From contig CP087222.1 in NCBI GenBank assembly GCA_020912385.1, forward strand, positions 248,001-312,000: DNA of 64,000 bases, read 5' to 3'. Under the pieces are notes generated by a model. The model was not told the DNA's origin, did not search any database, and saw only the letters and a list, made by a program, of their open reading frames with translations. The DNA is from Neofusicoccum parvum. Lineage: Eukaryota > Ascomycota > Dothideomycetes > Botryosphaeriales > Botryosphaeriaceae. The translations under genes and the position numbers were made by a program. Every line of letters begins with the position of its first letter. The first letter of the stretch is position 1. This document shows positions 1 through 64,000 of the stretch, piece by piece.

Positions 1-141
1 CTCGGCCCCAAAAACTCTATTGCGTGTAAGGATAACTCAGCAATTGATATACTGACGCGGGTATAAATAAACTATTCCACAAGATCAATGATACTACCAT
101 ATTCTTCCGCCTTGCAGACAAAAAATTGAAATTATTCCAGC

Positions 142-1961
142 ATGATTGACGCAGTTAGTCAGCTAGGTGACGCACAATTTGATGCCCTCCTGAAGGTCTG
201 CTTCGCTGTAGCATTTGTCACTCTCCCATTTGTTGTAATTCGGCTTTTCAACTGGGCCATCTTCACCGCAACTCTTTCGAGATATCCGTTGGTCAATCCA
301 ACATGGGATGAACCTACGAAAAACAAGTTCACGTATAGGATCCGTGATCTCCTCGTGGAAGGACAGGCCATGGTCAGTACCTGAATGGAAAAGTACCCAG
401 CCCCCAAACTATGGACTGCAAAGACTGATCGGCATGAATTTACTAGTCAAATGGCGGCCCATACCGATTGAACGACAAGTCTACTCAGAGGATAATGCTC
501 CCAGCGAAGTATATCGATGAGATCAAGAACAACGAGGACCTTTGCTTCCACTCATACATTGCTAAGGTTGAGCGCCTCATGCGATATGCAGTCGCGATGC
601 CAGTGTATTGACATGCATCAGGAATTCTTTGCCAATTACCCTGGGTTCGAAGGTTTCGGCACGTCAGTCGACCAGACCATATTTCAGGATGCGCTTAGGA
701 TTCAGCTTTCCCGGGTGATTGCTCTCACCATCGAACCTATGGCCAAGGAGGCGCCCAGAACCCTGAAGATGACTTTCGGTGATTCTCCAGACTGGAAGGA
801 GGTTGTTTTTGTCCCGACGATCTTGATGGTTGTCTCCCGCCTGATTTCACTCGTCTTCCTTGGCGAACAGTTCATGGAAAACAAGGAGTGGCAACGGATT
901 TCGATGATGTACGTTACAGTGTTCTTATCACAAGGAATGTCTCGCTGATGGGAAGAAATACTCAGGTACACTGTCGACTCCTTTGTTGCCGCCATGAAGC
1001 TCAACTCATTTCCCACCCTACTCCGTCCAATAGTTCACTGGTTCCTGCCAGAGTGCCGCAAGATCCGTGAGGAGATTAAGCTGTGCCGCAGTCTTATCAC
1101 TCCTGAGGTGGAACGTCGTCTCGATGAAAGGAGAAACGCTAAGCAGGCTGAAACGATGGATGGTAAGCAGCGCACAAAGGTTTTGGATTCTCTTGATTGG
1201 TTTTTCGCTGCCGCAAAAGGCCAACCGTTCGACTACCCTCTCGCCGAGCTCTCAATGGCCATCGCTGCTACCCATACGACCGACTCGGCTTTCGGTTTCG
1301 CTTTCTTTGATCTGGTTGAAAACCCTCAATACATCCAGCCCCTGCGAGATGAGGTCATCGAAGTTTTTAAGGAAGAGGTGAAGTGGAGCAAGTCAACCAT
1401 CGCCAAGCTTAGGTTCATGGATAGCTTCATCAAGGAGAGCATGCGGTACCACCCTCATTCTGCTTGTAGGTTACTCTATTCCGCTTACTTTACCATGTCA
1501 ACCTGATAATAGTCTTAGTCCACTTTCCCCGTATGGCCAAAAAGACGATTACGCTATCGGACGGCACAGTCATCCCAAAGAATGCCTACATGTCCGTCGG
1601 CCCTACTCCTATGGGGGACCCATCTGTGTGGCCAAATCCGGACACATTCGACCCTTACCGGTTCCTGAAGCTGCGCAACCTGCCCGGCAACGAGAATAGA
1701 TATCAAGCGGTCACTACGTCCTGTGACATTACCGTCTTTGGCCACGGTGCACACAGCTGCCCCGGTCGCTTCTTTGCGATGAATGAGATGAAGCTGTTGC
1801 TAGCGCATTTGATCATCGAATATGATTGGAAGCTGCCTGAGGGTCAAACCAGGGTGCAGCATGAGGTCAATGGCTCTTTCAATTCGCCAAACTCGAAACA
1901 ACCAGTTCTGTTCAGGAAAAGGACGCCGGAAATTGACTTTATGGCGCTGTACGAAGAGTGA
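142..1961 (+). CDS. Cytochrome P450 monooxygenase (five-exon model; possibly damaged)
   Basis: Haem-thiolate monooxygenase with an N-terminal membrane anchor, so expected at the ER. Proposed exons are 142-372, 489-566, 622-908, 966-1465 and 1519-1961, giving about 512 residues, a normal P450 length. Visible motifs are an I-helix with HTT (AATHTTDSAF), the ExxR helix (KESMRYHP), a PERF-like DPYRF, and the haem loop FGHGAHSCPGRFFA. These resemble the ent-kaurene-oxidase-like fungal P450s. Three introns (567-621, 909-965, 1466-1518) join cleanly in frame. The first, 373-488, also keeps frame (GTCAGT...CTCAG), but it contains P450-like coding text (KYPAPKLWTAKTDRH) interrupted by TGA at 382 and at 469. 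Either this is a real intron and a short conserved strand is absent, or the gene carries nonsense mutations. The substrate cannot be told from sequence. Confidence 0.8.
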
Positions 1962-2376
1962 ACATCGTGTGATAAGGGATTGCAGGTAGCAGATCTGAAA
2001 ATGGAACTGTTTGAAAATACATGTTCGGATTCTCCACGAGCGGCGCTGACAACATACTGCACATCGAGATTCTTAATAACAGACAATGGTGTGCAATCAT
2101 TCAAATCTGAGTTACCGAGCTGCTAAAACTACCTTGATAATTATATGACACTCTAGAAATCATGTAAGCAAGCCGTGAAGTGAAAAACAACATCTGTAAA
2201 CACAGCGCCATGCATCTGAAAAGAAAATCAAGAAAACAACCAATTGAACAACAATTCGAGGCAGGATCAAACGATGGTACAATTAAGGGAGAATAAGATA
2301 TTGGGGCTATTAGGCATCAGCTGCAAGGGGAGTACAAGGAGATGAGTTGCGGTTCTATCTCTGGCCGAGGAAGGAA
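1962..2376. other. Convergent intergenic gap
   Basis: The two flanking genes converge here, so this stretch should hold both 3' ends. It is AT-rich with no credible reading frame. No distinctive signal was seen. Confidence 0.5.
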
Positions 2377-3546
2377 TCAGGCTCTCGTGACTGTGAGAAC
2401 CGGTACGGTCAGAGTAGAAACTTCAGACCTCAATAGGCCCACGGTAGGAGAGGCAGAAGGGAAGTGATGATAAACTGAAGAAGAGAATAGCAGAGGAACA
2501 TAAGTGGTATCCGGGGCTATAGAGGCATTGCTCTGATGTTGAGGGTATGAACTTGAGGTCATCAGAGGACCTGCCTGCGTCCATTGGATGGCTAACTTTG
2601 TTCTCGACACTGTTGGTGGTGAATTATTGAGGCCGCTTCTCATTGTATACTGGCTGGAGGACAATGATAGATCTGGAGGCGCAGTCTCGCTTAGAATGGT
2701 CGAGACTTCTGTGGGTATTTCGGTCTTTGTGAAGGTCTCGATGGTCTCCAGGCTACTATCCAAAGGAGATTCGGTTGGCTTTGATATGAACGAGACGGAT
2801 GTCTGCTCAGGAATTATGTTTGTGGTGAAGGTAATTGTAGTATAGTACGTCAAGTGTGTATCCGTGGAATTGATGCTGTGGGCTTGCGTTGTCGGGTCGA
2901 TGCCTAGTGACTCAGAGGAAAAAACCGTTGTTGTTTTTGACCATGGCGGTTCTTCTCCGTCACTTTCTGGAGTGGAGTAAATGGTTGTAGGCAACGTCAA
3001 AGCATTGCTAGTACTCGAATAGGTACGCGTAGCTGTAACGGTTCGCGTCGTGACTTTTGAGCCCACCGTCGTGATAATGTTCACAATAGTTTCCGTGAGA
3101 ACCGGAAAGGACTGCGGGTTTAAAGAAGACGTGGAAGCTGTTAGTACCGAAGGCTCTGAAGGGGCTGAGGACGTCCGTGGTAAGGTTGACGTTGTACCAA
3201 AAAGCCCGGAGGCAGTAGTGAGCGGATCATTTCGTTGTCCTGCAGGTTCAGGTAGAGGACTTTTTACCATCAAATGAAGTGATCTTCTATGGTGGAAATG
3301 TTCCCTATCCCTCTTCAGCATCGGTTGCTTGAAATGGTCGATTCTGCGATTGGCGACATGATTACGAGATGGACCCAAAATCTTTGAAGTTGGAGACAGG
3401 TATGATAAAGTAGGCAAACATGCCATTGGAGGCGCTGGCGAACCTATTGTCATCAGACCAAACTGAATGTTTGAGGGCCTTTGAGAGATTGGACCAGAAG
3501 AAGAATCAAGTATGAAGATAGGGAGAATAAAGAAAACAAGCAACAT
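2377..3546 (-). CDS. Ser/Thr-rich putative secreted protein
   Basis: A 389-residue single-exon ORF. The first 14 residues (MLLVFFILPIFILD) form a hydrophobic signal-peptide-like segment. A dibasic KR at about residue 78 could be a Kex2 processing site. The remainder is strongly enriched in Ser and Thr with TTT/TVTxT patches, which is typical of O-mannosylated fungal cell-wall or surface proteins. No enzymatic domain and no C-terminal hydrophobic GPI tail are visible, so a soluble secreted or wall-associated product is more likely than a GPI protein unless a 3' exon was missed. No family is recognised. The biased composition makes the long ORF unlikely to be accidental. Confidence 0.6.
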   Translation of the reverse strand: MLLVFFILPIFILDSSSGPISQRPSNIQFGLMTIGSPAPPMACLPTLSYLSPTSKILGPSRNHVANRRIDHFKQPMLKRDREHFHHRRSLHLMVKSPLPEPAGQRNDPLTTASGLFGTTSTLPRTSSAPSEPSVLTASTSSLNPQSFPVLTETIVNIITTVGSKVTTRTVTATRTYSSTSNALTLPTTIYSTPESDGEEPPWSKTTTVFSSESLGIDPTTQAHSINSTDTHLTYYTTITFTTNIIPEQTSVSFISKPTESPLDSSLETIETFTKTEIPTEVSTILSETAPPDLSLSSSQYTMRSGLNNSPPTVSRTKLAIQWTQAGPLMTSSSYPQHQSNASIAPDTTYVPLLFSSSVYHHFPSASPTVGLLRSEVSTLTVPVLTVTRA

Positions 3547-6099
3547 GGTTGTAGTAAATTCGAGCGAAATGAATGAAGAAAGAAAAAGAAAATGAAGAGC
3601 AAACTCACGGAATCCGGAGATAATCCCAGAAGATTTTAAGAAATTGAAAAAACCGAGATGTTTGAGAGAATGGTTGAATGCTCTTAAAGTCCGCCCGAAG
3701 AAACTTTATACTTTTTGTTGTTTTAATTACCTGGACCGCAGATTGCAAAATTGCAGGATTTCTCACTAGGAGGCTGAGCCAGTTTGAGGCTCGGCTTACG
3801 CTTGCATGTGGACACTTCTGTCAAGATAAAAGTAGACGGTGAGCTGAATGGCTGCCTAGTTTATGTAACACCTAGATCGACGTTGGAAAACAGGATGTGC
3901 ACGATCTACGTGAAATATCAGAACTCTGTTAAGCACCACACAACTTTGCAAGATATCGAAACCATGGATTGCTGCGAAATTCTTGCACTGAGGAAAAACA
4001 CGCGTCTTCTAACTTTATTGAGCATCCCATGAAAGACCAAAGGTTGGATTTTGAAGCGGTTTTTGCGGACCGAATCGGTCAGTATTAGGGCTGTCGAGGC
4101 AATTGTGGAACACCTCAAGTTTATTTTTGGACGTATCGATTACACGAACACCAAAAGCTCGTTTGTGCCGGGTGAGAACCACAGTCTAAGTCGATTCTGG
4201 GATGAAGCGCAGGTCTTCCAAATTTAGCCATGCTACAAAGATCATTCAAGGCCGCAAGCGGCTGGCGGGCCAGCTTTAAATGTTCCTCCGCGCTGATGGC
4301 ATCCGGCCACACTACCTGAGAATAAAGCTGGGTATCGTCTGCCTAGTTGATGCCAGTTTCAAGAACTAGCGCATTCTTGAAAATGGGTTATCTGAAAGAT
4401 TTTCTCACGGCGCACAAGAATTGGACATGCTAGTAAAGTAAAAGAGCTTCTCGGGCCGCAGGAACATGCAGATATTCTTACTCATATTGTGCAGAAGACC
4501 GGCGAATATTTTATGGTAGACCATGGATTTAAGGTTTTCGAGGGAGATGGGACCTCATGGTTGTTCCCTCGGATTCGTCTATGATGTTCTTTAGCCCAAA
4601 TCTGGTAATTTCAAGTCATAAAATATACCGGAAAGGCTTGCGACCCCTTCCAAGTCCATGATGGGCGGAGATTGATGTTTGGTATTGGACTTTCTAAGTG
4701 TTGCGATTTCAGTGTTACGTGGCCGTGCGCTACAATTTGTTGCTTGCGACAGAAAGAATTGACGTCATTGTCATAAAGTGCTGCTGAGCTGGGGCATGGG
4801 TGCCTGTAGTAAGCAACGGAGGACTTGCCGAGCGCGGACCAGTTCGGCAAATGACCAACAGTTGTCACACCGAGCCACCTATCATGTTCCGGTTGTGTCG
4901 CACTTACCCTGGTCGGACTCCGCCGGGGTATTCAAAATCACAGCAAGTCATATGATAGTCAAAGGCGCCATCTTACACGCCATTCAGCTGCCGGCAAAGT
5001 ATCGCAAACGCTCCAGCGCGTGTTCCCTTGAATAGCCGATTTTGCCGATTTGCTGATGCTACCTGCACTTCTATCAGCCTCAAATGCAGGAACCCGCAGG
5101 AATATGGAGCGTTTCCACATCAGATGTCGCCATGGTATCTTTAAGTCTGCACTTCTAGTCACTATTACATCCCGGTCTCTCATATGCTGTGATGGCACAT
5201 CTAATTCTGCCGGTTCTGGAAGAGCAATATTCTGTTCACACCCTTAGAGAAACAGGCAAGAGGGCTGAAGATGCGCATGCTCCAAACGGCTGATGTATCT
5301 GACATACCCTGGGCCAGAGAAGGGTGGAAGTGGTGTGCCCTCGTTGTGATTGAGGAAACCTCCGAAAAGTAGACCGAATTTAGAAAATGAATGACGCAGA
5401 TTGTAGAATTTGGTTGTCGCCGTGACCATACCGGATGCTCACACAAGCTGAGGCTCTGGTAGATGGGGGGCCAGAATATCGGGTAGCCGCGGCTGCAGGA
5501 CTTTGTCACCGTGTGGAGCTGATCTTGGCGGCCGGGATGTATTCCTTTAGGCACACTCGTTCTGACCACCATCTCAATGATGGGAAAGCCGCAGGAAGTG
5601 AACTTGGATTGTTATAGTATCTGTCGATGTTCAGATTCGCAGATGCACTGCAAGCAGGTCTAAACACCTAGGATACTCAAGCTATTGCATGGCTTGGAAG
5701 AATCAATCAAAAGTAAAATAACCATAAAATTCCCCAAAATACGATGAGCTGTGAGTTCCTTTAGGCTTGCATTTCAGTGTAAAGTGCGGTATCTGTCTAA
5801 GCCTCCCAAGACTCCACACAATTCTGGATCTCTCAATATTGAGGCGTCACCCACCTTTAAGGCGCCCAGTGTAAATGCTCAGCCCTCTCATCAGCTCTGG
5901 GTTCTCAGTCAGCCACCAGTGCCGAAGACCCAGGTGATTAAGGTCTTCAGAAATGCCACGTGAATAGGCAGGAACCGGTATAAAGAGCAGACTGCCGACA
6001 TCTATTGTCTCGACAACACAACCATCCAAGCCTCCTTTAATCCTCACTTCTTCGCCTGAAACACTCACACTGCATCCAAAGGAGGACCAGTGTCTCACA
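3547..6099. other. Intergenic region, no supported gene
   Basis: About 2.5 kb. It holds the promoter of the Ser/Thr-rich gene on the left and of the alcohol dehydrogenase on the right, where a TATA-like stretch (TATAAAGAG) lies near 5980. Only short frames occur. One minus-strand frame at 5244-5429 looks weakly protein-like but has no recognisable family and is broken on both sides, so it may be a gene relic. Confidence 0.4.
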
Positions 6100-7362
6100 A
6101 TGGCTCTCAATGCAACAATGCGCGGTGTAGTCTGGGAAGGCAACCCTTTCTCGATGGTTGTCGCAGACCTTCCAGTTCCAACCCTGGAGGCTGGAACGGA
6201 TGCAGTCGTCCGGGTCAGCAGCTCGGCCATCTGCGGAACTGACCTTCACACCTACCGCGGCATCTTCGGAGGCTCCAACGTCCCCTACAGCATGGGGCAT
6301 GAGGCTGTCGGCTACATCTCTGAGATTGGAGATGCAGTATCACATCTGACTGTTGGGGATCACGTCATCATAGCAGATTTTCCTGACAGTGGACACCTCG
6401 AGATGGGCCCCGAGCCACTTGAAGGCTACGGGCTTGGCGATCTGTTCGGAGACCTGGGCGGTTGTCAGGGTAATTTCTCATTTGAACGCGTATCTCATAA
6501 ACGGAGAAGCTAATATCTATCGACACTTCTACAGCTGAATACGTCCGCGTACCCTTCGCGGATGACAGCCTGATCCCCATCCCCGAGGCCAGCAATACCA
6601 CCAACGCCCCCCATCCGAACGAAATTGACTACCTCTTCGTCTCAGACATCTTCGGAACCGGGTAAGGCGACCTGTGCACTTAGAAATGAGACCACTCGAC
6701 TTACTAAACGAAACCTCAGCTGGGGCGCCATCGACTTCTCCGGCTTCGAGCCGGGCGATAGCGTCGCCGTCTTCGGGGCCGGCCCGGTCGGTCTCCTCGC
6801 CGCCTACTCCGCCATAATCCGCGGCGCCTCGACCGTCTACGTCGTCGACCACGTCCAAGCGCGGCTCGACAAAGCCGCCTCCATCGGCGCCATCCCCATC
6901 AACTTCGTCGAGTCCGACCCGGTCGCGCAGATCCTGGCGCGCGAGCCCGACGGCGTGCAGCGCTCGGTCGACTGCGTGGGCTTCGAGGCGCTGAACGCCG
7001 ACCTCGAGATCCAGCAAAACATCATCGTCAACCAGATGGTCGCGGTGACGGCGTCCGGCGGCGGCATCGGGCAGGTCGGCGTGACGACGACGGTGCCCGA
7101 GAGCGCCGGCGCGCCGCTGGCGAACACCATGTCGCCGAACATCACGTTCCCGTCGTCGGACTTCTTTATCAAGGGGTTGGGCTTCAGGACGGGCGCCGTG
7201 GATGTGAAGAAGCTGGCGCCGCAGCTGGTCGAGCTGATTGCGAGCGGGAAGGCGAAACCGAGCTTCGTGGTGAGCAAAGAGATTGGGATTGAGGAGGCGC
7301 CCGAGTACTATGACCTCTTCGAGAAGAAGAAGGAGACGAAGGTTGTGATCCGTTTTCCATGA
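6100..7362 (+). CDS. Zinc-type alcohol dehydrogenase (MDR family)
   Basis: Medium-chain dehydrogenase/reductase, closest in style to glutathione-independent formaldehyde-dehydrogenase-like members; it should oxidise an alcohol or hydrated aldehyde with NAD(P). Exons are 6100-6469, 6535-6661 and 6720-7362, with two clean introns (GTAATT...ACAG and GTAAGG...TCAG), giving 379 residues. The GroES-like half carries the catalytic zinc ligands in SSAICGTDLHTYRG and the GHE motif (SMGHEAVGYI). The Rossmann half has VAVFGAGPVGLLAA and an acidic residue at the end of strand 2 (VYVVDH), which favours NAD. The four-cysteine structural-zinc lobe is absent: HVIIADFPDSGHLEMGP stands in its place. Neighbours on both sides are unrelated, so the pathway is unknown. 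Confidence 0.92.
6470..6534 (+). other. Spliceosomal intron 1 of the alcohol dehydrogenase gene
   Basis: GTAATT donor and CTACAG acceptor. It interrupts a codon after its first base and restores GGCQAEYVRV in frame. Confidence 0.85.
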
Positions 7363-7694
7363 ATGGCAAATGACATGACGATTGGACGACACCCTCTTCC
7401 GGGTGAGCTTTATACTTGGTAAATCGAGAATCATAGATGGAACACCAACGTCGGGTAAAGCCTGAAAGATATAAAGAGTTCCCGTACACATTAGTGTGGC
7501 TCCATAGTGTTTGAAATAAAAGTCCACTAAAATCTTCAAACATCTGAATAAGAAGCATGAGCAGTGGATGACGAACTCAGAACCGTCTCAAATCCAGCGT
7601 AGAAGAAATTTGGAGAAATACTTCAACGTGGATGATCTTAGTAAAGGAGTATTGCGTTATGCTGGTACTGTAATTGGCGTGACCGGTGATCACA

Positions 7695-8250
7695 TTACAC
7701 TTCTTCTCGCTTGTATCTCCGGCCATTATCCTCAATCTCGAACATCTCTATCGGAGGCCTTCCACAAACACGGTCGTCTTCCTCTGGACCAGGGCGGCCT
7801 AACTCGAATTCCACCTTCTCAGTTCCCAGAAGGTTGTGTCTTCTGCAAAATCTGTCGCCGAAGAGAAACCGCCGTATAAAATAGCCAATTTCCTCAAATC
7901 TGTGAGAAGCATACGCAGCAGTGCTCTTGTGGAAAATCTTGTTCAGCTGCTCGAGGTGAAGTTCTTTTGTTTCAAGATTTCTTATCCGAGGAGAACGTGA
8001 GAAAATGCTCGTGAGAGAAAATTACGTAAAACAGACAATAAGATGGCCTACCAGCTAATGGCACACCGTGAACCATACTAGAGTTATGTTCCTCTGGAGA
8101 AGTAGAGCATTTCGGGTTGAGAGAACCGAGAGCGATGGCTATGAATTCTTGGAAAACTTTTGTGAATGGAAATGTGAGAAACGGAAGGCTTCTTCTCTCA
8201 AACTTATCAATTGTCCACACAGCAGAGATGGAATACTGGAAATAACAACG
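7695..8250 (-). pseudogene. Relic of a second MFS sugar transporter
   Basis: Two disjoint pieces of one transporter lie here in different frames. Reading down the minus strand, about 8250-7972 encodes a segment matching the loop and TM9-10 area of the intact gene next door (relic SAVWTIDKFERR against [12 protein letters not shown]; then FQEFIAIAL against FQAFIAIAL). About 7977-7695 encodes the C-terminal tail: ETKELHLEQLNKIF, then YFIRRFLFGDRF, running to a stop. The last helices between them are missing and the whole N-terminal half is absent. The tail differs clearly from that of the intact neighbour, so this was a diverged paralogue rather than a fresh copy. The relic has the same orientation, directly downstream of the intact gene. 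Confidence 0.75.
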
Positions 8251-8277
8251 GCTCGATTCCGAAACAATTTTTTCTCC

Positions 8278-11197
8278 TCAAATTCTGTGTAGCTCCATTA
8301 CTTCAGGGCCCACCTCAGAGCCTCCAATGCTTGACCTGTCCAAATTAGATCCAACCTCGAAAATGTCGGCTTCCTCTGAGTGCTCGCCCGGATGGACCAG
8401 AATTGGCTTTTCGGCAAATCTTTGCCAAAGCAAATACCTCTTGACACACCAATTGAACTGACGAAATCCATGAGCCATGTGCTTGGATGTTTTGAGACTG
8501 AATACTTTGTCGAGTTCCTCAAGGGTGAGGTCCTTCGTCTCTGGAACGAACCTTGGCCATATGAGTTCAACCAAATCATAGAATGGATGCGTTAAGAGTC
8601 TTACAGTAATATCATAAACCAGCCCAAACCACACCAAGCGGCGTACCATCCAAAAGTCCCTGCAGGCGTAAAGCTCTTCAGAAATTGTGGATATGTGATG
8701 GCTTTTCCCTCTTGATTAGTATGTGCTTGGGCATGAAATGTATACTGGTACTTACCGAGGACGCCATTGAATAGCCAAAGCACAGCGGTGGCGATACCCA
8801 TTCCTTTTCCAACATTAGCGAAGAGAGTTTTCATGCACGTCTCCGACTTACCCAAGTCTCGATTGTAAAGTGGCATGCTCTCCGCGGAATAAACCTTGAA
8901 AATTTGTTAGAGCTTTCCTTGGAAGATTTCACACAGAAAAGTGAAATGATAGTAGGAGAATAAAAATGGAAAGCAGAGAGACTCACAAATGGTACCGGAC
9001 CTTCTCCTGGGCTATATGCAACTGCAAAAAGATACATTCCCACCAGCAGTAAGGGCCTATTTGAAGAATCTGCGGCCAAGGCTATGGCGATGAATGCCTG
9101 AAATATAGCCATGAACGGAAAGGTGCTGAGGAGAAGGTTGCGACGCCCAAATGTGTCTATCGTGAAGACAGCGGGAAGGGCAAACACGAAATTTATGATA
9201 CCGAATCCCATTCCGAGCTAGATAGCATCAGCGGGTGAAATACAGAGATTTCAGATCTACTTACGAGAAGAGCTTGAGTGGCGCTGTACTTTGCTTGCTC
9301 GTAAAAAACGGAAACTGAATAGTATACGTGCACTGGTAGTGTACATGTCAGAGATTGCGAAATGCGCATGACGCGGGTAAGACTTACCATTGACACCGCA
9401 GAACTAAGTTAGTTGCAAGATAAGTATGGTTTAATCGGACGTTGAGGATTTATAGAAACTTACCTGTTGAAGGAACATAACAATGACACTAGCGAGTAGC
9501 GCCCTTCTACTTCTTGGCTGCGTAAAGAGCTGCTTGAGTCCGTTCTGTTTTCCGAATATTTCCCGTTCGTTTTTCAGAAGATGATGAATTAGGAATAAGT
9601 CTCGAGCTGCCTGCAATCTGGTATGTCTGAGCCGACATAGTGAAGCCCACGCTTTCTGTCGGTACTTTAATTTCTTGTTGGGGTTATCGGTATCGTGAGC
9701 CTTTTGCAAGAGCCAACGAGGACTCTCGGGGACGGTATAGATATAGGCCATCACAACTAGTGGCAATATCATCTTATAGAGCATTAGTATTTAACCACGC
9801 CCATGGCTGCATGGTCTAACTTACCGGCGCAGCGAGCATCATGCGCCAGTTCAAGCTCTGTACCTCAGAATTCAGCCACAGTGTAGGGCAACTGACAAGC
9901 GCTGTGCACTTATGAAACAGAAGCACTTACGCAATTCGTGCCAAGTAGGTCCTCGGTATTTGTAACATTTTTCACATGAATGTTGGTCGGATTGATGGCA
10001 GTTGGTCGTGGCGGGAGAACGCCCGATTGAGTAGTCGAGTTAACGCTGCCGTTGTAATTGTACGAATAATATCCTAAGGCATGACATTTGTCATCCGAGC
10101 CATCCGAGATTGCGTGAAGAGCTACGCCGGCGACGTAGCCGAACATTATTCCTGTCCGTGTCAGCAAATGGATTGAATTGCATGCAGTAATGCTTCGCAC
10201 CTGCTGCGGTCCACATTTGCCACATCATGACAAGGGCACCTCTGATATTCGCCGGTGCGCATTCTGCTGCAAAGACAGGGATAGTGGCACTATAATATGG
10301 TCAAAAGAACTTCAAGGAAAGCTATTTTGTCAAGTAATGTACCTTTTTGGTCCAATGCCGAAGCCGAGGAGTAGTCGAGCTACGAATAGTTGTTGCCACG
10401 TCTGTACGAATCCTTGACCAAGGCAGGTAATAAAAGACACGAAGCAAGCGATGAAAATGGTTCCTGAATAGTGTAGTCCGTATCAGTGTTTACCGAATAC
10501 GAGAAACGCGACGGACCGTACCTCGACGTCCGAAGAGCTTGTTGAGTGGATGGTTGAGCCTGTAGCATGACAGCATTGTTAGTATGAGCAGGCGCTTTCA
10601 ATCACTGCGGCGCTCACCAACACGTGATAGCACAACATAGATATGGCGCTGCATTCACCAGTCCAAGGGTAGTTCCTTGAATATCGAGGGCATACTGAAA
10701 GTATATTTGGGCTACATCAATCGTAAAATTAGCGCGTGCAACTAAACACTCCTTCGGCAAACATACGCACCTGAGCTGACAGCGGATTCATCCCAGCCTT
10801 GTACTGCAGCCCCAATAGAGCATACAAAAACGAGTGAATACAAAGTCCAAGTTTGCTTGAACTTGTCTCTTCCTGTGCCCTCGGCTTCTGACCGAAGATA
10901 TTCTTCCTCGTTGTCGCGGTACTCAAGGGCATCTTGAGGACGTTTGAACGCGTTTTCATCCTGTGCCAGCTTTGCTCCACGACGGATAGATTCCTCATCA
11001 TATTGTAACCCAGCCTCGCGGATAAACTCACTGATCTTGTGATTCATCGTCTCAGTATTCCAACGCGCGAAGGGGGCCACAATGAGCCGCATCTCCTCAT
11101 CAGTGGGGTTTCGTCTGGGCGAATCATTGTTGTTCATGGTGAGATACTGAAGTGCCTCCTCAACCAAAGGTAACGGTACCGGTGAGGCTGTGGACAT
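8278..11197 (-). CDS. MFS sugar/polyol transporter (many introns)
   Basis: A 12-helix sugar-porter-family proton symporter or facilitator of the plasma membrane. The first exon is 10771-11197 (MSTASPV...), with about 140 residues of N-terminal cytosolic region and TM1 reaching [11 protein letters not shown]. Later exons give PESPRWLLQ at the end of TM6, a TIDTFGRR loop motif, SPGEGPVPF, and the family C-terminal signature [18 protein letters not shown]. At least eight short introns split the gene; the joins at 10771 and in the next exon ([11 protein letters not shown]) were checked in frame. A long, Asn-rich extracellular loop (about 60 residues around [13 protein letters not shown]) is unusual and may be N-glycosylated. 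Overall it resembles inositol/polyol-type fungal transporters; the substrate is not determinable. A decayed paralogue lies immediately downstream. Confidence 0.88.
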
Positions 11198-11691
11198 GTG
11201 CCAGTATATATGTCAGTCACTTCATGGGCTACCGGTGAATGAGTTACCGACAGCGACAAGGCTGATTTGTCTGGACACGGATGCTCTAGGCAGCACTTTA
11301 CGATGTGATACATAAATAGGCAATTATGCTTGCAGTGTGTGACAAGCCAATCAAACGGCGCAGGCAAGCAACTCTGATTGGTTGGGAGTGGCCAGCCGTG
11401 GCGTGCAAATGTTACACAGCTGGTCCAGCCTCTCGTTGCCTACGCGGAAGGAATGGGGGGCCCTGAAATCCAAATTAAGGTCACGAGAACCAGAACGCCT
11501 CAAGGATACCATTGCGCAAGCTGACGCGTTGAGACCGGTTGTGGCGCTACCTGTCCGCCGTGTCAAAAGCCTTGCATTCCCCGTGGGGCTCCCACGCTCC
11601 CACCCCACCTTTCTGCCTAGTGTCGTGTCCAACCTGCGCGTCCTTCGTCTTCCGAAAAGGCCTTATTCGATGATGAGCCACCCCTCTAGTC
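11198..11691. other. Divergent promoter region
   Basis: It separates the minus-strand transporter from the plus-strand kinase and should hold both promoters. No credible ORF or distinctive repeat is visible. Confidence 0.5.
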
Positions 11692-14600
11692 ATGGACGAG
11701 CAAGAGTTCCGCTTGAAGTTCTTGACGCTTGTGCCACGCTTAGACGCAGAAGGCATTCCCTCGTGTAACTTCAGCGATGCCCACATCAGAGGGCTGCGGA
11801 GCGAACTTGAGGACTCTGAAGGATTTGAGAGCTGGTCGCAGTGTCCACGGACGTTCGCGCTTCTTTTCATGGTGCGTGACGGACGCAACATGTCGGCTTT
11901 TACCGCATCCAACTTCAACGACGATATCCTTCCCTACATCGACGACGGCGCGCATCTCCGCACTACCTTTGGACTCACAGATAGTGAAATCAAGCGCATT
12001 CTGAAGTACCATGAATGGTTTCTCTCATCGTTGGAGAGCATGGAAAAATTAGAACTTTTCGCGGAAAACGGTCTTCGCCACCGACCTCTCCGGCAAGGCG
12101 ACCATATTTTCGGATTCGGGGAAGAGCTCGGCCCGTCTAGCACAGGTCATGTCTGTCGTGGGAAACACCTAGCCTCGGGTACAGAGTTTGCCATCAAACG
12201 GTTCAGGCGGACTTATCGTGACGCATACAAGCTCTTCAAGACGGAGCGGAGCAACTTGGAAAAACTAAGACACCCGCATTTAATCTCTCTCATCGGCACA
12301 TACACGGATAGGACACACTTTGCACTGATCCTTTCACCACTCGCAACATACGACCTGAAAAAAGTGTTGGCCATGGACACGACGGAGGGCAACACGATTG
12401 GCCGAGAACAAATCCTGCGACAATCTTTCGGCTGCCTGGTATCTGGTCTGGAGTATCTGCATAGCAATCGAATTCGCCACAAGGACATGAAGCCTGGAAA
12501 TATTCTTGTTCACGATGGCAAAGTCATCATCTGTGACCTTGGCATCGCGTACGATTGGTCTGAAAGCACCGGACCCACTACGTCTGGCACAGTAGACAAA
12601 CAAACATGGAAGTACTCTGCACCAGAAGTATCCAAAGAAGATCCTCGAAACCAGCAAGCAGACATTTGGTCTCTCGGGTGTGTTTTCCTGGAGATCATCA
12701 CCGTACTTCAAGGCCATACAATCAAGGACTTTCACCAACACCTTAAACTTTGGGAATATGAACCATATCACGAGAAACACGATCAACTCTTGATTTGGAC
12801 GAGAATATTGAGTCAGCAGAAAACTCACAACGAACCCCTCTCTTGGGTCAAAGACATGGTCAGTTTTCACCAGGATTCCATGATTTTGGTACAAGGTTAA
12901 CACCGACTGTAGCTCAATCTCGAATCTTTGAAAAGGCCATCTGCGCAGACCCTCCACCGTTTGATCAAAGACTCCTGCATTAGCAAGAACGCAAACGAAT
13001 GTTACATCGGGGATTGCTGCTCGAAACCTTCACTGCATCCCGAACTTTTGCCTGAGGAACCAGTGCAGCCAGAAGCCTCTTCACTTGGACCTGATATCGA
13101 CGCGGAAAGCTTGACGTCCCAGCTTGAAGGTTTGGAACATCGCAACGAGAACACCAAGACCCCAGGTGCAGCGACGTTGACTGCCGATCGACCGGGATCG
13201 GCAGAATCGGGCAACACATCACCCGTTGGCGAATCAGACGACGCCTCAGCACCGCCTTTAGCGGTCACAAACCCATCTCCACCAATCCCTACAGGAGACA
13301 TTTCTGATACAAGAAATGATGGCAGTACGAGATTCTTTGGATATACCTCTGAGCTTTCCGATAGCGTGGAAGATACCCAACGCACAACCGCATTTCGCGC
13401 TGAGATATCCGCTTTTGAAATCTTTCCCGACCGGGAAGATGGGCACTGGATTGTCCAAACCCCACTTTCCAGATCAACATTTCGCGTTCACGTTACCGAG
13501 TCGACCGATCAATTGGTGTGGCGAAAGTACCGACTTTTGGAGATTCTTACCGTGGATGGAACCTTGAAAGAATCGACATGTATAATAATGTTCCATTCCC
13601 CAATTTTAGGCTATTTTACTTACAGTTGGTAGGGCTGCCTCTGCACAGATTAGAAACAAAGTTGGACTGCAGTAACATTGAACTTCATTGGTCAAATTGC
13701 AATCATCTGGTTCGCAAGGAAGCAGGTAAGTTGAAATGTTTTACTTTAAAAAAAAAGTACAGGAACTCATTGTCAAAGAAAACTTTCGCAGTTTATTGCA
13801 CCGTGTTTTCAATCCAACGAAGCCAAACAGTCGTCTCCGGCTACGTTTTATCAGTGCAAAAGGTATAAAAACGCTTGTAGTTCATAGATCAATTCTGACG
13901 TTAGTAGATGCCGAGGTCTTTAACCAAACGCTGTTGAACCATAGACTCTGTTCCCACGAGGGGGATCCTAACAACAACAAGTCATTCATAGTGGGTTTGA
14001 ACGCAAATCAAAAGACAGCTTCGGTTCATATTTGCAAGTTATCCAGCACTGGTACGGAAATTGGCGCACGCATGATCCGCGTACACCGTAGATCCAATGG
14101 TTTTGAGACATCCGAAATCTACTCGACATCTATCGACTACGATATCGCCGTTAAAATGGAACGAAGTTCGAGATTGGTGGTGGTAGACTTGGAACATATC
14201 AAGGTTCCAGTTTATCACTCCGATGTTCGCGATTTGCCGTACGAGAATGATGACATGAAAGGCCGATTTGGTAAAGTTGTCGAAGAGACTAAGAAGCTTA
14301 GCATGTGCTTCAAGCTCGATGATGGAGACGTTGCAGGGCCTGGCGGAAGTATGGGAAACTGATGCATCCGAGTCCACCATGCGGCATTTGCTGACGTCAC
14401 GTTAACGTAGACTTGCCTGATTTTTTCCAAAGCATAATCGGGTGGCACCTGTTATTCGTTGCGCCCATCAAGGCCAGGCGATCAACTACCAAGTTCTTCC
14501 ACAGAAGCTCCGCCGAAGAGACGATCCTCATGTTATTTAATACCACGAGCGACTTCAGAGCACCTGGAATGGGAGCAAAGATTGTCCTTCTCTTCCAAAA

Positions 14601-15048
14601 TGGCCGCCCAGGACAACACAAATGGGTATCAGGCGAACGTAAGCTATTTGCTCAAAGAGGTCCCTCCTGATGAAGCTAATCCACGAGCATAGTCGTGCAG
14701 AAGAAGCCATGGAAGAAAGCCGGCAAAGATGGCGAGATCACAATTCATCGGGTTCAACGTGCAATGAGATTCGGCGCATTATCATCTGATTCGCAAACAA
14801 CATTCAAAGGAGGCTCGTCTTCATACAAGCTCGAGTTCGAGGATTTCGACGGTAAGAGTAGAGGCACTGTTATTCGGACGAGTTCGCTGACACAGCGCAC
14901 ATCAGATTTGGACTACTTCAATGCCCGAATTCTACCATTCGAGAGAGCACAAAGCTTTGTGTCAGGGCAGTTCCATGGCCCTAGAAAAGCGAGTAGGTCG
15001 ACGGTTTCGACGAGAAGATCAGATACCACGCGCGAGGACTCAATGTAA
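11692..15048 (+). CDS. Atypical Ser/Thr protein kinase with long C-terminal region (3' structure uncertain)
   Basis: A protein kinase domain follows about 135 N-terminal residues of unknown fold. Kinase landmarks are a divergent Gly loop (GFGEELGPSSTGHV, about 141), the VAIK-equivalent FAIKRF (Lys169), HKDMKPGNILV in place of HRD (about 263), DLG in place of DFG (282), APE (310) and DIWSLGC (324). The key catalytic Lys, Asp, Asn and Asp are all present, so it may be active. Exon 1 ends at 12858; intron 12859-12912 joins WVKDM to LNLESLKRPSAQTL, completing the domain. Coding continues as a low-complexity Ser/Pro linker to about 13577. Further coding-like segments follow at about 13765-14360 and 14410-15048. 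I could not join these in frame with consensus introns: one apparent shift lies near 14327, where KLDDG changes frame to ETLQGLAEVWETDASES. The C-terminal half may be spliced unusually or be decaying. Confidence 0.65.
12859..12912 (+). other. Intron inside the kinase C-lobe
   Basis: GTCAGT donor, CTGTAG acceptor, 54 nt, phase 0. Splicing restores the terminal kinase helix (KRPSAQTLHRLIKD), which reading straight through would destroy. Confidence 0.75.
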
Positions 15049-15883
15049 AAAAGCATATGGAAAGAGCTGATGACTGTACAAAAGAAACTCTACAAAACGT
15101 TCACGAATGGTTTCATTTTTGCTTCCAAGTTTCTATCCCCAGTAGTGTCTGAAGTTTTGGTTGCGTTCATCTGCCAACTCAAAATATCGACATGTAGTAT
15201 TAATAAGTATAGGGACACATCACAAGGGAGCGAACAAAGTCAACTATGAGTACATTACCGATAGCCATGCAAATGCTGTAAAGGATTTTGTCTACAAAAA
15301 TCCCCTGGGTTCATGAATGTCTCATGATCAATGGGCTTCGTTACTCCTGTTCAACCTCACCGTGAACGATTTTGTTTGAAAGCGTCAGCTCGACACTATG
15401 CTCAGCACCGACATTAGCGCAAGTCGGACATGGAATATTCGGAGAATGAACATCTGAGAGACCGCCTTCCCAATCCCGCATATGCACGACTTTAGGTACG
15501 AAAGTGAATGTAGGGGATCATAAGGCGTTATACAAATGAATAGGTCAGGGGTGGAGATGCCTGTGTGTAAGATTTACGTCACAAAGGACACTGAAAAACT
15601 GCCACGAAAATTCCATCGTGTCGGAGAAATAGCAGATACTGCTGTGAGGTCTTCTAAAGTTCTCGCATCATCTAATAAGATCCATTCGTCATCGCGAGCC
15701 CTTGCTTATTACTATTACCGCGTGACCAACGACTCAACATTGCCAAACTTCCCAAACTTTGTTCGATCTACCCGGCCGACCACACATCAATTGCAGCATG
15801 AATCCCGCATCTCCGGCCCTCTGTTGCAGAATCCTGTCAGCACGACCCAACGATTGGCCAGGGAGACCAAGGTTTCGCAACAC
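15049..15883. other. Convergent intergenic gap
   Basis: It lies between the 3' ends of the kinase gene and the copper transporter. AT-rich, with no ORF of note. Nothing else seen. Confidence 0.5.
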
Positions 15884-16908
15884 TTACTCGGCACCAGCGT
15901 AATACGTGTCCCACTGGAACATAGCCGCTCCGAGGAAGGCGCCAATGAAGATACAGATGATGATATAGCCTACCAAACAAACAAAGCGTCAGCATCAGGC
16001 ATCCCCATTCAACCACGATCAACCACATCGCCGCCCGCGAGCCGGACAGCGGATCCAGACGGCGCGATTCGCCGCGCAGCCACCGCACCGCCGAATCACC
16101 GCCAGCCCAGCCCGCGCGCGCAATTCCGGAACAGCAGCTGCACACACAAGCGCAGAGCCTTCCTGGGTCCGGCGACGCGGTGGCGGAGCACGCGACATGG
16201 GCCGTCTCGGCGGCAGCAAGGGGGCCGGAGGACACGCGCGGGCGCCGAACTCACCGTTGTAGTACATGGCGAGCAGCATGACGAAGTAGCCGACGGCGAA
16301 CTGGACCGTGAACAGCAGCGAGCGCAGCAGGTGCTGCCACCAGCGCAGGGGGGCGACGCCAGCCGCGCCCGCGAGGCCGGCGGCGGCGGGGTGCATGGCC
16401 TTGGCGCTGGAGGCGCTGCTGCCGGCCTCAGCGGCGGCGGCGGCGGCGGGCGCGGAAGAGGCTCTGTTCGTGCGGCGGAAGTGGCGGTCGAGCTCGCGCT
16501 GGGCGCGGCGGAGGAGCTCGAGCGAGACGACGAGCAGGATCACGCCGATGCAGGAGCCGGCGAAGGCGCCGGCGCTGCGGACGTGCCAAGACCGCGCTAT
16601 GAAGCAGGAGTCGACCGTGTACCAGTTCCAGAGCATCTGGCGGCGGGGGGACGGTCAGCGGCGTGGTTGGTGGCGGGCGTGCGCGGGAAGTGGAGGAGGG
16701 CGGCAGATGGTTGAGGGGAGGAAAGACAAGGTCTTCGAGATAGGTAGAGCTGTGGTGGACTTACGGAAATTTTGCATGAGCTGCCACCACCCATGCCGCT
16801 GTGGCTCATGCTCATCCCAGTGCTTGTAGCGGAGGCCGCAGATGCGGCGGCGGTGGACGCCATGGACATGGCCATGGAGCTGGTCGACGACATTCCGGAC
16901 ATGTCCAT
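15884..16908 (-). CDS. Ctr-family high-affinity copper transporter
   Basis: Imports Cu(I) across the plasma or vacuolar membrane as a trimer. Exons are 16765-16908, 16255-16636 and 15884-15969 on the minus strand, giving 203 residues; both introns (donor GTAAGT, then GTGAGT) keep frame. The N-terminus is Met-rich with Mets motifs (MDMSGM, MAMSM, MSMSHSGM). TM1 starts at MLWNWYTVDSCFIARSW. A charged and Ala-rich cytosolic loop follows. TM2 carries the diagnostic MxxxM (GYFVMLLAMYYNG) and TM3 the GxxxG (FIGAFLGAAMF). The start is the first ATG that gives the Mets domain. Upstream, at 17221-17228, is a TGTGCTCA element like that bound by the copper-starvation factor Mac1 in fungi. The next recognisable gene is an isocyanide synthase, which makes the neighbourhood copper-suggestive. 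Confidence 0.95.
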
Positions 16909-17396
16909 GTTGGCGACGATGTGAAGTTGAAACGGAATGAAGATGGTGTCTTGACGAAAAGAAGAAGATCGGGTGAGGCTCAATACGTCAATCGACCAGT
17001 GCTTGCAAGCGCCGATCGGAAGCAGAAGCGCGGGAAGGCGGGAGCGGAAGCGGGGCACGAGACGGGACTGTTGGTGCAACCGTGGAAGGAAAAGAGGGAA
17101 ATCGAGTAAGGCAAGGACCGACGGTCAGTTATATGGGCAGCAAGCAGCTCGCTGTGACTTCTGCAGCACGATAGGCTTTTCTCGGCGCCGTGTCCAGTCA
17201 GACCAGCTCGCTAAGAACAATGTGCTCACCGCTGCGAGGGCCTCCTTCCCAATAGATGGGCCCTGGGCACGGCAGACATGCGCTGGTGATGCTGCATCAC
17301 CCATGATCCCGGATCAAGGCGATACTTGCCCGATCGGGGAAACGTGCTCAAACACGAGCGTCGGCGGAAAAGCTTGGCGCTCGGGGGCCAAGTGTC
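16909..17396. other. Upstream region of the copper transporter
   Basis: About 490 nt holding the presumed ctr promoter and 5' UTR. It contains TGTGCTCA at 17221-17228 and a one-mismatch copy (CGTGCTCA) at 17343-17350. Confidence 0.5.
17221..17228 (+). promoter_or_regulatory. Putative Mac1-type copper-response element
   Basis: The octamer TGTGCTCA lies 313 nt upstream of the Ctr start codon. Mac1-family copper-sensing activators of yeast and Aspergillus bind TTTGCTCA/TGTGCTCA-type sites in copper-uptake promoters. An octamer is expected about twice by chance in 64 kb on both strands, and another copy occurs at 54228-54235 with no copper gene nearby, so position is the main support. A related CGTGCTCA lies about 120 nt further upstream. 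Confidence 0.5.
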
Positions 17397-18293
17397 GTGT
17401 ATCTCGCAGGGCTGGAGCTGGAGCTGTGCCCCGCGGCATTTGAGCAAGTTGAACGAGCTGAGGATGCGCAGTTTTCGCTAGTTTGTATAAGAGCGGAGTT
17501 TCGAAACAGCGCGATCATGCCACAAGCTCGAAAGAACGAACACGCGGTCCTTACTCTCGCTTCTCCGCGCGGCGGCGCTCTTGTTTTCCGCCCTTGCGCC
17601 AGCGCCAGCGGCAACCCTGCCAGCGCAAGCCACCAATCAAACACGCCTGAGTATCCCGCAGCAGAGACTCCCGACGATGCACAACCGTCGGGCAGCTCGC
17701 CTCAACAACACACGACCCCATCCGTACCAGCAACCAAACTTCCCACCCACCGCGCGAAATTGAACCTAGCCGACCCTAAACAACACCACCCAGCAGTCCC
17801 ACTCCCCCAACCACGACCATCCTCCCCACCAAATTCGCCGCGCTCCTCTCCCCGACGCGCCCGCCCTCCTCTCCATTCCCCGTCGCAAGGACCCATCTCT
17901 CATCTCAACCACCGAGACCCCGGACCCGGCCAGCATGAACACGCGCAACGACACATTCGCGATCTAACCACCCACACGTTCGCCGCGGCGCCCACGGACG
18001 TCGAAGTCCCGTTCGTGCCTGGCGGTCTCGGCGCGCGGGCGACGACGAACAGAAGGACGTGGATCGGGAGCATGCTTAGGAGGGCGGAGGAGACGGGGTA
18101 CGCATGGAGGAACGAGGCCCGCGATGACCGTTTTGCGGCGCGAGCCGGCGTTTATGGGAGGGATGGAGTCACGGCGGGGAGCAGTAGGATGGAAAAGAGA
18201 TGTATGGGATTACTCGTTCGAGCTTGGAAACATCGGAAATTTGTATATCAGAAAGCCCGGACACCGCGAACTGCTACGCTAAGGAAATGCTAA
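17397..18293 (+). CDS. Possible hypothetical protein, Pro/Ser-rich then basic
   Basis: An open frame of 298 residues between the copper transporter and the isocyanide synthase. The first 180 residues are Pro/Ser/His-rich low complexity. From about residue 190 (DVEVPFVPGGLGARATTNRR, then a TWIGSMLRRAEETGYAWRNE segment) the sequence looks like an ordinary folded or helical small protein. A true start inside the frame near this part is possible. No family is recognised. Competing frames are also open because the region is GC-rich, so this may be fortuitous. If real, its position makes it a candidate accessory gene of the neighbouring cluster. Confidence 0.35.
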   Translation: MYLAGLELELCPAAFEQVERAEDAQFSLVCIRAEFRNSAIMPQARKNEHAVLTLASPRGGALVFRPCASASGNPASASHQSNTPEYPAAETPDDAQPSGSSPQQHTTPSVPATKLPTHRAKLNLADPKQHHPAVPLPQPRPSSPPNSPRSSPRRARPPLHSPSQGPISHLNHRDPGPGQHEHAQRHIRDLTTHTFAAAPTDVEVPFVPGGLGARATTNRRTWIGSMLRRAEETGYAWRNEARDDRFAARAGVYGRDGVTAGSSRMEKRCMGLLVRAWKHRKFVYQKARTPRTATLRKC

Positions 18294-18324
18294 ACGAGGA
18301 CAGGAAACGAAACAGGGAAGATTT

Positions 18325-20105
18325 TTAAGCAGAGATCCAAGTCTTGCACACCAAACCAACCCGCAGGATGCAGTCCATTGTCCACCTCATCGGCAAATAT
18401 ACGAGCGGAAGCATCTTCTCGAGCATGGGATATTGCTGAGCAAGCAGTGGCTTCTCGACCGCGCTGAGGAAAACCTCCTCCTGTGGGACAATAGGTGTCT
18501 GAGGAATCTGGACGGTCAGAGACTTGGGTGTCAAGGCGAAGTAGCCACCTTTCTCTGCGTTGTCTGTCCAGGACCCTTGGAGATAGCCCTTAGCGTTGGC
18601 GTCATATGCGGCACGAGCTTTGATCAGATACGGGACGCTCTCTCCTTCGACATATGCAAGGCAGTTGTGCCAGGGCGTTGGGGTGTGGTAGTTGTCGAGA
18701 GATTTCTGAGCATCCCTGGTTTCAAGGTCCTCAACGGCAATGGCAGTGTTGGGGCCGAGCAGGCGAACGGCAAATTTGGGGCCGGAATTATCGTGACTGT
18801 GAGGCGGCTCAGTTAGCTTGAGTTGAATACCAAGAAGAGAAGGACAACCACTTACGCATGAATGGAAAGGCGCACGTGAGAAGGGAAAAGCAACTCGACG
18901 AGGTTCGAATAGGCACAGTTGCGAACAATCATCTCGGCAGCGACATTGGACGAGATCTTCTTTCTCTTCGAAACGCTCAAACCAGCAAAAGCACGACTCT
19001 TGGACAGGTCGTCCAGCATGAATCGGGACAGTCCGCGGTAAAGTCCGAGCGTAGAGGGATCCTGGCTGGTGATCAGGCCGCGCATGATAGCCTTGTCATT
19101 TTGGCCAAGAGCCATCATCAACTTGCGACAGAGCTCTGCGTTCTCTGACCGCTCAGAGTCGATCGGGTGCGTAAGCTCGTGGCCCTCGATCCACGCCTCC
19201 TGGAAAAGCTCGGTGACTTCCTGGTTGCCGAAGAAAATTTCGGTCAAGGAAGTGAACTGGATGTTTCCGTTGCACTGCTTGCTGGACTTCATACGATAAT
19301 ACATCTGCTTCAGGGCCTCGCCGTAGATGTCAACGTTATCGTCCCTGACCTCGAGTAAGTCGGAGAATACATGTCCGTCACTGACGATGAGAACGATCGC
19401 GCCAGGAGAGTAGATGTCTCCAACCTGACGCGCGAACTCGTCCAGTGCTTTGAGAGCAAGGTATTCTGCCCGATCAGGAAGCTTGCCAGTAGTCTTCTCT
19501 GCGCTTGGCGATTTGCATGGGAATGCTGGAAGGCAGAATCGGATTGGCAGGCGACGAGTAACAAAATCGAGCGTCCGAGCCTCAAAGGTGCCGCGGCCAA
19601 CATTCCACTTGTCGTTCGGGGCGACATTGCGGAGGTATTGATCGAATACGTCAGCGATGTGAGCAGCTGTTCTCACATCCTGCTCGTCGGAAACCTGTGA
19701 TGCGGCGGGTGGCAGAAGACGAGTCTCGCAGAGCACGAACAGCTCAGACCAGGACTTGAGGTTCAATTGCTCCGATGCAGAATCGAGAGTCTTGCGACTG
19801 ATGAGGCCCAAGATGCTGTCTGAGCGGGAGGCGTCGTGGAGTTCCCGAACACAATATGTGGAGAGCTCTGTTTTGTCGGCGGAGAGGTCCAGAGAGAGTT
19901 CGGTGGTTATGATGTGCTTGTGGGATGGCAGACGGACAGTTGCGCCGGGGTTGCCTGCAGAGAGTTGTGCCCGAATCTGTGACCACGACGCAGTGATGTC
20001 CGAAGCATGGCTGCCACTTGAGGAGACCAATGTGAAGTCAGGGCGCCGCCAGTAGAATCCCTGAACACCGTGATATATCGAAGAGCCGCTGTTGAGGGAA
20101 GGCAT
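18325..20105 (-). CDS. DIT1-like: DIT1/PvcA-type isocyanide synthase
   Basis: A member of the pyoverdine/dityrosine biosynthesis family (PF05141). Relatives condense an amino acid, usually Tyr or Trp, with ribulose-5-phosphate to give an isocyanide (PvcA, IsnA, fungal xanthocillin enzymes); yeast Dit1 makes the formyl-tyrosine precursor of spore-wall dityrosine. Exons are 18856-20105 and 18325-18796; the 59-nt intron (GTAAGT...CACAG) restores SIHAHDNSGPKF, giving 573 residues, close to yeast Dit1. Family hallmarks are RRLPIRFCLPAFPCKSP (about 184), IVLIVSDGHVFSDLLEVRDD (about 237) and NCAYSNLVELLFPSHVRLSI (about 396). The C-terminal part (about 417-573) continues with WHNCLAYVEG and a short tail. 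It is divergently paired, across 1.03 kb, with a DIT2-type P450, followed by a DTR1-like exporter. The amino-acid substrate is not readable from sequence. Confidence 0.93.
18797..18855 (-). other. Intron of the isocyanide synthase gene
   Basis: GTAAGT donor and CTCACAG acceptor, 59 nt, phase 2. Removal joins two strongly family-like halves in frame. Confidence 0.85.
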
Positions 20106-21137
20106 TGTGCTGAGTAACGAGGAGAAAATCGGGTAAATAATTAGAAGTTAGGGCAAATTATGAGACGAAGCTCAAAGAAAGGGTTGATACCAGCAAGGAT
20201 GAGAAGTCGAGCTTCACTGGATAGGGGAAAGGATGGTAATGGAAACTTGGATGGTTGGGCTCGATGCTGGAACGTTGCTCCCTCTTATGAGGCAGTTATG
20301 ACGCCTCTCCAATCTCTGCCGTCTTGGTAAAGGAACACATCAGCGTGGGGTTCCCACGGCTGTGTAGTTGTTCAGCTGCGGAGGCTTCAGAAGCCACAAG
20401 TGGAGGAAGTGAGAGAGTCACAAGGCTCGGGTCAGCCGAAGCGTCAAAAAAAGCGCAAATAGACCGACTCTGTGCATGCCGAGACAGCGCAGCGCGGGCT
20501 CGTTGGTGGTATTTTCCAGGCAATGGTCCGTCCGAATGCCAAGCGATACCTCAGCCTCCAGATCCAGGGTCAGATACGCCAACGCGGTTTGGGGAATACA
20601 TTAATTGACACGAGTCAGCTTGCAGAGTCCCGAGGCCGTGGTGGCGAAGTTCACAGGGGCTGGGGTTGAGGCGGTCGGCACGATCTGCATTAGCCTTGCA
20701 TAATCAGTTCCTTGATGTTGGACGAGCTAAATTTACCGTTACCCGATGCAAGTGAAGGCCGCAGTAGCGCAGGTGCAATAGGGTGCTGCGGAGCGCCCGC
20801 CATGCGCCGCTTCCAATGCCTGCCGCGGCAGCCACACAACGTCGTCAGCTTATAGGGTGGAGAACAGACAGCCCAGCTACTTGTCCCCGTGGGCCTAATC
20901 GCCAAGTACCTGACTACTCGTAGGATCGTTCGGTTCCATTGAAGGCAACGTTGCGCCATCTGCTATCGTCAGCACGGGTACGGATGCGGACGCGCGACTC
21001 GCTGCGCCGCCAGCCTAAGGAACACCACGCTCAATCCCTGACCACTATCAGCTTGGCGCGCTTGGCCGAACGGCCTCGGACATATCAGGCATACGACGGA
21101 CATCGAGCATCTCGCACCGACGGATTCCAACCGCAAA
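20106..21137. promoter_or_regulatory. Bidirectional promoter of the synthase/P450 pair
   Basis: A 1.03-kb gap between the divergent start codons of the isocyanide synthase and the P450, suited to co-regulation. No ORF of value lies in it. I found no exact TGTGCTCA here; TGTGCTGA at 20106-20113, abutting the synthase start, is only a 7-of-8 match and weak. Confidence 0.5.
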
Positions 21138-22730
21138 ATGTCTTTCAATTTCCTTCTCATCGGCTTCGTTGTCGTGGCCGGTCTGGCCATTGGAGCTGCT
21201 GTCACCTTCCTTCTCCCGCCGAGCAACTTTCCCAAAAACATTCCAACAATCCCTTTCTACTACACGCTACTTCCTCTTTTCAGAGACTGCGATCAGGAGA
21301 CTCTGTACCGCGAGTACTTGGAGCGGCCACTAAAGCAATACGGCGCAGTCAAAATATTCTTTGCATCCCGATGGAATGTCCTGGTTCAGCGCCCAGAATT
21401 TATCCAGGAAGTCTTCAAGAATGAAGATCTGTACGCTAAGAGCGGGAACCAAAAGAAGATTCCGTACAGCGTGATCGCGGATTATACAGGCGACAACATC
21501 ATCTCCGCTCATGGAGCCGATTGGCGCTTGTACCGGTCCGTCGTTGCTCCTGGCCTTCAACGAGACTTCGATCCTGAGCCGGTGCTTCGCAATGCTCATC
21601 TTCTTGCCAGCCTCTTCGCCGAGCAGCAAAAGAAATCCGGGCGGAGTGGTTTTGTGGTCCTCCCTTTCCTGCAAAGACTCTCTCTTGAGAATGTAGCGCA
21701 AAGCCTTCTTGGCACCTGCTTCGGGGTACGAAGGCCTGTTTACCTCTCGGAAACCCTTACTGACTTTTCTCAGACTCTAGAGAGCCCTCAGGCGCCAATG
21801 CACCAAATGCAGATGGTTGTCAAGCGCGAGATCTTCAAGCCCTTGTTCTTGAACTTCCCCTTCCTCGACCGCTTCCCCATTCCCAGCCGGCAGCGGGCAC
21901 GCCAACTCGTGGATGAATTCGCCACTCAGCTTTGCAACAAAGTGTTGGAGAGCCACCAGCATTCGCACGAAGAGAAGATGGCGAATGTTTCTGCGGGCTG
22001 CCATTTGGTGCAGGCGTACAAAGCTGGACTACTCACCGAGACGCAGTTCCGCCACAATGTGTCCATCATCCTCATCGCCGGGCACGAAAATCCACAGCTT
22101 CTTTTCCAATCACTCCTCTTCCTCCTTGGCCAACACCAGGACATCCAGAAGCGAGTGCGCGAAGAAGTCAAATCTGCCAGAGACGGAGGAGCGTCGGCAA
22201 TCCTGAACCTGCCATATCTCATGGCCGTGGTCTACGAGACGCTCCGCATGTACCCGCCAATCTCGCAGCTCATCAACCGCCGCACGACGGCGCCGACGGT
22301 GCTCGGCGGCTCGATCGCGCTGCCAGCAGACATCTACGTCGGCTACAACGGCTACGCAACCGGGCACGACCGCAGCTTCTGGGGCTCGGACGCGGACGCG
22401 TTCAGGCCGGAGCGATGGGGGGCGACGATGGAGGAGGTCAACGCGACGTTCCGCACGGCGAACCGCAAGGGCGGGTTCATCGCGTTCCACGGCGGCAGGC
22501 GGGCGTGCCTGGGGCAGCGGTTCGCGATGCTCGAGGCGCGGCTGACGGTGGCGGTGCTGGTCGAGAGGCTGGCCTGGCGGGTCGACCCTGCGTGGCGGCC
22601 GCGGATGACACCCGTGAGTATCGCTCTGGCTGTGGCTAGGCGCTTCCTGCCGGATCGGCGTGCTGACGTGGTGCAACAGGCGGGTCCCCTGAGCCCGATG
22701 CTTCTCCGGCTGCTCGTTGAGGAGGCCTGA
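21138..22730 (+). CDS. DIT2-like: DIT2-type cytochrome P450
   Basis: A P450 predicted to oxidise or couple the product of the adjacent isocyanide synthase, as yeast Dit2 (CYP56) couples formyl-tyrosine. An N-terminal anchor (about 5-26) places it on the ER. Visible motifs are HGADWRLYR (C-helix), ETLR (ExxR, 367), FRPERW (PERF) and the haem loop AFHGGRRACLGQRFA with Cys457. The I-helix reads IAGHENPQ: Asn-Pro replaces the usual Thr-Thr/Ser of the oxygen-activating groove, suggesting specialised chemistry such as oxidative coupling. The frame is open for 530 codons, but a GTGAGT...CAACAG intron of 66 nt (22614-22679, with GCTGAC branch-like box) is very likely removed, joining RMTP to AGPLSPMLLRL and giving 508 residues. 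It is divergent from the synthase and in line with the MFS gene. Confidence 0.93.
   Translation: MSFNFLLIGFVVVAGLAIGAAVTFLLPPSNFPKNIPTIPFYYTLLPLFRDCDQETLYREYLERPLKQYGAVKIFFASRWNVLVQRPEFIQEVFKNEDLYAKSGNQKKIPYSVIADYTGDNIISAHGADWRLYRSVVAPGLQRDFDPEPVLRNAHLLASLFAEQQKKSGRSGFVVLPFLQRLSLENVAQSLLGTCFGVRRPVYLSETLTDFSQTLESPQAPMHQMQMVVKREIFKPLFLNFPFLDRFPIPSRQRARQLVDEFATQLCNKVLESHQHSHEEKMANVSAGCHLVQAYKAGLLTETQFRHNVSIILIAGHENPQLLFQSLLFLLGQHQDIQKRVREEVKSARDGGASAILNLPYLMAVVYETLRMYPPISQLINRRTTAPTVLGGSIALPADIYVGYNGYATGHDRSFWGSDADAFRPERWGATMEEVNATFRTANRKGGFIAFHGGRRACLGQRFAMLEARLTVAVLVERLAWRVDPAWRPRMTPVSIALAVARRFLPDRRADVVQQAGPLSPMLLRLLVEEA
22614..22679 (+). other. Likely in-frame (3n) intron in the DIT2-type P450
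   Basis: GTGAGT donor, GCTGAC branch-like box and CAACAG acceptor, length 66. Because the length is divisible by three without a stop, retention would add 22 residues near the C-terminus rather than truncate the protein. Confidence 0.7.
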
Positions 22731-23473
22731 TCGGTTGGACGGGGTGGCATGGGATAACGAGACTGGCGTGGCAGGCGCGGTGACGGCGAGTCGAGAGGGA
22801 CTGTAGATTGTTTAGGCGTTTCGGGAGATTACATAGTCGACGTACTTTAATGGCAAGCGAGCACCGCTAGCACGACTCGGCGCTACGCAACTCTATCTGC
22901 AACGCGCAGAGTGTGTCTCACTGCTGCGAGATGAGATTGCGGGCAGATCTTGGTCCCTTGGTGTTTTGCGCGACTCTCCAGCCCATCCCTGCCGTCCCGC
23001 ACTCGCCTTCCGGAGGCGGTGAATGCCAGCGGAGCCCTACGTCGTAGCACGGCACCTCACCCTGGGGCCGCGGGCGCTCCGCCCTGACTCGGGTGCCAAG
23101 GTCTGCGGCTGACGAGGCGCACATGGCTGCCTGCCCTGCCTGCCTCTTTGTCCGACCCGCATCTTGGCCTGCATGCTCTCTGCGCGCCCTCACGCCGTAC
23201 CCGCTCATGTCACCCGGAGTCTGCGCCGCATGTGCTTACCCCAGGCGCAGCGCAAGATCCAGAGCGGGTCCCGCCGAGATGCTAGCGCGCATTATTTTGG
23301 TCAAGCTGACCACTGCACGCACTGCGGCTCGAGGCCGTTTGCGCCCGTTTCCGCCGTGGTCCTTGTTGGGCTGCCTCCGCGCAGTGCGAACCACCATCTG
23401 ATATGAATGATACACCGTTCCCTGACTTCTCCCATCATACCACTCCCCAATCTCCCACCATCTGTTCACCGAG
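22731..23473. other. Intergenic region and MFS promoter
   Basis: About 740 nt between the P450 stop and the exporter start in the same orientation. Pyrimidine-rich close to the exporter ATG. No gene is supported. Confidence 0.5.
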
Positions 23474-25192
23474 ATGGACAGTGCCGAAAAGAAGCAGGAC
23501 GCTCCGCTGGAGGCCGTCCGCGCCGCCTCTCCCAGCGTGCCGCCGCCCTACTCGGCTTTCTCAGTAACTACCCGGCGATTCATTCTCTTTCTTGTCACCA
23601 CAGCAGGCTTCCTCGGCCCCCTCTGTGGCGCTATTTACCTGCCCTCACTTCCCCTTTTCGAGGACATCTTTGACACATCGACTACCGGCATCAATGCCTC
23701 CGTTACCCTGTACATGGTGGTCTTCGCCATCACAGTCAGTCCCCTCTCTCCCGCTCCGACCGACCTCCAGACTGATCTCCTGCAGCCACTTTTCTGGGCC
23801 GCTGCCGCCGACCATTGGGGGCGACGACCTGTCTATACCGTCTCACTGGCCATCTTCATCATCTCCAACGTGCTGCTTGCTGCCGTCCCGGCAAACGTCG
23901 CGGCACTGTTCATCCTCCGCATCCTGCAGGCCCTTGGCTCCAGCGCAGTGGCTTCCGTAGGTGCAGGCACCGTTGCTGACATCACCGAACCCAAGAACCG
24001 CGCCTCTGCCATGTCCATCTTCCTTCTAGGTCCCCACATGGGGCCGATTCTTGGTCCACTTATTGGTGGACAATTTGCTGCGCCCTCGAGGTGGAGGTGG
24101 GCGTTCGGCTTCCTCGGTATGCTGGCTCCTCAATCGTCCTCGACTTCCCCCTCAACCGATCCCGTGCTGACCTGACCATTGCCACGCAGCCATCGCGTGC
24201 CTTCCGATCTACGCCGCCATCCAGCTGTGGCTGCCGGAGACGCTGAGGACCCTGGTCGGCAACGGCGAGAGCCAGTCGCACTACGGCCTCTGGAAGATCC
24301 AGCCCTTCAGGCAGAAGAACAAGGATGGCAAGGTCCCGACCCAGCCGTCCCGCGTCCGCGTGTTCTGGGCCTTGCTCGTGTACCCTCCCAACCTCATCAT
24401 CATCACCAGCACCGCCCTCCTCTTCGCCGGCCTGTACGCCATCCTGGTCGACTTCACCCGCCTCTGGCTGGAGCAGTACGGCTGGTCCGAGGCCGAGGCC
24501 GGCTACGCGTACCTCTGTCCCGGTAAGCGTTCCACCGCAGCACACCCGCCGCTCTCCGCTAACGCATCGCTCACCAGGCATCTTCCTCTTCGTCGGCTCT
24601 CTCGCCGGCGGCAAGGTGTCCGACCTGTGGCGAGCCCGAGCCGTGAAGGCCAGCCCGGACGGGAAGGTCCCCCCCGAGAGCCGGATCTTCCTCCAGATCA
24701 TCGGGTACATCGCCACCGCCATCGGGCTGATCATGTTCGGCTGGTTCTGCCAGCACAAGCTGCACCCCGCTCTGGTCCTTTTTGCCTCCGCTGTTGGTAC
24801 GTCAGACTCCCTCCCTCCTCCTCCTTCTCCTCCTCCTCCTCCTCCTCCTCATCCTCCCCCGCTAACCCCACGCAGCCGGCTTCGGCATGTCCTGGGTGCT
24901 CGTCACGAGCACCAGCTACCTGACCGAGTCGTCGCCGCCGCACGCCGCCCGCATGGTCGCGCTCGCCGGCCTGCTGCGCAACGTCGGCGCCGCCGTCGCC
25001 GCCGCCGTCGTCCACCCGCTGATCGAGGCCATGGGCTACGGCTGGTGCTACACCGGCCTGGCCTTCCTGGTCCTGGCCTGCATCTCCGGCGTCGTGTATC
25101 TCAAATTCACCGGCAAGACGTACAGGGCCCAGCTGCAGGGAAGGCTCAAGGCCGCGACGGCGGGGCCGGGGAGGAAGATGGAGGCTGTGTAG
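23474..25192 (+). CDS. DTR1-like: MFS exporter, DHA1/DTR1-like
   Basis: A 12-helix drug:proton antiporter-type MFS protein, 486 residues from five exons (23474-23734, 23786-24116, 24190-24522, 24578-24796, 24876-25192); all four introns restore frame. TM1 carries FLGPLCGAIYLPSLPLFEDI; motif A appears as DHWGRRPVYT after TM2; the antiporter motif C region is LLGPHMGPILGPLIGGQF. The N-terminus is short and cytosolic. In yeast, DTR1 exports the dityrosine precursor made by Dit1/Dit2, and homologous MFS genes accompany isocyanide synthases in filamentous fungi. Its position beside such a pair predicts export of their product or self-protection from it. Intron 1 is 51 nt (3n) with a GTCAGT donor; intron 4 contains a CTC/TCC trinucleotide run. 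Confidence 0.92.
24818..24856 (+). repeat. Pyrimidine trinucleotide repeat in exporter intron 4
   Basis: A run of CTC/CCT triplets fills much of the 79-nt intron. Such polypyrimidine stretches lie upstream of acceptors but are slippage-prone. Confidence 0.7.
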
Positions 25193-25839
25193 GCGGGTTT
25201 GGGTGGCTTGTCAACGTGAGGCGTTTTGTTGTGGAGGATGCGGTGTGGGGAGATGCGCTGCGGAATTGACGCGGCTACGAAGGAATGACCTTAGATAATA
25301 TTTGTTTGCTGTCATTGCTTGTGGGTGTCAAGGGATATATCTCGAGTGTATAGGAGCCTTTATAGTAATCTTCAGTAATGATTTTAGAACACAGGGTTCT
25401 GCTGCTGCATATCACTGAAATGGACAGGGAAGGCGTGTAGTTTCTGGATAATACAAGCACTTGGAAAAGAGTTGATGTCTTTTCAATGAGGTGGGCTGTA
25501 GCGATTCGTTGGTAAAGAAATGAGGAGGTAACAGGAGTGGAAGAAGGATTGTTTTCCATTTACAACATCCAGCGTGACGTTGGTTTACAGTGAGCCGGGG
25601 CTTGTTGACCAGAAAGGTAGCGAATGGCACCGCCTGACACTTGCACTTGCATAATTGATGTATGGTGTCCATTTTGACTTTTTTTTGTCTCCTCAAAGCC
25701 AGTTGCCTAAGTAGCTGCGCGCTCTTTCCTACTAGCACTTTCCTGCGAGCTCTTCCCTGCTGGATCATTCGTCCTTCGTAAGTGGTTCTTTCCACGTGCC
25801 ACCAACTCTCTCAAGACCCTTTCTCACCTTACTTGACTA

Positions 25840-25879
<40 letters not shown>

Positions 25880-25926
25880 CAACAACTCTCTCGATCAACA
25901 ACCACACCTCGCAACTCTACGCCAAC
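25193..25926. other. Intergenic region with CT-rich promoter
   Basis: It separates the exporter from the F-box-like gene. The left half is AT-rich 3' sequence. The right end is strongly pyrimidine-rich, including the TC repeat at 25844-25876. Confidence 0.55.
25844..25876 (+). repeat. (TC)n microsatellite in 5' region
   Basis: About sixteen uninterrupted TC dinucleotides, ending 50 nt upstream of the F-box-like ATG. CT tracts are common core-promoter elements of filamentous fungi. The run is long enough to be polymorphic. Confidence 0.85.
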
Positions 25927-26942
25927 ATGCCGCCCCTTGAACGGGTAGTGACACTAAGAATCATCAATATCAACAATGGGGAGGGTTTGTTCACACCAGC
26001 AGACTGCGGACCAGAAAACTATTGCGAGGCGTCGCCGTCACTGTTCAGAAGCCTCCTCACCGTCCCAAAGCTGCCGTCACCTATGAGTATGACTATCGAT
26101 GAGATCAACAACCTACGTGCAAACCAGTACGTCCTGATTCTTCCCATAACACAATGATACACATTGACCTCACCACGTTTAGATTCAAGCGTTCACGTCT
26201 CCTTAGCCTTCCTCGCGAGCTCATCGACGAGATAACGTCTCACCTGTGGATATCATCATCAAGTCCAGTCCTGTATTCGAAAATGAGATCGCAATCTATC
26301 GTCACGGAAGCTACGGATCTCATCGCGCTCGCGCTCAGCTGCCGCTACTTTCTGATCATACTTCACCAAACGATACGCAGGGTCCTTGAGAATGGCGCTG
26401 CAGCGCCGTGGGCCGGGAAAATGCTTTTTATCGGTTATCGTATGGGGGGTGATCCGCTGGATGTCCGCCCGAAAAAAGCCACCGCAAGCCCGGAGTGGTA
26501 CTCAGTGGTGATGCAGGTGCTTCAGCGGTTGAAGAAAGACGAGGAACAGCACCGGATCGACGGATTATCTCAGCTCACAAAAGATAATCGTAGCTCTCAT
26601 GAGCTACTTAGGAAGGTATTTGAGAGAGATATCATGGGTATGGCTCCCAAGAATGCCGTGGGGGCGGATGGTGGAGGCAGCAATAGAGTCCCGGTACTGC
26701 GCGATCTTGATGGGAAGCATTACGCGAGGATTGACGCTCCGCCATGCGCAGGCCTTGCATTCTCGCCGATGAATCTGAAACTGCTGGGCACTTTTTGGAG
26801 GAGGAAGAAATTTCTCAGGGACTTTCTCAGGAAATTTCCGCCCACAATCAGAGTTGACATCAGGACACTAAGCAATGAGGAGCTAGGAGGATGGACGGAC
26901 ACAACAGGCGCTTATCTCGAACCATACACTCACCAGTTGTAA
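25927..26942 (+). CDS. F-box-like hypothetical protein
   Basis: Two exons, 25927-26126 and 26183-26942, joined over a 56-nt intron (GTACGT...TTTAG), encode 319 residues. After a divergent N-terminus, residues about 70-118 read as a fungal F-box-like helix set (RLLSLPRELIDEITSHL, then ALALSCRYF), the usual Skp1-binding element of SCF ubiquitin ligases. No leucine-rich or WD repeat substrate domain follows; the C-terminal part is basic (FWRRKKFLRDFLRKF). Coding-like text continues past the stop in another frame (about 26980-27094, FDWKVDHWIQALKAAIGRF), so an extra 3' exon may exist. Target unknown. Confidence 0.65.
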
Positions 26943-27143
26943 TCTGGTGCTACATCTCCACAAGGCAAAATCGACTTGATGCCACTTACAGAGATTGGAT
27001 CCTTCGGCGTTTTGACTGGAAAGTGGACCATTGGATTCAAGCCCTGAAAGCTGCGATAGGCAGATTCCTTTACAGATACATTACAAAGAGGTAAAAGCGA
27101 GGATAACTTTAGCTTATAGCACCCTAGTGCGGCGACCATCAGC

Positions 27144-28783
27144 CTAAATCCTCCTGCAATACTCCTTCAGAACATCAATCAGCTTCGCCCTATCAACCAG
27201 CCCGTCAAACACCTGAGCATGATCCAAGCCCGCAAACCACAAAACATCCACCCCCCTCCCCACCCACCGCCGCCCCTTCCACGAATCATCCGCGGCCTTC
27301 AAATGCCTGTCCACAAGGTAAGCGCCGACAGTCTGCGTATCGACAATCAAGTCCCTCCCGGCCAAAGAAACAGTGGCATCGCGGCCAGCGAGATCGTCTT
27401 TCCACAGGATGTTCTCGCTCCAGAAGAAGCAGCGCGACAGCGTGTGGGCGACGCCCATGTCCTTGGAGGCGAAGTACGACAGCTGGTGCTCGTTGGCGCG
27501 CGCGGGCTTGCGGGACATCTGGCTCGCGGTGAGCGGTTGGGCGCGCTGCGGGCGCGTGCGCGGGGGTGTACTCACGAAGTTGTACGCCACGTCGGGCAGG
27601 TGGAGCAGGAAGGTGACGGGGTCGATCAGCAGGACGGAGGCGATTTTCGGGGAGATGGTGGGGCTGTGCAGCATGTGTGTGCTGATGACGCTTCCGTAGC
27701 TTGAGGGGTGGTCAGTATGGGTGTGTGGCGGGTCAGACGGTACGGGAGACGTACGAATGCGAAGCTAGGATGTATTTGTCCCAGCCGTGGGCGTTCAGGA
27801 TTCGGTTGATCTCGGCGCACATCTGCTCTTTTTGCATGACCGGCGATGTGATGCGGAAGCTTATGGGCATGATCTCCAGTGCAATGATTCCCACGTCATC
27901 GTTTCCGATGCTGGTGCTGCATGCGTTGATCTCGCGCAAGAAGTTTACATAAGGATAAAGGCCAATGCCAATGCCGTGGATGAAGACGATGGGAAGTTTC
28001 TTTTCGGCGGTATGCGGCCTGTACCAGTAGGTGATTGAGTTTGAAGGAGTGCGGTTCTTTGCAAACAGGTTGTGCGGGCGAAGCGGGAAGACTGAAAAGA
28101 AGTGGCGATGAGAAGTGCGATAATACAAGAACTTGTAATACGACAGGCGCGTGGACGCGATGGTGTCGACCACGAAGACACACTGCGGAGACGTAAACAA
28201 CACGCTTGGACAGATGTGGAAGGATGCTCACCAGATACCAGATCAGGCTCCGGTGCGACATGGAAACCTTGTCGAGCGACAGCCTCAGGCATTTTGCATT
28301 TCCCCTGCCAGTCTCGATCTCGCTGCCGAGCCGCTTCTCGATGTCGCGGATGTAGCGCTCAAACTCGTCATCGCTCATTTCGGCGACATCGCCGGTGTTG
28401 AGGAAGGCCCATGTCAGGAACTCCTTCAGGTTCTCGCGCTTGATCTCGGAGAGCGGGGCGTCATTGAACCATCCGCGCAGATAGCGCTCATAGTCCGGGA
28501 TGTTGGTGCTGCAGCGTTCAAACAGGCGCCAGCGCTGGTCACGTGAGAGGGCCGGGGGATGCAGGGCGGCTCTCTGCAGGAGGTGATACTTGCGCGGGAC
28601 GTAGAACAGCAGGTAGAACAGCGCCTCGGCCGCGGTCCAGAGGTCGATGACCACGGGCGCACGGAAAGCGGCAGGGCGCACGAAACGCGCGACCCAGTAG
28701 AGGAGGCAGAGCGGGGTGATGGCGCGGAGGAAGAACACACAGGCGCGAATAAAGAGATATTCGCTGGGCGACGTTCCGATCAT
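27144..28783 (-). CDS. Alpha/beta hydrolase, membrane-anchored
   Basis: Exons 28232-28783, 27755-28182, 27576-27699 and 27144-27518 on the minus strand give 492 residues; the three introns (49, 55, 57 nt) keep frame. Two hydrophobic segments near the N-terminus (about 10-35 and 48-63) suggest a membrane anchor. The hydrolase core starts with strand and oxyanion loop PIVFIHGIGIGLYPY. The nucleophile elbow reads LASHSYGS, so the first Gly of GxSxG is Ser. DVLWFAGLDHAQVF near the C-terminus can supply the catalytic His. It probably hydrolyses a lipid or ester, but the substrate is unknown. The third intron is a multiple of three. Confidence 0.85.
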
Positions 28784-29249
28784 GCTCGCGGTGGTGGCGG
28801 CAGCAGTGGTGGTTGCACGTCGGTAGTCTTATGTCGTGGGTCCTGGGCCCGTTTTCTCCGAAGCATGTGCGAGCACGTCGCTGCCCTCCGCCGCCCATCA
28901 GCCTCGGCCCAACAAACAGGAGTCCCAACAGACGACCCGAGACCGATCCAGACATGATTGCGCGAGAAGTGGACCGATGAAACGCTGTGCTGTTGATGCG
29001 CATGCAAAAGGCTGATCAGCAGACGAGAAGCACTGGAGGAGGCCGCTCGTCTTGCTTTCCTAGCGAGCGCGCTAGCATGGTTGGGCAACTCGGTGCCTGG
29101 CAATGACGCTGTCGACGTGGATCCAGCAACGCTGCTATACACACGCTGGCCATTCACATGCTAGCCTGACTTGCAGCTGGTATCCCGACCGAGTGACCTG
29201 GCGGATGCGCTACTAACCTCACTTCATCCTCTGAGAATAACCCCATGCA
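28784..29249. other. Upstream region of the hydrolase
   Basis: About 470 nt of presumed promoter. Open frames on both strands are short and unconvincing. Confidence 0.45.
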
Positions 29250-29576
29250 TTATCTCACTAATCTGATCCCATTCCGACCGTTTTCTTGGAGCGTGGTGGT
29301 GAGGGTGGAGAGGGTGCCGTTGGGGAAGCCGAGGGTTTGCTCGATGGCGCGCGCGCTGGTGGGGTCGACGTATGGGATGGTTTGGTTGGGCGCTTGGAGC
29401 GTGGGGTAGTAGATCGTCAGCAGCAGGATTCCGGGGTTTGGCGTTGGATCAATGGGTGTTGTGTGGTTGAGCATGTGCTAGGTGTAGCCAACGTGATATG
29501 GCCCTGTCGGTTCCCATAGCGGGATGGCGTTGAGAAGGCGGGGGAGCAGAGCGAGGGTGAAAAGTAGGGAGCGCAT
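29250..29576 (-). pseudogene. Truncated PAF-acetylhydrolase-like secreted protein
   Basis: From ATG at 29576 the minus strand encodes a clear signal peptide (MRSLLFTLALLPRLLNA), then IPLWEPTGPYHVGYT and an in-frame TAG, after which MLNHTTPIDPTPNPG and an ILLLTIYYPTL segment continue in the same frame to a stop at 29250. The text matches the N-terminal part of fungal platelet-activating-factor-acetylhydrolase-like lipases (GPY.VG...H...DP), but the catalytic alpha/beta hydrolase body is absent. The TAG lies where relatives usually have Gln, consistent with a CAG-to-TAG change. It is therefore a nonsense-mutated and 3'-truncated copy. Confidence 0.65.
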
Positions 29577-31102
29577 GGTGGATTGGGGATGAAAGTCGAC
29601 TGTAGTTCTTTCGGGGCTTTTCGCGTTGAAATACTGGCATCCATGATGATTCATAACGGATCATCACGGATATCACGTCATAGAAATTGGCTGTGCTACC
29701 ATAACGAATCCTTGGCTCTTCGATTGCTTCCGATGATGTGCGGCTGAAGTGAAACAAGGGAGGACCTCTTGGAGACTACTCGATTGAATAATAAATCAAC
29801 ACGCAAGCAGGCTGGTGAAATATCAACTTTAAATGACGAAGCTGGTAACAACATCAATTTCTACTGCGGTAAGAATCCTCAACCTTGCTCCGAGAATGTG
29901 GTTTTAAACGTCCATGCGGGCTGGCCCCCAAAGAGTGAATGAAATGCTGACTCAGACTGCAGGCGGTCAGCAAGGATAAGCATCCTTCGAAGCAGGCCAT
30001 CAACAGGCACATACCGCTTGAGGAAAACCACAATGATCATCCAAAGAGTCAGCCTTTTAATTCAAAAAAGGTGAGTACACCGCCGATGCGTCAGGTCTAA
30101 GACCATGTAAAGAGACCAATTGCTTTGATGCCCCGCCTTCGATCCACACCCAATCAACGACTTGCCCTCTACCAAAGCATCAACCGTATCTCATAAAAAT
30201 TCAAGCTACGGAATGCCTTCCTCTCAATCCTTGCCATTCAGACTTCCCAGCAAATACAAAAGTAGTCCATCACGAGCCAGGCGAGTCCTCCGCGGCTACA
30301 CCCATCACCGCTTTCGTCCTTACTCTTTCATGGTGGTGGAAATCAGATCAAGTCTGCTGATTCTGCTGTTTCAAATACTCCTGATAATAAGGCGGCTGGT
30401 TTTGTCAAAACGCGCTGATCGTGGTAGTTTCTCCCTTTGCCTGCTATTTTGAGACGGCGGGACTATGCAGGAGTGCGTTAGGACAGCTTGTGGACAGCAC
30501 TGTTACTGCTATGTTTTTGTGGGAGTCGCCAATTGTGTGTGCTTCCAAGTGCGGTGTAACAGACGGCCATAGGAATCCAGTAATGGTGACGGTCGACTCA
30601 TCGGTTAGGTGGGGCGGGTTACGGAAACAATAATGAGAAAATAAGAGATCCTCCGCAATGATTTGCGGTCTTGGGACCGACTGAAGACGGTCCAGAGGTC
30701 TGTAGCGCATGCTTTCGAGCGTTTATGGTGGCGTGAAGGTAGAGATGTTGTGTTCTCTCCTCTATCGTGTGCAGGGGACTCCGGATCAGAATACTTGAAG
30801 GACAAGCTGTTGCATTCCATTGGAAAGCCTCTCCACTGCTCGCTGACAATGGGGTCTGTTTTGATGCTGAAAAGAAAAGAAAATAGGGTTTTGTGTCGTG
30901 TGTTGGCAAGCTTGGTGGTTCCCGACAATGGTTCTCAAGGTCGATCGTCCATGACATCTCATGAACATCAAAGTGATACGTCGTCGCCACCGCGGTGGTT
31001 CTCCTTCCAAGCAGAACAGCTCTTCCAAACAACGGTCCTCAGAACGACACTCCAGAAGTGTTCTCACGGAAGGAACGGCTCGACCCAAGGCAGCCCAGCT
31101 CT
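29577..31102. other. Intergenic region
   Basis: About 1.5 kb with only short frames. It holds 3' sequence of the coiled-coil gene at the right end. No repeat or RNA gene was recognised. Confidence 0.4.
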
Positions 31103-32542
31103 TCAGCCCCGCCTCTTCCTCTTCCTCTTCCCCACCACACCCGCAGCCCCACCACCCCTCCCACCACCCCCCTCCCCCTTCCACATCCCCACATCCCTCC
31201 ACGTCGCCTCCGCCCCCACGCCCCCCCACGGCAACGCCACCACCTCGCCCGTCCCCTCCACCCTCACCAAACACGGCCGGCCCCCCGCCACACACTCCTT
31301 GCACGCGCGCCCCTCGCCATCCACGAAATCCGGCCGCCGCCGCGTGCGCAGCGCGCCCCCCAGGCAGTACCCGACGCCCGCGGCGCCGTCGGCCCAGCGC
31401 GCGGCGCGCCGCGCCCGCTGCTCGGCCGCCCTCCCGCCGCCGTCGTCGCCGTCGATCAGGTCCGCGATGCTGGCGTCCAGCAGCTGGGCGACGGGGTGGC
31501 GGGCGCGCAGCTGGTCGACGTGCACGGGGCCGGCGGCGGCGGCGAGCTGCAGGCGCGCGAGCAGCAGGGCGCGTGTCTGCGCGAAGAGGGGGTTGGTGGG
31601 CGGAGGGGTGGGAGTGGCGGAGGGGGTGTCGTCGGGGCTGGCGAGGGCGGCGTGGACGTCCTGCCGGGTGGTGAGGGCGGCGTCGTCGAGCGCGAAGCGG
31701 GTGTCGGCGGCGGCGTCCAGACCGTGCTGCAGCATTGCGAAGGCGGCGCGCACGCGTGGCTTCTCGCCGGCGACTGTGAGCTTGCGGCGCTTGGTGGCGC
31801 GCAGGGCATAGCGTGGAGCGGGGCCGTCTTCGTCGTCGTGGTTGTCTTGGTCGTCGTGGTCGTCTTGGTCATCATGGTCGTGATCTTGGTCATCGTGGTC
31901 GTGAACGGCAGCAGCAGCGTGCTGCGGCGTAGCAGGAATGCGCTCCTCTTCCTCCTCCTCGCCCACGGTGGGCCGCGCCTCTTCCAGCCGCGCCCTCAGC
32001 GCGCCCACCTCCTTCTCCAACACCTCGATCCTGGCCCCTTTGACCACAGCCTCCCGCCGCACCAGCAACCCCTCCTCATACCGCTGCTCGGCCTCCCTCC
32101 TCCGCCGCTCGCACGCTTCCCTCAGCCGCACAACCTCTTCGTCCCTTCTGCGCGCCGCCTCCTCCAGCGCCGCGATCTCTCCATCCCTCGCCCGCACCAC
32201 CTCCTCCAGCCCCACGACCTCCTCGCCCAACCCCACCACCTCCCCCCGCGCATCCTCCAGCGCGTGGTGCAAGTCGATCCAGTCGTTCTTGATGCGCTCG
32301 TTCTGCGCCGCGAGGGCCGCGCGCTCCTCCTCCGCCGCTGCGAGGTCGACGTCGCGCTCGAGGCGTCCGCCCAGCGCCTCCAGCAGCGGGGTGAGGGCGG
32401 CGGCGAAGCGGTCGAGCTGGGCGGTCGAGGCGCGGCGGAGGAGGGGCGTCCAGGCGGAGACGGCGTTGGTGAGGGCGGGGTAGACGGCGCGGTCCATGAT
32501 TGTGGGGTTGAGGGTGGTGGGGGAGGGGGGGTTGGTCGCCAT
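31103..32542 (-). CDS. Coiled-coil, His/Asp-rich, probably nuclear hypothetical protein
   Basis: A single-exon frame; ATG at 32542 (MATNPPSPTT) is preferred over the upstream ATG at 32695, whose extra 51 residues are Thr/His low complexity. This gives 479 residues. Residues about 60-190 form a long Glu/Arg/Ala heptad-rich coiled coil. About 205-240 is a His/Asp run (HDHDDQDHDHDDQDDHDDQD) that could bind divalent metal. A folded stretch follows with ALRATKRRKLTV and, near the C-terminus, ACKECVAGGRPCLV, a three-cysteine motif seen in fungal nuclear hypothetical proteins. The end (VGKRKRKRRG) looks like a nuclear-localisation signal. No named family is recognised. GC is very high, so the opposite strand is also open, but those frames are compositionally implausible. 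Confidence 0.65.
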   Translation of the reverse strand: MATNPPSPTTLNPTIMDRAVYPALTNAVSAWTPLLRRASTAQLDRFAAALTPLLEALGGRLERDVDLAAAEEERAALAAQNERIKNDWIDLHHALEDARGEVVGLGEEVVGLEEVVRARDGEIAALEEAARRRDEEVVRLREACERRRREAEQRYEEGLLVRREAVVKGARIEVLEKEVGALRARLEEARPTVGEEEEEERIPATPQHAAAAVHDHDDQDHDHDDQDDHDDQDNHDDEDGPAPRYALRATKRRKLTVAGEKPRVRAAFAMLQHGLDAAADTRFALDDAALTTRQDVHAALASPDDTPSATPTPPPTNPLFAQTRALLLARLQLAAAAGPVHVDQLRARHPVAQLLDASIADLIDGDDGGGRAAEQRARRAARWADGAAGVGYCLGGALRTRRRPDFVDGEGRACKECVAGGRPCLVRVEGTGEVVALPWGGVGAEATWRDVGMWKGEGGGGRGGGAAGVVGKRKRKRRG

Positions 32543-34355
32543 GGTGGTGTGTGATGTGTTGTGTGTGGTGTGGTGGTGTGTGTATGCCGTGGTTGGATGG
32601 TGGCGGCCACGGCGGCAGCGAAGAAGGTGTGTGGTTGTTGTTCTGGTAGGAAGAGAAACGCGAGTGTCGGAATCGGTCGAGGTGGTTTTGTCCATTGTTC
32701 CTATTGTTCCATTGTACAGCAGTGGTGAAGTGAAAACGCAGGTGGCCCAAGCTCAGGCAGAATTGCTCGAGCAACCAGCCTTTAACACCCGCTGCAGACG
32801 TAAATTGACTTCCTTTTCTGCCTTTCAACTGCATCATATGCAGACCGTTCCTTTTGTAGCGGCGCGACATTGAGCAGTTGGCGATGTTACAGATTCGGGA
32901 AATTCGTAGCCGCGCCTGGCGTCAGGAATCACTTCAACACTGGACCACCACACCATCATTCCCAGCTCTTAAAGTTTCCGAGAAAACCTTCAGCTCTATG
33001 TAGATCAGTAAAATGGAACAAGCGGCTGTTTGATATGGCATACGCAGAGTTTCCACTGCCCGAAGCATCACTACTGCGTGCGGAGTTGAAGCATGCATCC
33101 GGATGCAAAGGTACGTTAGAAATTGTGCCAAAGAGATCCAGACGGATGCTTCAACTACTCATGTGTCGCCCCGACCCTTTTCAAGTCGAGTATGCATTGA
33201 GAGGTCTCTCTCGAGCTTATGCTTCGGAAACGGATGACATTCGGGTGGTCGTCGCAGGCAGCTTCGCAGCTCCGCACCATGCATTGTTGTACTTGGGGGC
33301 CAGCTGCACCTATTTTGAGGGATTCCAAAGATTATGCCAAGGGAATTTCTTGTTCCGGGGACAGGTGGTAAGAATGAGCGGGAAGTGTGCTGTCACTATT
33401 GCGCCCTCTCGATCAGATATAGGGCGCACAACATGCGGGGCTTCCAGAAGTCATTCACGCAGCCAAGCATGTGGGCGTTTCAGCTCAATTGCAAACACGC
33501 TCCCTCCTGGGAAGTCTGCCTTTAAATCGAGGCTGAGCGGGTGGCGTGAGCGGCTGCAGGAAGCGTATCCGAGTGGTCAACCCGAACCCGAGCAATCGCG
33601 AAGCGCCATCAGGCCCCTTGGCTGGAACGAATTCCTCCGTCGCAGACGATGGTCTGAGTTAGCGACAGTTCCAAGGGGAAGCGGAACAAAGCGAGCCGGC
33701 GGCCGAGTCATTGCGAGGGCATCTTGCCTGCTCAATCTGCAGTGCGGACCCGTATACACAAAGCATCAGCTGCGCATTACGCCGAGTTTCAAAAGCCACG
33801 GGGAACCCCGCACCAGCCGAGAAGGCACTCGGAGTTCCGGGCGGCACCTGAGTGGGCTCTTTGAGCAATTGTTCCGAAGTGACGAGATGACCAAATATTG
33901 GCTTTCGGCCGGCAGGGGAGAGCGCGCCGCACACCCGGTGGCCGGGCTGGAGATCGATTGCAGATCCCGACACAGAGGCCAGGATGCGCTCCCAGGCGGT
34001 TGGCGAGGCGCTTTGCAGGAAGCGGCAAGGCAGCGTCGCAGCAAGCGAATCGGAGTCGCTCTGCGCGGGTGTCGCCCCGGATTCCGCGTGCTGCTGCCGA
34101 CTTGCCAGCTCCCCGGCGGCATTCCCCTTCGATAGCCGACCGCGCGGAACTTGCCCCCAAGCTGCGCCATGCACCAGCCCAGCTTCCTACGCCCGCTGTA
34201 AGACACCGGCATGCCGCCTGAGTAATGCGTATTGGGCCGCACGCAGCGCCAGGGGAGAGTATATAGTTTACCGCCCGGTCAAGCTCGCGCGAGCCCCCGC
34301 TCGATCTACACGCGGCGGCAAACTCAATGTGCGCACCACACCGTCCCCCTTCACC
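32543..34355. other. Divergent intergenic region with a doubtful ORF
   Basis: It holds the promoters of the coiled-coil gene (-) and the rhodopsin-like gene (+). A plus-strand frame at 32870-34135 is open for 421 codons, but its composition (rich in Arg, Ser, Cys) is that of chance translation, no domain is seen, and the opposite strand is equally open from 33577 to 34242. It is not called as a gene. Confidence 0.4.
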
Positions 34356-35653
34356 ATGGCGTATCCCTCGGATATCGGGATCATCGTCATAGCGGTTATG
34401 TTCGCTCTGACGCTCATCACACTGGGCTTTCTTGCCGCGAGACTGTACACGCGCATCGTCATCTTGAAGCTGCCTGGCTCCGACGACTGGGCCGCAGTGT
34501 TGGCGTGGGTAAGTTCAAGCGCCAGCTGGCCGCTCGCTATACTGACCAACTCCGCCGCAGACCATGCTGCTCATCTACTCGGCCTTTCTCACCGAGGCCA
34601 CAAGACACGGGCTCGGAGCGCGGGGCACCAATGCCTCTCCGGTTGCCTTCGGCGAGATGTACAAGATGGTGGCCATCGGGCAGTCGTTCTGTGCGCCTCC
34701 CCAGCGACCACCAGCCCCGGCCGCACGCTGCTAACCGCGCCTCAGCTTACATCGGCGTCGCCGCCAGCAAAGCCTCCGTCGCGCTCTTCCTGCTGCGCAT
34801 CGTCGTCAAGACATGGCATCGCATCGTCCTCTGGGCCATCATCGCCGTCCTCTCCACCATCTGCACTCTCTCCAGCATCCTGCACTTCGCCCGCTGCGAC
34901 CCGGTCGAGGCATGCTGGGACGCCACCGTGCCGGGCAAGTTCCTGATGGACCCCAACACCTTCACCGCGATCCTCGTCGCCGCCTCAAGTACGCTTCCCC
35001 GCCGCTCCCCCGGCACCCACGCGCTGACCACCCCAGTCATCTCCGTCCTCAGCGACATCGCCCTCGTCATCCTCCCCTGGACCATCCTCTACGGCCTCCA
35101 GATGTCGCGCTCCGAAAAGCGCCTCATCGGCACCGCCCTCAGCTTCGGCGGCCTGTACGCCACCCACCCCCCTCCCCGTCCCCCACCATCTAACCGCCCA
35201 CCCGCCCCAGCGCCGCCATCGCCGGCATCATCCGCACCGAAACCATCCTCACAACCAACACCTCCGACCTCTCCGTCCTGATGTGTACGCCCTTCCCCCC
35301 TCCCCGCCCCCCGCCCCCGCTAACCCGCGCCAGACCGCATCGCGCGCCCCCTCCTGTGGTGCGCGACCGAGCTCTGCGTCACCATCTGCGCGTCGTGCGT
35401 GCCGATCCTGCGCCCGCTGTGGCGCGCCCTGCGGGGACAGAGCTCCGCCAGCCACGGCTACTCGACGACCGCGCTCGCGACGCCCAGCCGCGGGATCGAG
35501 CTGGCGAAGACGGCGGCGGAGGGGGCGGGGCAGAAGGCCGCGGCGGGCAGGCTGTCGGATGAGAGCGGGTTGCTGCGGGCGATGGGGAGCGGGGCGGGGG
35601 CGAGCGTGGGGAGCGTGGAGGGTGCGGGGAGGGGCGGGGGCGGGGGGGTGTGA
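34356..35653 (+). CDS. PTH11/rhodopsin-like seven-helix membrane protein
   Basis: Six exons (34356-34508, 34561-34690, 34746-34988, 35037-35154, 35211-35284, 35334-35653), all introns 48-56 nt and frame-preserving, encode 345 residues. Helices are visible in order: IIVIAVMFALTLITLGFLAA; a charged loop with LPGSDDWAAVLAW; an extracellular loop with Gly-His; AYIGVAASKASVALFLLRIV; LWAIIAVLSTICTLSSIL followed by FARCDPVEACWD, the conserved Cys pair of the family; VLSDIALVILPWTILYGLQM; and LLWCATELCVTICASCVPIL. The C-terminal tail is Ala/Gly-rich and cytosolic. This matches the fungal rhodopsin-domain family that includes PTH11-like putative GPCRs. The ligand is unknown; no extracellular CFEM domain is present. 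Confidence 0.85.
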
Positions 35654-36940
35654 GGGGAGAGCGGCGTTTTGGGGGGTCTGGGGGCGTGGTGTTTTGCGGT
35701 GCGGAGCTGTTTGGGGTTGCGGGTCGCGCGAAAATGTGTTTAGGGTTGGTTTTTTGGATAATGCTGGGTATGTGTGTACGAATAGACTGCATAGATACGT
35801 TCTTTCTCCGTGTTTGGTCCAACGTCCCTGCACTTCGCGTTTCTTGATGCGCGGAAGTCGACTGTGCATGAAATTGCAGCTTTGACGCAACGCACAATCA
35901 GCGACCTGGAGATGAACCGATGCAATCCATCGCTGGCCAGAGCTTTCAGAGCAGCAGGGCGTTATACAGAAACGACAGCTGCGAACAGGCTTAATGCAGA
36001 GTCTATTGGGCGATAAGATAGTCGTCGACCAATCGGAAATGGGCCAGATGCAGATCCAGTTTCCCCACACGCTCGCCGTATTCCGCATCAGGCAATTTTG
36101 TTGTCCGGCGACTTGACCGCACGTAGCGTGAAAGAGTTTGTAGAGGGGCCATGCATCAGCATTCCCTCGGTGCCTCGCGGCGTGCTGTGGTGGCCTGAGG
36201 CAGGAATCTTGAAGTGAAGTGGGCAGGCGCCAGTGGCAGCAGTTGTTGGGCGACTGCACTGATCCGAAGACCGCCCAACAGTGCAGACAAGGGAAAATAG
36301 TTTCTATCAGTAGCAGAGCAAGGCAAGGGGCCAGCCGTACTGCCAAAGCAGTTGCAGGACACGCCGGAGCTCGCAATGATGTCATACATACAGAGGGTGC
36401 ATCCCGCAGATGCGATGGAGAAAAGGGCCGACCCAGGCTGTGGGTGATGGCAAACCGTGGGAGGCCAGCTCGGCGCTTCTCAGTGCGTTGCAGATTGGGC
36501 TTGGATGTCCCCTTGTTCCGGGCTCCGTGAAGAACCAGTGGGCGACGGATGGATGCAGTATTGCTAGCCGCGGCAACTCCCCTGAAACGCTATCGACCAA
36601 CATACTGCGTATGGCCGAATAGTGGGTCCCGGCACGTACATCGTATAACGGACTTAAACTCATCTCAGAAAACAGTCGGATCCAAGCTCTGCTGCCGCGG
36701 GGACCGCCCGGTGAATCGCATCGCCCCTGCCTGAATCGGAGTATTTGATCATCCACACGCTTTACACACGCAGCCTTTGCTTAATCGCCTTTGGTGCCCT
36801 GCCCCGGGTTGTTTATTTACACTTGGCCGTGCTGCCGCATCGCAAACACACACGACCTTCGACACATCCATACACTTCACCCTACCTCTGCACATCAACG
36901 CCACACCCGTCTTCCCACCGCAGCCACGGCTCCCGCAGCC
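35654..36940. other. Intergenic region
   Basis: About 1.3 kb. The right part contains the promoter of the hypothetical gene at 36941. Short frames only. Confidence 0.45.
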
Positions 36941-38049
36941 ATGGCCAACACCGCCAATACCGCCATGCCCGACGCACCCCCTCGACCCCCGCCACCACCC
37001 TCCTTCGCCGCCCAATCCGCCCGCTACGCCGAGCTCAGCGCCGACCTCCTCACCAAACTCCACGCCGTCCAACAAGCCCTCGTCGCCGCCACCACCGTCC
37101 GCCAAGCCACACTCACCACGCTCTCCAGCAACCTCGAGGTGCGCGCCCCCAGCCGCAACCCCCTCCCCTCCCCTCCCACACCACCACTAACTCCACCCCG
37201 CCAGCACCACAGGACGCCCGCGGCCCGCCCCCCATCCCGGCACTGGTCCGCTCATTCGCACCGCACCCGTCCGGCGCCGACATGGCGTCCCTAACCGCCC
37301 AGCTGCGCCGCCGCGCCGCCTTCGACGCCTTCCAGATGGCGACGCACCTAGCCGCGCGGCTGGCAGGGCCGCTGGGGCGCGCGCGCGCGGGCGTGCGCGC
37401 CTGCCACCGCCCCGAGAGGTACCGGCGCGTCGCGGCGGCAGCCGCCGACGACGACGACGGCCTGCGGGAAGCGCATTTCGCGCGGCTGCGCGCGGACATG
37501 CGGGCGGTGCGGCGGGCGCGGGCGGTGGTGGGGGAGGCGGTGGAGGGCGCGTTGGGGGAGAAGCCGTTTCAGGGCGAGTGGCGGTGGGTGGAGTATGTGG
37601 TTGGGGTGGGGGGGAGACGGACGGAGGGGGAGCATTGTAGGTTGATTGAGAGCGTGTATGAGAATATTGCGGGATTTGAGGAGCTGGGGCACTCGTTTGG
37701 GGACGATATGAGGTATCTTGTGACGGCGTGTCGGGAGTTTCAGGGGTTGTTGGCTGGGGAGTGGTTGATGAAGCTGGTGGATGCGGTCAAGAAGTTGGAG
37801 GAGGCGTGGGAGCGCGAGTTCGTTTGGGATAAGAGGGGCGAGGAGGCGAGTGAGGCGGAGAGGATGCCGGAGCCCGTGGAGGGGGTTACTTGGGGGCCCC
37901 TGATCCCGGTGATCACGGAGGAAGATGACGTGCGGTCCGATGTTGCGACGCATGGTGATGAGGATGAGGTTGCCCTCCTGAAGAACGAGGGTGTAAGCCT
38001 TCAGGAGATACAGAAGTGCGGTCACCACGGGTCCACGACAGAGCCTTAG
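36941..38049 (+). CDS. Hypothetical protein, two exons
   Basis: ATG at 36941 (MANTANTAMPDAPPRPPPPP). Exon 36941-37138 and exon 37213-38049 are joined by a 74-nt intron (GTGCGC...CCACAG) that links SSNLE to DARGPPPIPALVRSF in frame, giving 344 residues. After a Pro-rich start comes a predicted helix (YAELSADLLTKLHAVQQALV), a basic Ala/Arg-rich helical region, and an acidic C-terminal part with EEDDVRSDVATHGDEDE. No domain is recognised, and neither a signal peptide nor a membrane segment is visible. The codon bias shifts from C-ending to G-ending through exon 2, but the frame stays open, which supports a real gene. Confidence 0.6.
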
Positions 38050-38519
38050 GGTCGTAGAGTCCTGGTGTTTGCATTGATTGATAGTTTATTCGGAGGAGAA
38101 ACAGCCCTTGGAAAATAGCGACCCTCACAAGTGGTGCTGCTATCGTTAGTGATTAAGGTTTCGTGGCTCGGCCATTGGAACTTCTGGGAGGCATCAAGCG
38201 GTCATTTACTCAATTTTTAATGTTTCCATCTTACTCCATTCCACAACCTCCGTGAGTCATCATGAGGAGCGCCTCCATATGTTCTCACTTGTGATGGAAG
38301 TGGTCGTTTTCTTGAGGTATATCAGGAACTCAAAGAAAGGCACTCCCTCACAGTAATGGAAGTAATCTTATGCGGCAAATTGCTCCACCTGTGAGAGTTC
38401 TCAACACGCTGTTTTACCTGCCAGAGTCTTGAAAATTCGCTTGGTGCTGTATGGCTTATCTGACGTACAGTCACCTATCGATCCACAGTCGCAAAGAGAT
38501 GTAGCATGAATGTGTAGGC

Positions 38520-38700
38520 TTTACTTAGGCTGTCGCCACCTCTCACTACCCTTGTCGTCCTCTCTCACTTACCTTTACTTAGGCTGTCGTCATCTCTCAA
38601 CTACGTTTGCTTAGGCTGTCGTCATCTCTCAACTACGTTTACTTGGGCTGTAGTCCTCTCGCAACTACCTTTACTTGGGCTGCCGCCATCTCTCACTACC
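38520..38700 (+). repeat. 32-bp minisatellite, about five units
   Basis: Units beginning TTTACTTAGGCTGTCGTCAT and continuing CTCTCAACTACG repeat with small changes (TTTGCTTAGG, TTTACTTGGG). The first unit carries an extra insertion; the third and fourth are cleanest. Confidence 0.85.
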
Positions 38701-38817
38701 AGCCCCTTAACATCTTGTGCACCGCCCTCTGCGATTTTACACCGGTGCTGATGGATGGAGTTAGAGCGTCCACGCCTGCTGAAGAGTTTCTCGTTTGCAT
38801 CCACGCTAGTGATTTGG

Positions 38818-38883
38818 GTTAGCTTGAAGTCCTACATGGAGTCCCTTGTCGCGTGAAAACTGCACATAGGACTTCAAGCTAAC
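38818..38883. repeat. Perfect inverted repeat, 17-bp arms
   Basis: Left arm GTTAGCTTGAAGTCCTA (38818-38834) and its exact reverse complement at 38867-38883 flank a 32-nt loop. It could form a hairpin in RNA or be the remnant of a small foldback element. Confidence 0.85.
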
Positions 38884-41800
38884 GTTACATCCACCACAGG
38901 GCCACAACCCCACAACACTGCGCCACCCACACACACAACTGCACCACTCGAGAAGCCGAGGTGTCCCGATCTATCCGTATCATGATTTTCAGTCATTATG
39001 ACCTAACTACTCAGTAGGTTGGAACTGATTGGCGCTATTGCAGTTACATCGTGGTCTGAGGGTGTTTAGTAGCGGCTGGCGCGCTACATGTTTATCACAA
39101 CTCCAGTCACGCTCTCACTGAGAACACCTTTGCTTCGCTTAAAGGTCTACTCATTCAAAATTCGGTACAGGCGAATGACAGGGAAGAGGTACTTGAATAT
39201 CTCTACTCTGTGGTCGGCGCGAACACCCACTAGTGGGCTTGATCCAAGTAACGGAAAGGGCAACGAGTATCACGACCAGGATGGAGGCTTCAACATTTTC
39301 CAAAGAATACCAGTGGCTCATGGAAACCAGAGTCTATGAATACCGGAATTGTTTTCTTTCTGATAATCAGGTTGTCAACCATTTTAGAACCCACTACCTC
39401 TGCAAGGGGCTCTGATATAGGCCTGGCTTTTCTGAAACAGGGCACAATTTTATCATTGTGCGGATACGGAGCGAGATTCGGCTACCGGACAGACTGCGGG
39501 AGTAGATGGTAGGAATCAGCGCTCTGAGGCAGTCTTGGCACATCGGAGCAAGACCATCTCCGGCTCTTGAAGGAAGACAACACCCAAGTAGCTGTATTAG
39601 TAGAAAACAATTCTGAGTTCATACCACCTTCAAACGTATAGATAGCAAGACGGCCCATCAATCCTACTCTTCAAATCCCCAATCTTTGTCGGCACTCCCG
39701 CGACATACCCTAAATCAATCAATGCATTGAGCGTTGCATTTGGCGATGGAGGCCAATCCAAAAACGTGCCCGTCCCTGCCGCTTACGTGATTCTACTCTC
39801 CCAATCCAACCACTGCCACATCTTCCACGGTGGGAGGGGCTTTGGGTGGTGTGCTTACAGTTGAGAGCCCGGTGTAGCCGCAATCGGTACGGAGAGCGTT
39901 TTCGTATTCCCACGTCAACCAGCGGTGTCAGGAGAGGAACGCGCCCTGAGAGTCGGAGTAAGCAAATGGAGGAATTTCTCAAGAACGGGCAGAATGTGAT
40001 GTACCGTGTAGTGGATGGTCAGCGTCGGATTTATTTGCGTGGCGACGAAGTCATCGTAGTGGGATTTGGCACCTGAGATGGGAGAAGGAGTGCGTGCTGG
40101 CTTCCTCTGGAGACATAGAACGGCTTTGATATAGTCTTTGCGTTCGGAGGTTGATATTGCATCCCTTTTGCATTCTCCAGTTTGGTGCACCTGTGCTCAC
40201 AGCGTTTTTTCCATCCACTCTTACCGCTCTTTCGAATTGTGAGATGCTGTCGTGTCCATCTTCCTGCGCGCTTCTCACGCGAATCACCGTCTAGAGCCGC
40301 CAAAAATTCACCATCCATGTGCTGCGTCAATATTTGAAGTTGCTGCACAGCTACACTGGGATCAGACGCAGCCTCAGACAGGATGGGCTCCGAGTCTCTC
40401 GGATCGATTGGCGCAGAGGCGACGCAGGCCGGAAAGAGCAGAGCGCTTAACAGCGCTTTCACATGCACATTCGCTACTTCTTCCCGCAGGAGCAGAGCAA
40501 AACGAGCAATCGAAGATGTGTGGGGCCGAAGAAAAGCAAGAGCGGTGCAGAGCTGCGGCGAGGCGAGCTGCGGGTGACCGACAGGGAAGAAAGGCAGCTG
40601 CGGCAGGCGAAAGGCGAAGGCGGCGGCCTGCTTAAGAAAGATGGGCCAAAACAACGCAGGCGGTGCAGAATAGGTGCATGCTCGGACATCGACCCGCCGT
40701 CGGCGCCGCCACAGTCGCACCGTGGACGGCACATTTCCTAGCTGCCGCCGCTGTAGATTGCAGCGTTACCCAAACAGCAGTAACCACCGCTGCTTGACAG
40801 CGCCATCTCCGCCCTAGGACATTTCAGCGAACATGCAATTCGCACGTCCAGGAGGAACGCGGATTGCGACGAGCGGCGGGGCAGGGCGTGATTGGGAAGA
40901 ATCCAGGAAGGAGCCCGGCTCTGATGGAACAGTGGAGAGATGGCACAGCGTCTTTTTCCCACTCGCCAGGGGGGCTGGTCAGAATCTCGAGCGACGACGC
41001 CGTCAATGAGAGATTTGCAGGGGGGCTGGCAGCCCTGCAGCGCGTTAATGCAGGGAGTCGCATCCTGTCCGGAGCTTCGCGAGCGCAAAACGGATGTTTA
41101 GCCTAGTCTCGCCGGCCACGCAAAGAGACCCCGGCATGATCCAGATGCCGCTCCCCATGCATCGATCTGAACCCGGGAAAGTTCGTGCATCCAGCGTCTG
41201 CCTTCTTCCGTCTGCTCGCGGCGCTTGCCGCGATCGATGGCCCCAACCGCTGCCGTCGACGGCTGCAGAATCCGAACGCGAGCGCGCCGCCCGTCAGCCT
41301 TATCAGACCAGAGCAGCGAGCAATCCTCAGCAGACGGCCGGTCGCTTTTTGTCGAGGCTAAGAGCGAACGGGCAACTCGTTAGGCCTCATCACCGTATCC
41401 TTGCCCCGGACGCAAGACGCCAGACTTCTTCGTGGAAATGCCCTCGAGGCCGTTGCGACATCTCACTATTTTCTCCTGGGGGTTTCCTGGGATGCTGGTT
41501 ATTTGACAGGTCCCTGGCCGGCGTTGCGTTGGCTCCCGAGCGTTACTTCGATGGCCGAATACCCGGGACGTAGCCGCAAAGGTAGATTTTATATGAGCCT
41601 TGGTGAAACGGCGATACAGGCTTGGAACTTCCTCTCTTGTTTGCGGTTAGCCAGATGAGGATTTGCGCTTTAAGTTATCGGGTTCAATCATCGTGTTATG
41701 AGCTATGACTTGTCTATCCAAACATAAACTTGGTGGTAGTGTTTAGGTGACAGATCTGAAGAGTGCTGAAATGAGCTGCAACTAAGCCGAGGCCTGTATC

Positions 41801-43479
41801 AGTATCGGCTCCACAGTTCTGTTTGACTTTCAAAATGGCCTAGGAGGGTGTTAGTTCCATCAGCATGCAGTCCCGCTACGACCATGTAAATCTTGCTGGC
41901 GGGAGAAGGATCGGACGACAACAGGAATGGAATATCTTACTGACCGAGGTAGATTTTGCTGTTGTATGTACAGCGCGTCCGACGTAGATGGACTTTGAGG
42001 AGACGGGCGTTTTGTCACATCCAAGTTGTGATTATTGATCAACGACGACTATCCTCGGTCGAGCGGTTAGCAGTGTTTCCCGTTAAACTAAAATATAATG
42101 TGAATTATTCTGTCTACGTAGCATGAATTGCGTCGAGTTTAGAGGTAATTCGTGGGTCGTGATTGGCTCCTGAAAAGGCGTTAGTGATGCGATTTGCAGC
42201 CACTATTGAGGGTCACGAGCAAGGTTGGCGCGATGAAACTGAAAATATTGGATACTTTCAGCTAGGATGGTCGAGGAAAAGCTCAAAAGCTCTGGTTATT
42301 TTCATGCACTGAGAGCTAAGGCTTATACTTAACTTCTTGCTCTTACCTCGGCGCGGATCGATACGTGGTGGTACCTGGCCCAGCAGTATATCAAATGCCA
42401 TGGCCTCTACTAGTGGTAAGACGGGCTGTGGTATCATTGTAGGGGAGAACTCGGCTCAAGGCCTGAGCTTAAGGCCGTCTCTTTTTTCCGTTGAGTCTAG
42501 ATCAGTTGGCGCCTTACCATGATTGAGATGCTCTCACGTAGTGTTCTAATGAAGTCATGTTTGCACCTTGTGAAGAAATTAAAAAAAAAAAGATGATGAG
42601 AGGTTAGGTCTGCAACTATTGGTGCTGAACTTGGATCAGCTTCTGAAAATTCTATTACGCAGAACTCGCCAGGCTCAGCTCCCGTCTTTTTTTTACGGTG
42701 TTCTCTTATACAGCGAGTTTCTCTACAATTCAACCATCGTGAAAAACAAAATCAACATAATTCAATGCATTCGCTATAGTATGAAGGACTGACTGTCTAA
42801 TGTTTCGCAAGAAAGACAAGACTCGCAGTCTTATCCTCCCTACACAAACGTAACAGCCATCCTTCTAATGTGAATAGTAATAAGTTGCAAATTGTAACAT
42901 GAAACAGCCGCCGAAGGACGTCAAACGACCAAAGGCACTCATTCTAGAAGAATGCTATAACATGTTTCAGTTATGAGTGTCTTTCTCATCCCACTTTTTC
43001 TGAACCGAACAGTTTTTTGTGGTATCATCCTCTTGCCTGTTTTCGCCGTTGGGAAATGCCTTATCCTGTATTGTTCCCACCAAACGCCACAACATGAATG
43101 ACCCACTCGTACTAGTACTCCAAAAAGAAACAAAACGGAGGAATTTAAAGATACCGAAGAGCATGACAGAACGTGAAAGTTCTTTCCATGAAACTGCCAA
43201 CCATTCGCGACCGTATTCAAGATTGATGCAATGCTGATCTTGTGTCGTGCCTGCTCGGGCGTCGAGCTTGGATGGGTGGGTATGGGTGGGTAAGGATTGA
43301 AAAACATCGAGGTCGAAAGAAAACATGGGCGTGAATTTCCACGATCAAAGTACCAAGTTTGCACCTAAAAGTGGAGCAACGAATGGAAGACTGACGTGAG
43401 TAGCCGCGCGCGGACCGGAAGAGAATGCAAAGAAACAGGCCAATGCGATGCGAGGTGCGCAGTTTAGAGAACGGCTACC

Positions 43480-45194
43480 CTAGGCATCGTTCATTTCGCG
43501 GTCTTCGCAATCAGGCTGATCGTTGTCACGACGGGAGCGGTCCCGTTGTAGCTGGAGACCATCCTGAGGTTGTGGACGAGGGCCTGGGTTTCTATCGTGG
43601 TCGACATCCATCTCGCGATCTTCACGGGCGTGTTGAGCGGCGCGTTTGGCCGCATCCCGTGCCTCCTTTCCTGGATTGCGTCGTCTCGCGTTGATGAACC
43701 AGTTGGAGATCTGAGACTGAGTAAGACCCGTCACACCAGCTAAATGGTTCTTCTCCTCATCAGTGGGATAAGGAGACGGCGCATGCGCCTGAAACCATTT
43801 CTTTAGCATTAGAGTTGCCTCTTTTGGCAGGTTTCCACGGCGTCTGCGGGTGTACGTTCCATCGACCATGCCATGGTGTCCGTGTTCGAGGTTGTGCGGA
43901 TAGGGCGGCTGATAGCTGTAGGGATTGCGTGGATCAAGATATGGAGCCATAGTACTGTCATGTCTCGGCTGGTATCGCGGCTGGTGGCTAGAGGCTTCAG
44001 GAACCCAGGACGAACGATATGTGTAGTGTTCGTTGCCGTAAGGCGAACCGTATCCATGATGGGCATACGGAGCTTCGCTTGCACGACGGATATCCGGCGG
44101 TGAGCTAGGCAACGGGAGTTGATGGGCGTAAGCGCCACTGGGATGATATCCCGCAGGCCTGGTAGTGAGTGGGCCGGATTCAGAAGTCTTTCTGAGTTGC
44201 ACGAGTGCTGAGTGCAACGAAGGGATGCGAGGCTCAAATCTAGATCTCGCGCTAGACCTGCGGTGCTCATGCGTTGGTGAGGATCGCGCGTGGTGGAACG
44301 ATGGCCTTCCGGCGTTTTGGGTCGTATAGTTCTCGGGAGAAGATGGCAGTCGCGCAGAGGGGGCTCCAAAGGGATTGCTGAATTCAATGGTGGTGGGGCG
44401 ATTGAGCAGATGGCGCTCGGTTGAGCTCTGTCGTGAGTTGCGGGCGGACGACGTCTGCCAGTATCCAATGGATGTAGGTGAGGGTACATTGGTCACACTC
44501 TGCTCTTCGTGTGGCTTGTCTGCCACTCGAGCCAGCTGCAAGAGTCAGTGGTCAATCCGATGGCTTGGAGTTGCAGTCTTACCTCTTTGAATGGTGGGAG
44601 GCCATTAGCAGTGCCCTGTGGATGCGGTTCAATGTCCGTTAGCCTCTCTGGTTCTGCCGGGGACCGAGTCGGTTCTCGTCGGTGTTCAGTGCGCTGAGTA
44701 GTTGGCCGGAGAGGCAGGGTCACCGTTCCGGCGGCAGGGACTCTTTGGCCTTCGCCTGCTGGAGCTGTGAGAGTCTCGTCGGCCATAGCTCGTTGACTCT
44801 CAGCCGCCGCCAGCAGTGCATCAACTCCAGCCTGGTCTTGCATGGCCCGCATCGCCGTGACCTCGGCTTTCCAGCCGTTGCCAACTAGATACAGTCTGCA
44901 TGCAGGCGTGTCTTGCGGCTTATGAGATACCGGAACGAGTGCGCGGCTGTCTCCCGGGGCTTCGCAAGACGGAGGGGTTGAAGGAGAGGCCGTCGCTGTC
45001 TGGAGCGAGTGCGTATCGGAGGTAGGTGTGCATAAAGATGAGGAGGGAGAAGAAGGTGGATTGATGACGTGGCCTACCTGCATGCGCTCTGAGGCTTCCT
45101 GCGGCTTCGCACAGTGGTGTGGAGGGCTGCTATCACGGAACGACATGGCGGAGCGATGGAAGTGAGGCACGTCTTGGAGCGTCAGGAACTCCAT
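43480..45194 (-). CDS. TALE (KN-type) homeobox transcription factor
   Basis: Exons 44583-45194 and 43480-44535, joined over a 47-nt intron (GTAAGA...TTGCAG) that links PPFKE to LARVADKP, give 555 residues. The homeodomain lies at about 436-490: GNLPKEATLMLKKWF, then the three-residue TALE loop extension (SPYPTDEEK), then TQSQISNWFINARRR as the DNA-recognition helix with the WFINxRRR core. It is preceded by a basic stretch (TRRRRG) and a His/Tyr/Pro-rich disordered region, and followed by a charged tail. The start at MEFLTLQDVPHFHRSAMSF is preferred; the frame is open 69 codons further upstream. Such factors control development in fungi. Its own upstream region is unusually long and gene-free, as often seen for developmental regulators. 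Confidence 0.9.
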
Positions 45195-48100
45195 GGCGTG
45201 CGGTGGCAGCCTTTTATACGCTGCGAGGGGGACTGCGGCAGTGTCAGCAGCGGTCGCTCTTTCCTGGTTTCCATGATTGATCTGATGGTTCGCTGAAAGC
45301 AATGATGCGGCCCTGACCGGCGACAGAACCGTGGCCGTGACGGTGGGGCACCCCTCCAGGCCGTGAACTCTGGATATCAACCACGGGCTAGCTGCGCGCA
45401 CAGAGGGTCGAGCAGCGCAGGATGGGGACGGAAAACCGCAAAGGGCAGCGGGCAGCGAGAGTTGGGGCAGGCAGGCCAGGAGGGGAGCCCGTTGGGAGCG
45501 CCACGGGACGTCACGATGGCCGGCGAGCCATGCACCGGTCCCGTGGGCGCCGCGGAGGCCTGGGGGGGGAAGCTCAACGTACCGACGGCTCGACGAGGGG
45601 GAGGCGGGAGGTCTTGGGGCTGGGTAGGCAGGCCGGCTGGCGACGCGGACTGGCCAGCGACTTTTGAAGCAGTGACGACGGGCCAGCCACGGGCGTATAT
45701 GACGAGGAAATAACTATGCTCCCGTGCACGCACAGCTGGTGCGTGTAGCCATGGGGCCGGCGCGGCGGGAGTCGGTGCAAGCACCCGCCCGCGGCCAGGA
45801 GGTGAGATTATGTAGGCGCAGAGCTGGGATCAGGCGCTCGGCGTGAGGAGCAGCGCCCTCAGACTCGCCGTCGTGACTGCAACGGCCCGCGCGAGCGTGA
45901 AGCCACGCTGCTCGCCCGCGCGGGCCACCAGCGACCAGGAGCTCCAGTCTGCTAAGGGCTGGCCTGCCGACGCTGCTAAGCCCGTCTGACAGGCCCTCAG
46001 CGCGCTAGTGTTAAGGTTAGCCTGCTGGCCGCGACACGCACCGGGACCTTCTAGCGCCCACCGAGCCCGCGCGCCCGCCGCCACCGCGCCAGCGCGCAAG
46101 GTGCCTGGCCGCCGCGCTAGAGGCCAGAGGGCCCGCGGCTCAGCGCTGCAGCTCGCGTCGAGTCGCCGCTCAGCCCTGCCCTGCCCGCCCGCGCGAAAAA
46201 GCACTCCGCGGACGCCCGTTGCTGTGCGGCGTGGGCGCCTTCCGCGCGGAGGCCTGGCATCGGCCCTGCAGCGCCCGCCGTCCCTGAAACTGGCCTCTCC
46301 GTTGACGTCTGCGCCGCAAGGATGCAGAGACACCGCGCCGGGCGTGCGTAGCAGCGACGTGAGGCAAGTGCCGAGGCTGCAGGGCGTGGCCGAGTACGAG
46401 TCGCCCACACCCGCCCTCGCGCACGCTCCACAGCCCGTTGTTTGCAACACCGTTGGGCCCCTGGGCCTAGGTGCCTGGCCATGGTGCCGTGGGCAGCTTG
46501 GCCGGCGTGCCGCGCGGCGCTGCGAGACGGCGGCGGGGTGACGTTGGTAAACAAGAGCTCGAGGCCGCAAGCCCACACGCCGAGTCGCACAGAGCCCAGC
46601 TGTTTCGCGCACGACGCCCTGCCCGCCCCGCGCGCCCGATCGACGCGCCCGCCGGCGCGAGAGCGTCTGCGCGCTCCAAGGCCTCTCGTGCCTCTCGTGC
46701 CTCTCGTGGCGCGCGCAACCCTGTCCGACGCGCCCCAGGCTCGCTTGGGCGGGCTTTCTGGCCTGCGCGCACGTGCATGACGGTGCGGCCGCCGCTGACA
46801 GGCGTTGACGTCGGCAGAGGTGAGATGTGCGCAGGGGGCTGCGGCGTCGGATGCGCGCTGGTGTGTGGCTTGCTCAGCAGCCCGCTCGCCGCGCGCCCGT
46901 GGCCTCCGGGGCCATCGCTGCGGCCGCTTTCCGCCAGCAAGGAGCCTCTGCTGGCGCCGTTGGGGCGCGAGGGGGTCGAGGCCTCGGCAGCCGCGCGCTG
47001 AAGAGCTCCCCGTCGGCGTCGTCTTGGCTCCGCGACGCCCGGGACCAGCCAAGCACGCTCCCGCGCATCCATGCTGCGCGCCATCCATCCCTCCCTCCGC
47101 GCCCCGCTGCCACCCGGCGCCCGCAGCCCGCAGCCCGCAGCCCGCCCCGTCCAGGGCCTCGCTCGGATCCTCAGCGCCCGGGTTTCGCGGCCGCAGCCTG
47201 CGGACAGCCGCCGTCGGGCGCCGTCCAGCTCCACAGCCTCACCAGCGCAGCGCCGCGCCGCCCGCCTGCCCGCCTGCCAGAGGCAGAATCTGCACGCGCC
47301 CGCTCCGAAACGCTACCGGGCGCGCGGAAAATGCGACCTCTGGCACCCACCGACATGACGAGCGTCCGCCGCCGCCGCGGGCTGGGCTGCCCGTCACAGA
47401 GCCAGGGTGCCGCCTGCACGCGCGACGCCACCGGCATGGGTGCGCTCAGCTGATTGCGACAGACCAGAGATCCAGCGGCATCACCCGCACTACCCGCAGC
47501 AAGGGTGACCGCAGCGGCGCGGCTCTCCGTCTAGGTACATGTGCTCTGTGCCGGGCGCTGTGTCGATGTGTTCGCAGCCAGCGCTCCTCAAACACGGTTC
47601 CAGCGTTCTTTGCTGAGCCATCACATACGCCCGTGCCCGCCGCCGTGCCCGCCCTCTCCCAGCGGGGGGGCCTCGCTTGGAAACCTGCTGAATGGAGGCT
47701 GCTCAAGTCCGAGTACGTGGCAGCGCGCCCGCGACACCACCACACGAGCAGCACAGCATCGACGTCGCCTCACCGACGATGCCTGGCAAGCCCACGCCCG
47801 CGCCTGCGAGATCGCCTTCCGCCGGCGCTTTTCGCCGCCTCCGTGGCTGTCGCCGCGCCTCCCGGCTGGGCTGCTACATCATCTCCCCACACGCCACGCA
47901 TCGACCACATGTTGCATCAGATGCATGCGCCAATATCGTGGATATCGCAGCTGCTGCCCACAGCCCGCGGCCTGGCACGCGGAATCAACACGGCACGACG
48001 ACTGGCCCCGCGCGGCGGACATGCTTCCAGTTTTCCCTCCTGCTGCAGCGACATCGTATGCGGGCAGGGTCGCGGGCTCCCGGTGACACAGGTGCCTCAC

Positions 48101-51100
48101 CGGGTTCTTCAGTAACTGCCTCCGCGAGCGGTTCGTGGATCGTTACCTGGTGGACTGCAGCTGCATAGAGGCCGCTCTGAGACATTGCCAACCAATGCCG
48201 GCTGCTTCGCGCCTTGCAAGACCCAGGCCTGGTGTCCCCAGAAACCTCGACGCTGGGCCGGAGCACAGAGGCTACACGATCGTGCAGCTAGCCGTGCAAA
48301 GCCTGGCTGCGCGGGCGAGTCAACTGCCCACGGCCAGAATCCTGCCGGCGGCAGGGTTGCAGCAGGCCGGCGACCCGGACACCAGGTTTGAAGCCATAGC
48401 CGCGAGTGGGACTCCCGAAGGACGAGTGTGCTGAGCTGTCACAGCGTCGTCGGCGGGCGTAGGGTGTCCCAGGACGCGGCGGCTGGCATCGACCCCTCGA
48501 TGCCCCCGGCTTGCGACCTGCGACAGCCCCTCGTCAGCGCAGCGTTGAGCCCAGCCCGCAAAACAACCGTTGATTTCATCTGCCTCTTGCCTATTGCGGC
48601 GCGGAAAAAGCACACCGCACATGTCTGTCACCGTGTTCGGCACGAGTCATGCGGGGCGCCCACCAGCTGTCATCTAACCTCCGCAAGCCACCCGATTGCT
48701 CCTCCGCCGCGCCGCAGATCTGAGAGCCAGGGATCCTCCTCGCTTCTCGCCCTCGTCCCGGCTTCCCCTTTCGCGTGTCCGCCACACTCGAGGATCATTG
48801 ATCTGCGCTGCTCTGCCTACCGCGCCGTGCTGCTAAGATCCGTCGCTCCCGGCGAGCCGCCACTGGCCCGAGGGCCCCCTCCCCACGCGGCGCACGCTGC
48901 TGTCAATTTCAGACACGAGACGACGCAATCTGGCCAAACCAACAGCTGCTTCTGCTTCGCCGTCGGCGTCCGTGGACGTGCTGCGAGCCCCGGAGCGGCA
49001 TAGCTTGACACAGGCTCGCAGGCGCCGGCAAGCTTCGCCCCGGCCTTCGCCCGCGGTGCGCCCGATCTGAGCGCAGCCATGCGCGTCATCTCCATCCACC
49101 CCGTCCTCATCAGACCACAATAACTCAGCGCGGCTCTTGCGCTTATCACCGGCGGCGCGGCACAGCCTGAGCCACCAACCTTCCCTCGTGTCGGCTTTCC
49201 CCTTTGTGCCCGTCCATTGCTCACGGCCAGGATGCTGGCTGAGGCGCTACCGCGCCGCAGGAAATAACACGGCTTGGCTTGGAGCCTCAGGCGCCGACTC
49301 CGCGAGCCTTGATTGCAACACCAGCACGCCGAGGCGGATGGCCGCCCGTGAGCGGCGGCCCGCCTTAAGGACCCGGTGTTTGAGCCGGCCTAGATTACCA
49401 CCGTTGGAGCTGCGCCCTTGATCCCTCCTGTCGGTGCGCTCTCGGGCAATTCTGTGTCTTCCAGAACGAACACCATCAGCAAGGGGCTCTAGCTTGTACT
49501 ATAGTCGCGCGTGACAAATTGTTGGCGCGTTTTTCAGCGCTTTCTGCACCTGTCGGCACGCTGTCAACTGTCAGATGCGAGTGGTGCAGCGCGACCTTCG
49601 CGCCTCCTGCAGCCATCACCCACAGCGTCGTATGTGACTTACGCATCCTCATTCAACATCACCACGGCGGAGCTCCAGCCGGCTGCCCTGAATGGAGCCA
49701 AGGCGCCCGGTGCGCCTCCGGCTTCCTCTTGCACCTCCACGCTCCCGCCCGCTCGCCCGCTTAACAGGTCCTGTCCTTGCCCCAGGCTAGCAAGGCTAGA
49801 GCGCGCGGCCGCGGCCCGTCCTGCCATTCGTCGATTTTGCAGACACTATGGGCCCGTCCGGCGTGATGGCGAATTTGCGACTGAGTCGCCAGAGACCAGC
49901 CGTGACGGTTCATCCTGCAGCAGAAGCCGAAAGGCTAATCGGCGCGTTGCAACTTGCATATGCTCCTCGCTCGTTAGAGCGGGCGGGCGAAAAGTGCCGA
50001 CAACTCTATTCTCCGACTCTGGCGCTGGGGCGGCGTTCTAGTAGGCTGAAGATTGTCTGCACCGCAACATTGCTGCTCGTGATCTGAGACGGACGATCAC
50101 TGTCAAATAAAGCTTCTTATCGACCCGCCACCGTCGGATGGGTGCTGCACCACGTCGGATGGCAAGAAACCCGGGGCCTGCGACAGGTTCCAATCACGTT
50201 TGCGAACCGCCTCGCACGAGGTTAGCAGAGTTTCGACACGGGAAGCCGCCCTCCAAGCCTGCTGCGTCGCGATCCTCATGGCTCTTGCGCTTTGGAACCT
50301 GTTCGAGACTCGAGCACGCCCGCATTGTTCCCTCTGTAGTGAAGCTTTGAGCAAGGGTTGCAAATCCAAGACTGCCGTCGCGCTTGCCTCTGCACCCGGC
50401 CTTAACCACGACTCTCGACCGCTCCACATTCAGCTGGTGCCTTTTCGCGCCACAATTTTTAATTAGGCTAGCTATCTTGCCACAGTGGACGCACGGAAAG
50501 TTTAACGCCTCCAACACACCAGTTCTTCGAAGGTGAAACGAACTGAGTTCTCTGGACGTGCACTGATCGAAAACCAACTTCATTGCTCTCGGAATAAGTA
50601 CCGAGGCATCTCATGATGAAAAGAGGTGGATATGGAGATCGCCGTGGTCTCATCGTGAGTTTCAATCAGACCATCATTGGGCACTCCAGGCTGCGTTGTC
50701 CTTCTCCTGGTTCTCTTACCAAACGGTCCGTAGCTCGCGCACGGGAAGAGCCACTCGCCTCCAAGCAAAGGGTCCCACTCTTCCGGATGCTAGCACTTAG
50801 TGGACCACGTGCCTCAATAGAGCACCTCACGATGCCCACTTATGCTAAGCGCTTAATGTCTCAATTATTTGCCTCAATCAGGTCTGGCGTCGACGCACTC
50901 CGGAATTCCCCATTCTCTCCGCCGTTCAGACTACACTCCTCAGTTAGCCTGTCTGCGCGCGCCTGCCTGCATTGTGACCCTCCTCAGTATACTCGTATCT
51001 CATCCTACTCAACAGCTAACCGTTCCGTGGACGGGAATGACGCTGAGAACCGGTAGGCTTTTCGCGGCGCGTCCCGAGCTTTGCTTGGTTGAGCTTCGAC

Positions 51101-53307
51101 TAGTGTCCAGGCAAGACCCGCTCATTGCCTTGGAACCAGCACGGCGCTCACCCACGGCCAGAATGTATCTTTTCACACATCGTATGACTCCGAAGATCAG
51201 TGTCCACGTCGGGCATCGCTTTTTTCCGACGAGCTGGTGCCGACCTGCATCGAAGGGGTTTGTGGATCGATGGAAAAGCTTTCCGTCCTTGGCAAGACGA
51301 ATCCAACAAATTTCTGAATTCCCATCATGAGTCATGCCGCAACGTCTTTACGAGGTCGTTACGAGAGTCTGCCTTCTCTCAGGGCTGATATGATGAGCAA
51401 CGCGCCATTGGAGCCCGCTGGTCAACGCTCGCCTCCACTTTGCGCGTGACGCGTCTTTTCTGACGCGCGAAACCAGATAGAGGCATCAACGCGAATGCGA
51501 ACGCAAAAAGCACTATGACCTGCCAGTCTGGTCTAAGTCTTATCCAAGCGTGTCGAGTGTCGACTGAGCAAACCCTTTGCCCCTGTTTCTCTTGATCACT
51601 GTCCATCTTCACTCTTACTTTGCAAGCTGCAACTTCTTCAAACCACCCCCATCATCAACCCAGGTATCGAGTTGGCTGAGAATGGCATACATACTTGCAC
51701 TGGCCATCAAATCGAGTCAAGTCGAGCTACATGATCGCCTTGGCAACGGTCATGGCTATCTCGACCACAGTCGACGTCCGACTCCTAAACTGGCAAGTCT
51801 AAGACTATCGATAGACATTTGAGCAATGCCTAGCCTGTAGTCTTCAGTATCAGCGCTACTGCTGGCTCGAAATCAAGGATTATTAAACTCCAGCCAGGAA
51901 AACAAGGCCAATATAGCAGAGGTGCCGGCAGGACTGGAGCCACCTTTTCGAGCAGGAAGAGGAAATACAGTCTGTCCTACAGTATGCGGTGTAAGGCCAC
52001 GACCTACCGAGTCTACTTCCGCTCGTTTGATTGAGATCTAGGTGGTTTCATTTGCCTCCTTGCTGTAATCCCTAAATCCACATCGTCATACTTTGACGCT
52101 AACTGGTGACTCTCCACAGGAACATTTTTCAATTCCGAGTCTGCCCTGTCTCGAGCGCAGTCACCATATCCCTCCCGAGTCTGGCCATACCTTCTGGGTT
52201 ATATTTCCTTCGCCAGGTCTGCGTAGTATCCATGCCGAAAGAGACCTGGCTTAGGCATTTGCTGTTTGATGGGCCACCTTTTGACAAAAATGGAACTCCC
52301 CCTCAAACGTCAGGAGGGTGAAAGTTCTCGAGTACTAGGTTATCCGTCAAGACCTACCGGCGAGAGCTGTTGGTTGAATCAATGCGCCAGTATCCCTTGA
52401 TTCCCGTATTCAGCCACCGGTCTTCCTCTCAAGCACTTCTATCATCGTACGATAACTCATATTTTTACCTTTCCAGCGAATCTAAAGCATCGAAGTACGA
52501 TTGCGAAGGTCTGCGCAGTTTGTAAGTCGTCGTTCATCGTCAACCATCAGCGAACCAACCTCCACATTGCTCACAATCTCCTTCCAGATCTTCTGCACAG
52601 CAAGCGACCAGGATATCCCCAAAACCCCTCCTTCGCCGCACCAATCAGCTCGCACTACACGCCCGATACCCTCCCAATCCTCCCCCTCCCAAATCGCCAC
52701 GCCCGTCCCGGCGCGCTCCCGTCGGTATACTGTCTCGAAAGAGGGCCTTCGCCCGAGACCCGCGTCATCTTCCGTCGCGCGTGCTCGGAGAGCTCGTCCC
52801 GGCCCAGCACAACGGCGCACAGCGGGAGAGGGCAAGGTGTCCATCCAGGGTGCATCATTGACGGCTGAAGAGCCGTCGTCGATTCATCGCTACCTCCTTG
52901 CTCCGATCTTACGCGCATGTCACCGCGGCCCCTTGTCACATACACGACGTATACCGGCGGCACGAGCGAGCGAGGGAAGGGGCCGCAGCACACCCACCCA
53001 GCCCGCGATCTGCAAAGCGCCAGACTCGGGGGCCCGAGTGCCGAGTGTTGTGCATCGGCCGGCTAGCTAGCTTGGTTGGCTGTTTTTTTCCCCTCGCCGC
53101 CTGCGGCCAGGGCATTGGCGTCGGAGCGATGGCGACATGGGGGGTGGAAGGGTGGCTGGCTGGCTGGTTGACCGGCCTGGCCTGGCCCTGGCCCTGCCCG
53201 TCCGTTCATCGCTAGGTACCGGCCATCGTGAGCGTCTCCGCTGACCCTCTGCGGTCAGCGCTGCCTCCTCCGTTCCTCTGCGCTGCACTTCTTCTCTCTC
53301 CTCCTCC

Positions 53308-53350
53308 ATCCCTTCCCCTCTCTCTCTTTCTCTCTCTTTCTCGCTTTTTC
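53308..53350 (+). repeat. CT-rich low-complexity tract
   Basis: A pyrimidine run of CTCTCTCTTTCTCTC type, like the core-promoter tracts elsewhere in this window. It may mark an unannotated transcription start. Confidence 0.6.
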
Positions 53351-54666
53351 GTGTGCCTGCCCGCGCGCGCTGCTCGACTCGGCCGCCAGGGGTGTCGTCG
53401 ATCGTCTTCCTCGATCCGGGATGCTCCTTGTCGGGAGGTGCGTGCGCAGCCTTTCGCGCATCGCGCGTGCGCGTACGGCCTCTGCGCTCCGTGTTCGCCG
53501 GCCGTCTCGACCGCCACTCGGCTCGCTCCCGGCGATCCTGCCGCCCGGGAAGGGCGACCTCGGATGATGCACATGCAACGGACATCGAGGAGTAGTTGGC
53601 AGGCGTAACGCGGTGAGCGGAGAGCGGGTAGGGCTTCCGCTTGACGTGTATGCACCGTGTGGGGTCGGGAAAAAGCAACAGGCGTCAGGCGCGGGCTGGA
53701 ATGCAAAAGCTGAAAGGCTGCCTTGGTGGCGCTCCTCGCCATGCCTTGGGTTCTCTGACCGCTTTGCTGGTGATTGTTCTACCGGGTGGGGAGCGCGATG
53801 CGGATGAGATGGGAACATCCTTGCCCCCCGCTGAAGATGTCTGAGGAGCTTGGGCCATCATGCTCGATCTATTGGGCGGCTTCGTCACGAGGAAAAAGAA
53901 TCATTCGTTTCCGCCTGAATAGGAAGGCCGGGCTGTTTGCGAAATCTATTTTGGAACGAGTCCAATGCGCAGTTTGGGTATGTGAGAAGCGTTACGAGAG
54001 GTACCAAGAAAAAGAAAGGATTGCGAGATTGCCAATCTTTTTCCAACTTCTGGTGGGGGCCGACAAGTTGATCGTAACTCTGTGCGTCAGTGTTGGTGAG
54101 GCACAAGCCTACTGTAGCGCCCAATTTAGCCTAAATGCGTCGCTTGTTCGCCATCTGCCTCCCTCTGGCCCGTCCATGACGATGCCGACTTTAAGCTTAT
54201 CGTGCGCAACTAGAGTTTCCGGGAAAATGAGCACATCAGAGCTTCTCGCCGGCCGTTTTCCCCTTTCATTTCTCGCAGTGCTCGAACTCAATCTACCCTG
54301 AGAAAAGCCACCTGCACGACCGTTGTGCGTAAGGCAGATTAGATTGATGAACCGATTGATAGGCAACGGTCGGGCCCTTTTCTGATTAGTCGGCGCTAGA
54401 CAAGGGAGGCGTTGATAGTTTCTATATGTGAAGTGGGATGCGAGACGAGATGAAGGCCAATAGTCAATCAGCCAAAATAGCCATCAATTTACCAGTGCGG
54501 CGGTCCACATCACGAAATCAGATTTGCGATACTGATTTCCTCTGCCTTGGGTTCGCTTTGCCTTGTCTTCAATCTCAACGCAACCCCAGTTCGGAGCGGT
54601 AATCGGGCTGGGCTCTCACCCTCCGGCGTATGCGAGTGCTCGATGTCCTCCGACGACCAGCGATGG

Positions 54667-55029
54667 TCACATGCACACGTCATCTCTTTGAGTGATCTCC
54701 TCTTCATCGTCCTCAGGGATGCAAGCCGCATCGTGTTCGTCTTCTTCTGGCGATGGACTGAAACAATGGTCTGAGGCATCCCTTGTTAGCATCTCGTCAG
54801 CGGTCGTCATACGAACCGCGCTTTTGAGTGAATGTCTGACAGGTTGAAGAGGCGGAACTGACAGATTGTAGCCTATGAAATGAGAGATTGGTAGAAAGGG
54901 AGAGGAAGTGCGACGGAGAGGCCCACTTCGCCGAAAAAGCAAGAGGCCATGGTAATGGAATCCCAGCTCCTCCATCGACTGGGAGCGAGCAACCATGAGC
55001 CCATTTTCTGCTGCTGTTTCCTGCCACAA
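54667..55029 (-). CDS. Possible small hypothetical protein
   Basis: A 120-codon frame whose C-terminal third is acidic (SPEEDEHDAACIPEDDEEE) and whose middle (RRTSSPFLPISHFIGYNLSV) looks less random than surrounding frames. No family, no splice support and no conserved neighbour, so it may be fortuitous. Confidence 0.2.
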   Translation of the reverse strand: MWQETAAENGLMVARSQSMEELGFHYHGLLLFRRSGPLRRTSSPFLPISHFIGYNLSVPPLQPVRHSLKSAVRMTTADEMLTRDASDHCFSPSPEEDEHDAACIPEDDEEEITQRDDVCM

Positions 55030-56151
55030 TCAATTGGCGGCTGTCAACTCTGATAAATGCGAATTGCAATCTAGGGTGAGAACAAGAAAATGGTATTTCC
55101 GAAAGTTACGCCCGGTGGTTCGACGCCTGTCAACCAAATGCTTGTCGCAGCGTCATCAGCATCATGAACATACGATGTGGTAGAATGGCTTACTCTATGC
55201 ACAGGAATATGTCTGTGACATAGCGCGGGGAGCAAGATTATAGCGATTGCTGACTACAAAGACCAAGTCATGGAGCCGAGCGGCTTCGGGCCGTGCTGAA
55301 GTGAGGAGTCGCGGATTGGTGGTGGCAAGGGAGGTTGCCGCAGTAGCGTTGAAATCGGACACAACAACTACGCTTGGCTACCACGCCATCCCTTCCTTCA
55401 CTCCCGAGAAAGACCTGAACACCTGCCATCAATCACACTGCCCTCCTCCGTACTCGGCCAATTATTTCCAGTCGAGCGCACTATTCCGCTGCTGTTGAGA
55501 CGCTCATTGGAAAAAGGGTGGTGGCTCATCCCGAGTCCCTGCGCCGCCCCTTTCCTGCAAAAGCTACGGGTGTAGTAAACAGCAGCTCGTTGCGCGGAGC
55601 AGGGTGGTGAGCTCCACATTTTGCCGCCTCACATTTCTAATTCTGGCAGAAGAACTGATGATCTTGACCGTTGTAGTCAAAATTTCCGGTCTTCCCCGCG
55701 TCTGCGTCATCTTTGCTGTGCATATGGCCTACGTTCCAAGGTCGAGCCTTACGGTACGTTTGCTTCGTAACTCAGAGGGCACCAATCGCCTCCAAGTGCT
55801 GCCTCTAGACTCGCGCGTATATACCCATGATGAGGAAAGAGACATGTTGAAAGGGGTGGGAAATCAATGCATCGTGCGAGATCAGCCTGAAGAGCTTTGT
55901 CTGCTCCAAATCGTTTCCTCACCCAAACTGTTTACGGACTCGAGTACCACGCAGCGCTTCGCAGGGTTGGTGAAGCGCGTCCCAATGCGGTACTAAGACA
56001 TCACAGGAGATGCCTAGACGTCTCCGCAGCGTCTGGACAAAGAGCATCCTGTCTTTAGATACTGGCACGTGATCGCCCCTGCGCATCATGCATTGTTTAG
56101 CTTCTAGACAGCCTCCTCTGAGGGTTTGTGCAAAGCTTTGTGTGTGGATAC

Positions 56152-56178
56152 GCATTCATTCATTCATTCATTCATTTC
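56152..56178 (+). repeat. (ATTC)n microsatellite
   Basis: About six tandem ATTC units, then degenerate TTCTTTCATT. Confidence 0.8.
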
Positions 56179-59100
56179 TTTCATTATTTGCTTTAACATT
56201 AGGAGGTTTAGACAAGGTTGAGAGTTGGCTACTTGAGGGATCGCGAGGGTCTGAGAGAAAGAATCTTGCAATGCATACAAGCTACTGTATGTTGCCGGCC
56301 TCACACAGAAGAAACCGTATTGACGTTTTCGTAGTTCTTTGTTGAGCCAAAGTCCAGTGAAATTTCACATGGTGGCCTATTCGGGTCATGAGACTTGTTC
56401 TGCTCTCTATCTGTGTCTTGTAATATACAAGTTTCTTCTGGACGCTGCATCAGTGTATTCTGTTGCACGATGCTGAACTAGACCGGGATCAACGATAATG
56501 TGCCCCGTTGAGAACTGATGTATGACTTTAGCAGAATTTTACTTTATTCTTAAGTTGAAGCGATCAGCGGAGCATTAATTTGCTAGAAGCTCTGACCTGA
56601 CAATCACAAATCATAGTGGGCCGTGGTTATGTATCTGCGATAGATTCACTTCAAAGGCTAGACGACGACATTTGTGGCTATTGATGCGATGGGTGACCTT
56701 ATCGTCACTTCTCTATGGTCCCGGTCATCCATCAAATAGTTTCAACATCTCGAGCGTCAGCATTAAAGGTTTGTGGTGAACCGCAATGGCCCACAGATAT
56801 CTTGCCCCTTCGGTGTCGCCATTTTTTCCGGCGTCTGAAATCGCAATTTAGTTGCCAGCCTCAAATACCACAACGAATAGCGCGAGACTCCATTCATTGT
56901 ATTCTTAACCTGAAACTCTTGAAATTCAAGAGTAACGGAGCAAAATAGTAGGCAGTGAATACTAAGAAATCAAGATGTGGCATTTTTATACTCAATGAGT
57001 TTCATATTCGTCATCCTCACAACTAGCATTATAGCTGTGTGGGTAGTACCGTGTACTGCCGCCCATCACGCGACGCAGTCACGCCATCTCTTTTGACTCG
57101 ATATTTATATAGCTTTAGTGGCGCTCTTTCTCAAGGGGAGCATCGGCATTTCTGGTTAGAAAACAACTACTACTCTACTTATTCCCTACTGCTTGTTCCA
57201 TCTCGCTCTACTAGTGACCCTTACTTCCTGGATGAATTCGCAGGCCAGTCTTATTATCACGCCACGCTCTGCTTCAGCATGCAAGAGATGAAATCCAAAC
57301 TTAAACCCGGAGACATTTAAAGGCTTGATTGAATAACGAAAAGCAATAACGAAAGACCTGCAAGGTAGCCGTAGTCAAGAGGCTGCCATTATTAAGTAAC
57401 AAATTTATAGAATATACTCACTCTTCGTGCTCATCCTCATGGGTAAACTTTAAGTGTTCGTACGGTATAAACCCTATGCATGTAAGTCTCTACAGTGTCG
57501 CTTCGAGAAGGATCTTTCCTTTTACATATTTGGTATTAATACCAGTATTTTAAGTTAGAAGTAGTCCTATCACACGGCTAGTCGAATTATGTGGAGGTCT
57601 CGAGATAGAGAATAATGTTACGACGTATTCCACACGTTTAGTAGTATCTTTTACTTAGTTAAGAAGTAAGCGTGCCATTAGAGAGTACTCTGGTTTGAAC
57701 ACCTTAAGGAGAGGGTGGTGTCCCTGCCCTGCATATCCCAAAACTGCTTCAATAGTACCACGAAGAACATTTGCTGAGCTTGTATACGCGCCAGCCTTTC
57801 GTCGAACGTAGAGCAGAAGGCTAGAAGCAATAGCGGATGAGAGCGCAGACATTGATCTGACCGGGTTTAAGATGTCTATGACGGCATATGAGCCTGGCTG
57901 GAAGTCATCGGGTTGTAGTTCGCCAATCGAATTAAGTTTACAGGCTCCAGCTGGAGTTCAGGCAAATTTATAGTACGCCATACCATTCTCAAAACATCGC
58001 CATCGCCAAGATACTCGAACGTATATAAATACAGCTTTGCAAGCTCGGTTTATGCGTTTTGGGCTCTAACAAAGGGCGGTCCGGCCAACAGTAAGTTCCT
58101 GAAACTTCGTATGACTCACAAAGTCTCGAATTGCCTCGTGAATCAGTTGGATTCGTCTGTTTTCTCAGACATTCAGCACATTCAATTCTGTGGAAGATTT
58201 CCTACAGGCTCGGTCCTTCAATGAACCGTGGAATTTCCAGAGTTAAGTGGACATTCCACTGGAAATCATAAGGAAATCCACTCGATAATGGACTCGGAGA
58301 GTTCACTCGGCTCGGAAGGTGTTCCATTCAGAGTGGACATAGGATCCCTTGCGGTGAAGCTCTATTGTCTTTAAAGCGTTTGGGGGTTCTTTATAGGCTG
58401 TCTTGGCTTGTGACTGTTTATGACACCCTATATGGAAGCAAATAATGTGAATTCAACTCCGCGAAGTCACATTTGTCTAATCTGCACATAGGCAGCGAAC
58501 ACTAAAACATTCTATCCTACCTTCGCGCTACATCGTGTTTCAGAACGAATAGCATCACTGAGAGGTGATCGAGACTATAGGACGTTTTAGTCAAGCGAAG
58601 TGACTACATGGATAGTTGAAGCAATCATCCGGATAGCTTTAGTAATTAGGGAAAAGTAAATGCCTCGGAATTTAGGCAAATGCTTCAACAGCTCGTGAGT
58701 GTCACCTACGTTGAAAATGTTCATTTCTTCTGCGGCCCAGTGTTACACCATCGCCCCGATGTTAATACTTGCTCGAAGACCACTACACCGTTAGTGTGTA
58801 CAAGCAAAGCCGCTCTCGAGAATAGAGCAACGAGTTTTCCAGCGCAACCCTTCGTTCACGACCCCCGGATTCCCAGAACAGTTGCTCATCATCACAAGGC
58901 CTCCGTAAAGCACGATTCACAGACACCCTTTTCTCCGACCCAAAGTATCTCTGCACTCCGATTTAGCTTCACAGCTTCCCTTAGCCCCCAATCCAACCCT
59001 CCAATCACACCGAGCCTCGGACAGCGCCGAACGCGGGGACCGCCCGCGCGTCGAACGCCGAGCGGAGAATCTCCGCCCCAGGCTCGCCGCGGAAAACGCA

Positions 59101-59396
59101 TCGGCGACACACCAGCGGCGGTGGCGACGGCGGAAACCTTAACGGCGGTTTTCCGAGACGATCTCGGCAAGTATCGTTACGGAAAAGTCCCGACGGCGGG
59201 GGGTGGGGGCGAGGCACGCGTGTCAAGAGTCAAACACCACGGGCACGATTCAGTCTGGCTGGTACGGATTGAAGGTAAAATGCGGTTGCGATACCGCTTA
59301 TCATATGCTCATTGAGGTATAAGTCATCAGTCACATCAATTGCGGCCCCCATCATCACCCCCCACCCTCCCATGCCGTTTCCGTCGGCACCGCCGC

Positions 59397-61215
59397 TCAA
59401 ACACCCTCCTCCCGCACGTTCTCCAGGTGCTTCTGGTCGTTCTTCTCCGAGTTGTACGCCTCGGCCATGGTGCTCGGCTCCGCATCCGTGATCTGCTTGC
59501 CCTTGCGGCCGATCAGGTACCAGGGCAGCTCGAACATGCGGTCCATGCTCTCGAGGCTCTTGCCGCTGGTCTCGGGCAGGAAGAACCAGACCCACAGGAA
59601 GCCGATGAAGGTGATGGCGCTGAAGAAGAACATGGTGCCCGAGTTGCCGAGGCCGATGAACATGGACGGCACCGCCTTGGAGTTGCCCCATTGGTTGACG
59701 AAGTGGATCGTCATGGCGATCGAGCCGCCGATGGCGCGCAGGCGGAGCGGGTAGATCTCGCTGTTGATCAGGTACTGCACGCTGTTCCAGCCGAGCGCCC
59801 AGCCGAAGCCGCTGTAGGATTCAGTTAGCAGGGGTGCCGGTTGTGCGTTGCGTGGGTTGGGAAGCTTACCTGAAGTAGATCATGACGATTGCGCCCATGG
59901 CTGCGCGCTTCTGCGAGGGGCTCTGAACGGCCCCCTCATCCGCAACGCCCTTATCAATTGCCAGGAAGATGGCCATGTACAGCATGGAGAAGAACTGCAG
60001 CGCGATGCCGGAGCTCAGCGAGCGCTTGCGGCCGATGAAGTCGATCAAGAAGAGTGCGCACAGCAGGGCTGAGATGAACTTGACGACACCAAAAATGGCG
60101 GTTGCGAACAGCTTCTCGGACTGGCCGGTCGTGCCCATCATCTTGAAGTACTCAGGAGCGTAGATGGTAATGGAGTTGGCACCGCTCCACTGAGACAGCA
60201 GCTGGGAGAAGAGAGACAGCATAAGACGGTAGCGGTTGGCCGGCGACGAGAAGAGCTCCTTGACCGGGCCAAACCAGGTCGTGCCCATAGTTGCCTCAGC
60301 CTCACGTTCGAGCTGGTCGTTGATGTCGATAATCTCAGTCTGCACGTACGGATGCGACGCTGGCAGCTTGCGCAGACGCGCAAGGTTGGCGGCCGCACTC
60401 TCATGCTTTTTGACCTTGATGAGCCAGCGGGGGGACTCGATGGCGAAGAGGCTGAGCACGAAGATGATTGATGCAAACATCAGGTGCAGGCTGTTAGGAA
60501 CAACCCATTGCGCCTGGTTGTCTCCAGAAATGTGGATCGACGAGCCCCAAGAAGCAAAGTATCCGCTGTGGCCGTCGTGTTAGCACGTGCTCTCGCAGTC
60601 TCAGACATTGATAATGTCCAGCAGGTACAGGAGTCTTACAGCATGATTCCGAGATAAACGCTACCGGCGAACATGCAGACACAGAGTCCGCGTACCGCTC
60701 TTGGTGCAACCTCGGCAAGATATGTGGGGGCAACGACGGTAGTCTGGCCAATTCCAGCACCTGCAATGAAGCGACCTGCATAAACCATTCCGATGTTGCC
60801 ATTGGCTGCGGCGGCGAGGTAGATGGCGATACCAGTGACCCACACCACGCAGAGCTCACGAGTGGCCCACAGGCGTCCGATCTTGTCCGTAATCCAGAAG
60901 GCGATCAGTGCTCCGAGGATGGAACCCATCTGCACCATGGACGTGATATTCGAGAGGAGGTTTGCTTGTTCCGACTCGCTCAGGGACTCGTCCTCAAGGC
61001 CGAACTTGTTGATGAAGGACACCTGCTCGGCCGTCGTGCCCGTCAGGCCCTCGTCAAGGCCACGGGCGGCGCCCATGAGGCCAAAGACTGGAGGGTGGTT
61101 AGCATTGAATCCATGAGTGGTCACGAGGGGCCTTACCGAACACGCCATAGAAGAGGCGCCAGTTGAGCACCTCCTTTGGCGTGTCTTTCAACGCTTCCTT
61201 GTAAATTCCAGGCAT
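59397..61215 (-). CDS. MFS sugar/quinate-type transporter
   Basis: Exons 61137-61215, 60640-61087, 59870-60565 and 59397-59811 on the minus strand encode 545 residues; introns of 49, 74 and 58 nt restore frame. Sugar-porter marks are the TDKIGRLWATRE loop after TM2, GRFIAGAGIGQTTVVAPTYL (TM4), ESPRWLIK after TM6, DFIGRKRSL after TM8 and FFLPETSGKSLE after TM12. The order and spacing resemble fungal quinate permeases and related carboxylate or hexose transporters. The start at MPGIYKEALKDTPKEVLNWR is typical of this subgroup. The next gene upstream on the same strand encodes an Ldh2-type hydroxyacid dehydrogenase, so uptake of a hydroxyacid or sugar acid is plausible but unproven. Confidence 0.92.
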
Positions 61216-62562
61216 TTTGGCGGGAGGAGGCTGAAGGGATGCAGGAAAGGAGGAAACGGGAAGGACGAGGAAGAGCGCACCGCCGGACAACAGTACGACC
61301 GCAGCTGAAGCGTGCCACCTGCGCGGGGGAGCAGGAAATTTATATTACACAGCGTCTGCGCGCTCCGCCCTGAGCGGAAAGGACTTGGCTTACACGCGCA
61401 ACCTTCCCCGCCATGGTACTCCAGGTGCTGCCCACCAAATCCCAGCTGGACCCCGGGATTTCTGCGGGGACTCCAGACTCGGTCGCCTCCACCGGCGAGG
61501 CTAGCTGCCTGGCGTCCGAGTCATTTTCGTGTCGGTGATAGTGACGGATGGGGTGATATTGATGGAAAAGCGCGGGAAAAGTGGGCGTGCACGCGGCGGC
61601 AGCGAGGCCGAAGTGAGTTCGTGGGCTCGGACTCCTGGGGATCTTGGGTGAAGGATTCGTACGAGGCGTTTTTGATAGGACGGCGCCAGCCGCTTGTGGT
61701 TGCAGTGCGGCGTTTTGCCAAGGGCGCGCCCTCCGCAATACCCCCGCAGTCTTGGCCGACTTGGCCGCTTGGGGCATTCCGTCCCGTTGGGTGGTTGCAA
61801 CGCTGGGCACGGCTTACTTTCGGGGCGCAGACTGGCCGGTGTCTTTGGCGGAGGCTTCGAGAGCTTGTTCGTCGGCTAATTGCCAGGCTGCCGACTGCAC
61901 GCGAGGCTGTCCACCACCGTCTCGTGCTTCACCTCTGAGGCACCCTCGATAGCTGGAGAAAGGCGCCCGGCTGGGGGAGGCAACGGCTCTCAGGGAGCTG
62001 GTTCCGCCGCGTCATGTGCGCGTTGTTGCCTCACCGTACTCCGTTCCAGGCGACAAACCCGGGCGACCCACCCAGGGACCAGGCTCTCGCTGACGAAACA
62101 TCGGTAGCAGGAAATCCCAACGCATGTCACTGGCTGCGACAGGACTTGGCGGGGGCTTGGCGCGCTACTGTCGTCGGCAGATGATTGCTGCGAGATCGTT
62201 CGAGCGGCCGCTTCGAACGAGTGCCGGGCTCGTGGGCGCGCGTTCTGTGGAGAGAGGGTCGGATTAATTTCCGAAACCAGAGAACCCCAAGTTTCGACGC
62301 GTGGAGAAACAGGCTTGGGGCCCACGCGGGGAAGCTTGTCCTCGCCTCGCTTGCGGCCAGAATTGCTGCGTTGGACAACAAAAACCTCGAAATTCTGCAT
62401 CGTGATGGCGACCAGGACGGGAGAAGAGTGGATTGAGTATTCTGCAAAGCGGGAGCAAAAGACACACGCCGAGCGATCAAAAGCCGACAGTGTCGGGTAA
62501 ATGCCCTTCAGGCCGACATGGTTGCCTCGCATCCGGGCCCGAGGGCGCCTCGGTGGCGCTGC
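61216..62562. other. Promoter region between transporter and dehydrogenase
   Basis: About 1.35 kb separating two same-strand genes. It holds the transporter promoter and the dehydrogenase 3' end. Frames in it are short or compositionally random. Confidence 0.5.
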
Positions 62563-63663
62563 TCAGGCCATGCGTTTAATGCCGTCCGCACCAACCAGCT
62601 GTGCCTCTTTGTCGAGGGCGGTGATCTCCGCTTCTACATACGGAATGCCGTTTCGCTCGCGCTCCTCCTGCGTCAGCTGCTCAATCTCTCCGGGAAAGAA
62701 TACGCGCTCGACGCCTGCCATCTTCTCCGAGCCGACGACGCGCTGGTACAAGTAGTCCATGCGCCCCTTGAAGTCCTCCAGGCTCATGAAAAGGTCCGGC
62801 TTGATTGCGACAAGGAAATGGCCCACGTCCGCAGGCCTTGACGGGTCATACGGGTTCGTGACGTGGCCCGCGAACGCGCTCCCCGACAGGACTCCGCTGA
62901 AGACGTCCATCATGATTGCTAACGCCGAGCCCTTCGGTCCGCCCATTGGCAGCATCACACCCTGCAGCGCCGAGGCTGGGTCGTCCGTCTGCCGCCCCTC
63001 CGCGTCCAGTGCCCAGTCGCTAGGAATTTTCTCCCCGCGCCGCAGAGCCTTGTAGATCTTGCCTCTCGCCGCAACCGACGGCGCCATGTCCAGAATAAAA
63101 GGCTTCGACTGCCCAGCCGGCGCGCCGCACGCCAAGGGAGACACGCCCATGAGCTTCTCGCGCCCGCCCCAGACAGGCAGGGCCGGCGACGAGTTCGTGA
63201 AAACGAGGGACATGAGCCCGGCGTCCAGCGCCTGCTGCACCACCCAGGCCGACATTCCGAAATGGTTCGAGTGCTTGACGCTCACCATGCCGATCCCGAA
63301 CTCCTTGGCCATGCGGATAGCGGAGTCCATGCCAAGGTGTGCCGCGACAAAGCCGAAGCCGTTCTGGCCATCGACCTGCGCGACGACCGGAGTGATTTGC
63401 TCCAGCTTCGGCGATGCCTGCGCGTTGAGTACTCCTTGCCGGATGCGTTCCATGTAGGACGGTATGCGGTTGATGCCATGCGTGTCGACGCCGCGGAGAT
63501 CAGCCGCGACAAGACACTTGGCTACGATTGAGGCGTTTTCGGGCGGCACGCCATTGCCGACAAGAACGTCTTGGACAAACCTCTCGGCGTCTTGGGCGCG
63601 GACCTGAACGGGTGATGATTTGGCTTCCTCGGCGTTCCCGGCGGGTGCGTTGGCGGCAGACAT
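62563..63663 (-). CDS. Ldh2/MDH2-family NAD(P)-dependent 2-hydroxyacid dehydrogenase
   Basis: A member of the malate/L-lactate dehydrogenase family PF02615 (ureidoglycolate, sulfolactate, malate and related substrates), which has a fold unlike classical MDH/LDH. It is a single exon of 366 residues from MSAANAPAGN at 63663; the frame is open 50 codons upstream (to 63813), and that extension could be an organelle-targeting form but is poorly conserved in style. Family marks are ADLRGVDTHGINRIPSY with the catalytic His, VSVKHSNHFGMSAW, TNSSPALPVWGG, GKIYKALRRGEKIPSDWALD and MLPMGGPKGSALA. Full family length, no break. It is paired in the same orientation with an MFS transporter, suggesting a catabolic uptake-plus-oxidation pair. 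Confidence 0.93.
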   Translation of the reverse strand: MSAANAPAGNAEEAKSSPVQVRAQDAERFVQDVLVGNGVPPENASIVAKCLVAADLRGVDTHGINRIPSYMERIRQGVLNAQASPKLEQITPVVAQVDGQNGFGFVAAHLGMDSAIRMAKEFGIGMVSVKHSNHFGMSAWVVQQALDAGLMSLVFTNSSPALPVWGGREKLMGVSPLACGAPAGQSKPFILDMAPSVAARGKIYKALRRGEKIPSDWALDAEGRQTDDPASALQGVMLPMGGPKGSALAIMMDVFSGVLSGSAFAGHVTNPYDPSRPADVGHFLVAIKPDLFMSLEDFKGRMDYLYQRVVGSEKMAGVERVFFPGEIEQLTQEERERNGIPYVEAEITALDKEAQLVGADGIKRMA

Positions 63664-64000
63664 GGCGATTGATTGGAGGATGAGAATTCCCACTTTCAGT
63701 GTCCAGGGCCTTCTGGCTGAGTACTGCTGAGTGGCGTGAGATATGGTCGGGATACGAGACACAGGTGCTGGAGAAGCTTCGCGGCAATGTCGTAGGGGAA
63801 AGTTAGAACGCACAATTTTGAGATGCAGGCCAGGCCGAGAGCTGCACAGGCTTTTAAGATCTGTGATTTTGAAAGCAGGAGAAAATTTGGACGAACAGTG
63901 GGTGAGATGTGGGAAGGGCAGAGTGTCGGAGGCGGGCCGAGTCCGTCACGATGCGGAGCCACCCCGAAATCTGTTGTGGAGTCGGGACTTCACTCAACGG
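63664..64000. other. Upstream region of the dehydrogenase, to window end
   Basis: About 340 nt of presumed promoter and 5' UTR. No second gene is visible before the window ends. Confidence 0.5.

Follow-up and report, generated by a model that had tools for sequence, protein, structure and literature searches.

Does a dit-type gene set lying beside a copper importer gene in Neofusicoccum parvum make an exported, copper-binding isocyanide, or does it make a wall precursor and have the importer as a neighbor? We addressed this question from the gene models, the phylogeny of the synthase, the linkage of dit1 and ctr in other fungi, and promoter motifs.

A dit-type gene set beside a copper importer gene

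The window, meaning the whole 64,000-nt stretch of DNA that was analyzed, carries four genes together (Table 1), all in the places and order given by an initial annotation, whose gene anatomy is right. The ctr gene and the PF05141 synthase gene are on the same strand, with 1,416 bp from the ctr start to the synthase stop. The synthase and P450 genes are divergently transcribed, as in the dit superfamily, and the MFS gene follows the P450 gene on the same strand. In Pfam, the spliced Ctr model matches PF04145 (E 1.5e-44), the first exon of the synthase, a single ORF, matches PF05141 (DIT1_PvcA, E 1.7e-71), the single P450 ORF matches PF00067 (p450, E 1.8e-55), and the spliced MFS model matches PF07690 (MFS_1, E 1.8e-54), the second MFS ORF in one reading frame being without a Pfam match. 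No Rfam family matched at gathering scores anywhere in the window.

Table 1. Features of the dit-type locus and the adjacent ctr gene, in window coordinates
Feature	Position	Strand	Details
ctr, copper importer, Ctr3/Ctr4 type	15884..16908	-	203 aa; 3 exons: 16908-16765, 16636-16255, 15969-15884
Three Mac1-type TGCTCA sites upstream of ctr	17220..17449	.	ATGTGCTCA (17220,+), ACGTGCTCA (17342,+), ACTTGCTCA (17441,-)
dit1-type PF05141 synthase	18325..20105	-	573 aa; 2 exons: 20105-18856, 18796-18325
Shared divergent promoter region, synthase/P450	20106..21137	.	without TGCTCA
dit2-type cytochrome P450	21138..22730	+	530 aa; intronless
MFS promoter region	22731..23473	.	without TGCTCA
MFS exporter, candidate Dtr1-like	23474..25192	+	486 aa; 5 exons: 23474-23734, 23786-24116, 24190-24522, 24578-24796, 24876-25192

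Besides PF04145, the Ctr protein has three hydrophobic segments and the MxxxM and GxxxG motifs, and it matches N. ribis "Ctr4" at 95% over 76% of the query. Splicing of the synthase is sound, because a 573-aa N. ribis protein matches 100% of it at 98%. The 120 Dit1 homologues listed show at least 93% conservation at 84 positions, and the window synthase has the conserved residue at 83 of these. The P450, a candidate CYP56, contains FHGGRRACLG, ETLR, and the threonine-free I-helix motif AGHENP, and scores 1207.7 bits against itself in its own genome, where the next best place reaches 74.3 bits (31%). Ten hydrophobic segments were detected in the MFS protein. Judging from where their genes lie, the families they belong to, and the absence of close paralogues, the P450 and the MFS protein are candidate orthologues of Dit2 and Dtr1.

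The three genes match the dit superfamily as published, which is described as defined by the divergent synthase/P450 pair, with yeast DIT1/DIT2 and, in Pezizomycotina, clans 2 and 3; the pair is common to the clans, and an MFS gene occurs in clan 3, that of the Dothideomycetes (PMC10153163). Aspergillus nidulans is likewise described with ditA and CYP56B1 (PMC5863032). The window likewise has a single-domain PF05141 synthase grouping with Dit1, a divergent P450, and an MFS neighbor as in clan 3, but differs in having ctr on the synthase side. According to PMC10153163, dit has no known metal association, and "ctr" and "PF04145" have 0 occurrences in its main text. The initial annotation had considered the minimal composition of the locus to differ from larger clusters, which holds for comparison with A. 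fumigatus xan and crm only and not with the dit superfamily, since the divergent pair is what defines it. The xan (xanthocillin) cluster also has a PF05141 enzyme and a P450, XanG, which is reported as homologous to Dit2, but is described with an ICS-dioxygenase enzyme, a hydratase, a methyltransferase, and no predicted transporter (PMC5974471). The crm cluster likewise has a PF05141 enzyme near a Ctr copper importer, crmD, but is reported to contain an ICS-NRPS enzyme and no Dit-type pair, with all four genes copper-regulated (PMC5974471, PMC9381783). By our own reading of 27 matches, the genome holds 11 PF05141 genes and two remnants, and among these loci a Ctr neighbor occurs only at the one described here; 8 matches were read as five Ctr loci.

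Phylogeny places the window synthase in the Dit1 clade. In a tree that held no named yeast Dit1 or XanB, 26 Dit1 entries, the window synthase included, lie on one side of a branch (88/92), and the ten other PF05141 synthases of the genome stand apart from them at 100/99. Of the two placements named by the initial annotation, the Dit1 clade and the xanthocillin clade, the grouping is with Dit1. The build of the synthase, with PF05141 as the sole family found in the first exon and 573 aa in total, is neither ICS-NRPS nor ICS-dioxygenase. The tree included 12 bacterial relatives; 98 relatives were detected when bacterial and archaeal genomes were scanned, of which 80 were kept, all from bacterial records judging by their titles. 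Among viral contigs scanned with N. ribis Dit1 one stretch fits a pattern and none encodes a relative. Within a 13-entry subclade (97/99), the window synthase is joined by P0010 of Coccidioides posadasii, which is named "dityrosine synthesis enzyme" and is presumably the DIT1 studied in PMC12077801. Among relatives with a studied function, the closest in this tree belongs to a six-gene Coccidioides cluster, whose core genes DIT1, DIT2, and DTR1 correspond in kind to the three here; deletion of these three gave thinner arthroconidial walls (PMC12077801). It differs in its other three genes, which are unnamed in that description, one being labelled cutinase, and no ctr is named there.

Linkage of dit1 and ctr in other fungi

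The initial annotation proposed to check whether ctr is linked to the synthase in relatives, and within the Dit1 and Ctr lists compared this linkage is supported. Among the matches listed, Dit1 and Ctr lie on contigs of equal size, from which a shared contig was inferred, in 11/17 species present in both lists, while 6/17 have no contig common to the two; the lists comprise the best 120 rows, give the longest contig alone for multi-member clusters, and were compared by eye. The Collariella gene model fuses dit1 and then ctr as one protein, with order and strand as in the window. Since Collariella belongs to the Sordariomycetes and the window to the Dothideomycetes, the linkage occurs in two fungal classes. 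Among species outside Neofusicoccum whose listed Dit1 contigs sum to less than 500 kb, 4/5 share a contig with Ctr (chance 1.5e-6, assuming five Ctr genes per genome). In Zalerion, both are on a contig of 47,547, and its Ctr looks on visual comparison like Chaetomium P0139/P0141, another Ctr lineage. In a quickly built Ctr tree of 63 of the 131 prepared rows, with the genome's other Ctr genes left out, linked Ctr proteins fall into several lineages and not one, and a label test of linked versus unlinked rows was not significant (83/500 shuffles as low). Within the limits set by long contigs, several Ctr lineages, and best-120 lists, these data suggest that a copper importer gene lies beside dit-type sets more often than expected by chance.

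One alternative is that ctr is a neutral neighbor, two unrelated genes being close by rearrangement or retention. On the several shared contigs that are megabases long, mesosynteny would hold genes together even in the absence of selection; the species sharing no contig, the several lineages of linked Ctr proteins, Zalerion's included, and the separate promoter marks described below also fit. We nevertheless consider neutrality unlikely, although it survives best among the alternatives: dit1 and ctr are adjacent in the same order and strand in Collariella and the window, and the sharing on short contigs far exceeds chance.

The linkage across species is what is new here, the cluster itself being of a known kind. 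In the parts of the literature covered, on copper transporters in connection with dit, dityrosine, or isocyanide, we found no report of it. One Mycosphaerella paper, in the passages covered, describes a PF05141-like gene as part of a cluster, mentions a copper transporter separately, and states no link; the texts of copper studies of Podospora, Pseudogymnoascus, and Fusarium contain neither dityrosine nor pyoverdine.

Promoter motifs and the isocyanide alternative

As many TGCTCA sites as the ctr promoter contains are held by only 0.8 to 1.0% of the window's 600-bp stretches. Other ctr genes of the genome have 5 (C3), 1 (C13), and 2 (C2) in 600 bp, C16 being outside the test, and the longer site form known from A. 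fumigatus is absent from the C3 control. Conversely, TGCTCA is absent from the 1,032 bp that separate the synthase from the P450 gene and from the 743 bp before the MFS gene, and no 7–10 base words are common to the three promoters beyond chance. Because TGCTCA is found at the ctr promoter and at neither dit promoter, one copper program is disfavored, and ctr looks separately copper-regulated from the dit genes; the initial annotation's idea of a shared copper-starvation program thus fails the motif test.

This bears on the proposal made there, that the locus makes an exported copper-binding isocyanide with ctr in the same program. A. fumigatus crm, with crmD (a CtrA1 copper transporter), would be a parallel. 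In favor are the chemistry of PF05141 enzymes, the recurrence of linked ctr in both classes, the MFS exporter, and the crm precedent, in which crmD is reported as copper-coregulated although little conserved in distant species (PMC9381783, PMC5974471). It is not supported, however, and we consider it improbable: besides the motif distribution, the synthase groups with Dit1 and not with the genome's other synthases, loss of yeast Dit1 is reported not to be rescued by the isocyanide synthase PvcA (PMC7345447), and in Coccidioides it is the conidial wall that the cluster affects (PMC12077801). The 16 Mac1-dependent F. oxysporum genes in the published table comprise two from crm but no gene with a dit name, which would count only if that species carries dit genes. 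Least credible is that matching contigs by size has produced a spurious linkage count, for although the by-eye comparison of best-120 lists, the longest-contig rule, and a Coniothyrium match made on the Ctr side by size alone leave room for it, species names also agree in 10/11 matches and the Collariella case is independent of contig sizes.

A probable wall-precursor cluster with a recurrent copper importer

We infer that the locus is probably a wall-precursor cluster of the dit superfamily, with ctr as a recurrently linked, separately Mac1-type-regulated neighbor. The synthase would convert tyrosine to formyl-tyrosine, directly or via an isocyanide, the P450 would couple two formyl-tyrosines via their phenol rings, and export of the dimer by the MFS protein would precede its incorporation into the wall of spores or conidia. 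Next to these genes, ctr would be a copper importer gene of Mac1 type that recurs beside dit1 and has a promoter of its own. What we observed is the gene content, the grouping with Dit1, the linkage elsewhere among fungi, and the distribution of motifs; the chemistry in N. parvum, a role in the wall, and a benefit from linkage are inferred. Why ctr stays is a guess: it may bring copper into the very cells that form spores, where oxidases acting on wall and pigment need it.

Several observations count against this model of wall synthesis with linked ctr. The Coccidioides cluster, as described, is without a named ctr; F. oxysporum ctr3 is reported as paired with the reductase gene fre9; linked Ctr proteins are not one lineage; and the promoters share no words beyond chance, with the longer A. 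fumigatus site form lacking at C3.

A bolder and rather doubtful possibility is that mould dit clusters form a third copper-linked PF05141 class, in which a dit1-dit2-ctr unit was kept or repeatedly rebuilt in Dothideomycetes and Sordariomycetes; in such a class, the product made from tyrosine would handle copper, or else the formation of spore walls would be coupled to copper uptake. Should linkage of dit1 and ctr prove as common as our data suggest, it would give a concrete reason to ask about copper in the mould dit pathway.

Gene set and synthase placement

The initial annotation described a set of copper transporter (ctr), PF05141 synthase, P450 and MFS exporter genes, and models built for all four confirm that it is real and complete. 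The window lies on contig C17 of a 44-Mb, 18-contig genome. The synthase stop is 1,416 bp from the ctr start, and a 1,032-bp gap separates the synthase from the divergently transcribed P450.

Features of the window, in plus-strand order, and of other PF05141 loci of the same genome
Feature	Location	Strand	Product	Gene model
ctr	window:15884-16908	-	203 aa, three exons	complete
PF05141 synthase	window:18325-20105	-	573 aa, two exons	complete
P450	window:21138-22730	+	530 aa, intronless	complete
MFS	window:23474-25192	+	486 aa, five exons	complete
Fungal rhodopsin-domain ORF, further along	window:34226-35278
Homeobox_KN ORF, further along	window:43483-44544
Divergent PF05141 pair L011	C1:2214000-2223999
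Divergent PF05141 pair L013	C6:2518000-2527999
Multicopper oxidase ORF (C15)	L009:2170-3147
Multicopper oxidase ORF (C2)	L010:1429-3219
PF05141 remnant, in-frame stops	C18:141264-141695
PF05141 remnant, in-frame stops	C18:124928-125227

The cluster is of an already known kind, the dit (dityrosine) type. In the account of Nickles et al., a divergent synthase/P450 pair defines the dit superfamily, is present in as many as 30% of Ascomycetes, either co-localised or fragmented, and in clan 3, chiefly Dothideomycetes, is accompanied by an MFS gene (PMC10153163); the window has both the pair and the MFS gene, and that paper's clan drawings may already include a Ctr gene. The I-helix of the P450 reads AGHENP, and threonine is present there in all six alignable helices among nine other P450 loci of the genome (e.g., AGHETT, AGSDST, AGRDTT).

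Phylogeny places the synthase on the Dit1 side rather than with a xanthocillin-type clade, in a tree that combines the window synthase with 25 listed Dit1 homologues, ten paralogues from the same genome and 12 bacterial relatives and includes no named XanB or yeast Dit1. The window synthase and Dit1 rows (26 in all) share one side of a branch (88/92), a split recovered by 92% of the 200 bootstrap trees; the ten paralogues are all set apart from them (100/99). The 13-row subclade (97/99) that contains the window synthase also includes a "dityrosine synthesis enzyme" from Coccidioides posadasii. The window synthase is 98% identical over 100% to a Neofusicoccum ribis protein (Botryosphaeriales, Dothideomycetes), which places the genome in or near Neofusicoccum. 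At positions conserved in at least 93% of the best 120 of 468 Dit1 homologues, the synthase agrees at 83/84. In published work, the Coccidioides cluster with DIT1, DIT2 and DTR1 is highly expressed in spores, and loss of all three genes thins the arthroconidial wall (PMC12077801); the yeast Dit1 product is most likely formyl tyrosine, and the isocyanide synthase PvcA reportedly cannot replace yeast Dit1 (PMC7345447), while Nickles et al. nonetheless class Dit1 as an isocyanide synthase (PMC10153163).

By our reading of 27 matches, the genome contains 11 PF05141 genes and two remnants, the one at 124928-125227 having an RNase H ORF at ~1.3 kb or less. The pairs L011 and L013 each adjoin a long adenylation-carrier-reductase ORF (AMP-binding, PP-binding, NAD_binding_4; 940 and 943 aa), and each member's nearest kin lies in the other pair; C5 carries a tandem pair. 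Multicopper oxidase ORFs lie within a few kb of PF05141 genes on C15 and C2, and copper enzymes therefore adjoin other synthases of this genome. Among database homologues, five long Dit1 proteins (P0104, P0098, P0101, P0117, P0118; 774–810 aa), one from the yeast Magnusiomyces, carry a C-terminal part resembling DJ-1/PfpI, the family of isocyanide hydratases. PF01965 is called there in P0104, falls below cut-off in P0101 and P0117 and is not found in P0118, while P0098 has an FtrA-type match; the usual catalytic cysteine appears by eye to be absent.

Recurrence of the dit1-Ctr neighbourhood

Linkage was surveyed in three protein-database lists that give the size of the longest contig: the best 120 of 468 Dit1 homologues, the best 120 of 1,535 homologues of the window Ctr, and 26 long proteins with a Ctr part. 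Lists were matched by eye using named rows, with equal contig size taken as linkage; Coniothyrium glycines, whose name was cut, was recognised on the Ctr side solely by this equality. Among the matches listed, 17 species are shared between the Dit1 list and one or both Ctr lists, and 11/17 have both genes on equal-sized contigs: Zalerion (47,547), Lophiostoma (60,948), N. ribis (111,686), Diplodia corticola (270,267), Coniothyrium (316,598), Whalleya (994,090), Paraphoma (1,832,212), Lentithecium (2,054,010), Hypoxylon trugodes (2,144,569), Lindgomyces (3,533,513) and Zopfia (5,791,380). No equal-sized pair was found among the matches listed for Diplodia seriata, Xylona, Hypoxylon sp. FL0890, Hypomontagnella monticulosa, Rhypophila or Colletotrichum truncatum. 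Some of these may be undecidable, since D. seriata rows apparently stem from several assemblies, Rhypophila contigs are only about 50 kb, and further Ctr copies may fall outside the best 120 of 1,535.

Assuming independent species, which these are not, chance predicts 4.1 matches with a 35-Mb genome and five Ctr genes each (P = 1.6e-5), or 1.4 from the listed Ctr rows alone (P = 3e-11). On the same assumption and in the same order of models, linkage is 9/14 without N. ribis, D. seriata and Coniothyrium (P = 3e-4 and 4e-9) and 10/16 without Zalerion (P = 2e-4 and 7e-10). Long Dothideomycetes contigs tend to retain their gene sets (mesosynteny). For Dit1 contigs totalling <500 kb, linkage is 4/5 without N. 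ribis (P = 1.5e-6 and 2.5e-9) and 3/4 without Coniothyrium as well (P = 3e-5 and 2.6e-7).

Direct adjacency is seen in Collariella (Sordariales, Sordariomycetes), where P0119, a 740-aa database protein named "cytochrome P450-dit2", joins PF05141 (137–446) to Ctr (572–690). Whether merged gene model or real fusion, it shows dit1 followed immediately by ctr on one strand, the arrangement found in the window. Ctr joins are not rare per se, since many other long Ctr proteins also combine Ctr with unrelated families; PF05141 occurs in 1/26, P0119 only.

A rapidly built 63-row Ctr tree shows no clustering of linked rows beyond chance (83/500 shuffles as low), and the Zalerion Ctr resembles by eye Chaetomium P0139 and P0141, which stand apart there on a long branch. 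These results therefore show a recurrent neighbourhood and do not demonstrate one inherited pair.

In the same tree, the Botryosphaeriaceae Ctr clade, including the window Ctr, groups with polypore (Basidiomycota) Ctr (96 SH-aLRT; three included, P0153, P0154 and P0136), nearer than to Pleosporales Ctr. Listed identities of polypore P0153–P0156, P0158 and P0136 are 62–69%. This grouping hints at possible gene transfer among wood-dwelling fungi. P0136, from Ganoderma boninense, combines a window-type Ctr (63% over 172 aa) and DJ-1/PfpI (PF01965) in one gene model.

Copper motifs and the likely product

The proposal that all these genes share one copper-starvation programme fits the motif counts poorly. 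Reported binding sequences are TGTGCTCA for Aspergillus fumigatus MacA (PMC6514546) and DHNTGCTCANNN for Fusarium oxysporum Mac1 (PMC11563359). Three DHNTGCTCA sites lie within 600 bp upstream of the window ctr, as many as in 0.8% of the window's 600-bp stretches, whereas the 1,032-bp synthase/P450 intergenic region and the 743 bp upstream of the MFS gene contain no TGCTCA. The exact MacA form occurs once upstream of ctr and three times in the entire window; it was not found in 1 kb upstream of the C3 ctr. Other ctr genes of the genome, taken as controls, have five (C3), one (C13) and two (C2) TGCTCA in 600 bp upstream (C16 left out), and each of the ten other synthase genes has 0 or 1 within 1 kb of its domain. 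Copper-starvation regulon marks are therefore on ctr and not on the dit genes, although genes that lack the motif may still be regulated.

An exported copper-binding isocyanide, as initially proposed, is a possible though less likely product of the cluster. The A. fumigatus isocyanide cluster crm sets a precedent for PF05141 and Ctr genes side by side: its crmD is a CtrA1 transporter and all four of its genes respond to copper, though crmD is reportedly little conserved in distant species (PMC9381783, PMC5974471). The dit1-Ctr neighbourhood recurs in two classes, but the window's biosynthetic genes lack the copper-regulation marks. The evidence best supports a dit-type pathway that makes a tyrosine-derived component of the wall, next to a copper importer that is linked but separately controlled. 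Such an importer beside the dit cluster would supply copper to spore-forming cells, which is our guess as to why the arrangement persists.
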